Below are positions 1-64,000 of a DNA stretch of 64,000 nucleotides, in pieces. Source of the DNA: Trigonopsis variabilis. Its lineage: Eukaryota; Ascomycota; Trigonopsidomycetes; Trigonopsidales; Trigonopsidaceae. The translations under genes and the position numbers were made by a program. How positions within the stretch are numbered: the stretch's first letter is position 1; the number at the start of each line of letters is the position of its first letter. A model generated the notes under the pieces. It searched no databases and was not told where the DNA came from. It saw only the letters and a list, made by a program, of their open reading frames with translations. The stretch covers positions 744,001 to 808,000 of the forward strand of contig PPXM03000002.1 in the NCBI GenBank assembly GCA_003707065.3. The letters run 5' to 3'.

Positions 1-1660
1 CCTTCCAGTCACGAAGAATTGTCCAGTCTTCTAGCAGGTCAAGCATTTTCGTGAACTGGCTGAAAATTAGAGTTTTGTTTCCACCGGCTAATAATTTAGG
101 CATTAGACGGTCCATCAACAGCATCTTTCCTGAATCATTAACGATTCGCTCATCTACTTGTTCGTCACTCGTCCATGGAAAATAGAATAAATAAGGTGAA
201 TCGCAAGCCAGACGTAATTGCATGATCCTATTCTGAAGGTGTTTTCTTTCTATTTGTGCCTCCATCTCCTCCCTATCTTCTAGGTCTCCTCTCTTTGCTT
301 TTTTGCCTCTCGATCTGATCAATTGTTCGGTAATGAACTCTCTACATTTACCGTCCAAAATGGCTTTGTAAAGATCCACCTGTAGTTTAGTCAATGGAGC
401 ATAGAGGCAGTATTCTCTTTTCGGGGGTAAAGAGTATTCCACGTCGTCCTTAACACGCCTCAGTAAAAATGGCTTCAAAATAGCGTGTAGATTGGATATT
501 AGTTTGTTGCTAGTCTCTGCATCAAGGATTCGTTTATGACCTTCTTTACTTCCAATATCATCAAAATCAAACCAACTTTGGAAAAGTGCTAGATCGGAGA
601 AGATGTCAGGAAGAAGAAAATTGAGCAGAGACCAGAGTTCTGCTAAATTGTTCTGTAAAGGGGTGCCTGTCAGTAGTAGCCTGTTCGCTGACGGATATCT
701 CTTCAGTTCTTGAATCAGTCGACAGTTGAGGTTCTTTAATCGATGGCCTTCATCAATGATCAGGTATCTCCAATGATACTTTGATAGATATCTCTTGTCC
801 GTGATAATCATCTCATAACTTGTCACAACTACATCTACCTTTACAGGCTTGAGAAATTTTCTCCTGAGAACAGCCCTTTCCTGAGGAGTACCATGATATA
901 AAACAGTGCTTATTTTAGGAGCGAATTTGCGGAACTCATTAATCCAGCCACTTATAACAGATAAAGGCCCCACAATCAAAAAGGGTCCTTTCACGTCGCG
1001 CTCTAATAAATAAGCTATGAAGGCTATGCATTGGAGCGTTTTTCCTAGGCCCATTTCATCAGCTAAAATTCCATTTAGCCCATTTTCGTATAACGATGCC
1101 ATCCATTCGACGCCCGCCATTTGATAGTCTCGTAGTTTACCTCCACTGACTAGTTTTGGTTGTTCTAGGATTACTTTAGGCCTCACAGGAACCTTTTGGT
1201 TCTCGCTATCGGTGTCGTTCTGGTCTGCTAGAGCTTGACGAGTATTAGCCGGTCCATCCAATTCCTTTGGTTTCTTTATTTAGCGGTCTATTTTCATGTC
1301 AAGCTCACCTTTGAAGGGAAAAAATCTTTAATATTACTGTTCTTTCTCTTTTTCTTAGGACTTTTCGATGGTAATGTCTTCTGGTCCTTGGTATCCTTTT
1401 TATCGTCTTCCTTTTCAAACTTCTTATCCACTTTTTGGCTCTCGCGCAGCCTCTCAGCTAAAATTGAGGAATATATCTTGGACTTTTGAATTAAAAATTG
1501 TAATCGAGCCAGTTTCCTCTCATCTTCGAGGTTCTTGAAAGCCTCTTCACCCTGGGTCTTAGTAAAACAAGATCAACCTATCCCATACATGGATCGACGA
1601 CACTGGAGTAGGAGAAGCCGGAGTCTCAGATCTCACATCAGAGGGTGGAGATGAAGACAT
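1..1660 (-). CDS. IRC5: SNF2-family chromatin remodeller, Lsh/HELLS/Irc5 type (3' part beyond window)
   Basis: ATP-dependent DNA translocase of the Lsh/HELLS/Irc5/MUS-30 branch, linked in other eukaryotes to genome stability and, where DNA methylation exists, to its maintenance. The gene runs off the left edge, so the helicase C-terminal lobe is missing. Read on the minus strand it gives a Ser/Pro-rich start, a basic coiled coil, then the SNF2 lobe with DEMGLGKT (motif I, near 1050), DEGH (motif II, near 750), LTGTPLQNN (near 665) and LRLACDSPYLFYFPW, a block typical of Irc5. The start ATG is at 1658-1660. Two introns fit the frame: 1552-1588 (37 nt) and 1265-1308 (44 nt); the second removes an in-frame stop. 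Domain assignment is firm; the exact subfamily is by recalled similarity. Confidence 0.88.
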
Positions 1661-1818
1661 GACAGCCTGATGGGCTTAAATGAAGCGCGTCAATGAAACG
1701 TCACACGCGCTTGGGAGAGATGGGCGCAACGAGATCATGGGAATATGTCACAAGCTACGAGATAAAGACTAATTTCATAAGTTCATTCGTTTACTATCCT
1801 GTATACATGAGAGAAGAC

Positions 1819-2832
1819 TTATTTCTTCAGAGCAGCCACCTTTTCCGTAAGTTCAGGGACAATTTGGTATAGATCTCCCACGAGGCCGTAATCGGCAATC
1901 TGGAAAATAGGAGCATCAGCGTCTTTGTTGATGGCAACAATGATTTTAGAATCCTTCATTCCAGCCAAATGCTGGATGGCTCCACTGATTCCGACAGCAA
2001 TGTAGAGCTCAGGAGCGACGACCTTTCCAGTTTGACCGACTTGGAGAGAGTTGTCGCAGAAGCCGCTGTCGACAGCAGCACGGCTAGCTCCAACAGCAGC
2101 ACCGAGAGCATCAGCTAAAGGATAGATAAGTTTATCAAAAGTTGCTTTATCTTTTAAAGCACGTCCACCACTGACAACAATCTTGGCCGATCCGAGATCA
2201 GGTCGCTCGTTCTTGACAATCTCCTCAGAGACAAACTCGGTAGGCTCAGCGGCGTTTGGGTCCTCCCCAGCCTCAACCGCGGCATTATTGGATCCAGCTG
2301 TGGCAGCAGGAAAAGCAGAAGTACGAACAGTGATCAATTTCACCTTGTCGGTAGATTTGATGGTTTCAATTGCATTACCTGCGTAGATCGGGCGCTGGAA
2401 AGTGTCCTCCCCCTCGACGGCTGTGATATCGCTGATAGGCTGAACGTCAAATAAAGCGCCAATTCTAGGAACAATGTTTCGAGAGTACGCGGAGGTTGCA
2501 GCAAGCAAATGAGTGAACCCTCCCTTCTCCAAATTGGCCTTCAGAAGGTCGGCCATGTTCTCAGCGAGACCGTGATCGTAGGCTCCATTCTCCACCGTTA
2601 AGACCTTGTCAATTCCATCGATCTTTGCAGCCTCTGCAGCGACCTCCTTGGCTTTGGAATTGGCCACAATGGCTGTGATGGGGCCCCCGAGCTTCTTCGC
2701 AGCAGTAATCGCATTCAAGTTGCCAGGAGCAAGCTTACCTGCTCGAGACTCGAGCAGAATAAGCGTCGAAATGAATCGCTGGGAAAAACGGAAAGAACTT
2801 CGCAAGCTTGCTCGTACAGGACCAAACATCAT
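1819..2832 (-). CDS. AIM45: Electron transfer flavoprotein subunit alpha, mitochondrial
   Basis: Alpha subunit of ETF, which accepts electrons from acyl-CoA and other flavin dehydrogenases in the mitochondrial matrix and passes them to ETF-ubiquinone oxidoreductase. The uninterrupted frame gives 337 aa, the normal family length. The N-terminus ([20 protein letters not shown]) is basic and Ser-rich, as in a mitochondrial presequence. The C-terminal FAD domain is clear: [64 protein letters not shown] and [17 protein letters not shown]. No intron is needed. It is transcribed in the same direction as the Lsh gene, 158 bp upstream of that gene's start. Confidence 0.96.
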
Positions 2833-3047
2833 GATGGAAAGTTTTTGCGGGGTTGGCTTCGGAGTGGTGTCGGGCAGTTACGGACGGCGGTCACCCACCC
2901 ACAGATCCTTTGGTAATCATTAACCTCCCACGGCAAGCGACACCTGTACAGTCACCCAAGTTCACACATCCCTTTCGATCATTTATTTACGTCTTTTACC
3001 CCATTGAAAGTACTAATAATAATTTACAGAAAAAACTCTAACCTTGT

Positions 3048-4209
3048 TCAGTTTTGTTCGACCGATGTCGCCGACAGTCCGCCTGTCTCCTTTAGCCTCT
3101 TATACTCAGGCTTTAGGGAGTATCGAAGAGCATAAGGGCCTCGTTTGTTCAATATGGCGATTGATTCCAGAACTTCTTTGAGATAAGCCTAACGTCAGCA
3201 TGTCAGTCACCAATTAGAAGCTTACTTCAGGCTGTCGAGTCCTTTCTCGTAACCCTTTCATTCCCCAGTAGTCATACTCCTCAAATAGTCTAAACAAAAG
3301 ATCCAGCAGCTCATTGCGCGGCATACGAGTCGCTTTCTCCATCGTAGCTTTAGCCTGCTTTTGGTTTCGAAGAAAACTGCTGGCGGTTCCCCTAAGACTA
3401 GGCAAATGGCTACCTGCAGTGATGCCCGGCCGGTCATCCAAAAGTGTAACCTTTGCCCTAGGTGCCATAGACTGTTCATAGCGCCTGCGCGAGACCACCT
3501 TACTGTAGTTTGGATCCTTTAACGAAGGCATTAATGCACACTCATGGAAAACCGTACCAACAATAGCGGTTTTTTCTGACGTTAGAAGAGGTCAATTAAG
3601 ATTGAGACATACTGGGAATGATCTTAGTATATGGTTGAAAGCGCTGGCTCTCTTGTTTTACCGAGGAGTTATTACTGTTGACAGACGATGGCCCAGAAGT
3701 AGGTCCAGAAGCAGGTAGCTCTCCTGGTCGACCCACGCTAATGTCTGGTCTATTTTGTATCTCGCCTCTTTTTTTATCCTTAGCATAACCATCGGTATCA
3801 CGCTCCGAAAAAACATAGGTATTCTGTACCTTCTGATTGATCATAGAAATCTCATACATGTGAGGTATATCAACATTGGTAGAATTATCGTCAAGAATCA
3901 GTTTCATTTCCATTTTCTGATAATTAGATCCTAGACCTTCATGTAACTCACGTCTTCTCCTGGCTTCTGCTTAATCCGAACGGTTCCAAGATCTCGATCA
4001 GGGATTTTATCTACATCCTTCCACCGGTCCATCAAGAATTGAGGAACTCGCACGAGCCACATCTTCTTCTCGGCGCCTGAGAGATCCACGTCCAACGAGT
4101 CCTCATACATATCGTCGTCATCTTCCACCATTCGAGGTCCTTCTTCAGGGGAAACTGAGACATCATCTTCAAATTCGTCATTCGCTTCATTCTTCACACT
4201 CGAATCCAT
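3048..4209 (-). CDS. TFG2: TFIIF subunit beta (RAP30/Tfg2)
   Basis: Small subunit of general transcription factor TFIIF, which binds RNA polymerase II and stabilises the preinitiation complex. Four exons make 350 aa; introns are 3917-3951, 3576-3612 and 3189-3225 (35-37 nt). The protein begins with an acidic stretch, then the dimerisation region (KKMWLVRVPQFLMDRWK, LGTVRIKQKPGED, KMEMKLILDD), a Ser/Asn-rich linker, and a C-terminal winged helix (NELLDLLFRLFEEYDYWGMK, then EAYLKEVLESIAILNKRGPY and RYSLKPEYKRLKE). The order matches human RAP30 and yeast Tfg2. The ATG at 4207-4209 faces the APC11 start across 144 bp, so the two genes probably share a bidirectional promoter. Confidence 0.95.
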
Positions 4210-4353
4210 GTCGTGAGCGGGCTAATGGTCCTCTTCAGTCAGTGTCAAGAGGCAATCTTGGACGTTGCTACGCTTCCGACGTCAGTTGTAGCCCAAGTGC
4301 GACAACACTGTACACACCCACCACCAACAAGACCACCTCCTGACGGGGCCTAG

Positions 4354-4654
4354 ATGAAAGTCACTATCCAACAGTGGAAAGCCACAGCAATATGGAAATG
4401 GAACGTTCCTGAAGACGAAGTATGCGGAATCTGTCGAGTCAGTTTTGACGGAACGTGTCCTTCATGTAAATATCCCGGAGATGACTGCCCTCTTCGTAAG
4501 TTACACGGTTGAGTGAGCTTCTTTGCTAAAAGCAGTTGTTACGGAATGCCATCATTCTTTTCATATGCATTGCATTCTCAAATGGGTTGGGACTGACGGG
4601 TCAAAGGGGCTCTGTCCAATGTGCCGTCAACCATTCACTGCACTCGACGACTAA
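4354..4654 (+). CDS. APC11: Anaphase-promoting complex subunit 11 (RING-H2)
   Basis: Catalytic RING subunit of the APC/C ubiquitin ligase, which recruits the E2 to ubiquitinate securin and cyclins. Two exons, 4354-4495 and 4536-4654 around a 40-nt intron, give 86 aa, the usual Apc11 size (about 84 in human). The start MKVTIQQWKATAIWKW and the zinc ligands CGICRVSFDGTCPSCKYPGDDCP, ECHHSFHMHCILKW and LCPMCRQPF match the family throughout. The gene sits between TFG2 (divergent) and the PalC gene (convergent), with its TAA overlapping the PalC TAG. Confidence 0.96.
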
Positions 4655-5877
4655 TAGATCACATTATGGGTCTGAGCATGTGAAATAGGGCATGGTTGCG
4701 CTTGAAGTAAGTCGTCTCTGGGTCTCCAATCCCTAGAAATCGTTACAACAGCTCGTCCCGATGGCCAATTTTGCTTTGCTATCTGATCCCCTTGTTCAAC
4801 AGGCTGGAAATAAACTTTATCATTCTGCTGCTTCAATGATCGCATCTGCTCTAAGATTGTTTCATATAATTTTTGCTTTCGGTCGCTCAATCCTTGGTTT
4901 GCTCCTTGTCTGTTCTCTCCTTTGAGGTGAACCTTGCCCACGACCTTATTTCTTTTGATGTCTTTGGCTCCTGATTCAAGCAGACTGATTGCGATTCCAA
5001 TTTTCTCGTGCTTTTCGCTGTCTCGTGCCATAAAGTATTTTGCTAGAGCAGACATATACGAGCGTGCCTCACTTAACCACGAAGCGACATCTTCCACTTT
5101 GCCTCCTCTCCTAGCAATTAGGGATTCGGCAGCTGTATATCTTTCATGGCTATAGATGGCTATTCTTGCCAGTAAACTGTACGACGAAACGTTACCGGCT
5201 TGCAGAGATTTTAGAATGATTGCCATATGGATACTGCCTTCAATCATAGACAGACATCCTTGAAGAAAACTCGTTTCCAGTTCTTGAGGTCGATTAGGCA
5301 CGGCGTCGCCAAGTTGGACGATGTAACTAATACATTTATGGGCCTCTCCGAGCAGGGTATTGATCTAAAAGTCGTTAGCTTCTTTCTCTTAATATCTATA
5401 CCATCTTCCATTGTGCGTCAGTAGCATCACTTGCTGCTGTCTTGTTGGCCAGAGCACAGCGCGCGAATGCCAAAGATAATAAGCTCATTGATAGTTCGTA
5501 CTTCACACCACTGCATTCGTGCTTTTTCTGTCTCAATTGAATCGCCGCTCGACCGCTAATAGGACAATCCCACGCAAATGTCGGCTGACTCCTGAAACGG
5601 ATTCCATTTTCAGTTGCAGCTTCAATAGACGCGACGAAAGGAATATAATCCTCAATTATCTAAGGAAGTCAGCCAATTACGTACATTCTATACCTACTCG
5701 TAGCAGTCTTAGATCGTCTTTAATGCCTTCACGTTTGTATTCCTTCAATGCGCCACGCATCTCCGATCTTTTCACATCCGTCCGAGAAATAACGTCCCAA
5801 TCTGGTGTCTCCTCAACGTGCGATGTCCAGCTAAACTCCCCCGTCGTCGGCAGAACAAAAGGATATATTAAACTCAT
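4651..5877 (-). CDS. palC: PalC/Rim23-type BRO1-domain protein of the ambient-pH pathway
   Basis: Likely homologue of PalC (Ygr122w in yeast, Rim23 in Cryptococcus), a BRO1-domain protein linking ESCRT-III to the Rim/Pal complex that processes the PacC/Rim101 factor. Three exons make 383 aa; introns are 5660-5697 (donor GTAGGT) and 5365-5401. The N-terminus MSLIYPFVLPTTGEFSW resembles the PFxLPTT start of PalC. The middle holds BRO1-like helices: FEW-type WDCPISGRAAIQLRQKKHECSGV, KYELSMSLLSLAFARCALA and CLSMIEGSIHMAIILKSLQ. A donor one codon later (GTATAG) was rejected because it puts a stop in exon 2. Bro1-family membership is more certain than the PalC label. Confidence 0.72.
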
Positions 5878-6261
5878 GTAAGGTAGGACTGACGTTGGGA
5901 GTTCCCCCGTTACATCGCGAAGAGCTCGGTTCTGGGGACCGACGTTCTGGACAAATTCGGTAACATATTTAGAGGATAGAGGAGTGATACATTATAAATA
6001 CGACCATAAAGCTATAAAGCTTTAAAGGAATAACTGCAATCGTGACCGAGTTACGAATTTATAAGAGAATCAACAGAGTAACAAAGTTCCTTCATCGTAA
6101 GCAGTAGAACAGTCGCAAATCCTAATCACAGACACATGGAATTATTATTTCTGTTTTGCATGTCCTTTGCGCCCCTGACTGACTCATCTCAGTAAGACGG
6201 CAGAAAAAGTAAGCGACCGCTTCTCATTCGTTTCACAGCAATTTCACTGGTAAATGCTCCG
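5878..6261. other. Intergenic, no gene seen
   Basis: Stretch of 384 bp holding the PalC upstream region and the 3' end of the SH3BGR-domain gene. No open frame, RNA gene or repeat was recognised. Confidence 0.5.
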
Positions 6262-8809
6262 CTATAATTCATCATATATTAGCTCCTTCAGCTGGCTGTT
6301 CTCATTGGCATCTTCAATATCTTCGTAATTCTACTCGTTAGATTCATGACAAATGTGCATAAAATCTTACCCCCACAACATCGATACCTCTCACAATACC
6401 TGGCAGGCTCTTGCCATCCGCATATCTGGTCCATAACTTGCGAGCCTTGACATTGGTTCCCACATCAATCATCTGGTAGGGAATTTCATGCGCTTTCAAT
6501 ATCAGTTCCAACCTATTGGTGTGTGACGCCATGTTCCGCATCCCAGATGCCAACGAAGTGTAGATGTAAATAATCGGGTTATCAGTGTAAGTATCGGGTA
6601 TGTCAGATGCAAACACTCGGGTGTCTTGGTCACGGAGCCGCTGTGCTAATATAGACGTCTTCGATTCCTTCATTGCTCTTAGCTTTTCCCTGGCAGACAT
6701 TTTCTTGGGAACAGGCTCCTTGATGGGCTCCTTTTCTAGTGCCTTTCTCAAATCAGATGGGACTTCATTCGCAATGTCATTCGATTCATGGCCAGCTTCT
6801 TTCAACGGAACCTCACTTTCGCTGGGTAAGCCGCTTTTCAAAGGTTCAGTCAGTTCCAGCTGATCCTCGAATGATTCAGATACCGTCGGCTCGCGATCTT
6901 GCTCTGGTACAACATCATCACCAGTTTCCAGAGGTTCTGGGGTATGGGATAATTCAGAAGGCTTTACCAATTCCTCAGTTGCAGACCGTTCATTAACAGC
7001 GGGTGCCTCTTGCGGTGTGTCATCATCGCTCTTCTCATCTTTAGGTTGAGAAAGCTTATCAGTATCTCCGTTCTCTTCAGTCTCATACTTAATAGCGGAT
7101 TGGTTGTTGACGAGAATATCAGAAGAGGCTTCTTCGTCCGTTGGCTTGTCCAGTTCAACTGCCTCTTCTTTACTCCCTTCATGCTCATCGTGGGTGGATC
7201 CAGTCGCTTCTTCCTTATCTTCAGGGAAATCTGCGGCGTCCTTGTCCTCTTTGAGCTCCTCACTGTTATGATCAGACTCCGTATGTTCGGATGTAATCGC
7301 AATATTCGGACTTTCGGTGGCTTTTCCAGCATCTTCACTAACTTCAGACATCTCCTTATTGGTAGGTTCCATGGGTTTTTCTTCGGACTTGGGCTGCAGA
7401 ATCGAGCTTTCTAGGCCTTCCGCAGAAGATGGCACCTGCTTTTCAGCAAGCTCGTTTTCCTCACTTGATACTTGCACCGGTACAGTTTCAACGCTATTGT
7501 GATCTTCAGGTTCACCCACTACCGATGAGAGCGGCTCGTTCACCTCATTCTCGGTCTGAATTTCCTGTGTATGGTCAGGAGACTCTTCATTCTTCTTAAT
7601 ATAAGCAGAATCATTGTCTTGAGTATTGTCACCATGGGCCATGGTACTATCAGATTCTGCCGGTAAATTGTCTTGATCTTCACCAACACGGTTGCTCAGA
7701 GGCTCTTCATGAGATATTGGCTCGTTATCGTTTCCTTCAGTAGTCTTATTATCATTGTCTTTCTCAGACTGATCTGCCAATTCTCTGTCGGCGTTGTCAT
7801 CCTCCAGCCCATAAGATGGGTTAGATAATCCCTCACTTTCTTGAGCTACATCTCCAGAAAGACTATTGTCATTGTTTTCAGCGCTCGCAGAGTCGTTAGT
7901 TGCAGGCAAGATATTCGCTTCATTCTCTTGGTCAAGTTCCGTCTGATGAGACTCAGCTGATTTCAATGGACTAGATGCAATGGGTCCTGTAGATATATTG
8001 GACAAAATAGAAGTCCGGCTTGTGTAATACTCAGTTCCATTATCAGAAGGTATTGAATCAGGGCGCTCCTCATTAAAGGTCCCTGGCTGCTGTATGTCCT
8101 CCAGCGCAGTACTAGAACGTGAGACAGATCTGTCAATATTATCCTGTTCATTTTCTATAGGATGAGCATCATTTGAACTTGAAACAGATTCTTTATTGTT
8201 GTGCTCATCTTTGTGATCAGCATGAGAGAGGGATAGAGCGCTAGTGTGTGAGAGTTGACGAGCTGCTTCATTCTCAGATTGTAAATTCGATCCCAAGGTT
8301 TGTTCATGATCACCATCAGACTCATAATTTTCAGCATCGAATGATGAGGACTCACCCGAATAAGGCCGTGATTCCGATTCCCCTGATGATCCATGCTCCA
8401 CAATTACAGGACTCTCTGTCAAATCATTTCTTGATTTGCTTCCATCCGACATTGCTGTCTCTAATTCGTCGTGGCGGCCTCGAGAGGTAGTGTCTGAAGG
8501 AGTCGATGCATCTTGCTCTGACTGTCGGGATTCAGCAACAGGACTCCTTGTATCAGCTTTCGCGCCTTTGGGTGAACTGTCATCATCCGAATCATAGACC
8601 GAAGAGCCGTCATCACCACTGTTTTCATCTTGATCCTTTCTTCCAATTATGTTGTATTCCTTAAGCTCGTCATCATGGCTACTAGACGCACCAGTCGCGG
8701 GTCCCTGGTCCTCTTGGCTACTTAGATCAAACCCAAAGTCATCAGCAGCTGACTGGATCTTATCTAGTAAGGAATCCAGATCATTTGTCTTAGTAGGCGA
8801 GGAGCTCAT
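6262..8809 (-). CDS. Large acidic Ser/Glu-rich protein with C-terminal SH3BGR thioredoxin-like domain
   Basis: Predicted 835 aa. About the first 690 residues are low-complexity, rich in Glu, Ser, Asp and Asn with almost no hydrophobic runs, so probably disordered. A basic patch (PKKMSAREKLRAMKESK) precedes a C-terminal SH3BGR/thioredoxin-like domain: PIIYIYTSLASGMRNMASHTN, LELILKAHEIPYQMIDVGTN, ARKLWTRYADGKSLPGIVRG. The last 22 residues come from a second exon after a 40-nt intron (6331-6370), ending at 6262. The frame is open further upstream, but the first ATG is at 8807-8809. The domain lacks a visible CxxC, as is normal for this family. Fungal proteins with this architecture are known but their function is unclear; a scaffold role is only a guess. 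Confidence 0.8.
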
Positions 8810-9285
8810 TGTCAAAAGGGGAAAATGGTCGTGCGGCGCCTTGGGATTATCGGATGATGTCCAAGCAAAGCAACCGAATCTTTACCGGCAGACAACAACT
8901 AAGATCGCCACTCTTATGCTACAGGGCTCTGAGAATATATCTATCAATAGCTAACGTCTCAGACCGTTTTCTTTGTTTTGCTGCAACAAAGTAATATATC
9001 AACCCTTATTATACACCCATTATGTATCCGTCGTAATTTATATCTTGTATGGTTGTGCACAAACTCTAGCAGAATGCGCCATATTGGACTGTCTTCTGAA
9101 CCATCAAACGATCTAATGTGATCAATTGACGAGCAGCGAACCGCTAGTAGACGGTACGCATATTATAGATTCTAAAGTCTAGGAAATGCAACTGCATTAC
9201 CATATAAAGGATGGTTTCGATCGCAGGACCAGTCAGGCCCTGGTTTAGAGTAGAATAAGCAATATCAGAAGTAATAGCCAATCTG
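8810..9285. other. Intergenic, no gene seen
   Basis: Stretch of 476 bp between two minus-strand genes: promoter of the acidic protein gene and 3' flank of the sterol esterase gene. Short frames near 9144-9344 overlap the esterase end and show no family resemblance. Confidence 0.5.
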
Positions 9286-10818
9286 TCATGACAGGATGGG
9301 CTTATTGAAGTCATCTGGATGGTAGGCCGTCTGCCAAATGGCATTCACAAGATCATGCGTGACTGTCTTGGGAACATCAAAAGCCCATAATACATCCACG
9401 TGATTATAGCCCTGGATTTCACGGTCTAGAATTAGGTTGACATGTGGTTCAGAGCTTTTGATTCTGTCAACCAAGCGTGAGGCATCGACAAGATGGTCAT
9501 CTGTGCCGTAGAAAAGCGCAAATGGCGGTGTTTTGGGCCCAAACCATGGTTGGCTACTCTCCCGTGAGGAAAAGATACAGCCTCTTGAAATGAAGCCGTT
9601 CTTGCCAAGCCACCAATACATCAGTTTGGAGCTGACATACACCGGCGAGGCCATGAAAAAGCGGTCACGGAGGAAGGGATCCCAATTGGTGTCATCCCAG
9701 CCAAACATTGACCGCAGCATCACATATGATATCCAGCTCAAAAAGTGTCGAGGGAGAACTTTGCGGAAAAACATCAGTAACGACATGAAGGCATGGATTC
9801 CAATTAGAGATCTATAGACAACAGGAGGAAAGGTGTTCATAAATTTAAAATAGGGTTTGTATACTAATTTCGAAGCATAAGCAGCCGGGGCAAGGCCACA
9901 AAAAATACTGATTTTATCGTTGAGACGGGAATTATACTTTGTAGAAAGAGCAAGCAAGGTCTGTGCCGTACCTTGAGAATGGCATACCAAGGCAATCTTT
10001 TTTGCGCCCGTCTGGGTCAGAACCGAAGACACTATGCAAGGCAAGTCGGACTTGGCCATGTCAGTGACATCCCAATCCCACATTCGTGGATCATTGAACT
10101 TATAGCGAACGTGATGAGGGTGAAATCCACACCTGTTATTGCCAAGCCAGACATCAAACCCTCGCCGGCAGAGGTCGAAAGCCAGACTTTTCTCATCATT
10201 GACGCAGAACGCGCCGGATGACTGTAAAAGCCCATGAATCATCACCACAGGGTACCCTCGGTTAATTCCACGAGTAGATGGAGCTTGAAGACGCGACAAT
10301 GAATTGTTGTCGCTATCTTTTCCAGACGGTTGTTTGATTACGTGCTGAAGGACGAGAACAAATCCATCTGAAGTAACAATCTCGTGTTCCATGATCTCCA
10401 AGCCAACTAGCTGCGCGTAATAATTCATATCAAACTTGAGCTTCTTGTCCCTCTTGGTCCGTTTCTCGTTTCTTTTTGCAGCTTCGACAGCGAATTTCTT
10501 CGGCTTGTGATGGAATACGTTCGAGTAAATATAAAACGTGCATGCAACCGCAGTAACTGTAGACCAGAAACATATTGTGAAAAGAGTTGTGAAAAATCGA
10601 CTGCCATAACAAATGATTTGGGAACCAAAGCTTTGCTTCTTCTCGGTATTGGTTAAAGGAATCCACCCAAGGTCTACCTCGTTATCTGCATCATGAGTTG
10701 GAACGAAATCACTCCTGGTTCCCAGTCGTCGCATTTCAATATCTCCATTTTCTGCTCCCGAGATCAGCGAAAAGGAGCTTGAGCGCGAGTCCATTAAAAC
10801 ATCCGTACTAGCTACCAT
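9286..10818 (-). CDS. Steryl ester hydrolase, Yeh1/Yeh2/Tgl1 lipase family
   Basis: Membrane-anchored acid-lipase-type alpha/beta hydrolase that probably hydrolyses steryl esters. The single exon gives 510 aa. A cytosolic N-terminus is followed by one hydrophobic segment (about residues 70-98, FFTTLFTICFWSTVTAVACT) and the lipase signature YAQLVGLEIMEHEIVTSDGF. Catalytic elements are visible: the oxyanion/HG motif VMIHGLLQSSGAFCVN, nucleophile Ser in VCHSQGTAQ, Asp in FYGTDDHLVDA and His in GYNHVDVLWA. The ATG at 10816-10818 lies 156 bp from the divergent phosphodiesterase start. Substrate within the family is inferred from the topology and overall resemblance to Yeh1/Yeh2. Confidence 0.9.
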   Translation of the reverse strand: MVASTDVLMDSRSSSFSLISGAENGDIEMRRLGTRSDFVPTHDADNEVDLGWIPLTNTEKKQSFGSQIICYGSRFFTTLFTICFWSTVTAVACTFYIYSNVFHHKPKKFAVEAAKRNEKRTKRDKKLKFDMNYYAQLVGLEIMEHEIVTSDGFVLVLQHVIKQPSGKDSDNNSLSRLQAPSTRGINRGYPVVMIHGLLQSSGAFCVNDEKSLAFDLCRRGFDVWLGNNRCGFHPHHVRYKFNDPRMWDWDVTDMAKSDLPCIVSSVLTQTGAKKIALVCHSQGTAQTLLALSTKYNSRLNDKISIFCGLAPAAYASKLVYKPYFKFMNTFPPVVYRSLIGIHAFMSLLMFFRKVLPRHFLSWISYVMLRSMFGWDDTNWDPFLRDRFFMASPVYVSSKLMYWWLGKNGFISRGCIFSSRESSQPWFGPKTPPFALFYGTDDHLVDASRLVDRIKSSEPHVNLILDREIQGYNHVDVLWAFDVPKTVTHDLVNAIWQTAYHPDDFNKPILS

Positions 10819-10888
10819 GAACCTATTTCAAACTCTCTATCGCGTCTAAAATCCTTATCTGGGGCGAAATCAAAGTCTATATCCGGAC

Positions 10889-10921
10889 ATGGAATCTGAA
10901 CCGCAAATGGGTCGTATCTAG
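10889..10921 (+). promoter_or_regulatory. Upstream ORF before the phosphodiesterase gene
   Basis: A ten-codon frame (ATG at 10889, TAG at 10919) ends 53 nt before the main ATG at 10975. Splicing it onto the main frame does not preserve frame, so it reads as a true uORF if transcription starts upstream of it. The transcript start is unknown. Confidence 0.35.
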
Positions 10922-10974
10922 GACTCTCCTCGTAGCGTGTAACGGACCACGTCTCAAGTGGTGATTCCTTGTAC

Positions 10975-13047
10975 ATGTCAGAGTCCGGATCGGAGGATTT
11001 AACAGGCGATATCTCCGCGCTTGAAGGAGAGGATTATGAGCTTCAGGATGTTCCGTCATTGAAAGGTTCCAACAAAGTCCGGCTGGGCAAATTCAAGCGA
11101 ATGTTTGGTCGGTCTCCTGATTCGGGACAGTTCCACCTTTTACAAGATATGTCAACCTCCAGTGGAAAACAAAAGCGAGAACGACATGTGAAGTTTGAGA
11201 CCCCCACAAGCTCTGCTGAGAGCGGTCAGAGGCCAAGAAAGTCGTCGGAAAGCGAGTACTCGGATGGGGATGATGATATCTTTATTGATTCAGCTTTGTA
11301 TGCGCGGGCTCATCGCCAACGAAGGATCAAGCGTATTTTGCATGCTACGTCTGCCGTTATAGGATTATGTTTGGCTCTCTTGGCCGTGATTTTTCTCATT
11401 GGCAGCCGGCGGAGGGCAAGTGCAAGTCAACGGCCTTTGCCAGAAAAGGTGATTTACAGTAATGGTACCCACGAATTCTATAAAACAACTATTCTGGTAT
11501 CACTAGATGGATATCATCCTCATTATCTTCATGTCAACAACACGCCTACCATGCATGGCATGGCTACGAATGGCTATCACGCTCCTTTCATGTTACCTTC
11601 TTTTCCTTCGGTGACTTTTCCCAATCATTATACTCTTGCAACTGGACTTCTGCCCGCATGGCATGGAATCGTTGGCAACGGCTTTTATGATCCTGCCCAA
11701 GACGAGTATTTTTCCTATACCGAACCCAGTTCTAAACATCGACATTGGTGGGGAGGGGAGCCACTTTGGATCACTGCTACTAGACAAAATACCAACGTGG
11801 CTGTTCATATGTGGCCAGGCAGTGAGGCACGGTGGACCAAGAATCGTCCCCTTTACGTGGATCCGTTTGACGGGAATGAGAGACTTGAAGGCAAGCTCGA
11901 TCGAGTGTTTGGATGGCTAGACATTCCGGATGTTAAGTCGCGACCTCAATTGATAATGACGTACGTTCCACTTATTGATACCCTTGGCCATCTATATGGC
12001 ATCCAAAGTCGACCTTTAGATAAAGGACTCAGAATAGTCGACAACTTTGTGCAGAGTATTCGGGACAATATCGAATCTCGGAATCTGACTGACATTGTGA
12101 ACCTTGTTGTCGTATCTGACCATGGAATGGCTCCTACTTCTAATGACAGGTTGATTTTCCTAGACGACATTCTTGATCTGGGAGAGTTCGATATGATTGA
12201 AGGTCGTCCTTTGGTTGGCCTGCGTCCCCTTGATCTGTCAAAGACCGAAGCCCTTTACAACAGTATCCGTGAAAAGCATGACGATCCCGATAATAAGGAT
12301 AAGCTTAACAGTCAATATTGGAATGGCGTGCTCAAGGAAGACTTACCTGAACGGTTCAAGTTTGGAAGTATCTCTTCTCCGTATGACTCGCGGATAGCTC
12401 CGATCTGGATCATTCCCGAGATAGGATGGGCTGCTACAACGCATGAAAGATTTAACAAATCCGGGCATGATTATGATCCCAAGGGTCTTCATGGATACGA
12501 CAACTTGCACGTTCTAATGAGAGCTCTCTTTTTGGCTGAAGGGCCATTCTTCAATCAGATCTCCCACAAAGAGTTTGCACCATTCCCCAACACAGATATT
12601 TATAACATTATATGTATGTCTTTGGATGTCATTTCCGCTCCTAACAATGGCTCTGACGTCCTTTATACCACGGACAGTCCCAAGGAAAGCCCGGCTCTTC
12701 TTGCTCCTCTACCCGAGGACTGGAAGGACGACTTGACTTTTCCCGGCGCAGAAGTCAGTGAAGACTACGACTTTGATTGGGTACCTGATCCTGACGCTGT
12801 CGAGCAGGACGTGGAAGAACCGCTTCACGAAGATCATGGAGATGAACAATACGATAAGGAGGATCACGAAGCCCAAGACCATGATCACAAAGGGAACGAT
12901 GAAAATGAAAGTGATGATGATGACCAGGACACCGGAGAAACGGAGGATAGACACGGATTCTTTGGGTATGTGGCTGATGAGCTCCAGAGTTTATGGGGTT
13001 GGTTCCATAAGGGGAAGTCACAAGACGGGAAGGGATCGGAGGATTAA
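10975..13047 (+). CDS. NPP1: Ectonucleotide pyrophosphatase/phosphodiesterase (Npp1/Npp2 type)
   Basis: Type II membrane enzyme of the alkaline-phosphatase superfamily that cleaves extracellular nucleotides and nucleotide sugars. The single exon gives 690 aa from the ATG at 10975; the frame is open a little upstream but without an earlier ATG. A cytosolic tail (about 120 aa) precedes one membrane segment (LHATSAVIGLCLALLAVIFL). Active-site blocks follow: ILVSLDGYHPHYL, nucleophile Thr in PSVTFPNHYTLATGL, PLIDTLGHLYG, VVSDHGMAP and GLHGYDN. The C-terminal 90 residues are strongly acidic and His/Asp-rich, ending in a tryptophan-containing tail (DELQSLWGWFHKGK). Confidence 0.93.
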   Translation: MSESGSEDLTGDISALEGEDYELQDVPSLKGSNKVRLGKFKRMFGRSPDSGQFHLLQDMSTSSGKQKRERHVKFETPTSSAESGQRPRKSSESEYSDGDDDIFIDSALYARAHRQRRIKRILHATSAVIGLCLALLAVIFLIGSRRRASASQRPLPEKVIYSNGTHEFYKTTILVSLDGYHPHYLHVNNTPTMHGMATNGYHAPFMLPSFPSVTFPNHYTLATGLLPAWHGIVGNGFYDPAQDEYFSYTEPSSKHRHWWGGEPLWITATRQNTNVAVHMWPGSEARWTKNRPLYVDPFDGNERLEGKLDRVFGWLDIPDVKSRPQLIMTYVPLIDTLGHLYGIQSRPLDKGLRIVDNFVQSIRDNIESRNLTDIVNLVVVSDHGMAPTSNDRLIFLDDILDLGEFDMIEGRPLVGLRPLDLSKTEALYNSIREKHDDPDNKDKLNSQYWNGVLKEDLPERFKFGSISSPYDSRIAPIWIIPEIGWAATTHERFNKSGHDYDPKGLHGYDNLHVLMRALFLAEGPFFNQISHKEFAPFPNTDIYNIICMSLDVISAPNNGSDVLYTTDSPKESPALLAPLPEDWKDDLTFPGAEVSEDYDFDWVPDPDAVEQDVEEPLHEDHGDEQYDKEDHEAQDHDHKGNDENESDDDDQDTGETEDRHGFFGYVADELQSLWGWFHKGKSQDGKGSED

Positions 13048-13243
13048 GAAGTATGGATCAATTTGGATCATTCGGAAAGACCGTTGATAAGATAGGATTA
13101 GGAACCGTAAGATCATGCTACTGTGAGACCAAGGTAACGTTGCACCACCAATCTCCCAAGCCAATGTAACATTACATGTTATCTTATCTCCCCGCATCCT
13201 ACCGACATAAAAACGGAGGGAATCTGGGGAAGAATCGACAAAC

Positions 13244-14122
13244 ATGACCGTCGAACTTCCCCATAAGCACCGCGACGAAGTCGAAGACCAAGGGTTCACT
13301 GTCATCCGAGGCTTCTTAACTCCCGAGGAGGTCGAGCGTTACAAGGACGCTGCCGAGAAAGTTATTGAGTACGCTCGTCAAGGAAACTGGCCTGATGTGC
13401 GTACTCGAGGCAAGCAGTTTCCTCCTTGGCCTAAAAATTTCAGCCCTGATATCTGGGGAGTGACTGGTCTGCTGAATCCGAAGCTTGGAGAAATGAGCTA
13501 TCCATTTCATGATCTATATGCTTCAGACAAATTGCTTAATGTTGCGAGTGATATTCTCCAAGTCCCCGTTGAGAAAGTGAATATGGAGCTTCTCAACATG
13601 TTGATTAACCCTTTGACGGATTTCGAGCTCCAGTGGCACCGAGATGATGTCAAACCCGATGTGACTCCCGAACAAGAGGCCCGCGAGTTGGATGTTGATT
13701 ATGCTGGAACCCAGTTCAACCTCCCTTTATATGATGACAAATGTCTTATTGTCATCCCAGGATCGCATAAAAGGGTCCGAACTCAAGAGGAGCGAGAAAA
13801 GACTACAGATGAGGAGAAGACCAAATATATCAGTGGCCAAATAGAGGTCGATTTACATCCCGGTGATATAGTCTTCTATAATTCCAACATTCTTCATCGT
13901 GCCGTTTATTCGTCAAAGAGCCCTCGCGTCACTCTTCATGGATCCTACGGTCATCCTGATTTTGGAGCTCATCGAGCTCGAATCGTCCTGCAACATGGTG
14001 TTGCAGACTGGCTCGATGACCTTAAACCAAGAAATGACAATCTTGCCCGGCTCAAGTCCGGTCTAGAGAAAATGGCGCGAGAAAACAAGGACAAAGATTT
14101 GGGATTCTCTTTGGACGGTTAA
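13244..14122 (+). CDS. Phytanoyl-CoA dioxygenase (PhyH) family Fe(II)/2-oxoglutarate oxygenase
   Basis: Non-haem iron oxygenase of the PhyH superfamily, 292 aa, one exon. The iron triad is visible as His and Asp in LQWHRDDVKP and the distal His in ILHRAVYSS, followed by the 2-oxoglutarate-binding Arg in SPRVTLHGSYG. The N-terminus DEVEDQGFTVIRGFLTPEEVERY is the standard PhyH opening. The substrate cannot be told from sequence; fungal members act on many small molecules, and no biosynthetic neighbours point to one. The gene follows the phosphodiesterase by 196 bp on the same strand and converges with the TACO1 gene. Confidence 0.9.
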   Translation: MTVELPHKHRDEVEDQGFTVIRGFLTPEEVERYKDAAEKVIEYARQGNWPDVRTRGKQFPPWPKNFSPDIWGVTGLLNPKLGEMSYPFHDLYASDKLLNVASDILQVPVEKVNMELLNMLINPLTDFELQWHRDDVKPDVTPEQEARELDVDYAGTQFNLPLYDDKCLIVIPGSHKRVRTQEEREKTTDEEKTKYISGQIEVDLHPGDIVFYNSNILHRAVYSSKSPRVTLHGSYGHPDFGAHRARIVLQHGVADWLDDLKPRNDNLARLKSGLEKMARENKDKDLGFSLDG

Positions 14123-14413
14123 TCTAGTAAATGTCCTAACGCAGGAATGGGCTCAATGCTTGGAATTGTCAAAAGCTGGTTTTATTGATCGTGGATTAGT
14201 CTTATTGGTATATATGGATTAGTGGACTCGTTCGAGCAAGTGTAGCCTTTACATCATTCCATTACTGTATGCACCACTCAAATGTTGAGATATATATATA
14301 TAGTGATCCTTTATACGAGGATTGAAGTTTCCTGAGCTCGTTCAGTCCTTTGCGGACGATTTATTCTATGTACAAAAACGGTCAATATACAGACCAAAAG
14401 GCACAAAAAATAG

Positions 14414-15276
14414 TCAAATAACATTTGTAAATACGTTTTCCACATCGTCCAACTCCTCAAGCCTGGTCACGAACCGCTGTAGAGATTCCTTTTTGTCATC
14501 GTCAAAAGATTCATAAGATAACTGATTATCTTCGGTAGGTGCGTATTCAATATCCATTTCCGTTAAAACTAATGAACCTTTGCTATTTAATTCTTGGCTT
14601 ATTCGAGCAGTTTCCGCAGGAGGAGTAGTCACGATATATATCGTTTCACCTAGTTGTTCACTCGGGCTTTGCTGGACGTCTAAAGCCCCCAGGTCAGCAG
14701 CTTGATCGAAAAGCTCCTCGTAGATCTGATTATAATCTGGAGATGTAGGTCCTCCTTCGCTCTCTTTCTTTACGCGGAATTCCAGGCGACCAATTCTAGA
14801 GAACATATAAACGGTCGGTGACAATGACCCCTTAAAATCATTGAAAATTTCCTTCATAAGCATATTCGTTCGCGATTTATTGTCCGTTAGAGCTTCAATG
14901 ATCACCGCCGCGCCTCCCGGTCCAATGCCTTCGTATGTAATTGACTCTCCTCGTCCTCCCGTTTTGGTTTGTCCTGACGCCCGGGCAATTCCATTTTCTA
15001 TTGCCTTCTTAGGGACATTTGCCTTCCTCGCTGCCTCCAATGCATTATTTAACATGGGATTAAAGCTTGGATCTGGTCCTGCCGCTATCTGTTAATGGCT
15101 TTCTAGTTCATTTTCTCACATTTGACAGCCAAGACGATATCATGCACATGCTTGCTAATAGTGGCTTGTGTCTTACTGTCTTGCTTTGCTTTATCATGCT
15201 TTATTGTAGACCATTTCGAATGGCCAGACAGTCTCGGTAAAGAAGTCGAGAAAAACCGACGAGGCAGACGGATCAT
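14414..15276 (-). CDS. YebC/TACO1-family mitochondrial translation activator
   Basis: Member of the YebC/PmpR family; mitochondrial TACO1 (Dpc29 in yeast) helps ribosomes through difficult stretches of mitochondrial mRNAs. Two exons (intron 15085-15119, 35 nt) make 275 aa. The start is a mitochondrial presequence (MIRLPRRFFSTSLPRL) followed at once by the family signature SGHSKWSTIKHDKAKQDSKT, then AGPDPSFNPMLNNALEAARK, KAIENGIARASGQ, ITYEGIGPGGAAVIIEALTDN and the C-terminal domain. The second half reads on from an internal Met, but the upstream exon supplies the invariant HSKW block, so 15276 is the better start. Confidence 0.94.
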
Positions 15277-15532
15277 GTTGTATCGAAGGACTGACTCGGT
15301 TCAGCGTAGCGGTGAACTTAAGTCCAACTAAACGGAGATGGGACCATAGTTGCAACAATACAAGCACATTTGCTACCATTTTTACAGATTGAACACGACC
15401 TAGTGATGTAATAGACACTACAGGTCAGGTTTTCGATCCTTCTACGAAAAATATCAACCACTCTATTGATCCTTTGCCCTATCATAACAATCAAACAAAT
15501 ACTACTACTAAAACATCAGACATCATAGGATG

Positions 15533-17653
15533 TCATTTTTTCTTTGAGAAATATGCCACCGTTGTGCGAAAGATACCGGTGGTGACAGTCTTTAGAGCAT
15601 GGCGGCCATCCCACAGAGGATAGATACCAACGATGATGAGAGCAAGGTAGTTCCAGATCAAGCTCACCACAGTCCAAGACTCGAAAAACGGTTTGTTGAA
15701 AATCCAGTTGCGATACAATGGCATCGGCCAGACAACCCAGGTGATCAAAAGCACAAACAAAGTGAACCAAGCCGATACCCTAGACATTGTCCTCAACTTC
15801 CTCTTATGAGCTTCTGAAAGCTGCTGAGGTAAGTGCACCTCCTGGCCTTCAAATTCAGCCGAAGCAGGCTCCTTGGTCTCTTGAACCTCTCCATTAGAGG
15901 AGTCAATATGACCAACTGCGTCTCCGTCGCCACCGCCTCCTGGATATGCTTCGTCGGTCTTGCCCTCAGCGTCATAATGTTCGGGAATTGCTGATCCATC
16001 GGAGTCTTCTGCCGAATCAGAATCAGTGTCTGGTACCAACTTGAGTTCAAGAAATTTGTCCCAGTCGAATTTGCTTGGCTTAATGAGAGTGATGACAACA
16101 GTAACAATTCCAGGAAGGAAGAGGGCTGTGAGACCACCATAAAGACAAGGAAGCTGCTCACCAGTTGTACTAACAGTGGTTTCACCATACATGGCCTTGG
16201 CCACGCCCAGCCAGACGCCGAGGCCGGCTCCAAGACCCACAATAGGCGATACAATCGCGGCTAGACGAGATTGCTTGTCCCATAAGATGGTAAGCGTTAG
16301 AGGAATGACGCCCGGGCAAATGAGCATACTATAGAAGTAACCCATCCATGTTAGGTTCACTCCAACGTAATGTAACATAACTGAGAAGCCTCCAGCAAAG
16401 AGACCAAAGAACACGACGCCGCCATGAGAAATGGCGATGATCTGCCGGTCAGATGCATTAGGCTTGATATAGGTTCTGTAGATGTCGAAAGAAATAATGG
16501 AACTAACTGCAATCATTTGCGCACTCACGGTCGACGTCACAGCAAGGTAAATCATGAGCAGTAGACCACCACAGGCGCCCTTTCCCAGTAATGCTTTCAA
16601 AGCAAAAGGAAGCACAAATCCTGAATTGATCTCATCTGTTGTCATGAGTCGCGGGTAAGTGGGAAATTGAGGCGAAGACTCGATAACAACACTGACCAAC
16701 CCCACAATCGTTCCCAAGGCCCATGGGACACACCAAATGGCCACAGCGCCCAAAAGGTAACCAGGAACGGCTGCGCCAAAGTCAGCAGAGAAGCTCTTTT
16801 GCCAGAAGGAAGAGTCCATGACCACGAGGCCATAATCACCAATGGCATGGATGATTCCAAAAATGATTGAACCTTTTGACTTGAATGTCAGTAGAGAGCC
16901 GTCATAATTTCCATCGATATATCGTTTGGCAGAAGAGGCCTCATACTGCTTGACCTGATCGTATAAGTCCCCCAATCCCTTGATCTGATCATTATTGAGA
17001 GCAGCATTGCAGAAGTAACAGAGAAGAATGATAGCAATGAAGGAGTGGACGTAATCGGTTAAGAAAGTGCTCTTCAAGCCTCCCACAACGGTGTAGCAAA
17101 GAACTCCAAAGGGGATGAGCATGGTTGAAGCAACGATATGCATTCCAGTCAACGCAGTAATCGCTCCAGCACTTCCTAAAATCATCGAAGAGCACGACAA
17201 GAGGTTATTAACGAGACACAGGAACATATACAAGATATGGGTTGCCTTGCCATAGCGCAGTCTCACAATTTCAAGAGACGTATGGCCATGGGGGATCTTG
17301 AGCTTGGCCTGGACGCCCAGAAGAGCCATGGTACCCACTTGGACCGAAAGACCAGCCGAGTACCAAAACGCAGCAGCAATACCGTAATTGTAAACCATCG
17401 TGACAGTCCATAGAGATTCAGTTGCCCACATCCACGACGAAAAAACCGCCGAACAGGTTAACCCAGTGCCAACGTTTCGATTTGCAACCATAAACATTTC
17501 CGAGGAGTTTGATTTCTCATGAAGATATCTGGACATGGCTTTGGTAGCAAACACTATACATAGAGCAAATAGTGCTCCCACGCCAACCAGAACTCCATAG
17601 CCTGCTCCTTGAGTGAGTAAGATCGGTGTGCTCACGCCCTGAGTGTCCGACAT
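15533..17653 (-). CDS. DUR3: Urea/polyamine active transporter Dur3 (sodium:solute symporter family)
   Basis: High-affinity plasma-membrane urea importer of the SSS family; in yeast it also carries polyamines. One exon, 706 aa, close to yeast Dur3 (735). About 14-15 hydrophobic segments are visible. Diagnostic blocks include NVGTGLTCSAVFSSWMWATE, YSAGLSVQVGTMALLGVQAK, HGHTSLEIVRLRYGKATH, GDYGLVVMDSSFWQKSFSAD and LAVTSTVSAQMIAVSSIISFD. An acidic cytosolic loop (about residues 545-620) precedes the last two membrane spans. Two TGATAG elements upstream fit nitrogen-catabolite control known for this gene in other fungi. Confidence 0.95.
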   Translation of the reverse strand: MSDTQGVSTPILLTQGAGYGVLVGVGALFALCIVFATKAMSRYLHEKSNSSEMFMVANRNVGTGLTCSAVFSSWMWATESLWTVTMVYNYGIAAAFWYSAGLSVQVGTMALLGVQAKLKIPHGHTSLEIVRLRYGKATHILYMFLCLVNNLLSCSSMILGSAGAITALTGMHIVASTMLIPFGVLCYTVVGGLKSTFLTDYVHSFIAIILLCYFCNAALNNDQIKGLGDLYDQVKQYEASSAKRYIDGNYDGSLLTFKSKGSIIFGIIHAIGDYGLVVMDSSFWQKSFSADFGAAVPGYLLGAVAIWCVPWALGTIVGLVSVVIESSPQFPTYPRLMTTDEINSGFVLPFALKALLGKGACGGLLLMIYLAVTSTVSAQMIAVSSIISFDIYRTYIKPNASDRQIIAISHGGVVFFGLFAGGFSVMLHYVGVNLTWMGYFYSMLICPGVIPLTLTILWDKQSRLAAIVSPIVGLGAGLGVWLGVAKAMYGETTVSTTGEQLPCLYGGLTALFLPGIVTVVITLIKPSKFDWDKFLELKLVPDTDSDSAEDSDGSAIPEHYDAEGKTDEAYPGGGGDGDAVGHIDSSNGEVQETKEPASAEFEGQEVHLPQQLSEAHKRKLRTMSRVSAWFTLFVLLITWVVWPMPLYRNWIFNKPFFESWTVVSLIWNYLALIIVGIYPLWDGRHALKTVTTGIFRTTVAYFSKKK

Positions 17654-19190
17654 GCCAAGCGAATTTCGATTCCAAATCCGAAAGTCAGTGACTTTAAATG
17701 CTCGGCAAAGACGATGATCCGCAGGCTCATTATTTAAAGGCCATTAAGAGCAGATCCTCTCCTTGATAGACAATCACGCTAATATTCGGCTTTCATTTCT
17801 TAAATCTTGATGTCAAGTCGACACATGGGCGAGAGCTGAAAATGATAGGAATAATAGGTATTTCATTGAATTACTGCTCATCCTATTGGAGGTTCGGGAT
17901 TGCTCGGCTTCATTAGTCGAGTTGCCGAAAGGATTAGATGATATGTAACACCTCTATGGGAACCCACACGATGGTTTCCACCTATAGCGACTAGGCTGTT
18001 CAGATGATCACGCAAGGACCAGTACGGAAGCCGTACCTGATTTACAACCGCTTTTAGCTTTTTTCCCGAATTGGATTTTCTTTCGTTTGGAAATCTGGTA
18101 TGACCTCAACTGCCGACGAGTATCCAAGAGACTAGGCGAAGAAAATCTGATAAATCCAGCGGGAAAAAGTTCCAAAAAAGGTTTCAAATACTTCTGTGTA
18201 ACTTTCTCTGGTACACTAAAAGTCTTCTGGAGTATTTTCCACACATAGCTGGGTCAATTTTAGACGAGATATCTACGGATGGAAGGAAGAGAAATTGTAC
18301 GAAAGTCTTTTGATCTTGCGTGGTTTTCGAGTATGTTTGTCCAGCGTTTCGAGAAGTAGTCGTTCGTATTGGAAGATAATAGGAAGTAGATTAGCGTTAT
18401 CTGTACTTCGACGAGGCTCCTTGCTGTCTTGAAATCACACTAGAAGAGATGTCCTCCAAAGAGTTATTAGCAGAAGGTCCCTTGTCTTGAGCCAGGACCT
18501 TTTAATGATACTTTCCCAATCTTTTGTTCAAAGGTTCCAAGCATGGATTTCAGAGAGCAGATGCGGCAATGTATATGAACAAAAAGGCGGGTTAGAAACT
18601 GGACGGCAGTATAATATGCATGGTTTTTTTCGAATTTACCAAAAAAATTCAACTTCAATGGTCAGTGGGCGTGATAATGACGATGATTAAAGCTGTCCAA
18701 GTCTTTCGTTTCTTCAGAAAGAGTAAGGATTTGAAGAATGATCGTCAAACGGTTTGCCTCAGAAGGTCTTACGCGGGAGCTTGAGAACTACGAATACTTT
18801 CGAAGTGTAAGACTAGACATATCGGCCTACCTCCATTCTCTACGTTTTTTCTAAGAGAACGACATATCAATGGTCCAGAACTCGTCAAGACATATATGAG
18901 TGATAGTATTCGGATTACTGGTACTCGTTTGAATATCAACCATGATTGGAATGACACCATACAAGAGTCTGATTCCAGATCGGGCAAGTAAGTCCACATT
19001 AAACCAATTCTTCTTGATACAACATGCGTCGAATAGCAGAAATAAGAGGATCTGGGATTCTAGATCTTGGGTTGTAGCAGTAACAGTTGCAGTAGCAGCA
19101 GCAAGCAGGCAAGATCGCGCTGAGCGCTGAGGGTAGCGTCCGTGCGTCTGAAGACGGCCGGTAGCAACGAAGCTTGATAACTCATTCAAC
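17654..19190. other. 1.5-kb intergenic region upstream of DUR3, no gene recognised
   Basis: No open frame here resembles a known family, and the longest minus-strand frames (18008-18244 and 18851-19192) lack codon bias or recognisable motifs; the second overlaps the V-ATPase f start. A short hairpin (AAGGTCC at 18474-18480 with GGACCTT at 18495-18501) is visible. A non-coding RNA cannot be excluded. Confidence 0.4.
17764..17846. promoter_or_regulatory. Pair of TGATAG (HGATAR) elements upstream of DUR3
   Basis: TGATAG occurs at 17764-17769 and 17841-17846, 111-193 bp before the DUR3 ATG. HGATAR is the binding site of nitrogen-regulatory GATA factors (AreA/Gln3), which control urea transporters in characterised fungi. 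Six-base sites occur by chance, so function here is inference. Confidence 0.3.
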
Positions 19191-19550
19191 ATGAAGCCGC
19201 TTTTCGGAGTAAGGTATATCTAGCGATCGAATTGACTTTTTAGCCGTTTGCTTCATGGTTCTGTACCGTTGTATCCATTGCCGGAATAGTTATTCTGTCG
19301 ATATTGGCACTGCTGTTCAATGCCGGGTCAGAGTCTTTAGTTGGAGGAGAAAACGACCCTTCAGATGGCAAAGCGTATGTGACTGATAGATTGTGCTAAT
19401 ACTAATTCTAGTGTCGCTAGAGTTTTGTTCACCGCTGTCATTGTCTACTTGGTATGGCTCACAAAGACATTCTGGCTAACTTAGATCTTCGCCGTTTTCT
19501 GTTCGATAAATATCGTTCTCAATAATCGCCAGGGCCGAATTCAGGTTTAA
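19191..19550 (+). CDS. V-ATPase subunit f (Ypr170w-b / RNASEK type)
   Basis: Small two-span membrane protein of the V-ATPase Vo sector, the fungal counterpart of RNASEK. Four exons (19191-19208, 19244-19374, 19412-19451, 19485-19550) with 33-37 nt introns make 84 aa; the yeast protein has 85. The product reads WFCTVVSIAGIVILSILALL as the first span, the family hallmark NAGSESLVGGENDPSDGKAV, then VLFTAVIVYLIFAVFCS as the second span and a short basic tail. The first exon is only 18 nt, so automatic annotation is likely to miss the gene. Confidence 0.92.
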
Positions 19551-20152
19551 TTATCTGAGTTTCAGGAATCGTCTGGGCTTAAGCTTAATAGACTGGTTAC
19601 TTCTCGACTGATCATCTCAATACAGGCGCTGTTTCTAGTCACAAGGACTTTGCCTAGCTCGAAAGACTCAATTGGAATATAGCTAAGGAAGAATAAAGTA
19701 ATAAATAGTAAGGAATGCATGCGAATATACTTGGACGCCGTCGTCTTATTATCTTACTAATTTCTGCTCTATTTTCGAAATCTTTCCAATAAATGAATAC
19801 CTGTTTTATTGCTGCTCATAGATCGGAGCGATTGGAGTTTCAGTTTCAGTTATTGAAGGTTCCACTGATATTTTCATTAATCACCGTTTAAAAAAAAATG
19901 CTCAATTGCCAAATTGGATTAGCTCACAGTCGCGCGTACAGAACAAACCTTGAAGTATCTTTTCAATTAGGTCGTTTGATAAGTCAAGCCGTCAAGCTCT
20001 CCGACTGCATTCAATTATCTTGACTACATCTCGGTAATGAGCTAGTCGTAGTCTGTAGCGCTTTTGCTCCCGACAAGAACCACATCAGATAAGATTGGAT
20101 CATCCGTATACCCTGGCCGATTTGATGGACTGAGACCCCCGGATCAGAAAGT
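19551..20152. other. Intergenic, no gene seen
   Basis: 602 bp between the V-ATPase f gene and the Afg1-type gene, AT-rich with scattered short A/T runs. No frame, repeat or RNA gene was recognised. Confidence 0.5.
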
Positions 20153-22083
20153 ATGAAAAGTTTTGCGATATTTATCCGCAGGTCTAGTACGTTGGTCTTG
20201 ACCGAGCCGCTAAGGATCTACCAAGCTCGAGTCGCTCAAGGGTTGCTGAAGCCGGACCAGAATCAATATCGAGCGATAATTGAGTAAGAGTCAAAAGTAG
20301 GGTATCGCTAATTACAAATAGGATCCAGAAACTGTATGAGAGAGTTGTAGATTATACGCCTCCTCAAGAATTCAATGATGTGGTGGAAAGACTCTATTGT
20401 ACCCTGGAGGTATCCAACGATCTCGAAGGAAGTTCTAATTATAGGCTCCTGAAAGGCGAGCAATTCTTCCCTGGCGAAATCCCGGACGAGAGACCAAAGG
20501 TCTCGTCCGGGTGATTACCAGCGAAGATGACGTGTGTGAGCTTTCAACGCCTCAAGGATTGATGCTCTATGGAAACGTGTAAGCGTATCTGCATTTTTCA
20601 AACTAAATCTTCTTTTAGAGGCTGTGGTAAATCCATGCTGATCGATATCCTATCTGAGTGTCTTCCTCATCATGCTAAGAGGCGATGGCATTATAACAAT
20701 TTCATGTTACATATATACTCGAGAATTCATGATATCAGCAAGCGAGGAGGCCCGAGTAACTTATTATCAGAGGTCGCTGCTCGAAGAGGAGTCTTTAGCG
20801 AAGTTATTCTATTGCACATCGCAAGAGAATTGGCTGATCAGAGTACGATTCTATTTCTCGACGAATTCATGCTGCCGGATTTGGCAGCTGCTAAAATTCT
20901 ACGGTCAGTTTTAGTGTTATTCTTTAAACTGGGCGGTGTTTTGATAACTACCTCCAATCGACCTCCCGAGGATCTCTATTCAGCCTCATTTCAAAAGGAC
21001 CAGTTTCAGCCTTTCTTTGATATCCTCAAGGCGAGATGTGTTCCTTTTGATATGAGGTCTAAACTTGATTGGCGACAAGACTCTTCGTTCACCGGTACGA
21101 TCAACACTTATCATTTGACTACCGATCTCCAAAGATGGCAAGAAACCCTCCAAGCGTTCCAAAATGATCCCAAACCTCTCGACTTATCTGTTTACGGACG
21201 AACTGTTTCTATTCCATGGGTCGACACTACGTCTAATGCTGCAAAACTCGGTTTCTCCGACCTTTGTCACGCAGAGCTGGCCTCTGCAGATTACGTACGA
21301 TAATTCTGCCTTTGATATCTGACTCTAGATTACAATCGCTTCTCATTTTAAATACATAATCATCGACGATGTTCCTGTCTTGAGACTGAAAAATAAAGAT
21401 CAAGCACGAAGGTATATCTTTATCTAATTATAACTTAACCCTTCAGATTCATCACTCTTATTGACGCTCTCTACGAATCGCGTTCGAGGTTGATCATCCG
21501 CGCTGAAGCACCGGCTGATAACCTTTTCTTTCCTGAAGTAGCTGAGTCGACTGAAGAGAAATCCCCTCAAGTTTCTGATCCGGTTGATGAGTGCTCTGAA
21601 CAAAATCCAGCCGATGAAGAGATGTTTGCCAAAGTGTCTCAGGCGTTAGAGGCACCTTATAGGCCAAACGTCTCACTATATACCGAAGGCCAGAGCTTTA
21701 AAATGGCCCCATCTACGGCTGATTTTACAAAGCTGTCCGGATTTACTGGAGAGGATGAATTATTCGCCTATCGTCGAGCCGTATCACGGTTAAAGGAAAT
21801 GACTTCTTCTTCACGATGGTGGGACGATGAATTGAATCCATGGTCTCCAGTTCAAGATCGCAAATGGGAGAACGCTGCCAAGTCTGAGCCACTGCAGCTT
21901 AGTTTTGAACGAGAAAGATCCTTTTCGGAAGCTCCTAACACTGATGCTCCTGAGATCGAATCACGACATGTATGGTCCATGGGTCAGTGGGGTCCTGCGA
22001 GACGAAAGGATGATAGAACTAAAAGATGGGTACAGGGAAGCGATTATCTCAAGGTGAAGCACAAAATACCGAATGATGAATAA
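20153..22083 (+). CDS. AFG1: Afg1/AFG1L (LACE1/ZapE) family mitochondrial ATPase
   Basis: P-loop ATPase of the ZapE/Afg1 family, in mitochondria involved in turnover of respiratory-chain subunits and protein quality control. Six exons with introns 20284-20321, 20410-20444, 20579-20618, 21295-21328 and 21412-21446 give 582 aa. The basic N-terminus (MKSFAIFIRRSS) fits a presequence. Walker A is split by an intron: STPQGLMLYGNV then GCGKSMLIDIL. RRWHYNNFMLHIYSRIHD, Walker B ILFLDEFMLPD, sensor LITTSNRPPEDLY, FKYIIIDDVPVLR and ARRFITLIDALYESRSRLI follow as in the family. The C-terminal extension (about 150 aa) is acidic and less typical. Confidence 0.92.
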
Positions 22084-22152
22084 AAAGGTTCATTGTTGTC
22101 CGGTATACGTAAAAATTGATAGATAGATAGATGCATTCAAAAGCAGGTTTCT

Positions 22153-25100
22153 TTATGACATATCGTACCTATTCTCCGCTTCCCTCTCTGAGATGGGTGA
22201 AATTGCGTCTTCCAAACCACCAGGATCTTCCAAACCACCAGGATCTTCCGAACCATGGGTATTCACAGGAGCTTCAGAGGCAGGCGCTTCGTTTAAGGCG
22301 TTGATCGCAGCTTCCCGAGAAACGTTATTAATTGATGAGATCTTCCTAAGATATGAGACGCGATAGAATTTGTCAGCCTTGTTAAGCATTTCTTGTCTGA
22401 ACGTAGTACAAATAAATTGACCATCTGCTGATAGACTCTTGATCATGTCAGCGACAGCAACACGATATTGAGTATCCAAGTTTGCATCAATCTCGTCAAA
22501 TAGATAGAAAGGGGCAGGATCACATCTTTGAATCGCAAAGATCAATGCCAACGCGCATAGAGTCTTTTGGCCGCCACTAAGTTGTTCAATCCGCACCTGT
22601 TCGTCGGAGCCAGAGTTGAACGACACTCTTATACTTACTCCGACATAACTTTCAACTGAGTCGCCCTGTTGTTCATCGTCTTCATTATCCGAATCCCATG
22701 CTCTTTGGATAACAAGCTCACCTTTCCCAGCTGGAACAAGCTGTGAGAACAAACGAGTAAACTCGCGTGATACTTGTTTGAAAGTCCTTGTTATGGCTTC
22801 GTCTTTTTGACCATCAAGGACAGAAATCAAATCTGTGATAGCTTGCTTTGATTTGGTTAGTTCATCAACACGATCCTTTAAGACCTTTTGTTCGCGAGTG
22901 AACTTGTCAAATAACTGCGCTGACCGTTTGTTTATGTATCCAAACCCATTCAATTTACCAGATGTTTTCTTCAGTCTCCTGTTAAGGGTACCGGCGTCCA
23001 GCTGACCCAGTTCATCAAATGTCTCATCAGCAATTGCTCCTAATCCTTTAATCTTAGTTTTGAGAGCCTCCTTGCGATCATTCAAGAAGCCAATTCTGGC
23101 CATAGCTTGTTCCAAATGGTGTTTTCGACTCTCAACTTGTAAAGCATCGTGCTCTTGTAAATCTAGCAAAGAGGTCATCGCAGTTCCTATCTCGTCTTTC
23201 TCGCTCAGAAGTTGTGATTTCTTTGATTCGATTTTATCTATCTTCTCCGTGATATTTCTCAGTTTTTGGTTCTGAGAAGCCAACTCCTCGTCTACCTGAT
23301 CCAATGTCTCTTGACCCTGAGCAATTACCCTGAATTTCTGAGAGTTTAGTTCATCTCGTCGAGGAAAGAGGCTATCTCGTAAGAATGAGTTATGGATTCT
23401 TATTTTCTCTTCTAACTCGATCCGCTTTTGGCAAAGATTAGTATATCGTTCCCGATAGCGTGATAGATCTTCTGTCGTTTTGTCTAATAACTCAAGTTCT
23501 TTGTGATCAATATCAGTATTGAATGGTGATGAAAGCTCCTTAATATGAGACTCTTTCTGTTCCTGAAGGTTTTTCAACGTTTCCTGTGCAGCATGAAGGC
23601 TTTGTATTTTCAATTGAGATTGACTTGCCAATGATGTCAGTATATTTGAGTCGCTTTGTATCTCCTCCGATATTCGCATATACTGATCATTGACTTTTCG
23701 TTCTTCGCTTTCAGCTTTGTGTAATAGATTGATCCACTCGGTAACCTTTTGGTTGGCAACTTCCAGCTTTTTTTCCACTTCTGATATATGTATTTCGGTT
23801 TCTTGAATTTGAGTCTTCAATCCAGTGATCTTCTCAACTGCATCCAGCCGAAGTTCGCTGGAGTTTATGTATCCACCACTCAGGAGGCCTTTTTTATCGA
23901 CTCTGTCGCCAGTCAGCGTAATGGCACTAAGTTCGTTCTCTCGGGCTAGAAGAGCTCCGGATTCTAAATCCTGGCAGACAATAACTTTACCAAAGACCTG
24001 TTGAAGTGCTTTTTCGTACTTTTGGTCATAAGTGAGCTTGGATATTAGCGGCATTGCTTGACTGATATTGGGATATCTTGATAGAGGGGGTTTTATTCTG
24101 TTTAAAGGCATAAACGTCAGCCTTCCTGCTTGTTCTTTGACCAGAATATCCATGATTTTGGATGCGGTCTGATCAGTGTCAACGACAATGTGGAACAGAC
24201 TATTGCCCGCAACGACATCAGTGCAACTCATGAAGGGTTTATCGGCGGCGAAAAGGCTATACAAAGGACCATAGACACCTTTGATCTCATATTGACGCAC
24301 AATGCGGTCTAAATTCTTCAACCCTTGGCTCTGATATCGATCAATTCTATTCATCAATACTCTTTCAAAATGATTCAGAGACTCATTTAGCTCTCCCAGC
24401 TCATGTCTATAGACTTCTTGATCTCTCCATAGCCCTTTTCTGTTATCATCTTCTTCTTGTCGACTTTTCCTGTTAGAGAACTGCTGATTTTTGATTCTTT
24501 GCAGATCTTTCTGGAGAGCTTCCAAAATCTGTCTATTCTGTTCTGTTTTCTGTAATTTTTCACTCTCCAGTCGGCCGCAATTCTCGTAATCCAGTTCGAT
24601 TTCGTGACATATCTTGCTTTGTTCTAAAATTGCACGATCAAGATCTTCAACCTCCTTTGAAAGCCACATATCTCGCTCAGTTTGGCTTTTGAATTGCTTG
24701 TTTCTTCCTTGCTTATTCGATAATTGCTCAATTAGAAGCTGTGCCTCGGTCACTCTATTTCGTTCTTGCTCTTGCTTTGCAGTAATTTCTTCAAACGCTG
24801 GTTGCAATTTACCAATTTCTTGCTCATGACGAGATATCTGTGCCATAATTTCCTTCAGTTCTCGTTCACGATTAAGGCTCATTTCTTTCTCCTGAAGGAT
24901 CCCATCTTGCAGCTCCTTCTGTTTGACTTCTAATTCGGCTTTCATATTAAGTAATGATCTCCGTTCCTCTTGTAATTCCTTAAGAGTTCCATCGTACTGT
25001 CCTGCACGACGATCAATTCGTTGTAATTCTTGACCGTATTGACTAATCTTTTCATCTCGCTCGTCGTATTGGGTCAGAATAGAATTATTCTCATGCACTA

Positions 25101-25877
25101 TATCAGCTCGATCGCCTTCAAGTGTATTCAAACTGCGATCGATATCCTCTAGTTCACGCTGCATCGTAATATATTCGATCGATCGGTGTTCCCTATCCAG
25201 CTTTTGATATTCATTCCACGTCTCTTTCTCCTTATCGAGTTCGTTCAAGCGCTCATTGATATCTTCCAATAAATTCTCCACTTTTTCTTGTTGATCAATC
25301 GTCTCCTTCATGACTCGCATAGTTTCTTTCCTCCGTTCAACATACACATGTGTGCCAGCCACTTCCTTCAATACATTCAATCGCTCACTATCACTTGCAT
25401 TCGTAAGATGGGTGATTTGACCTTGAGGAACAATATAAAACGGGTTCGAGCGTGAGAACCCAGCACTCTCGAGAAGATTGATAACCTCAGTTTTGGACGC
25501 GGGTTTCCTATCTATTAAAAAGTCATCTGAGTTATGCCCAATTGTGCGCCGTAGTATGAGTTCTGGCTTGCCAGTGGGAAACCGGCTATCTGAATTATCG
25601 AAAGTAATCTCAACATAGAAGCTTATAATGTTGCCTCCTGATCCGTCGTGTATTAGTGCCTGCCTCATCTGCTCATCAAGATGACTATAAGCATCGCTTA
25701 AAAGACATTGAATGGCCGCAAAGAAATTGGACTTTCCCGATCCATTGGTCCCAACGATCACGTTAAAATGAGGACTAAGCTCATTGACCACTGCCTTATG
25801 TCTATAGGATTTAAATCCATCTATCACGATCTATTTATTAGCTGCTTTTTCTTTCCACTTACCTGTTTGATATACAT
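22153..25877 (-). CDS. SMC3: Cohesin subunit Smc3
   Basis: ATPase arm of cohesin, which holds sister chromatids together and forms loops. Two exons (5-codon MYIKQ exon; intron 25831-25862, 32 nt) give 1230 aa, the usual length. Walker A is GTNGSGKSNFF; two coiled coils flank the hinge (YGPLYSLFAADKPFMSC through TLTGDRVDKKGLLSGGY); the C-terminal head has LSGGQKTLCALALIFAIQ and Walker B FYLFDEIDANLDTQYR. SMC3-specific blocks (NLLESAGFSRSNPFYIVPQG) separate it from SMC1. Unusually, the paired Lys acetylated by Eco1 (K105/K106 in human) are Asn105 and Ser106 in the sequence RRTIGHNSDDF. The tail carries a short GGLEDP duplication. Confidence 0.97.
22209..22254. repeat. 18-bp tandem duplication inside the SMC3 3' end
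   Basis: The unit CTTCCAAACCACCAGGAT occurs at 22209-22226 and again at 22227-22244, with a partial third copy after it. On the coding strand this makes a repeated EDPGGL peptide in the disordered C-terminal tail. Confidence 0.85.
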
Positions 25878-27481
25878 AACTAGACAATGACCAGAGCGCG
25901 TCAGTCGACGCGTGTGGTGACAAAGTAATTAAGCCGTCCGGGTAAGTTGTCTTTGTTCTCAAAAAATTGTGGTAAGTTGACAGATCTCTCATCATCGAGG
26001 CCTCCTTTGAAGACCAAATGTAATTCCATATAATTAAATTTTAATATAACAGGTATAAATCTTGCTCTCCTTATGCACTTTCCTGAAATATCGCCGTCTG
26101 TGATTAATGCACCCAGAACAATGGGCAGTTTGAAGTAGCGATGGCTCGCTACAAGAGACTGTTTTCTCCTTCTCTTTAACTTCTGAGGATAAACTTGAAA
26201 GATGAGTAGACCATTGGTTATAAGAGAACGAATATCAAGATATCTGGTTCGCTACGTGAGCCTACTCAGCTTTGCAGGTTAAATTACGTACTGAGTAAGC
26301 CAGTTTGTCAAAAAGAAATCACTAACTATAACCATGCCTAAAAAAATACCTACCCAGTAACTTATACAACTCATCTTTGATTTTCTGTGGCAAAAGTCAT
26401 TATCTTCACCATCTGCTCAATATTAAGCCCCATGTATGTAAAACATGAGAACACCAAGCAGTATCAAAAAGTGCACTATATCATCACAATCAGCATGTAC
26501 AAGCGCTCAGCCATATTATTACAGAGTTGCTGAGTAGAATGAGCTACCTACCATGAAAGTAATGGTCGAGACGGTGATATTTATGAATCTAAAGATGGGG
26601 GAGACAGTGAGGCAGTACAGTGGACTCTCTAGAGATGATCCAGGAATAGCAATTATAGTAAAAGGTCAGAATGGATAGATATACTCATCAGCTACTTCGT
26701 ATCCACATTAACCGTAAAACTATTATCTTCCTCAATCTTGGTTCATTTCTCACGTTATTCGACCAGCAAAAAAAATCCAATACTTTTGGCTCTGTGATGT
26801 GACTACCCGTTTAGTATTTTTCCTCTCAAGGCAAGTCTTTTAGGCTCAAACAGACCCGGAAAAGCTTCAACTAGGTATATACTTAACCCACCCTACCACA
26901 TTGACTGCCTCGAACAATATAGCGGCTCCTGTGAACCGAAAAAGTAATACGAACGAAGAAGGGATATAAAATAGACACTTAGACCCTCATCTTTGTTTGA
27001 GGAACTGTGAATTAAATGAGTTGGGGTAGACAAAGACTAAAGGGAAGCGCATAGTCATGATTCTCCCTGAAGTCTATAAACGGCAAAGAAAGGAACCAAT
27101 AGTCATTGACATAGAAAGAATTTTTCGACATAACTTCTTCACGCCAAACAACGAATATCTCTTTTTTCTCCCTCGCTACTGCTGATTTTTTAATTGACCG
27201 TAGTCAACCCTGCTCTTGAACCGAAGTAGCAGTTCCCTATCTAATGATTTAGTGCTATGATCAACAAGTTAATAGCAGCTTCAGGAGAGAGAACAGAGTT
27301 CTTGTTTTTTTTTGAACAGGGCATAATAAAAGGATAGAACGACTTTAAACTAGTTTTTCTGTTCAGCTCAATCTGCAAGCAGTATATTAACTTTAAATAA
27401 GAGATATATAAGGTATTAGATAAGTTAGTAGCAAGAGGAAGGTTAATACCTATATGCCTATGCTTGGGCTTATTCCAAGTT
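25878..27481. other. 1.6-kb gene-free AT-rich region
   Basis: No reading frame of notable length exists on either strand between SMC3 and the tRNA gene. I saw no transposon ends, tandem repeats or known small RNA. The sequence has several A or T runs of 7-9 bases, including a T run near 27307-27314. Confidence 0.5.
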
Positions 27482-27565
27482 GCGGGATTAGCTCACCTGG
27501 GAGAGCGTCAGACTGAAGCGTCAAGTGAAATCTGGAGGTACTGTGTTCGAGCCACAGATCTCGCA
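27482..27565 (+). tRNA. tRNA-Phe(GAA) with an 11-nt intron
   Basis: The acceptor stem GCGGGAT pairs with ATCTCGC with one G-T wobble, followed by discriminator A. The D arm is GCTC...GAGC, the anticodon arm TCAGA-CTGAAGA-TCTGG with anticodon GAA, and the T arm CTGTG-TTCGAGC-CACAG. An 11-nt intron (CGTCAAGTGAA) sits one base 3' of the anticodon, the canonical nuclear tRNA intron position. Removing it leaves 73 nt. The internal B box GTTCGAGCC is intact. Confidence 0.96.
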
Positions 27566-27566
27566 A

Positions 27567-27574
27567 TTTTTTTT
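27567..27574 (+). terminator. RNA polymerase III T-run terminator
   Basis: Eight consecutive T residues begin two bases after the tRNA-Phe discriminator base, the standard Pol III stop. Confidence 0.9.
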
Positions 27575-27872
27575 GATATTATTTTATTGATTATTTTTTT
27601 CATATATTTGGTAGTGACCTAAATGGTTGAGCTTGGTTAAGAACATTGTGCCCTTTCCAGAGCTTCCGTTTCGATGTCACTAAAGACACTTATGGCCGAG
27701 CGCAGTATCAGTCTCACGGTCAATCAACTGCCACTTAGGAGGAAGAGCGGTCTACACTTAGAAGTACAGAAACGTGTAGGGTAATTGTAATTTTCAAACC
27801 ATGAGTTATTAATTAAAAGAATTACTATTTCTCGTACAAAATTGTTACAGCAGCCCGTGATAAATGCAAAGT

Positions 27873-30317
27873 CTAAAGAGAGCGAGGAAGATGAGGAGGA
27901 TCTAAGGGGTCAAGAAGATTCGGATTAACGTAAGTAAGTCCTCGCTCTCTGATCTCGTCAAGGGTCTGAGAAGACGATCTCGTGCGGAGGGGCTGGCGAA
28001 CAGCGCGGAGAGCAATAAATTTGGAGAGAGGAGCATAATGCTTATGAAAGTCCCACATAAAGATCAGAGTGAGGATGGGAAGAGGAGTTAAGAAGGAGGC
28101 TAGATAATAGGCACGCTGTAGGGCCAAGGTTCCAGCCATGGTCAACTGGAAGAAAATAAGGCCCATTGCAACCCTGAAGAAAATGACGGGCCAAGAACGT
28201 CCAGTCGAATGATGATAGTGTTCCATTGCATATATAAGCTGGTATTTGTAAACCAGATAACCCAACAGAAAGTAGACGAAGCCCGCAGCCAGCACTTTCG
28301 TGGATAGAACACTATATATGAGGCAAAGATTCAGAGTTAGAATGGGTATAGGAAGCCAGATCCCAAAGTTAAATCGAGGTGGACGTTTCCTAACCAGATG
28401 ATTAGGATTATACCGAGCTCGTGACCAAATCAGAGTAAAAGGTACTTTGAAAAGGTTACCAATATCTAATAGCCTAAAAGGAAACATCCCCAGCCCTTGG
28501 AGAATGATAAGATCGACATAAAATAACGATAAATCTCGGATGGAACTAGCGAGAACATAAGCTATTTTGGTTGTGTCTTTAAGAAATGAAAGATAATTCG
28601 AAGCCGTTCTGGCCACCGTCAAGACTAAGAATAAGTTGAAAAACACGTAAAAGTAATTCTTCTCGATTACGGATAACTCAACATCACCCCAAGAGATGTA
28701 ACCCTGAAGACAGGATAAGTAGTCGTTAATATAGGGGACAGCCACGTTGAGGAGAGAAAACAAAACAGTAGGCAAGAAACCAGCCACCAAAGCGAGAAGT
28801 AACGGTGATGATTCCAGAGCTCTACCTAGAGCTGGCCAAAACTTCTTGATTGTTTCCAAATTGAGAAGAGTAGAAACGTAAGTTACCGGAAAGACAAGAG
28901 CAACTGCAATGAGTGAGACCAAGAACGTGATAAGCCAAGCGCGCAAGTAGCGATGTCTTCTAGAAATATAAAAATTGCGCCAGACAACATCTTGCGGAGA
29001 TGGAGCCAAGTGAGCAATTAGAACATTTGGACTAGGGTCGAGAATCGCTTGAGAGGCCATCTGTGCGCTAGCTACACTGTCCATGGTAACAAAAGCACTA
29101 TCGGTGGGAAGGAAGCCATCATCACGGTGTTCAATGATATCGTCGTCTAGGCGCTGAAGAAGCTCATAGTAGTAATCAATAGCATCGACCTGCCCTCCAA
29201 ACAAACCAAAAGGGCCCAAGCCGACTTTTGGGCGTAGACTGGCATTTGAGTCATCATGAATTAAACTAGAATCGATGACTAGGCGATCACGTTCGGTATC
29301 GTCGTCATCGCTTATATTGGCTTCTATTTCATGAGGAAAGGGCAGTTCCGACTCTGAAAAAGTCGAACGACCCGCCTTCTTCAGACGGGTCTGGTAAAGG
29401 ATCCATGCGTTTTCCAATCTCTTTATGATATCTTTTCGCTTATCTAGCAAAGCGTCAAAATCTCCCCAATATCGGCAGATGCTCACAGTCGTGACGGAGC
29501 CAACTTTAAGTCTGGTAATATGATCCCTAAGAGCTTCCTCGCTGCGAAGCTCGCGAGGGACGCCAGATAGTCTAAAAGTTCGGTCAGTTACAGAATATTG
29601 GCTTCCAAGGTACTCCTGTCTGGTTTGGACAATTTTCTTAGTTTGGCGCAGCAGGAAGTAAGCAGTCAATCCAGTGAAGAAATAGATAAAGACAACATAT
29701 GTCCAGAGATAAGGAGGATATTGGCCAGAGGCATCGTCGTCGCCGTCATGATCCTTGTAAGGATCAATAGCCAATAGACCTCCCCGATCGGGATTAATAA
29801 AGGTAAGTGTGCTATTACCATTGTTATCACCCTGATCAAAGTCACCAGTGTAATGGTATCTAATTGGACTGATGATTGTACCGGCGAAGAATGTCAGTAC
29901 GCCCAAGAGATAGGTAGCCATTTTGAAGAACTGCAGGAACACATAGGCGTCAAGTCCTGAAAACTCGAGAACTTGCTCATCTGTAATATTCAACACAACG
30001 GGAATCCAGCCAAATAGCGAGGACGGCAATTTAGGCAAGTCAGGGATCTGAAAACTTCGGCGAGCGTACACTAACTTGAGTTTCGGACGGAGTGCACAGA
30101 AAATCAGGAAACTGGTCAGTCCAATGAATAATGCAATAGATAGCTGAGTCTTTATGACAGGGGGATTTGCAGTTCGAGGATCAGGAGGTAAATCATCCTC
30201 GTCTCTTGATATTAGATCCAGGATATTCATGTTGCTACGCGTCCTGTTGCGGTGCAGCTGTACAAATGGAGGACTAACTACGCCTGACCACCCACGTCGG
30301 TTAGACTGCTCATCCAT
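27873..30317 (-). CDS. Csc1/TMEM63 (DUF221) osmosensitive cation channel
   Basis: Eukaryotic osmosensitive, mechanically gated channel of the OSCA/TMEM63 family. One exon, 814 aa. The first span (LSIALFIGLTSFLIFCALRP) is followed by YARRSFQIPDLPKLPSSLFGWIP, spans two and three, a long cytosolic loop with an RNA-recognition-like fold (FRLSGVPRELRSEEALRDHI, then SAFVTMDSVASAQMASQ), the DVVWRNFYISRRHRYLRAW block, and seven or eight further spans (including FFNLFLVLTVARTASNYLSF). The family hallmark order is complete. Membrane location (plasma membrane or internal) cannot be decided; several fungal paralogues exist. Confidence 0.93.
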   Translation of the reverse strand: MDEQSNRRGWSGVVSPPFVQLHRNRTRSNMNILDLISRDEDDLPPDPRTANPPVIKTQLSIALFIGLTSFLIFCALRPKLKLVYARRSFQIPDLPKLPSSLFGWIPVVLNITDEQVLEFSGLDAYVFLQFFKMATYLLGVLTFFAGTIISPIRYHYTGDFDQGDNNGNSTLTFINPDRGGLLAIDPYKDHDGDDDASGQYPPYLWTYVVFIYFFTGLTAYFLLRQTKKIVQTRQEYLGSQYSVTDRTFRLSGVPRELRSEEALRDHITRLKVGSVTTVSICRYWGDFDALLDKRKDIIKRLENAWILYQTRLKKAGRSTFSESELPFPHEIEANISDDDDTERDRLVIDSSLIHDDSNASLRPKVGLGPFGLFGGQVDAIDYYYELLQRLDDDIIEHRDDGFLPTDSAFVTMDSVASAQMASQAILDPSPNVLIAHLAPSPQDVVWRNFYISRRHRYLRAWLITFLVSLIAVALVFPVTYVSTLLNLETIKKFWPALGRALESSPLLLALVAGFLPTVLFSLLNVAVPYINDYLSCLQGYISWGDVELSVIEKNYFYVFFNLFLVLTVARTASNYLSFLKDTTKIAYVLASSIRDLSLFYVDLIILQGLGMFPFRLLDIGNLFKVPFTLIWSRARYNPNHLVRKRPPRFNFGIWLPIPILTLNLCLIYSVLSTKVLAAGFVYFLLGYLVYKYQLIYAMEHYHHSTGRSWPVIFFRVAMGLIFFQLTMAGTLALQRAYYLASFLTPLPILTLIFMWDFHKHYAPLSKFIALRAVRQPLRTRSSSQTLDEIRERGLTYVNPNLLDPLDPPHLPRSL

Positions 30318-31012
30318 CTATGATGAATATTGCCAATCATTCTTGTTTTGGAGACGAAGATACAAAAGACTGAGCGAGATATCTAGAGCGACATGTATCT
30401 TACGGAGCTAACCATTATTTTCCGATATCGAATAGAATAAAAGGCTCTCTATGGAGCAGTAATGACAGAGCGCATCACAGGTTATTCCTTACTTTCTGAT
30501 TATCTCTCCGTGTTTTACTTGTGTCTTGGTTCTAAGGTCTAGACAGTCTTACTGGCTACCGAACCTGGAGACAAGCACAGGGCAAGACTTTGAGATAACC
30601 AACTGTAAGACTCTTCAGTGAGCCAAGAGATTTTAATTCGATGATAATATGAATATGAGAGCTGTTGATATGATTACGTTTTTACTTGCAGAAAGTCACT
30701 ACGTTAACCCGGATATTATTCGGATATCAGATTAAGGAAAACTTCGGTTTCAACACATTTTACATGAAATTCCAAGCTAGTCAAAGCTACTGAGATATCC
30801 ATAAGTGGTATAGCACTATCCCATTCATTTCTCCTTCTAGCCCAATCTTCCGTTCATCTGGCGTCCACTGCAGACATTGACTTTTCCTACACAATAATCC
30901 AATAAATGAGACTATGGTAGTTCTATAAATATTCAAGAAAAAAAATAAAACTTGACGTAATCATTGGAAGTGATGAAAAGAGAAGTTGCAGGTTGCCCTT
31001 TCAACACTGATA
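30318..31012. other. Divergent promoter region, no gene seen
   Basis: 695 bp between the divergent channel gene and DDT/WHIM gene. Nothing beyond short AT-rich stretches was recognised. Confidence 0.5.
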
Positions 31013-32843
31013 ATGCCATACTCACCATCAAGCGACTCACAGAGTTTGTCGTCGCTTTCACCTCCGCCGGACGACATCGACATGGTTTCCGAATGGAGTG
31101 AAGATGACCAGCGCCGAAGAAGAAGTACACGGACTCGAAAACCCAAACTTCCATTTATATTTGAAGACAGTCCTCGTCGACCAAAACCGACTAAAACTAC
31201 CAAACCCAAGAAAAAGCGGAAGATCATTGAGGAGGAAGAGATTCCAATTCCTGAACCTGAGCCTGATCCAGATGAGATCCAATATAATCCTGCTATAGGT
31301 TGGTCTTTTATAGTTCTATCCCTTTCTAACTGGCAAGCGCTCATTGTAATGTTCGTGACACGATTTTCTAGTCTGTTTGATGATGTGCTCCTGGAATTAG
31401 GTCCTCAAGATATAGAAGAAGGAGTCTCGGGAGAATCGCCTTCTTCTGAAGTCGAACTACTCCTGTGCCGTCTTTTGGCTCTTGCACTGAACCGTAAGAA
31501 GCCGATCGAGTATGTGATCTCATGTACACTGATTTACTAACAATCACAGTCCTAATAGCTATCAGAGAGCATGCGAGGAAATAAGTAGTCAGCGATTTAC
31601 GTTGGGTTGCCCTGAGGACTATCTTTATTCTAGTCCCTTTGCTCAGGGCCGTTCCTTTAGAGACTTTAGCCCTACAGAGAGAGTTTCATTACTGAGAAAC
31701 CTGGTCTATTGGTCACTTGCTGGTTCTAACGCAGTTCGTGCAGAGATAAATGCCTCCTATCCTCAGAACCGAGAGGAAGACGACTTCACAAGTCCTCTTG
31801 TAGTCTTGCCAATTGGAAAGGATGGTGAAAATAGAAAATATTATCTTATTGAAGGAGTTAGTGATACTAGGTTTCGCTTAATGAGGGCAACAAACCCTTA
31901 TGCTAAGGTCGTTTCTTGGGCTCCAATGGCGTCGACTACTGAGGAACTTCGAGAATGGGTGGAGGAGTTTACAAAGGTTGATACTTCTACCAACGGCCGT
32001 CAATTATATGACGCTCTAACTGAGGAACTTCCTCGTCTGGAAAATGCGGATTTGAAACGGAAGCGACGGGATTACCGAGTCAAACGCAAGGCTTTCTTTG
32101 ATGGAATCTCGAGGCAGGAAGGAGGGATGTATGCTGGTCGTACTCGTGGTATTCGGCTGAATTATGCGGCGTTGACTCCTGAGGAAGACTGGGAATTTGA
32201 AGAAGGAAATACGAGACGATCGGCTCGCCAAGCTGCTCATCGAATACGAGAGACTCCAGTGGAAGGTACTCGTCGTTCCTCTAGATTATCCAGAGCTTCC
32301 AGAGGCGAAAGCCGTGAGACAGAATACACAAATGGAACTGGATATGAGCGGGAGAGTCAGACCCCACCAGAGGATCAGGAATCTGAGAGCGAGAATGAAG
32401 TGAGCATAAAAGAAGAAGACCGCCCCATAGCTACTGATGCCAACTCTCAAGATGTTCCATCTACAAATAGTGAATTCGATGGAGCCGCTTCTCAACCGGA
32501 CGAGTTAAAAGATTCCTCGCTTTTGAGGTTACCCAAGTCTCAGGGACCCACTCACTCATCAGGATATACGAAATTGGAGTCGAATGACATTGATTTTGGT
32601 GCTCGTCCAGTCGAGTTGACAGAGTCTCCCAACAAGCCTGATATCTCTTTGAACGCTCAGTCTTTCTCCAACCAAGAGGCTGCTGAAGACTCAGTGCTTA
32701 CCTCTAATGGTTCCTCCGGTGAGATAAAGACTCAAGAACCGGCACTACTGAAACAGTCTGCTACTGATGGGTATCATGAACCCCTTTTAACTCAAGGAGG
32801 TGACATCAATGGGAACGCAAGTAAAACTGAACCAAGCCATTGA
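31013..32843 (+). CDS. DDT/WHIM-type chromatin-associated protein
   Basis: Likely nuclear protein with a DDT/WHIM module as found in ISWI-partner subunits and RSF1/CECR2-like proteins, which contact the ISWI ATPase and linker DNA. Three exons (introns 31299-31337 and 31510-31549) make 583 aa. A basic Ser/Arg/Lys-rich start (RRRRSTRTRKPKLPF) is followed by a helical DDT-like segment (LIVMFVTRFSSLFDDVLLEL), YLYSSPFAQGRSFRDFSPTERVSLLRNLVYW, and the WHIM-like LVVLPIGKDGENRKYYLIEG and FRLMRATNP. The C-terminal half is charged and probably disordered. The frame is open upstream but the first ATG is at 31013. The fold assignment is by pattern, not by search. Confidence 0.65.
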
Positions 32844-33061
32844 ATTCTAAATCTTGTTTGGCGAACCGCGATTATCGCAGTTTAACATGTATCATAGAAA
32901 AGAAGTCCAATTATTAGACTTAGCCAATAGACCTCTCTTCCATATAGGCAGTGCGTAAAGATGAATCAACTATAGTTAGAAGAGGAAGTCTTTGGGAGCA
33001 AAGGTGTGGATGGCAACGAAGTTTGCGGACGACGACGACCAACGGTCCTAAGGAGATTGGG

Positions 33062-33881
33062 ATGGAGTACGCATCAGATTCTGGGAGTGACTATTCTCGT
33101 GAGTAGAAGAGGAAACTAGACTGATTTTAGGCTATTGGATCGACTGGTTTCTAGGGATTAAAGGACATGAATATTTTTGCGAGATTGAGGATGAGTTCAT
33201 AATGGATCGGTTCAACCTGACTGGGCTCAATGCTGAAGTTCAACATTACCAGCTGGCTTTGGACTTGATCACGGATAACCTTGGTTTGTTCTGATATTGG
33301 TAGAAGGGATGCTGATCGATAGACCAGGAATGCGACGCGGAGCTAAGCTCTCAAATTGAAAAATCGGCTCGTCACCTTTATGGACTCATTCATGCGCGAT
33401 ATATTCTTTCTCAAAGAGGTCTACAAAAGATGGTAATAGCATTGAAAACTATAGTTGTTAATGGCAGTTGGAGAAATATAAGAAATCCGATTTTGGGCGA
33501 TGTCCGCGAGTCCTTTGTAATCTCTTTCCCTTGCTTCCGGTTGGATTGACTGACTTGCCGCGAATGGAGCCTGTTAAACTATTCTGTATGAAATGTGAAG
33601 ATATTTATAACCCGAAATCTTTGCGTCACAATGAAATCGACGGCGCCTATTTTGGGACATCTTTTCCCGGTCTATTGTTCCAAGCGTTTCCTGGATTAGT
33701 TCCTATTAAGACGGGAGATAAATATATTCCTCGGATATTTGGTTTCAAGGTCCATGAAGCGTCAGAACTGGCTCGCTGGAGAGAAAAGAAGAGATTGGAG
33801 ATGATGGGCCGTCTGGAAAAGTATCAACAAGAAGAGGAGGAAGAGGCCAATAGGAAAGCTCGACTGTTGATGTCGAATTAA
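33062..33881 (+). CDS. CKB1: Casein kinase 2 regulatory subunit beta
   Basis: Regulatory subunit that dimerises and assembles the CK2 holoenzyme. Four exons (introns 33099-33130, 33284-33322, 33433-33467) give 237 aa. Family blocks are continuous across junctions: YWIDWFLGIKGHEYFCEIED, DRFNLTGLNAEVQHYQLALD, ARHLYGLIHARYILSQRGL, the zinc ligands CPRVLC and FCMKC, and HNEIDGAYFGTSFPGLLFQAFP. The start MEYASDSGSDYS keeps acidic Ser residues that could be autophosphorylated. The C-terminus is a Glu-rich helix. Confidence 0.95.
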
Positions 33882-34099
33882 TGTATACTATGAAATTTTA
33901 AGACCGATCGCATATCTACGTGACGCCTTCTAGATATTACGTTACTCTTCTTGTTCATCTTGTTAGTCAAACAGCGTGAATAACTACCTTGTCATTCGTT
34001 CACCAATGTATGATCTACACAAGATAAAGCCTCCCAAACCAAACAAGAACCTATCACCAACCTATCATCTAAACCGAATGTTAGGTAACCAGAATCGTA

Positions 34100-34983
34100 C
34101 TAAGCAAGAGCCTGTTGTCAGATAAAATAGCTAGAAATCGACTTACTGCTAACAGAATTACAGTCAGAACAACACAAAGGATAATAAGAAAGCAACAGGA
34201 CCTATTCCTTGAATTCTTCTGCCGTCTCGCTGCTCGCGATAGTTGATATGAAGCATCTTCAGTAGAAGTTGCCACGTCTCCTATATTATTCTCAATATTG
34301 TTAAGGATTTCTCCTTGTTCTCCAACTATAGTTCCTAGATCTCTAAAAATCTCATTGAGCTCAGTGATACCTTGCTCAATCCCCTGAATTTCTCTGTCAC
34401 GTTCGGCTATTAAACTCTCGTGGAAATTCACTTGATCTTGATCGGCCAACTCATACTGCATCTGAACTTGGCTTTGACTTCCTTGCTGGTCCCTAGAGTC
34501 TTCGCTTTCTCCTAAAGCAGCTCTTTCTTCTAATACACATGACCACTGGCGGTCGGCCGCTTGACGTTGGGCGGTTTGAAAACCACTCATAAGACTACTG
34601 AACTCACGAGATAACTTCTGCTGAGTTAATCGCTGCTCAGGGGTCGTGTCTTTGTCCCATCCTTGTAACTTCTTGACCTTTTCTCCAATCGTATGACAAA
34701 GATCTTTTCCTTCATCACTAGCTTTCGAGACTTGTTGTCGTAGCTCATGGGTGTCTCGCTTTGTCCCTATTTGATCTGTCAGCCGGTTCAAGTGGGCTGT
34801 AGATGACGACAGGTTAAAGAGTGTCTCTGAGATTTCATTCGCCAATCGGTCAAACTCGGGGTTGTCGGAATATTGAGCTTCGACGTCTCGCTGAGGCATC
34901 TGTAGATTGTAACGACGTGAACAGTCGTCGAGTGACGTTGTCATCCTCTTTTTGGTCTCAACAAGTATGCTATAAGTGGACAT
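34100..34983 (-). CDS. PEP12: Endosomal syntaxin (Qa-SNARE), Pep12/syntaxin-7 type
   Basis: Qa-SNARE for Golgi-to-endosome and vacuole transport. Two exons (intron 34112-34146) make 282 aa. The N-terminal Habc-like helices (FDRLANEISETLFNLSSSTAHL to RLTQQKLSREFSSLMSGFQTAQR) resemble Pep12, the SNARE helix runs from HESLIAERDREIQGIEQGITELNEIFRDL with its central Gln, and the tail anchor is SCCFLIILCVVLTVILLAALA. The final exon contributes only three residues and the stop; without splicing the frame would run on with charged residues inside the anchor. Confidence 0.87.
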
Positions 34984-35299
34984 TCTGCTGGCTTACTCTT
35001 GAGACTTTAGATGTGATCTTGTAGACAATTATTGCGATTCAATGTTGCTCAGGCTCCATGATGGGTTTTTCTTGCAGATCACGGAGTCCAAGAAAGCCTA
35101 TGACCAATTAATCGAATGAGACTTTGCCTTGATTTCCATGCTTTCACAACTCCACATTAGATACGTGATACTCATTTGTTTCACTGAAAATCATTATTAT
35201 CAGTCCCATCCGTAATTGCTGTGGTCCTTCGACTTGATCATCAAAACTTATTGTTGTAACAAGAGCCAATCTTGCGTACAACTTCTAGAGCTCGCAAGC
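34984..35299. other. Divergent intergenic region, no gene seen
   Basis: 316 bp between the divergent syntaxin and prefoldin genes; probably their shared promoter. No motif stood out. Confidence 0.5.
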
Positions 35300-35803
35300 A
35301 TGAGTACAATGCAGATGGTATGGTTGAATTTGGGCAAACATACTGATCGACTAGCTTCCTCAAGGGCAGAAGGGCCATATTGAAGTCTCATGGGATGATC
35401 AAAAGAAAATCAATACTTTCTCAAGATTAAGCGGCAAGATGGATCGGTTGTCCGAGGACCTGGAACAGTTACGGCAGGAAAAGGAATACCTGGATGATGT
35501 CAGTATGGAGTTGGAGTTGGCCGATGAAGATGAAAAGTTTCAGTAGGTGCTAATTGATTCTGTTCTCATTTTAAGGTACAAAATCGGGGACGCATTTGTA
35601 TTCTTACCGGTAACTGAGGTCCTGGAACGTCTTGAACATGATAAAGGTATTGAAATGAATGGACTACTGTCTAATTTTCAGAATTAGTGGACGGTTCACT
35701 CTCGGAAACCGAAAAGGAAGTCAATGATATTGAAACGGAAATGCGATCTTTGAAAGTCGCATTGTACGGGAAATTTGGCAATGCGATTAATCTTGATAAA
35801 TAG
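35300..35803 (+). CDS. GIM3: Prefoldin subunit 4
   Basis: Beta-type subunit of the prefoldin chaperone, which hands unfolded actin and tubulin to CCT. Four exons (introns 35318-35354, 35543-35575, 35647-35681) make 132 aa, the usual size. The product shows the N-terminal helix (VSWDDQKKINTFSRLSGKMD), the central hairpin YKIGDAFVFLPVTEVLERLE and a C-terminal coiled helix ending GKFGNAINLDK, typical of subunit 4. All exons are short, so the gene is easily missed by simple frame scanning. Confidence 0.94.
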
Positions 35804-36195
35804 TGTAAATTATTTAATTTGGTCTGATAAGAAAAACAACTCTGTACGGTTGACGTGCAATTATTTGCTCCTGGAAGCCATATCTATGCTTTGAGATTCT
35901 ATGTGAAGAAAGGAACTGGACATGTAAGAAGTATAGGCATGATTTTATAGACACTCTTTTGAAGGTAGGTCTCTAGGCAGGATCAAGCCACGAGGACGCT
36001 AGCTGATTCGCAGCGGAGTAGCTGATCATATATTGTATGACTTCACATCGAAAATTTCATAATTGCCCATAGATTTTGTGGTTTAAACGATTAATCCTTT
36101 TTGCACAAGGTCATCGGGACTCATCAGGAACCTAGAAGACTCACGTTTCCTCGACTGACAAACTCCCAACCTCCTCACCTTGTCTGGTCAATTGG
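35804..36195. other. Intergenic, no gene seen
   Basis: 392 bp between prefoldin and RIC1 on the same strand; promoter of RIC1 presumably. Nothing recognised. Confidence 0.5.
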
Positions 36196-39100
36196 ATGTT
36201 CTGGCCGGCAAACAATCCTCAAACTATAAGAATAGAAAGAGGAATCGAGTCATGTAATGAAGATGATCGCAATAATAAAGACGACAATGTTTTGTCTATC
36301 AAGCGATGCCATCGTTTGAATAACTTCTTGGCCGTCACCGAGCAGTGTGTCTATATCTATCAGATAATGGTGCGTGACATTCTTCTTAACATTACTGACG
36401 CCTATGTTATAGCCTTTATGTATTGTTGGTGTGCTCAACCGAAGTTCTGAATCTCTGGAGTCAGATGGCTCCAATGTCGACGTGGTCATTGATACGAAGG
36501 ATTCATTTTTCTTGCTTTATACCTCAAAGCGCCAGATCTTAATTTATAGTTTAACCATCAAGATTGGGACCGGGAATCTTTATAAGCCCAGTCTTACCCA
36601 TTCCAACGCTTTCGCTCAGTCGCCGTTTATATTTCCAAGTGGTGGGGGAACTGGAATTCACCAAGCTCTTCCTGACATTTTAGAAACCACTCATGCATCT
36701 CAAGATATAAAAGACCTCATCATTCTTCCTGGCCTAATATTAATCCATCATGCCGAGGGAATATCTTTAAATTCCTATACCTTCGAGCCTTCTTCTAAAT
36801 TCTCTCCTAAGCATATAGCCGAATTGTCCCTCGAGAATCTTCCTTTTTTAGAAAATACCAGGCTACGGGAGATCGCGTCGTTAACGTGGAATGATGTTAT
36901 TGGAATGTTTGCCCTCAGGACTGAGTCCGGCGACTGTTACATTGTAATGAAAAATCCTGATCACGAGGACGTTATGAATATACTGTCTAAAGGATACAAG
37001 ATTCATTCTGCGGAGGAATTCTCGCCTGCTTCTTATTTGACTATCAATGCTCATTTCAGCCAGGTCTGCGTTGGCTGCAAAGACGGTTCCGTTTGCCTGT
37101 ATAATGTTCTTGATTATCACGGGAAATTTCGCTTTATTAAACAGATTCAGACCCCTTATTTAAAGTCAGGATCCGTGTCGGTAATTACTCATAGTCCAGA
37201 TGGTTACGGTATATTTGTCGGTTATCAACATGGCTGGGGCCTCTTTTCGGTGTATGGTCAAGCTTTAGGAGATTCTTTCTTTTATGATCTAGATCTCCAT
37301 CATTCCTCAAAAACGCTGGCCTTGGATGATTGGAAAGGTGATGTTAGTTGTGCGTTCTGGTCGCCCAGAATGTGTGATATCTTTTTCCTATCTAGCGGAT
37401 CACGATATCAAATATGGGACCTAGAGCTAGTCAAATGGTGTCTGAATAGCTGTTTTACCCTGGACAATCTTACAAACCCTGTCCTCTTAACTCGAGACAG
37501 CCTAATGATCTATAGAGGAAGAATTCAATCAGAAATTGCGACGATCAATCAAGATTCTTTTCTTTGGAAGACCGTTGCTATCCCACCAGTCTATCTAGTC
37601 GATAACTGGCCGGCTAGGTTGGTATCAATCTCATCCGATGGTAGATATGTGGCTATTGCTGGCCGACGAGGACTGGCACATTTCAGCCTTATCTCTGGTC
37701 GATGGAAGATCTTTGTCACGGAAGACATGGAACAAGAATTTATCGTGCAAGGTGGAATGATATGGTATGGTCATGTCCTTCTTGTCGTCGTAGACAATCT
37801 TAATACGGGCGCTCACGAATTACGAGTTTACTCCCGAGAACTAGAGCTAAATAACGACTATGTATTGAAGACCTTGCAGCTCCCAGCGTCGGCAGTCAGT
37901 ATGGCTTTGGTCGGTGACTCATTATTGATTTATCTTCAAAACAATACCCTCTTGGAGTTTGCGGTATCATCAAGTGAGTCGATGATGACTTTGAATCAAG
38001 TCGGGGAGATATCGTTTACTGGGGTTGTACACACTCCTGCAAGGATGAGGTGCATCAGCTGGACCTTGCCCGAGTTTCAAGCCAATACAGGGGATCCCAG
38101 TGCAGATGTAGCCGTGGCTACTATTTTTCTGCTTATTGATGGTAATTTGGTTTATCTCCAGCCGAAACGGACCTCAACTGGGGAAATCAAACACTACAAG
38201 ATGACATTACACCATAATGTTGAGTATTTTTACATTGTCTCTAGTGGCCCATTGACCAATAGCATATGGGCTTATGATGGATCTAATATTGTGGTCTGGT
38301 TTGACCTTTCATCTGCTACTCTTGATAGACATTTGGATACTGAGGCACGCACTCCGATAATGAGTGAGCCAGGTTTCGCGCGAAAGCCTTCAGCGTCTCC
38401 TATTGAGGAAAAGAAACCAGTGTTTATCACTGGAAGCGCACAAGGGATAATTCATGGCCCTCCTGATGCAAAGATAGAGTTTGGCAAGAATCCACTGAAA
38501 GTTAAGGTCGATTTCTATCCCATTTCGTTCTTGATAGATAAAGGATTAATTCTCGGGATAGAAACTGAGATGACGAGACGACCTAATGTCCCCTTCACGT
38601 TTATGAAGCAATTGACACGAACACATTTATTTGTACCGGCAATTTTATATTACTTCCTCCGTCATTTCGAGGTTTCTCAGGTCTATCAGATCTGTCTGTT
38701 GTTCCAGCATTTACAGTATTTCAACCACATTCTCGAGGTTCTTCTTCATCTTGCAATTGATGAGGAAGCTACCACTGGGCCGATTCAGGGAAAACAGCTT
38801 CCCAGGGTAGTCCAATTGATTAAAATGTTTCCCCAAAGTCTCGATATTGTCATTGCTTGTATTCGCAAGACGGAGGCTTGTTTATGGGAGGGATTATTTG
38901 ATTTGATAGGATCTCCTAAGAAAATATTCGATCAGTGTATCCAAGAAAAGCAGTTGAGGACGGCTTCGGGTTACTTGATTGTCTTGGCTACGATGGAAAA
39001 GCTTCCTCCTTCTGCTCCAGAGATTGCCTCATTGTATTCGTGCGCTCTGGAGCAAGGAGAGTGGGAATTGTGTGCTGATTTGTCAAGGTTCCTCCTTGCT

Positions 39101-39256
39101 ATTGATCCGTCGGGCAAGTCATTGACCGATGTCCTTTCTAAGCTTGGTCTACACATTCCAAGCGATATACATTTATCGACAGAGAAATCGTCGCAAGATT
39201 CACAGGATATTACAATCACACTAGCTGCGATGCTAGACAGTCTCGACAAAAAGTAG
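36196..39256 (+). CDS. RIC1: Ric1-type Rab GEF subunit
   Basis: Ric1 with Rgp1 activates the Rab6/Ypt6 GTPase at the late Golgi. Two exons (intron 36370-36412, 43 nt) give 1005 aa. The protein starts MFWPANNPQTIRI, as in the family, runs through WD40-like repeats (about residues 30-600; for example VCVGCKDGSVCLYNVLDY and VSISSDGRYVAIAGRRGL), then the Ric1 C-terminal domain with FPISFLIDKGLILGIE-type sequence (FYPISFLIDKGLILG), RTHLFVPAILYYFLRHFEV and LEVLLHLAIDEEA. The join removes a frame change and puts both halves in one protein. Confidence 0.9.
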
Positions 39257-39645
39257 ATGGAAGCATTGGGTTTTTGCATATTATGTTTTCTTTGGTAATT
39301 GGTTTACGGACTTCACAGGTAGTAGTTTCGTTCTTGACACGCGTAGACAGTGCGTTGTTGAACTATATCTTCACATCTTCCTGTCTCGAGACGATACTTC
39401 ACTCGCGGTTCTCAGCATGAAGCGCAGCTCTCGCAGGTTGCCGTCTGTGGTGGCTATGCGGCAAGGCTGAGCGGCAAGAAGTCAGTTTCCGCCAATCAGA
39501 GACCAGCTAGGGACAGTTGTGGCCACACTAGCCGCAAGTCTACGGGTGTTGGTAGCCACAAGTAATATAATCGGCAAGTAGTGGCGTGGGACGTATAAAA
39601 ATTCATCCTGCGCCACAAGTTCGCCACAGCACGTTCAATCACGCA
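39257..39645. other. Upstream region of the Ssu1-like gene
   Basis: 389 bp after RIC1. The right half is a dense promoter with repeated CAAG-type motifs, a CCAAT box and a TATA box, annotated separately. Confidence 0.6.
39458..39619 (+). promoter_or_regulatory. Promoter with six GC(C/G)(G/A)CAAG-like motifs, CCAAT and TATA
   Basis: Motif copies lie at 39458 and 39471 (GCGGCAAG), 39531 (GCCGCAAG), 39555 and 39612 (GCCACAAG) and 39571 (TCGGCAAG), all in the same orientation. A CCAAT element is at 39492-39496 and TATAAAA at 39594-39600, about 50 bp before the ATG at 39646. The clustering suggests sites for one regulator; which one is unknown. Confidence 0.5.
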
Positions 39646-40815
39646 ATGCTCAAGTCAAGACTGGTCGGGCGGTTTGTGGAATCTAAAGTGAATGATGTGT
39701 TACCAGTGTAAGTAACTGTATCTAATTAACATGCTGACTGTTAAAGATGGTTTGGAGCGGTTATGGGTACCGGGATTTCCGGCGTGATTCTCTATGGATT
39801 CCCATACCCTGCTAAATGGCTGCAAGTGTGCGGGATCATCTTTTGGGGATTCACGATGGGATTATTCGCCTTGCTGAGCATACTGCTCATCTACAAATAT
39901 ACTCTAGGGGGCCATAGCTTTACTGCGATGCTGTTGAATATCCAGCAGAGTCCAGGGTTAGGATGTATTCCGATGGCGTTTGCTACAATCTTGAATATGA
40001 CACATTTGATCTTTGGAGAACGCGCCTGGGTTGTGTGTTATGTTTTCTGGTGGATTGATATCGTCATGTCGCTGCTTACGTGCTGGGCTTTAGTGCTTGT
40101 GATGCTTTTCAAGCAGACACGAAAGATGGAAACAGTCTATGCTACTGTTTTATTGCCAATCGTGGCCACAGTTGTCGCATCTGCTTCGGGTCAAGTGATA
40201 GTCTCGTCCTTACCGCCTCATATGAGATTTTCTACGGTTATCATAAGCTCCTTATTGCTTGCCAATGGCGAAGGGCTAGCTTTTATGTGTATCTGCTTCT
40301 TCATGATCCGCCTTTTCCTTCACAATTTACCACCTCTTCCGATGCTTAATACTTGCTTTCTACCCGTCGGTCCGTTAGGACAGGGAGGATTCTCTCTAAT
40401 CCGATGTGCGATGAATGCAAGTCTCGTTCCAGAAATGGAGCCTTATCAAGATATATACCGCATTGTTTGCATGTCATTAGGTCTCTTCCTTATCGGATTC
40501 GCCTCGTTCTGGCTAATGGCCGCTTGGGTTACCTCCTTTTGCTATCCTCCTAAAGCCTTCAACGCTACTTTCTGGTCTATGACTTTCCCAATGGGAACTT
40601 ATGCTCTAGCTACTGGAAACTTGGGCATCCTCATTGATTCTCCTGCCTTCAAAGTGGTTGGCTGCATCACTGGAGCTGGCGTTGCTGTCATTTCAATCCT
40701 CCTTACTCTAGCCGTTTTGCATTTTTCCTTCAATGAGAAAGTCAAACTAATCGCCCGTGACATCGAATCAGCTGATCTCAAATCTGATAGTGTCTCTTCG
40801 TCCAGTGGTCCTTAA
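39646..40815 (+). CDS. SSU1: Sulfite efflux pump Ssu1-like (TDT/TehA family)
   Basis: Plasma-membrane exporter of the tellurite-resistance/dicarboxylate family; fungal members mostly export sulfite, some malate. Two exons (intron 39708-39746) give 376 aa. After a short basic start comes the hallmark WFGAVMGTGISGVILYGFPYP, then ten membrane segments, with FGERAWVVCYVFWWIDIVMSL, LPVGPLGQGGFSLIRC and TFWSMTFPMGTYALATGNLG, all characteristic of Ssu1-type proteins. Sulfite as substrate follows from the closest recalled family and is not proven. Confidence 0.85.
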
Positions 40816-40968
40816 ATTCTGTATTATTCTGGTTAAGATGGTGTTGCTTTTTGTTTTATTCTAGAGTGATTTTGGTCTAAAGTTGTAGCGTTACCATGCG
40901 ATAAACCCACGCCAGGTCGTTGGCGTTGCGGAATTGTTTATTTACCTCATCTCCCAATCGACTCTAAT

Positions 40969-43900
40969 ATGAGCACTAGTCAAGGCTCCTCTACGTCGCG
41001 CTCGAGACAAGCGTCGCGAGTCGGTATAATGGGTAGCCGACCTCCTAAACAATCTACAGCAACCAGGCCATCTAATCGTGCTCCTAGCATGGGCCCTCCG
41101 CCAGCTCGACGACTCAAGACCAGCGCGAATTCGCAGACTAAGAATGACAACGAGGTCGAGAGCAATATAAGAGTGTTTGTAAGATGCAGAGGAAGAAATC
41201 AGCGAGAGCTCAAAGATAATAACCCCGTGGTGGTGTCCACATCGTCTGGTCAACGAGGCCGAGAGGTCTCTATTCAGTGTCATTCGTCCACCGCCAACAA
41301 AACTTACACGTTTGATCAGGTATTTGGACCTGAAGCTGACCAGGATGCAGTTTATGATGGTGCTGTGGCGCCAATTCTCGAAGAAGTTCTATCGGGATAC
41401 AATTGTACGATCTTTGCTTATGGGCAAACGGGCACCGGCAAGACGTAAGTTCCTGACTGAACTGATTGAGCCTTACTAACATATAATCAGCTATACCATG
41501 TCTGGAGATGTTCAAGAATACATGGGTGGATATTCCTCGCAGGCTGGGATTATACCCAGAGTTTTGTACAAGCTGTTCAGGACTTTATCAGCCCAGAATG
41601 GCGACTTTACGATCAAATGTTCATTCATCGAGCTTTATAACGAAGAATTACGGGATCTTATATCTGACGATGATGAGAGGAAACTGAAAATCTTTGAGGA
41701 TAAACGTGGGGTTCATATTCAAGGAGCGGAACAGACCTACGTGAAATCTGCAGCGGAGGGTATTTCACTGTTGCAGAAAGGGTCCGAGCGCCGTCAAGTG
41801 GCTGCCACCAAGTGCAATGATCATTCTTCTAGGTCACATTCAGTTTTTACGATCATTGTTAATATAAAAGAGACCTATGAAGGTGGAGAGGAGTTTGTTC
41901 GGATTGGTAAATTGAACCTTGTTGATCTCGCAGGATCGGAAAATGTGAAGGCTTCAGGAGCCGAAAATAAGCGAGCACGAGAGGCGGGTTTGATTAACCA
42001 AAGTCTGTTGACTTTGGGCCGCGTCATTACCGCTTTAGTTGACCGGTCACCTCATGTTCCTTACCGAGAATCGAAACTGACCAGGATTCTTCAAGACTCT
42101 CTTGGAGGTCGCACCAAGACTTGTATTATTGCCACAATCAGTCCCGCTCGGATAAGTCTTGACGAAACATTAAGCACGCTGGACTATGCTAACAACGCCA
42201 AAAATATTAAAAACAAGCCTCAAGTGAATCAAGTTTTGTCCAAAAAGACTCTATTAACGGAATATGCATTAGAGATAGAGCGCTTAAAGGCTGATTTACA
42301 GGCCAGTCGAACTAAGAATGGAGTTTATATCACCCAGGAGTCGTTTGATGATTTAGTGAAGGAGAGTGAGAGCAGGAAGCAAGCGAATGAGGAACTCCAA
42401 TTACGGTTTGAATCGGTGGAAGCACAGCTAAAGGGGACAAAAGAACAGATGGAAGAGAATTTCACCTCTTTGATTGATACCAGGAGACTTTTAGAGAAGA
42501 CATCACTGGAACTAGAGACAACCAAGAAAGTTTTACATTCTACTGAAAGTGCTCTTGATGAGACACGACAACAGTTGACAAATGAGAGTAGCCGACGGAA
42601 GGCTCACGCTGCAGCTGAAGCCGAACTTAAATATATTGGAGGTCAAATGATTTCTAAGCTTGATGAAGCTGTTGGTGACGTGAACACTTTGTATGACAGA
42701 ATTCATGCAAGCCGAGCATTAGATGAGGCCAATTGTACTAAAATGGAGCAGCAAAAGAGCTATTTGACGGGGTTAGTTGATTCGATAGAGAGGACTTCGG
42801 TGAAACTACTTTATGATCTTGCTCAAGCAGACAAAGGTCTTTCTCAGGAAATTAAAGATTATAAAGCTCAAGAAGAATCGAAAATTCAAGCTTTGATAAA
42901 GCTGAACCACGATTCATTACAGTCCTTTTCTGCGCAAATCGAACGACTGGCTTTTCAGGAAGAGATGCACCATGGAAGTTTGAGCAAAACCTGGGTTAAC
43001 ATTTCTCAGACTAAGGAAGAATTAGAGATACAATCAGCAAATCTGCTAAGGGAGATGATCGAGATTAGTGAGAATATTTCTCAGGAAATATTGGCCAAGA
43101 TTGAAAGTCATCAAGAGTATATCAATTTATCGTTCAATATGTTTGGACGGGAATTTAAATCTCTGTTTGCTGAAGTGCAAGATCATGTGACATCCCAACG
43201 GGAGAAAATAGATGAACTGCTGGAAAAGTCATCTCAAGCATTGATGGCTTCGGATAAAAGATTTGGGGATAATAAAATAATGCTGGATCAAATGCTGGAA
43301 GAGGACATAGCGGATAGTGAGGAGGAAAATAAGAAACTTTTGGCTGCAATTCAGCAACTTTTGGAGCGTCGGCAAGAGGCTCAAAGGGAACGACTACGAC
43401 AACGGCAGGAAATATACCATGGCACCCTACAGGATTATGTATACGCATTGCAGACAAGCAGTAACCACGAGAAGCTGCTCATTGAAGATTGGAAGAAAGC
43501 TTCGGCTGATTTTGAGACGAAATTGCAGTCTGAGATGGGTCAAGTGAAAGAGAATGTGGTGAATACTTATCGATCTGCGGGACAAAAAGGGGAGGAAATT
43601 TACAATGATATCCAAACGACGACTACTCGGCTGAAAAAGTGCTTGGGGCAGGAGCAAGATGTGTTGGTTGGACATTACAGGACGTTGACTGGTATCAAGG
43701 ATCAAGGTTCCCACGAGGAAGACAAATATAAAGCCGCGTCTTATAAGGAACTGAAGCTCCTCAATGACTCCCAGGTCTCAATTCATAATAGTGGACGGGT
43801 CATTCTGGGAGATATGTCGAACAACATAGGAACGCTTGAACAGCGGAACGACGCCGAGAATGAGAAGACAGGTATGCTTAAGCGTACACTACGTCAAGCT

Positions 43901-44044
43901 GTGGACGATTTTCATGGTAAATTTAAAGAGAGCCTCTCTCAGTTTGATTATGAGCGTGATATGGAGGAGCTGGAAGAGCCAAAGAGCTATCACTATCCTC
44001 GAAAATTGCCCTCGGCCGAAATGGAGATGGTTGAAGACTTGTAA
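40969..44044 (+). CDS. Kinesin-5 (BimC/Cut7/Eg5), mitotic spindle motor
   Basis: Homotetrameric plus-end motor that separates spindle poles. Two exons (intron 41445-41490, 46 nt, inside the P-loop region) give 1009 aa. The N-terminal motor (about residues 65-420) has [53 protein letters not shown], and the kinesin-5 neck [20 protein letters not shown] long coiled-coil stalk follows. The C-terminus keeps a BimC-box core (SYHYPRKLP) but the residue before its Pro is Glu, not the Cdk1-target Thr. Confidence 0.95.
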
Positions 44045-44441
44045 ATGGGGAACTGGGCGAGCTGACTGTATATTATTTTGTCATAGATGATTATTTCATA
44101 GTTAATGGAGATGTGCCGCGTTCTCACGTGATGTAATGTCTACTCTGTGACAATGACGTTTCAACAGGTCCGATGGCTCAGGCCTCCACTCTTGTTGATC
44201 CGTGTAAGAGCGAGTTATGCTAGAGAGTATAGAAGTTGTCTCACTAAGATTCGCCCTTCATGAAGAGGTTAAGCAATCACGCGATCCATAGGTTATATTA
44301 AGCTCATCGCGATGCGTATGATTACAAGTACTCCCGTTCAATTGTGCGAGTGGGGATATCGGCTTTTCACTAGACAGTTTTAGCTTCACAGAGAGAGCGA
44401 TACCAGATCGTGGGGAAGTGTTACTTACTAGTGTCGTCACG
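44045..44441. other. Intergenic, no gene seen
   Basis: 397 bp between kinesin-5 and the helix-hairpin-helix gene. No motif or frame recognised. Confidence 0.5.
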
Positions 44442-45314
44442 ATGCTCACCGAACACGAAGTCCAAGAGCTTTGTAAGAATGATTATCCCAAGTTGCTGGA
44501 AGAAGTTGCAGAGAAGCCATTACCTAAAAGTTTGAGCCATTGCAACATTAGGGTGCTGGATTCCTGGAGATTAAAGGAGTATCCCAAGGTGCTCGACTCG
44601 AGACGGCGACAAGGAAATTGCTATGTGACGCAAGACGAGTTGGAGAAATTAATGTCTTGGAAGTTGTAAGAAAGAGTCTAGGCGGGAACTAACATAAGAA
44701 TTCGAGGCAAATATAGACCGATAATGCGGTTAGTCCAAATGAATGACCCGGAGAGCACCAAGGAATTGACGAGTCAAGCCTTCAAAGACTTGGGAGACCA
44801 TCCTAGCGAGGATTCGTTAATGAATGCTTTGGATACCCTTTGTGAACTTAAGGGAGTTGGGCCTGCTACAGCGTCATTAATCTTAAGTCTGGCAGCACCC
44901 AATGATGCTCCGTTCTTTAGCGATGAAGCATTTGAAATGATGGTAGGAAAAGGAAGAGAACCGCGATATACAGCAGATGAGTATAGGGAGATGTTGGAGG
45001 AGTGTTTTAGGATGCGAAAAGGAACCAAAATCCGAGCAATTGACTTGGAGACGGCTATGTGGTGTCTTGGGCGCGAGAAATTGGCTGAGATCAGAAAGAC
45101 CCGGGCAAAGAACGAAAAGAAGGCCGAAAAAACGGGCGGAAGAAGGACTAGCACACGCCGACGAGGGTCATTAAAGCCAAAAGCGAAAGATGAGAATGAA
45201 GAGAGTAGTAAGACGACGGAGAAGATTTACGGCGAAACAGTCAAAGACGAAAAACAGGTCAAGGATGAGAATGAGCCCTCAAGAAAGAGAGCAAGGAAAG
45301 GGAAAAATGAGTGA
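44442..45314 (+). CDS. Uncharacterised fungal protein with helix-hairpin-helix motif
   Basis: Two exons (intron 44666-44698, 33 nt) make 279 aa. The first part reads as helices ending RVLDSWRLKEYPKVL and DELEKLMSWKLIRGKYRPIMRL. A helix-hairpin-helix motif, LKGVGPATASLILSLAAP, follows and is the kind used for non-specific DNA binding in glycosylases, but no glycosylase catalytic Asp or iron-sulfur cluster is visible. The last 80 residues are Lys/Arg/Glu-rich, as in a nuclear protein. I recall similar unannotated proteins in other fungi. The frame is open upstream, yet the first ATG is at 44442. A nuclear DNA- or RNA-binding role is inference. Confidence 0.6.
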
Positions 45315-45349
45315 TGAAACTTTTTATTTATATTTTACGAGTACATGGT

Positions 45350-46301
45350 TCACGGTCCTTTGACGATAAGCTCGTCCTTAGCTCTTTGAGCCCATTCGCT
45401 ATAATGTTAGCATAAGTTCGCCAAATGATACGTACGTCCAACTGCCATCATAGACTTGAACTTTGGACTGAGACGTGAGACCGGCGATGTCCAAGGCTGT
45501 ATACAAAACACAAGCGGTTACGCCTGTTCCACACATGGCGATGACAGGCTTTGAGCCGTCAATGCCGACTTTGTGGAATTGCTCCAGAAGCTCGTCTTTT
45601 GGAAGAAAATTCTTGGTCTCGGGATCCAACACGTCTGAAAAAGGAAAGGATTTAGAGCCCGGAACATGACCTGAGGGCATTCCAGGTCTCGGTTCAGGAG
45701 CTTCTCCGGTCCATCTCGCTGTGGGCCTAGCGTCAATAATAATTACATCCGAGGATGGCTCTTTAGCGATTTCAGAAACATTTTCAAAGTCAGTTAGTTT
45801 ATCATTGTTCAATTTCGGAACTGGATAAGTCACCCTGGTGGGCGGTTTTGGCGTGCTTGTTTCCAGAGGCAAGCCGAGCTTTTTGTAAGTGAGATAATTA
45901 TCTAGGATTTTGGATGAATCATGCCCAAAGACTTGGAGCATCCAGTATAATCTTGGGGCCGAGAAATTGCCGGCTTTATCGTAAACGACGACTGTATCAG
46001 TAGGCGACACTCCAAGAGTGCCCAGGGCTTTAGAAAAATCCTCGGCAGAAGGAAGCATATGGGGATAGGGAGAATCTGGGTCCTTAACCTTGTCAATATC
46101 GAAGAATTGAGCTCCTGGGATCCTTTCTTGGACGTATTCTTCATATCCATCCTTGGGTACATTGGGAAGATACCAAGTAGCATCTAGTACCTTGAACTTG
46201 GCAGCATTGGGCCCATTGAGTGCTTCGTTCAGCTCCTTGGGGCTAATAATGGGAGATCTCGTCACCATTGTCGAAAACCGTCGGACGGCTCGTCTCCACA
46301 T
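45350..46301 (-). CDS. 3-mercaptopyruvate/thiosulfate sulfurtransferase (tandem rhodanese)
   Basis: Two-rhodanese-domain sulfurtransferase of cysteine catabolism and sulfide metabolism. Two exons (intron 45399-45435) make 304 aa. The start MWRRAVRRFSTMVTRSP looks like a mitochondrial presequence; an ATG-less upstream extension was discarded. Domain 1 holds FKVLDATWYLPN, YVQERIPGAQFFDID and TVVVYDKAGNFSAPRLYWML; domain 2 holds VIIIDARPTARWTG, PSGHVPGSKSFPF and the catalytic loop MCGTGVTACVLY. CGTGVTA favours mercaptopyruvate over thiosulfate (CRKGVTA) specificity. The last exon gives EWAQRAKDELIVKGP. Confidence 0.92.
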
Positions 46302-46978
46302 AACTGAACGGGTGGAGGCAACAGGCAATCACACCTTGTCTAATCGCCATTGCGAATCTGACGGTTACTAAGCGAACATGAACGAGGTGTTCATTGAGCA
46401 TAAGTAGAATTATTGGACGAGGCGCTCGTACCGTTTTTATCCCATGATCAAGAATCGGGATTATTGTTATCATCAACCCTAGTAGAAACTTCTTTGAGCA
46501 ATGGGTAAGTGTACGCACATGGGGTAAGCAATTTGTTCTACTATGCTCGAGGAGACTATGTCCTAGCTCGAGAAAGATCTCATGCCGAGAAAGTTATGTC
46601 ATAGTTACTTTTTCCTTTGTAAACTGAGACATTCTTCTGTGAATGAGCCCTTTCTGTGATACTAATCATTCACTATATATCCATCCAAGCGCTCATGAAA
46701 TTGCGTTTAACTCCGACTCTACCGGAGTCTGTTCTGACCGTTAAACAGTAGGCGATGGCATATCTCTTAAGCGTACGCACCATGGAGGACAGACCATGAA
46801 GTTCCCTCTGGTACCTCTAGAAGTTACATCCATGTTTACAGGCCAATATAGACCTGAGACTGTAATTGGATCCCAGTTGCTCGCCTTCCATTGAGGCGGC
46901 GAACGTAGTGAGCTCCCGCGCGAGCCTGAGACCGCCAAAGTTGCCAACACACCGCCCTCGACAACATTGGCGCGAGTC
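46302..46978. other. Intergenic, no gene recognised
   Basis: 677 bp between divergent genes. A minus-strand frame at 46741-46980 is GC-richer than its surroundings but abuts the start of the next gene and shows no family pattern. Confidence 0.45.
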
Positions 46979-47515
46979 ATGGACCGTCAACAGATTCCGA
47001 TTTTGACCGTCATCCAGGATGATAGTGATGGCACGAAGCCGGTGGGGAATTCGCAAACAGGTTCCAAAACGAGCGATCCTACGAGCTCGGTCAGTGGAAG
47101 TAGCCAAGCTGTGTCTGCCCCAAATACGCTCTATCCTCGAGTGGTCTATCAATTTTCTGACGATCCTCCAGATATTGATCCCATTTCAGATATAGGAACA
47201 AACGAGACTGTTGTCATTGTTGATTTCGATGAAAGTGGAGCGAATCCAACTGCTGTGCGAAGCCTTGATTCTAGCTGGCAGCCGACCGGCGCGACGACCT
47301 CGGTTCTTGATAGCCGGGTACCGCTGAATTACGATGAAAATGGGCAAACTGGTGAGAGTCATCTCATGCTTACAATTTCTGGTCTTCGTGCATTTCATGG
47401 ACCTATCGAGAATGATGACCCTTATCAGCTTATTAATGAATTCGACCGTTGTAATGATGCCATGAGGAAAGTACTGGAATATTCAAACCACTTGGACGGC
47501 GGTGAACAAGGGTAG
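46979..47515 (+). CDS. Unrecognised protein with conserved-looking core
   Basis: A 178-aa frame with an ATG at 46979 (an upstream extension has no ATG). The first 45 residues are Ser/Thr-rich and probably disordered. The core reads LYPRVVYQFSDDPPDIDPIS, NETVVIVDFDESG, AVRSLDSSWQPTGA and SHLMLTISGLRAFHG, alternating hydrophobic residues that suggest a small beta-rich domain, with a final helix (FDRCNDAMRKVLEYSNHL). The VxYxFxDDxPD and VVDFDESG pattern is reminiscent of unannotated proteins seen in other fungi, but I cannot name the family. Intronless as modelled. Confidence 0.55.
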   Translation: MDRQQIPILTVIQDDSDGTKPVGNSQTGSKTSDPTSSVSGSSQAVSAPNTLYPRVVYQFSDDPPDIDPISDIGTNETVVIVDFDESGANPTAVRSLDSSWQPTGATTSVLDSRVPLNYDENGQTGESHLMLTISGLRAFHGPIENDDPYQLINEFDRCNDAMRKVLEYSNHLDGGEQG

Positions 47516-47625
47516 TTGGCCTGAAACTTCATGACGAGCGCGAGGCAGAAAATGTATCTGGACGAGGCTCGTATAAGGGATCACAGATCACATTGACCAT
47601 GTCTATCCTCTCTCATTCATCTGCA

Positions 47626-48414
47626 TCAATATGGCCTCCATTTATTTACAGGCTCATCTGTATAGGTGGTGGGATCAGTCCAATCATCTCTAATTTGTTC
47701 GGGAGTCATGTCTTGAGATTCATATTCGACAAATGAATACTGAGTGAATTCAGATCTGTTATCATAACCACTTTCGTCCCTGGAATCCTCTATTCTAGGG
47801 AGACGCGCTGCTTTTTCAGGCATTCTCCGCTCTCTGTGGACTCGAACTTGATTGTGGATACTTTTTACTTTATGCTCCTTCATAGTCGAATAAAGGAAAT
47901 CTGTATCGCGCAGAGGATGACTTCGTTTGTAAGCAAGATACAAGGCAAAGTCAACATTCTTGCTCTGAAAAGCACTGGGGCTGAGATGCTCGCCAGGTCC
48001 TCGCCGGAGACCGCGGAGACGCTCTGCGAAGGCCAGGCTCCTTGCACGATGAAGGGCCCAAATTGCACTTGCAGGCAGGCCTGTACTTGGAAATTCATTG
48101 CAAAACATTGTGCAAGGCGGGATATAGACGTGTCTTTGCTGAGGACTCGCTTTAATCCGTCTTCCAATGTCGATGGTATGCATTAGATTAGGAACTCGGT
48201 AAGGACCATCGAGGACACCGTATCCCTCAGCTAGGCTATCTGTCCAAGGTTCCGATGCGTCAATGACCATACTTAATGCACTTCCAGCCGACTTTCGACT
48301 ATAGTTGCCCATTCGAGCTGAATGTACGGACTCTCTGGCCGGCATACCGCCATATGCGACCTCTGTCTCTTGATCTTCTGATTTGGCTCTTATGAAATTC
48401 CAAAACTGTGACAT
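47626..48414 (-). CDS. Hypothetical protein, no family recognised
   Basis: A 262-aa frame from the ATG at 48412-48414; the open frame extends upstream without another ATG. It is Arg-rich and charged, with few hydrophobic runs. Notable stretches are YGVLDGPYRVPNLMHTIDIG, PASAIWALHRARSLAFAERL and a Tyr/Asp/Thr-rich end (YESQDMTPEQIRDDW). It converges with the preceding unrecognised gene, 110 bp apart. No membrane span or signal peptide is visible. It could be lineage-specific. Confidence 0.5.
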   Translation of the reverse strand: MSQFWNFIRAKSEDQETEVAYGGMPARESVHSARMGNYSRKSAGSALSMVIDASEPWTDSLAEGYGVLDGPYRVPNLMHTIDIGRRIKASPQQRHVYIPPCTMFCNEFPSTGLPASAIWALHRARSLAFAERLRGLRRGPGEHLSPSAFQSKNVDFALYLAYKRSHPLRDTDFLYSTMKEHKVKSIHNQVRVHRERRMPEKAARLPRIEDSRDESGYDNRSEFTQYSFVEYESQDMTPEQIRDDWTDPTTYTDEPVNKWRPY

Positions 48415-48985
48415 TTGCAGTGCCAAGCTCGCCTTCCTTGAATGCTTGACCTGCTCGACTGGTATAAGATTTAATGCCCGGTTTATTTGCTCCGAACAAT
48501 GGGACCAACAATAATTTCCCTTTCAAAAATGCAATAGAATAAATATAGAAACCCAAAATTGTTCTATTATGCGCAAAATTGTTGAGGCGTTGACCTCGAT
48601 GGAGTGTCCGGTCGCTATGCCTATATGTCTCTCGCTCGCTCCTTTTATAATTCTCGCACAGTGCGACCTACTCTACGGAAAGATCTTGGGATGGCCAAGG
48701 TACTCTCAATATTTAACTGTATGCTTTGTAAGTTCAGTCAAATCTTACATCAATTTCTTGAATTACTGTTTTTTGGTACTGAGAGCCAAAATTTCAGACG
48801 TCATGTGTAGATTATATGTTCAATTGAGCAAGGTAGACTCTGTGGAATCCAATAGACACTCCAAACACGAGTGTAGTGTCTTTGCTATTTTCGCATATCC
48901 ACAGGTGTTGCAGGCCTATTGACAGATCACTTGGTAACAAACAGGCTTGGATAAGAACCGGTCGCTTCTAAGATCTTAAAAGGCC
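48415..48985. other. Intergenic with a possible small mitochondrial-type frame
   Basis: 571 bp between the hypothetical gene and TCA17. From an ATG at 48625 a short frame reads MSLARSFYNSRTVRPTLRKD, like a mitochondrial presequence, and stays open to 48810 with or without a 33-nt intron. No family match was recognised, so it is not called as a gene. Confidence 0.25.
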
Positions 48986-49455
48986 ATGCCACCATGGATT
49001 AATTTCGTGGCTCTGGTAGGACGTGAGGTGATTAGGAAGGTAATTTTGATTTCTGATAGCAGGATAATCCGTTATTCCTTCAATCGTTCGATAAATCGAG
49101 GGATGAGCATTCGGAGTCCAATCTAAAGTACAACTTCTTGGCCCACATGGCGTTAGATGTATTTGCATCTCGTTTACCTTATCAATTCGCTGATTTAAAT
49201 TTCGGGTTACTATTTGTTTATGACGAAATGGCAATTTATGGTAGCATGACCAATACGGGAGTCAAGATCATTATAGGCTTGTCCACCACTGATCTTTCAT
49301 CTTCAGGTGATTTAAAGGGCGTATTTAAGGCCATCCACCAGGCTTACATAGCACTGGTGTGTAACCCTTTTTATGTCATTGACGAGAAGAAGCCAATCAC
49401 TTCTCCTCGTTTCGCGACTTCGATAAAGAAGATCGTCGCTCGGTGGAACTCTTGA
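48986..49455 (+). CDS. TCA17: TRAPP-associated protein Tca17 / TRAPPC2L
   Basis: Sedlin-fold subunit associated with the TRAPP complex, a Rab GEF in Golgi traffic. Two exons (intron 49028-49062, 35 nt) make 144 aa, like human TRAPPC2L (140). The join gives FVALVGREDNPLFLQSFDKS, then LKYNFLAHMALDVFASRL, FGLLFVYDEMAIYGSMTNTG, VKIIIGLSTTD, VFKAIHQAYIALVCNPFY and SPRFATSIKKIV, aligning along the whole length with TRAPPC2L ([40 protein letters not shown], CNPFY). Confidence 0.92.
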
Positions 49456-50631
49456 TGCGTTTAGGGTCATATACTGTATACTAAGTTATGGAATGAAATA
49501 CTCAGTACTCTCGACGTTTTGTCTTCCGAGCCGGATCCTCTTTTCAAGTGAAGGGAGTCTCATGACTTCTGACAATTTCATAGATGAGAACACCAAATTA
49601 TGCTATAAATTGCGCTCAGTTTGCTAAAATATGTTGAAATTAAAGATGAAAATACCAATAAGAGGTTGACAGGCTCCTTACACTTTTTGCAATGTTGCCA
49701 GTCGTGAGCGATTAATTCTTTTATTATGGAAATATCTTCTCTCCAATTCAGCCAAGTGTCGAGAAATTGCGTGTTCTCTCACAGCGCTGTCAGCCAAAGA
49801 ACTTTTGGCATCAGAGCACTTGAAGGCGCTCGGCCCTTTCCAATTCTCAAGTGGGCAAAAGATCCTGAATTCCAGACACCTATAGATAGATCAGAGTTGT
49901 GTATCCATTTCAACTGAGAAGTCGAGTACTTAATAAGATTGCATTGGGAACAAGAGTTGCAGCCAACTGTCTTTTACACAGTACCCTAGCTCTCAGGATC
50001 CTGAGGCTTCAGATGATGTTTGGGGTTGAGATGACTACGAGCTAGCCATCATGTTATGACTAATACCTCCGTAATAGTTATATCTATTATATTATATGGC
50101 CAATTTGGTAACGCTCGTTCTATCTGGTTTGGACGAAGCAACTCTGACTAGAACAGTACTATCTGCGTGAAAAAGGACTTTCTGGAAACCATGATGGATA
50201 TTGGTGATCGTTTTTCCGACGGTTTGCGGGGATATTGCTTTTAAGTGTGAGAATATACCATGAACTATTTTACAAGAGATACCGTCGATGGAAGGTCTTA
50301 CCTGTACATATATCGTTAAATGTATAAATAACATATCATATTTTTTAAAAGTTTAATTACGTGCATAAGTTGGAATATACTTGAATGAATGCATAAAAGG
50401 AAAGTATATTTGAGAAAGCAGCGAGACAGGATGATTTAGAATTTCTGTCTTAGACTTAGGTTGGTCGTAACTTAGAGACTATTAAGCTGGAACTTGAAAT
50501 TTTCTGAATGGTGATAAAATAGGTCCTGCTTGCCAATAGTTGGAACCTTTATTCGATTTACCGCGTTAACGTGACGTCGCTTGACCTCACAGTTAGACCA
50601 TTAAAGTGCATATATGGGCTGTTACTTGTCC

Positions 50632-50700
50632 GATATAAAGGCTCCCTGTCTTACTTTCTCTCTACCACTTATCTCTCACTTTTCTGATACAAAATAACTT
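50632..50700 (+). promoter_or_regulatory. Promoter-like block: TATA box, pyrimidine tract, CAAA start region
   Basis: TATAAAG at 50634-50640 is followed by a CT-rich run to about 50682 and then CAAAATAAC, the arrangement typical of strongly expressed fungal genes. No coding sequence could be recognised downstream. Confidence 0.4.
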
Positions 50701-51013
50701 AGAGAATCAAAAGCTACTCCTATACCATATTGAAATCTTATAGGAAGTTTATATCTAATTACTGTTGACTTGTCTTTACCTACAACTAGTACTCTTTGAC
50801 TGACGCTTAGATCTCTGCTATTAATTCCTGTTCTATCTATATTATATCTAACTTCTTAATGACTTGCGGTGAACATCTGGAAATGATTCTATTTTATTGA
50901 TGACTCGGATGAATCTCTGAGTCAACTCTTACTTGTGTGACTGGGCTTTCATTTTCACCTTGCTCTTTCTTTTTTGGCCTTATTTACCTTTTTCTTTTAC
51001 TTTTACCTCCTGT

Positions 51014-51115
51014 TTTACCTTAAATGCATCTTTCTTTACCTTTATTTCCTTCTTTATCTTCGCATCGTTCTTTAAATTTACTTCCTTTTTTACCTTTGCA
51101 TCGTTATTTACTACC
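51014..51115. repeat. 18-bp imperfect tandem repeat, about five copies
   Basis: Units TTCTTTACCTTTATTTCC (51032-51049), TTCTTTATCTTCGCATCG (51050-51067), TTCTTTAAATTTACTTCC (51068-51085) and TTTTTTACCTTTGCATCG (51086-51103), with diverged or partial copies on both sides. Unit ends alternate between ACTTCC-like and GCATCG, implying a 36-bp higher-order period. Confidence 0.75.
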
Positions 51116-51564
51116 CATATTGCTGAGCCTCTCTTCCTCTCTATCTAATTCACTTATATCCCACCCACATTGTCTGCAACCTTCTCGGGCTGGTGCATGT
51201 GTCCCTTATTGTCACAGTTTGCATAAGATTACTATTCTTTTCTTCTATATATTTTATTATTTCTTTATCTTTTACTATATCATACACAGCCTATATCATC
51301 ATTGTACAATTATCCTGTCTTGTTTATTATACTCACTCATTTAGGTTGTGCTTATACGATTCATGTCTCTCGTGCTTACCTCCACTATTTGTGTCCTTTC
51401 AAAGCTTCTTGTCCCTTCACTTTTTCTCCTGGATTAGGTGCCAGCGTCCAGTCTGTCTTAGTCTTGGAATCTTCTCTCCCCTTCCAAGCTCTCCTTCCCT
51501 CAAATATCCTGGCTTATATCAGTGATAGAAAAATTTCAATATCACATTCTCTCTTTTTGTGGCT

Positions 51565-51696
51565 ATTGCCCTCACAGATAGCACCGCAAATCCCTTTGGC
51601 TGCATTTGATTTCGAAACAGACTTACATGCGCAGTAATTGTGAGTCTGCTTGAATCAATCAGTCTAAATAGTGCATGCGTCATCTGCGAGGGCAAT
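51565..51696. repeat. 15-bp inverted repeat flanking 102 bp
   Basis: ATTGCCCTCACAGAT (51565-51579) and its near-perfect reverse complement ATCTGCGAGGGCAAT (51682-51696) differ at one position. The 132-bp unit could be a small MITE-like element or a long hairpin; no clear target-site duplication is visible. Confidence 0.45.
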
Positions 51697-52153
51697 CCTG
51701 CTCTTCTTTTATTTACCTCTATTATCTCAACATCCGGAATCAGTGACTTTCAGGGTGCTTAGACCTTCAAACCAAGCTACTGTGTGATTCTTCCGGTTTA
51801 TCGACCGTCAATTTGAAGATGATAACGAGCAAACGATATCTATTAAAGGGTATTGACAATTGTTGGCTGAGCTTGGGGCGGATCATGCGCAATGAATGGA
51901 TCTGCTTGGTAACGCTTACCCGATGCACTTTCAATGGGAAAAGCGCACATTCAAAGACGTCTACCCTTCTTGAAGTGCGCTAATCTGTCTTTTTTTCTTT
52001 AAATGTCCTCAGATGCAATTAATCTTTCATGAGCAAACAAGCATATAAATTACCAAGTAGCGTAGACTTTCGTAATTCTTGTCCCCCACACGCCGTTACT
52101 GTTCCGTCTGCTCAGTTCAACGATTTTCGTGCCCTTTTGCTCGCAGATCACTG

Positions 52154-53266
52154 ATGATATCTTTATTGGGAGGGCTTCTTCCTCGAACGTCTTGTCGGAT
52201 AACACTCCACCATGCTAAAGCCCGATCTGTTTCACCAATAGGCATATTCTATCGGAAGTTTCATTCATGTTTAATTGTCAAGCAAGCCTCGGCAGCAGGT
52301 CCTTCACCCACTCCTTCTCCATCACCTTCACCGCAGGCATCGAAGACCGAGCAATCTCTTGGGCCATTTTTGTCGAAGCTTCCAACCAAGTATGTTCCTT
52401 ACGCTCAATTGATGCGACTAGAGAAACCAGTGGGATCCTGGCTACTATTTTCCCCCTCATCCTGGGCAATCACCATGGCAGCTTTTATGAGTTCGGCAAG
52501 TCCCCTCCATACATTGGAAATAACGGCTTTATTTGCAATCGGATCATTAATCATGAGGGGTGCAGGATGTACTATCAATGACTTTTGGGACAAGGACCTC
52601 GATAGTAAAGTTGCTCGGACTACGAGCCGACCTCTAGCATCAGGAGCTTTGACGAGAAGGCAAGCGGTTAAATTCTTGGCCTTGCAATTGACTGCTGGAT
52701 TGGCCATTCTATTAGCGTTGCCGCTTGATTGCTTTCTGTTGGGGGCAGCTAGTCTTTTATTTGTCGCAACATATCCCTTATTTAAGAGATTTACTTATTA
52801 TCCTCAGGCAATGCTGTCGTTTACTTTTAACTGGGGCGCGCTCCTTGGGTTTCCCGCTATGGGAGTCTGGAGCTGGCCTGTCATGATTCCTCTCTATTTA
52901 TCTGGCGTGAGTTGGTGCATGATCTATGATACGATCTATGCTCATCAGGATAAGCGCGATGATGTGTTAGCTGGTGTTAAATCAACAGCTCTGAAATGGG
53001 GAGATCGGTCAAAGCCTATCATGTATGGACTCAGTGCTGTACAGCTAAGTTTCCTTGCATTGGCAGGATTCAATGCAGGAATGGGTCCAGGCTTTTTATT
53101 AGGATTTGGGGCATTCTCTTATAGAGTAATTCGCATGATTACTAAAGTTGACTTGAACTCACCTAAAAACTGCTGGAGCTGGTTCGTCGATAATATCAAG
53201 TCAGGAAACTATCTCTGGGCTGGTATGATACTTGACTACGCTCTTCGTTTATTAGGCTTCATATAG
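52154..53266 (+). CDS. COQ2: 4-hydroxybenzoate polyprenyltransferase (ubiquinone biosynthesis)
   Basis: UbiA-family prenyltransferase of the inner mitochondrial membrane that attaches the polyprenyl tail to 4-hydroxybenzoate. One exon, 370 aa. The frame is open upstream, but the first ATG is at 52154; it begins a Ser/Arg-rich presequence followed by a Pro/Ser linker. The first Mg-diphosphate motif is GAGCTINDFWDKDLDSKVART (NDxxDxxxD) and the second is YDTIYAHQDKRDD. Other family blocks are YAQLMRLEKPVGSWLLFSPS, ATYPLFKRFTYYPQAMLSFTF and about eight membrane segments. Confidence 0.95.
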   Translation: MISLLGGLLPRTSCRITLHHAKARSVSPIGIFYRKFHSCLIVKQASAAGPSPTPSPSPSPQASKTEQSLGPFLSKLPTKYVPYAQLMRLEKPVGSWLLFSPSSWAITMAAFMSSASPLHTLEITALFAIGSLIMRGAGCTINDFWDKDLDSKVARTTSRPLASGALTRRQAVKFLALQLTAGLAILLALPLDCFLLGAASLLFVATYPLFKRFTYYPQAMLSFTFNWGALLGFPAMGVWSWPVMIPLYLSGVSWCMIYDTIYAHQDKRDDVLAGVKSTALKWGDRSKPIMYGLSAVQLSFLALAGFNAGMGPGFLLGFGAFSYRVIRMITKVDLNSPKNCWSWFVDNIKSGNYLWAGMILDYALRLLGFI

Positions 53267-53703
53267 ACCGGCTGCGTTTAATATTGCATCTGAAAATAAG
53301 AGCCTTTTAGACTGCTGTTGTACCACGAGGATGATAAAATTACTGAAGTGGCCATAGATGAAAGATCTCGCGTTGCAGATGGATAGGGTAGAATATATCA
53401 TTTTAGGTCATTTGCATGTCCATAAAGTCAACTGAGTCCTATAATGAAATGTCGAAAATTTACATCGGTGAAGAGGTTGTAACTGTGATTTAGTAAAGTT
53501 TGATGCCAATTAGCAGAAGTTATAAGATTAAACTAGTCACAATTCTGCCCCTTTCTACTATAAATGATTTCCTTTACTAGGCACCGTTGAAATTACCGTT
53601 GTCAGGGCAACACATCGTTTTAGTAGACCTATAATGGAACTCCCAAGGCTGTCATTACTTTTCCCTTAACTGATAGTGTCCCCAACTAATCAAAGAACTT
53701 GCT
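53267..53703. other. Intergenic, no gene seen
   Basis: 437 bp between COQ2 and BUD6 on the same strand. AT-rich, nothing recognised. Confidence 0.5.
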
Positions 53704-56122
53704 ATGTCGAACCGCCCTCCTTCCTCGCAAGGAGCTTCATCGGGTGGGTCTGCAGGACCTCTAGGTGGGGCGCCTGTCCGTCCTGCTAGATCTCTACTTC
53801 GCCGAGATCCTAGCAGCTTATTATCGCGAGGTCCATCTTCAAAAAGTCAAGCATCAGTAAGTATTCAAGGTGCAAAAGTATTGACTCGTAAAGGCTATGC
53901 GGGCAGCCGAAGTTGGAAGCGGGAAATTATTGTTCATAATGAAACAGCTGCTGGAGTGCCTGATCCAATGGTCTCAAGGTGCCGCTACTGAGAAAGCAGT
54001 ATCAGATTTATATGTCAAATTAGGCAACGAGTTCAATATTGTATGCAGGACGTTCCAGCATTTGGGGTTTGATACTTCTGGCTTTGGAGACGTCACTGGT
54101 AATTTACGAGCAGTGCTGGAACCAACGTTGTCTCAACCGAGATCAAAAGCCTCTTTAGAACGCTACCTTCCGCGAATCAGACAAATCTTTTATGATTTAT
54201 GTGTTGAGCTTAAAGCCAAGCAAGAGAACCTCCGTGAGCTTCAACAACAACATCTTTCTCGTGAAGAACCAGAATCTCCTACCACGCCTACTACTCCCAA
54301 ATCTAATCACGGTTCCGGAAACTCCTATTTTCCAGCTGACTCTTCCACTTCAATAGGATCGACAACTGGACAGGAACGACCTAAGGATGTTGGGTGGGAA
54401 AGCTCGCCGACCAAATCAAAATCAACATCTGATAAGCCTCCACCTTCTTCACCAACTTCTGAATTGCACCCTCCCAAGATAAGAGATGGTTCTTCTGCTC
54501 GGGATCCTCTTCGAGCGTTACAAAATGGCGAGGCTCTAGAGCGAAGAGCGTCAAGAAGATTATCATCGTATCAGTTATCAAAATTGGCTGGTAACACTGA
54601 TCCTTCAAGATCCAAATCCTCTCCTTATCGTCCAAATTTACCCAACATTGGTTCAAAGAGTCCTGATTCTCCTCCTCATTTACTACAAACCCCGTCGCGT
54701 CCTATTGGTTCGCCCGCTCGTCACGCATCAAGTGAGGCGATTCCTTCATCTCCGTTGGCGCGTACAGTCTCACGAAGTGGGTCTCCTATACCTCAACGAG
54801 CGTCCTCTCATAGCTTGAAAAAGGACAAGTATTTGTTCTTGCAATTGGGAAATCAAGTAAGAAAGATCAATATTGACTTTACGGATTTGAACTTGAAGGC
54901 TCTCCGCTTATTATTTGTCAATAAATTTTCTTACTCCCCTGGGGGGGAATCCTTCCCTGAAATTTATCGCCAAGATCCTACAACGAAGATTCGCTATGAA
55001 TTAGAAGAAGGCGATATTGAAAACTTGTCAGCTGGCGACTTGCTTATCTTGAATATTAATAGTAATGAGGAGCTCCGAAAGCATTTCGACGATAGTCTTG
55101 ATGGATTAGTGTCAACTATGAGCGAAATCAAAGACGCGTTGTTGAAGCAGGGAGAAGATCTCCAGAAGATTGGATCCTCCCAGCCTTTGACTGTTGATCA
55201 GCTGAAGGAGCTAAAGTTGTCATCGGAGCCCGTTAGGAATGGCCGTCATTCGGGTGAGCCGTTGACAGAGTCTCAAGCCGAGATTGTTACGTCCTTACGA
55301 AGCGAGATTCAGGCTCTACGTGAATATCATCACAATACCATCAAGGGGCTCCTTTCGTCGATTGAACATCTCAAACGGGAGTCGGAGAATCTCAAAAAAG
55401 AGCCCGCCCCCCGAGGCGACAGTGGTCGAACGTACATTGAAAACTGTCACAAAAGGCTTAATGATGAATCGGAGAAATTATTGTCTCGCGTTGACGACTT
55501 ACAAGATATGGTGGAGGAGGTGCGCCAAGACATTGCTCAGAGAGGGGTGCGACCATCTCCACGGCATGTCGAACGGCTCAACAACGAATTGGTGTCTTCG
55601 CGCAAAGAACTGGAAAGCATTTCATCTTTTATTCTGAATGAGAAGAAAGTATGGAAGAAGATCTGGGAGAAGGAATTGGATACGGTGTGCGAAGAACAAC
55701 AGTTTTTCAATCTCCAGGAAGATCTCACCTCCGACTTGACTGATGATCTGACCAAAGTGGAAGATACGCTAAAACTTATCGAGCAGTGTATGGATGAGCA
55801 GCGCAAGTTACCTCCCAAGCAGTATGTTGTACCGTTGACAGGGCCCGATTTTGACCCCACTGCTGCCAAGGGAGCGCTGCTAAAAGAGATCGAGGCCTTG
55901 CAACCTGATCATGAGGCACGAGCCGAAGCCATAGAGCGCGCCGAACGATTAAGGAAACGCGAATTGGATGCTCGTCTCGACGAATTTGAGCAAGAGTTAT
56001 CATCGTACGACATGGAGAAGGGAAACCCTTCCGAAAACGATGACGGCAAGGGAGAGCACGAGGAAAAGAAAGACGACAAGATGGATGACGCCGCGTCCCG
56101 GTCTTCAATGATACTGGATTAG
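53704..56122 (+). CDS. BUD6: Actin-interacting polarity protein Bud6/Aip3
   Basis: Polarisome component and formin cofactor that promotes actin cable nucleation at growth sites. Two exons (intron 53857-53893, 37 nt) make 793 aa. The N-terminal domain reads FIMKQLLECLIQWSQGAATEKAVSDLYVKLGNEFN and then LERYLPRIRQIFYDLCVELKAKQ, typical of Bud6. A Ser/Pro-rich linker leads to the Aip3 domain: YLFLQLGNQVRKINIDFTDL, LRLLFVNKFSYSPG and YELEEGDIENLSAGDLLIL, then a long coiled coil (VDDLQDMVEEVRQDIAQRG and on) and a charged tail. Each long quoted run is a Bud6-family block. Confidence 0.92.
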
Positions 56123-56454
56123 TTGTAATTTACGATTGTATTATAGATGCTCGCCGATTGAGATGATTGTTTGTTCAAGCATCGGGGCGTCGACAAGGAC
56201 GCTTGACAAAGGCGCTCCTCCTCAAGACAACCCCCGCCATACTAAAAGCGTTGCTATGGGCACGTAAATATCAGACGGCGATCACAGTTAAAAAGGGGCT
56301 TAGATGGAGTCTGAAAGATGTAGAGCCGAGGGAATAAAAGATTTATGTCGTAAGAAAGGATGGAAATGCCGAGGTAGACCGAACACGGGACAACTAGGGA
56401 CGATCAAGCGTGCTGTTGCTGCCGCAGCAAACGACACAACCACTTGACAGGTCC
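56123..56454. other. Intergenic, no gene seen
   Basis: 332 bp upstream of the casein kinase gene. An open frame without ATG enters the kinase start from the left. Confidence 0.5.
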
Positions 56455-58093
56455 ATGGCAGTCTCTGGGACGTCGACGGCCGGGGGCCAGACGCAGTCTA
56501 ATATTGTTGGGTCGCATTATCGAGTGGGCAAAAAGATAGGAGAGGGATCCTTTGGGGTGATTTTCGAAGGAGTCTATTTGTTGACCAACCAACGAGTAGC
56601 TATAAAATTCGAGCCTCGCAAGACAGAGACTCCTCAGTTACGGGATGAGTTTCGAACTTATAAAGCATTAGCTGGATGCTGTAAGTAGAGGATAGATTTG
56701 TGAATGGATGTTCAGTCGGTCAAACGATAAAGCAGGGGTTCACCAAAAGGAAATTTGTTTTCTTTGACGAATTGAAAGAAGGGTGGACGATTTAACGGTT
56801 TGGATGGTGACATTGATTAGTATTACGCGTTTTTTGAAAGATAAAATCGAGAGATTGTGAAAATTTTGATCGGCTGATAGGCGGTGTCTGGGCTGTGGTA
56901 GTTGGTTGTGATAAAGATACTAATGGTAGTGGGGATTCCAAATGTTTATTATTTTGGACAAGAAGGAATTCATAATATTCTTGTGATTGATCTTCTTGGT
57001 CCTAGTTTAGAAGACGTGTTTGATTGGTGTGGCCGACGATTCAGTGTCAAAACGGTGGTTATGGTTGCTAAACAAATGGTATGTGTTTCTAAGCTTTTAA
57101 AGGCGCCAGCTAATGATGAAGGTTTCTCGGGTTCAAACTATTCATGAGAAAAACTTTATTTATCGAGACATTAAACCGGACAACTTTCTACTCGGGTTAC
57201 CTGATACTAAAAATGCAAATCTGATTTACGTTGTTGATTTCGGGATGGCCAAACTGTATCGGGATCCGAAAACGAAGCAGCATATTCCTTATCGAGAGAA
57301 AAAGAGCCTGTCAGGGACTGCTCGATACATGAGTATTAATACCCATTTGGGACGAGAGCAGTCCCGGCGAGATGATCTGGAAGCGTTAGGTCATGTGTTT
57401 ATGTATTTTCTTAGAGGAGGTCTTCCTTGGCAAGGTCTCAAAGCCGCTACCAATAAACAAAAATACGAAAAGATTGGTGAGAAAAAGCAGACAACGTCAA
57501 TAGCAGAGTTATGTGACGGTTATCCGATCGAATTTGCTCAATATCTCGAGTATGTCCGCAACCTCGAGTTTGAAGCAACTCCCGATTACGATTATTGCCG
57601 AGATTTGTTCACCAGGGCCTTGGCTAGGACTGGAGAGGTCGAAGATGGCGTCTACGATTGGATGGTCAAAAGACACCCTCAACAGTACTCATCCTCGGGC
57701 TCGAGACAAGGTCTCACTCCAGCTCGGTTGAATGCCTCGCAGCCAGCTCCTCCCGGAGGACCTTCACGCCACGGAAGTCGAGACGGAAGGCGACCAGGGC
57801 CTGGAGCTGCTACTCAAGGCACCCCCAATGCAAGTCCTGCTCTTGCTCGAACTAAAAACGAAGGCACTCCGGGAGGCTCGATTCAAGCCCAATACACCCC
57901 CACCAGTGTTCAACGCACTGCTCCTGTTGGCGCAGCAGGGTCATCAGGAGGGATGGGAAACGCGACGCCGTATGGCACGCAGAATGCCTCTGTCTCTGCT
58001 GCAGCCGTTGTTGCTGCCAGTGGGGTAGCAAATGCCGTCCCGGAACAAAAGCGGTCTTTTTGGTCAAAGCTGACGAGTTTTTGCTGTGCCTAG
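56455..58093 (+). CDS. YCK: Casein kinase I, membrane-anchored Yck type
   Basis: Ser/Thr kinase controlling nutrient sensing, endocytosis and polarity at the plasma membrane. Three exons (introns 56681-56929 and 57079-57121) make 448 aa. The kinase domain covers about residues 20-315: [78 protein letters not shown] and the CK1 signature [20 protein letters not shown]. The tail is Ser/Gly/Ala-rich and ends [11 protein letters not shown], whose paired Cys suit palmitoylation as in yeast Yck1/2. The first intron is unusually long for this window. Confidence 0.95.
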
Positions 58094-58645
58094 ATTTCCA
58101 TCGACTTTTACGGTGGTTCTTTCTCTTTTCTTTGTTGTTCCCTCCCAAAGCTCGGCTTTTGTTTATGGCATGCTGTGGTCTCTCCTTAACCGGATAAAAG
58201 TACTGTGTATGTCTTTAAAATCGCGCTTGGAGGTGGACTGGGTGGCAGAAGCGAGTAGGGGACTCTTGTGTATTTTATCGGGCATGTCCGATCTTGGCAT
58301 CATGTTATTTGCAATCAGTAGAGTTGTTTATTCCGTAGGAGCAACTTTGATTTTTGTTTCTTTGTTTCCATCTAACTGTCTGATCTTGGAGTGTCATCAC
58401 CAAACACGATAATTCAAAATAAGAACACTTATAGCTACTGTTGATGCGTTCAGCATTCATCTCATCTCAAAAATATCTTTTTGCTTCCAAGTCCTTTTCC
58501 CGAGAGCTTCTCTTTTTGGTCTTGAGCGATTGTAGGACAAAGACCAGTGTGCACGTGACGGTTTGGCTCTGAATACCGCCTGGGACAGTAATGTTAACCA
58601 GTGATTCGAGTCGCGACTGAACAACGAAGAGCCTGATCTGGCAGA
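58094..58645. other. Intergenic, no gene seen
   Basis: 552 bp between the casein kinase and Scyl1-like genes; a T-rich 3' flank followed by the next promoter. A plus-strand frame at 58086-58412 is hydrophobic by base composition only. Confidence 0.45.
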
Positions 58646-60762
58646 ATGGACTTTTTGAAATCAACCATTGCGTCCATATCTCTGGGAGGGAACTCTTTAA
58701 GTGATTACACTACGGGAGAGTTCAAGAAACAGCAGGGAATCTGGAAGTTACATGATGGAGTCAAACGGGTATGTGTCGCTGCGGATTGGGCTAATTTGTA
58801 CAGGCGGACGGGACCAAGGTGACGATCTTTATTTACGATATTAAAGAATCCGGGAGATATATTGAGTTGGCAAGAAACGTTTTGAAGAATGCGCGAACGC
58901 TGCGACTACCCGGGGTGATCAAGGTCCTCGATACTCTTGAGACCGACAGTCAGTACTTTGTAGTTAGTGAGCATGTGACAAACCTGGTCGACCAGCTGGA
59001 TTCGTTGGACGATAATATCAAGATCTGGGGGTTATGGCAGTTGGCCACGACTATAAGTAATTTGAATGATCAGGCGTCAATGATCCACGGCAATTTGAAG
59101 CCTGGGTCGATTTATATCAACGACCAAGGTGAATGGAAGCTTTTTGGCTTGGAAGTAGTTTCCAGTTTTAAGGATGGAAATCAAGAACAACAGCCTTGTC
59201 CTTTGACCCGCTACTCGACCTTACTTGAAGATTATGAAATTTGGACTCCAAAAGAGATTCTCAATTCCTCATACGACTGGTATAAAATGAAGGCTCTCCC
59301 AATAGGATTCTATGATTCTTATCAATTTGCATGTCTGATCTACTCAATTTTTTCAGGCACTTTCACCTCTCTAAATCAACTGACCCATCCACCCTTCAAG
59401 AATAGTCAACTTCGACCTCTCTTTTCCAAATTGTTTTCTGGTCCTGCCAAATCCCGCTCTGTTTCGTTATTCTTATCAGCAGCCTCGTCTACTTTATTCG
59501 ACACTCCCTTGATCCGCATCTCGAACCAGTTAGAACATCTCTCTTCTCTCTCTGCGCAGACTTGCTCCACCTTCATCTCTGATCTTGATCTAGCTGATCC
59601 TCCTCCCGCTTTTGCAACCCACCGAATCGTCCCTAATTTGCTGCAGATCGTCCAATTCGGGTTTGCTAATCAAACTCTGTCTGACCAAGACCTGATCGTC
59701 CAAGATAGTATGGCAAGGGTCTCGCTACTTAAAATCGCCCTGAAGTTATGCTCCAAACTAGACGCATCCTCATTTGAATCTCTCATTCTACCTACGATTC
59801 TTAACCTCTTCTCTCTCAGCCGCTCCAACCGTCTACTCCGAATAGGACTCTTGGAATCTCTGCCATCTTTTATTGAACATGTCCCTCAGCGTACTGCCAG
59901 TGGAAAGCTCTTTGTCGATTTTTCTTCAGGTTTTACTGACTCCTCTCCTGCCGTAAGAGAGGCTACAGTTAAGGCCGTCCTGCCGCTCTCCTCGAAGCTA
60001 TCGGATCGCATTCTCAATGGTGACCTCCTGCGCAATATGGCTAAAGCCCAGGCTGATCCCGAGCCAGGCATTAGAACTAACGCCACCATTTGCTTGGGTA
60101 AAATAGCTCCCTTACTTGGTTCCCAGAGTCGGTCTAAAGTTTTAGCGTCTGCGTTTACTAGAGCTTCTAAGGACTCCTTTGTTCCTGCTCGGTCAGCCGC
60201 TATCGCTGCTTTTAATGCTACACTTGACTTCTTTTCTCCTACCGAGTGCGCTCAGGCCGTTCTTCCCGCTATCGGTCTTGTCTTGCTCGACAAGGAGCCG
60301 TCGATCAGAACGGCCGCGTGGAAAACACTGGATGTCCTCCTTAAGCGTATTCGATCGCATTCGGAAGAACTCCCGTCTACCTCCATGGATTCCCAGGCTC
60401 CTTCTCGGACCAATACTCCTTCTTGGACTGGTTGGGCTATCTCTTCCTTCTCCCGCCAAGTCAGCTCCGAACAAGTTTCTCATCCCTCGTCAGCTCCCTC
60501 CCCTTCAAAAGCTATTGATTTAACCTCCGCTCTTTCCAATACTATTTCTCCATCTCAATCTATTGACGCAAAAGCTCCCGATGCCGTCCCTCGGCAAGCA
60601 CTCCCTACTTACCTGCCTCCTTCTGGTGATGACTGGCAGTCAAGTCAGGCATGGGCCGAAATCAAAGACGATGAGTGGGATGACAATGAAGGAAAAGACG
60701 GCTGGGGAGAGTCTGCAGATCAGAATGAAGAAGAAGAGGATGGTTGGGGGGACGAATGGTAA
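58646..60762 (+). CDS. CEX1: Scy1-like pseudokinase (Scyl1/Cex1 type)
   Basis: Pseudokinase with HEAT repeats; relatives act in COPI traffic (Scyl1) and in tRNA export (Cex1). Two exons (intron 58769-58803) make 693 aa. The kinase-like domain is degenerate: the catalytic loop reads HGNLKPGSIYIN instead of HRD, and LFG stands for DFG. HEAT-like helices follow at about residues 340-520 (LRIGLLESLPSFIEHVPQRT, VREATVKAVLPLSSKL, GIRTNATICLGKIAPLLGS). The acidic Trp-rich C-terminus ends DGWGDEW, like the coatomer-binding tails of the family. Confidence 0.9.
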
Positions 60763-60851
60763 TACGGTACCTGTTTATGACAATATTTATACATTTTTTT
60801 TGTAACGTCAAATACACAACTTCACACCCTTTTACCCACCTATTTTTCAGC

Positions 60852-63695
60852 TCAACGTGGCCGCGATGGCGGCGAGGGCTGCTCTCCCATTCCATATCCT
60901 TGTCCTGCCATATAGACGCCTTGACCGTAAGGCATCCCTGGAACAGAATACATCACCGGTGTACCTGGCTGCATGACAACTGGACTAGAAGGAGAATAGT
61001 ACATCGGAGCGCCCTGGGCTCGAGGAGACACTCGCATCGGTCGTCCGTGACTTTGGCTTTGGCCTTGAGGCTCTGAATAGAACTGAGGATTGTATGCTTC
61101 TGGAGATGACTGCCAGCCCATCTGCCACATCGGAGTAGGAACACCATTCATATCGACAGTAGCCACTCCGGGACCAGACGCACCCGGCATGCCATAAACC
61201 ATGTAGCCATAAGGAGTAGCTGGAGAATACATCTGCATTTGAGGTCGATTGCGTCCTCCAGTCTGGCCTCTCCACTGTGGCTGCCCTCCAGTCATAGAAG
61301 CAGATGGCATCGCACCCGCGCCGGCAGCGAGGTTGTCAGCATACGCACCCGAGATTGTAGGTACAACAGGGAAATACTCGACGTACGATCTGTCACTTCC
61401 TTGCCAAACTGGAGGGGTAACCCAAGCTTTAGGAATCTGAAATGGCTTGCTCAGATCAAAGCCATACTGATTATTTATGTTGGAGGCTGCGTAAGGGTTA
61501 TTAGGAAGAATGGCCTCTTTCAACGAGTTCTGTTCTCCTTTCCTTCGCTCCTCTTGCTCTTCTTTCTTGGCTTGTTCGTAGGATTGAACAAATAGACGTG
61601 CAAACGGATTGAATAAGGAGCCTTTGGTAATCTTGGCTGTTCTAGCAGTTGAAGATGGACCAGGATTAGGAGCAGTTTGAATATCAGAACCTAGGCCAGT
61701 CTGAGATGTGGCAGGGGTAGAAGTAGACAATTGCCCATTGTCATTAGACTCAGCTGGAACAGGAACATGACTAGTCTCGGTCGTGGAATCAGCGCTTTTT
61801 TCATCGCGGCTTCCAGGTAAAGTCTCAGGTATCGCTGGAGCGGTAGTCAGAATAGGGTTTGGGGCCTGGACCGGTGCTGGTGCTGGTGCCGGTACTGGAA
61901 CACCAGTAGGCTGAGCTAAAGTACTTGTAGGCGCGGGAGTAGGGACAACTTTTGAACGAGGAACGAAATCATTCGCTTCGAAATTGAACGTCTCATGCCT
62001 AGGTCGCGATGTTGAGGCTCTTGATTCATGAGAAGAGTGCTTAGACCGGAGACGATTATCAGGAGAAGGTTCCATTTTGACAGACGATGAGGCGACCGGT
62101 TGTGGAGTACGATCTTCATAAGGCGAAGGTGATCCGCGACCTCTTTGAGCAGATCGACCACGTGAAGGAGGTTCCTTTTGTTCGGCAGAGCTGGCACGAG
62201 ATTTCTTGACAATCTCTTCCTGTTTAGCTTTATCTTTAGCAAGGATAGGGAGTAGATCAGGGGGGATAGGGGTATTTAGTTTAAATGACTGAGAAAACTT
62301 CATAAGATCATTCAAACGACCGTCTTTCTCTCGTTGGAAAAGAGTCTTTCGTTTTTGCTTTAATCGCTCTCGTTCTCCCGATACAAATTCCTTGAATGAT
62401 CCCATCAACTCCGTCTCAATAGAATCATCCATTGATGCCCCAAGATCCTGTTTACCAGCCGCATTTTGCCGTTGCACTCCTGAATATTTATCTTCTTCGT
62501 CCAATCCACTGTCGTCGACTGCCAGTCCACGTTCCTCAGCAACGTGGACATTTCCTCCATGCGAAGAAGCTTCAATTTCTTTAGCTATCCGTTCTGCTTC
62601 AGCGGCCCGCTTGGCATACTCTGGATGAGACGTATCAATCCTTGTCGTATAGAGCTCTTCTTTAAACGTAGACTGCACCCCAAACAACCGCTTATTGACT
62701 TCAAATTGGTTCCAACTGCCCTTGTTGTTGGACTTTGATTCATTCAGACCAGCCTCCAACGGCTCCAACGATCCTTTGCTAGCATTTTTACCCTCATCAT
62801 CCGCTTTCCAAGCCACAAGCGTTCTTTCTTTCCCCAAGTTTTTCCTAGCATTCGCTGAAATCTCTGCATCAGTAGCAAATCGATCTTTTTCAACGTCTTC
62901 TAATACATTTCCAATATCCAAATCCATCAGTTCCTTATCTGGTATCACCAGCGTCGCAATGCTTCTATTGTCTATCTTACCCTTAACGCCAGGGGTTTCC
63001 ATCATTCTTGCTGATCTTAAAGCTACCGAAAATTCCCCCTCAGTATTAACAGAAGCTAATACGCCCATATATCGTATCCCATCCTTTGTCGTCACAGTAG
63101 CCTTTCGCCCCTAATGAAGTTAGATCTTGCTTATCTTGCACCAAAGGTATTGAGTATAGTGCTCTGATTTAAAGAAGAGATTCTTATGCATTCCAGGAAC
63201 CAGTTCTAAAAAGGCCCATATATGAGGCCTCTCTCTTTTTCACCACTCTCGTTTTGCCATTAAGACTTACCACTGAGTTCACAATCAAATATAGTAGACG
63301 ATCATGCATATGTAAATTCGTATATTCAGCGTCCGTAGGTCCTGCAGGTGGGGAATCTTGTCCGCGAGCTGAATTGGATGATCCCCACGCTCGCCCTCCG
63401 CGTCTAGGCAAGTTAGAGTGATATCATAGACTAAAAAGTCTTACCTTTGGCCAGGAGCTCCAGTAGAGTCTGGAGATCGTCTCGAGCCCTGAGAAAATCC
63501 AGCATTAAACTGCCCTTTGCGAGCACCAGGGCCACCAGAAGTGCCTGTATAGCCAGGCTTATTTGAGTTGTAGGCCGCAGAGTTACGAGAAGTTCCCGAG
63601 GCCTGAGAATGAGAATTGACTGAAGCAGCCATAGTTAAGATGGGAAAGGTTAAAGTTGCAGGTGATGATAGTGGAGATGGCAACGACGACTGCAT
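60852..63695 (-). CDS. PBP1: Ataxin-2 homologue (Pbp1)
   Basis: RNA-associated protein of stress granules that binds poly(A)-binding protein and modulates TORC1 and translation. Three exons (introns 63404-63444, 41 nt, and 63111-63270, 160 nt) make 880 aa. A Ser/Gly-rich start leads to the Lsm domain, assembled across the long intron: LHMHDRLLYLIVNSV then GRKATVTTKDGIRYMGVLAS. The LsmAD domain follows (VEKDRFATDAEISANARKNL and FGVQSTFKEELYTTRIDTSH). The rest is Pro/Ser/Gln-rich, with a PAM2-like stretch (KGSLFNPFARLFVQS region) and a Gly/Met/Pro-rich tail. An in-frame second ATG at 63632 is an alternative start. Confidence 0.93.
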
Positions 63696-64000
63696 AGAGG
63701 CGTTGTCGCCTTGACGACAAGAGCAGCTACGATATGAAAACCGGCAAATTTATTAGTGTTTGATCTATTAATTCACAATTATTTTAAATTAGTAATTAGC
63801 CCAGGGCATAACCAAAGATCTTGGCCAATCCAATTAGCAAGAATATTCGCGTTTTTCTGTTTGATTTCTCGTCACATCAAAGCAGCAATGCGACACTAAA
63901 GACGACCCAAATAGAAATCATGCTAGCCTGAAGTTCGTTTGAGGCTGCATTATTTGGAGGCAATACATAGGTTGGTAACGAAGTAGCAGGCGGAAGAATT
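63696..64000. other. Upstream region of the ataxin-2 gene, no gene seen
   Basis: 305 bp to the window edge, AT-rich around 63750-63810. Nothing recognised. Confidence 0.45.

Follow-up and report, generated by a model that had tools for sequence, protein, structure and literature searches.

Asn-Ser in place of the Eco1-acetylated lysine pair in the Smc3 of Trigonopsis variabilis

The SMC3 gene and its acetylation loop

The window, a 64,000-nucleotide stretch of the Trigonopsis variabilis genome (contig PPXM03000002.1, positions 744,001 to 808,000), carries the SMC3 gene on its minus strand at positions 22153-25877. The gene encodes 1230 aa in two exons joined by a predicted splice. Exon 1 (25863..25877, minus strand; ATGTATATCAAACAG) supplies the peptide MYIKQ, and exon 2 (22153..25830, minus strand) carries residues 6-1230 and the stop, 1225 codons, in an open frame of 1224 aa. 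A putative 32-nt intron of the form GTAAGT...CTAATAAATAG, ending in TAG, lies between codons 5 and 6 (25831..25862, minus strand) and was called because splicing there restores the MYIKQIVIDGFKSY start. This intron is unusually short, with CTAATAA near the acceptor. The next large open frame upstream, ~2 kb off, is a CSC1/RSN1-type calcium-dependent channel gene (27873-30317, minus strand). Positions 27482-27565 of the plus strand likely hold an intron-containing tRNA-Phe(GAA), recognised by eye; neither ARAGORN in bacterial mode nor Rfam at the gathering score gave any hit in the window.

The initial annotation described an Smc3 that looks functional apart from one loop, and the Walker A, LSGGQ, Walker B and hinge elements are indeed all present. 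Walker A reads GTNGSGKS (residues 32-39; 25729..25752, minus strand), the ABC signature LSGGQ spans residues 1089-1093 (22567..22581, minus strand), and Walker B was read by eye as FYLFDEID. Scripted patterns for Walker B and the hinge GG found no match in the protein; Pfam matched both SMC_N and the hinge. The nearest solved structures are the Smc3 proteins of S. pombe, human and S. cerevisiae, the best match being S. pombe Smc3 (6yuf_C) at E 3.9e-247. Full or head chains of Smc3 range from 3.9e-247 to 9.7e-106 and hinge-only Smc3 chains from 1.3e-34 to 1.9e-31, whereas non-Smc3 structures are far weaker, with best values of 3.1e-63 for Smc2, 1e-34 for Smc4 and 3.2e-29 for Smc1. The T. variabilis protein resembles S. 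pombe and S. cerevisiae Smc3 (6yuf_C, 7ogt_B) in length, head, signature and hinge, and differs from them by Asn-Ser for Lys-Lys (KK), Y109F and A76F.

The loop that distinguishes this protein covers residues 99-114 (RRTIGHNSDDFLIDRK; 25504..25551, minus strand) and reads RRTIGHNSDDF. At the place of the Eco1-acetylated Lys-Lys, the codons AAC TCA (25528..25533, minus strand; TGAGTT on the plus strand) encode Asn105-Ser106. The substitution had been proposed from the initial reading, together with human K105/K106 numbering and an ungapped alignment, and all three points hold: the numbering matches given the 1230-aa model with exon 1 and the putative intron, and phmmer placed no gap through the loop against S. 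pombe and human Smc3. In the S. cerevisiae chain, seven additional residues lie ~10 positions upstream of the loop and none within it. Four sites in the loop that are invariant in human, the two yeasts and 119/119 fungi have changed (K105N, K106S, Y109F and L111I), and D107 is kept. A nearby basic residue is gone too, R58 having become Glu: residues 57-58 are Asp-Glu (25672..25677, minus strand), in contrast to K57-R58 in S. cerevisiae and R57-P58 in human, and R58 is present in 117/119 fungi. Yeast K57 is a reported DNA contact (PMC7492086). Within residues 93-125 the closest lysines are at 93, 114 and 118, the latter two common to 119/119 fungi. A change from KK to Asn-Ser needs at least three base changes, one for the first lysine and two for the second; a read error at 25528-25533 is unlikely, because these changes cause no frameshift in the 1224-aa open frame.

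Conservation of the lysine pair and placement of its loss

The lysine pair is present in 120/120 Smc3 homologues, these being the best 120 of 3075 with E <= 0.001. A simple pattern recovered it in 118 of them, and the remaining two, P0001 and P0062, read SKKDEY and LKKEEY. This set is mostly Pezizomycotina, for which reason human, S. pombe and S. cerevisiae were added, and identity to T. variabilis Smc3 over residues 1-420 is at most 49% in all 120. In our searches of the open literature we came across no natural Smc3 in which KK is missing. The T. variabilis protein is ordinary in its descent, but the one feature needed for its acetylation is absent.

Two measures of divergence put this loss in context. 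We defined 70 head positions (within residues 8-207) as invariant in human, S. pombe and S. cerevisiae and in at least 117/119 fungi, P0001 having been dropped, and 14 of the 70 are changed in T. variabilis, K105 and K106 among them. The probability that two named sites both belong to such a set of 14 is 0.038, so the number of changed sites alone makes the loss no more than mildly unusual. Stronger evidence comes from the kind of change: K105N and K106S belong to the roughly five of the 14 that are non-conservative by our own classing, most of the changes being conservative. The second measure used positions at which at least 95% of 97 Smc3 references, mostly Pezizomycotina, share one residue. 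The T. variabilis N lobe has diverged as a whole, with 54/171 of these positions changed, compared with 65/165 in S. cerevisiae, 47/171 in human and 20/171 in S. pombe. KK is absent only from T. variabilis among these four proteins, even though S. cerevisiae is the more diverged. An acceleration of the N lobe unique to T. variabilis was considered, given an N- to C-lobe ratio of 1.6 against 0.40-0.99 in 20 comparisons, many of them near-copies; we do not claim it, because the S. cerevisiae N lobe, taken without its C lobe, is further off.

The best RPB2 matches of T. variabilis are 83-86% identical, and the named ones are early-branching budding yeasts. In RPB2 trees the species branches after Lipomycetes, close to Tortispora and to the Sugiyamaella-Wickerhamiella group, and the AU test does not reject its grouping with Tortispora alone (p-AU 0.173). 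Since Lipomycetes and S. cerevisiae both carry KK in Smc3, the pair was probably lost on the T. variabilis branch or jointly with relatives outside our sampling.

A search of the genome (11.35 Mb, 15 contigs) gave 28 first-look SMC_N candidates, 13 of which were scored and correspond to Smc1-6, Rad50 and one ABC transporter, as named by us from N-terminal sequence and, for Smc1, also by alignment to Smc1 chains. The initial annotation had raised a second Smc3 copy as a point to check, and the 13 scored matches among the 28 candidates include none. Rad21_Rec8_N matches lie at three loci (G000 C6:95150, C2:1098866 and C2:1181254); the two on C2 adjoin open frames with similar C-termini and are possibly two Rec8-like kleisins.

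Eco1 and the release and loading partners

The suggestion that Eco1, Wapl or Pds5 might have been lost is contradicted by the genome, in which all three genes were found, as was Scc3. Eco1 is the single genome match at E <= 1 and an intact 333-aa frame, in which Pfam recognises the ESCO zinc finger (40.3 bits, cut-off 27) and Acetyltransf_13 (42 bits, cut-off 22.8). The protein is highly divergent: of 2369 candidates retrieved by shared five-residue words, a single one is related at E <= 0.01, and phmmer against the ESCO1 chain 5t53_A reached an E value of 3.9e-4 only. It shares with known Eco1/ESCO proteins (5t53, 6sp0, 5n1u/5n22) the CCHH zinc finger, ISR within GISR, SQP and the C-terminal extension, and it keeps the RRKGLA CoA-binding motif; no canonical PIP box was found by pattern.

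The active site differs from those enzymes. For mouse Esco2, PMC7300003 reports that E491, S527 and S566 do not vary across Esco homologues, that yeast has Gln at the place of D567, and that an enzyme carrying both changes of E491Q;D567A is inactive; counted along chain 6sp0, these four residues sit at IAE, GIS and SD. The T. variabilis residue at the E491 equivalent (xEco2 E594) is non-acidic in all four alignments. In the best register it is T243, given by a three-way MAFFT alignment and by phmmer against xEco2 and anchored by the shared [R/D]EAY; the alternatives are L241 (pairwise MAFFT with the database homologue P0121) and K232 (phmmer with 6sp0, low confidence). D245-E246, two and three residues past T243, might serve as a replacement base. 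Both proton-relay serines are kept (S268 and S306, mouse S527 and S566), and the position of D567, the second proposed base, is Q307, Gln as in yeast. The Esco hairpin Trp, reported to contact Smc3 D107 and Y109 (PMC5349539), was not seen in the T. variabilis alignment, whereas P0121 has both the Glu and the Trp; the loop past SQP is altered as well. Eco1 is probably under selection, because the 333-aa frame is intact and retains the two catalytic serines, the zinc finger and the SQP motif also found in yeast. A rewired Eco1, the other possibility raised at the outset, gains support, no register obtained having an acidic residue at the reportedly invariant Glu and the hairpin Trp not being seen.

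Among the partners in release, Pds5 matched strongly, its main piece scoring 653 bits, and its loop reads APNAP where AP[D/E]AP is expected. The Wapl motif is TYGKHRSMR, as against TYxxxR[T/S]PhiL, with Arg rather than Leu at the last position (S. cerevisiae YGKKRTIL). Both motifs are reported to be needed for release and are predicted to bind each other (PMC10656103). The Scc3-binding residues of Wapl, TDDFEYLL, are kept. Loss of the Scc3 face or of the Scc2 acidic patch was ruled out: Scc3 retains D189 and E202 (alignment to 6h8q_A), and the Scc2 acidic patch is DDEED, aligned to Ashbya EDEED. In yeast the Scc2 acidic loops face unacetylated KK, and the Scc3 face is predicted to lie opposite it (PMC7492086, PMC10656103). 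In the T. variabilis Scc3 (L024:548-3481), yeast E186-D187, adjoining the kept D189, is replaced by Arg-Thr, perhaps a local charge adjustment opposite the altered Smc3 loop. Compensation of the T1117I/V type in Smc1 was also ruled out, since T. variabilis has Met at this position, the residue also present in S. pombe (6yuf_A) and in the Smc1 of 6qpq/6qpw.

Hos1 is the reported Smc3 deacetylase (PMC5678280). Histone-deacetylase matches lie at four loci: one is closest to Rpd3, one is another class I enzyme, one is closest to Hos3, and one is called Hda1-like from its 803-aa frame only. By these assignments none of the four is evidently Hos1-like. S. pombe is not known to have Hos1, and its absence would be weak evidence.

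Interpretation of the altered loop

Among eukaryotes, acetylation of cohesin is regarded as an almost universal means of control. By descent the T. variabilis protein is an Smc3, yet on the evidence of its loop it is not an acetyl-switch Smc3. From the residues, the gene inventory and the motif states we infer that acetylation at this site may be lost, with consequences for release and for the role of Eco1. The reading we prefer, at a probability of about 0.47 and for this one genome, is that the Eco1-Smc3 acetylation cycle has been abandoned, with Smc3 fixed in a neutral, acetyl-like state and Eco1 now a pseudoenzyme or acting on another substrate. Asn-Ser would make positions 105/106 permanently neutral, removing both charges as in the acetylated state, and newly loaded cohesin would resist Wapl without being acetylated. 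The Eco1 that persists would be a divergent protein in which the zinc finger and the CoA-binding motif remain but the proposed catalytic bases seem to be missing, and the Pds5-Wapl contact would be altered too. Scc2 would have to stimulate cohesin in the absence of the K113-E822 salt bridge, a requirement that also applies wherever K112Q K113Q (QQ) mutants are viable. The genome that lost KK also has an altered Eco1, Pds5 loop and Wapl motif.

Published yeast alleles bear on the acetyl-like part of this reading, which the initial annotation had already put forward. The smc3 alleles K113N, K113T and QQ are reported to abolish Wapl release, which acetylation also blocks (PMC10656103), and the T. 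variabilis loop resembles these laboratory alleles in that the positive charge is gone and Asn is among the release-dead substitutions at K113. It differs from them in being natural and fixed, with Asn at the first position and Ser at the second. The permanently acetylated-like state is to this extent a fair inference. The difficulty lies in loading: K113Q alone is reported as lethal in S. cerevisiae, where it is rescued strongly by Smc1 T1117I and weakly by T1117V (PMC10153460), and T. variabilis lacks these known suppressors. As a working mimic Asn-Ser would need compensation, given that lethality, and none was found. K112Q is viable and bypasses Eco1 in S. cerevisiae (PMC13123822), and QQ is non-lethal in S. 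pombe and human cells (PMC7492086), so that what Asn-Ser means would depend on the genetic background. Given compensating mutations, S. cerevisiae is able to survive while its cohesin stays locked in a single state (PMC10153460); our searches turned up no natural example. Taken as a whole, the interpretation in the initial annotation is partly supported.

The preserved partners speak against an abandoned switch. If the loop were dead, relaxation would be expected, though the Scc2 patch, Scc3 D189/E202 and Wapl TDDFEYLL are all kept; the retained Scc2 and Scc3 faces, along with the open Eco1 frame, count as genuine evidence against a complete loss of the system. The same retention favours a continuing release reaction that is controlled without KK, through the Scc3 face, the Scc2 acidic patch and DNA, the loop having drifted while regulation stayed unchanged. 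The general divergence of the N lobe and the survival of QQ mutants in S. pombe and human cells (PMC7492086) fit such drift, but S. cerevisiae keeps KK while more diverged at the same positions, and the Eco1, Pds5 and Wapl changes accompany the loss in the same genome; we consider this account unlikely. Also unlikely, if slightly less so, is an Eco1 that still acts as an acetyltransferase through a changed active site and now modifies a different lysine, elsewhere on Smc3 or on Scc1, Pds5 or PCNA. Its open frame, zinc finger, GISR, RRKGLA, both catalytic serines and C-terminal extension would all be explained, yeast Eco1 already has Gln at the D567 position (PMC7300003), and D245-E246 could substitute for the Glu. 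Against a moved target stand the four of four alignments with nothing acidic opposite that Glu, the absent hairpin Trp, and the fact that two of the nearest Smc3 lysines, 114 and 118, are shared by all 119 fungi.

The abandoned cycle can also be framed as dismantled at both ends, the lysines and the enzyme active site, with Eco1 kept in a non-catalytic capacity and cohesion achieved without an Eco1-type modification, possibly with S106 phosphorylation as a substitute; we hold this tentatively, as a possibility with the odds against it. That a phosphoserine switch at S106 has outright replaced the acetyl switch is very unlikely. With Asp-Asp directly after it at the loop tip, S106 could plausibly be recognised as an acidic kinase site, and a phosphate would shift the charge beyond what an acetyl group does, but the classic CK2 consensus has an acidic residue at +3, and S106 has none there. 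An artefact, whether assembly error, decayed gene or hidden intact SMC3 copy, is barely credible: 15 of the 28 first-look SMC_N candidates lie outside the scored set, but only one Smc3 occurs among the 13 scored, and the change comprises at least three substitutions without a frameshift in an open frame that has the head motifs and hinge.

What cells gain from a cycle of cohesin acetylation is still an open question. If the abandonment of that cycle in T. variabilis is true, the species would be a natural test of which cohesin functions, among cohesion, loops and repair, need the switch, and it would also probe a non-catalytic role of Eco1 and an Scc2-driven ATPase that works without the lysine contact.
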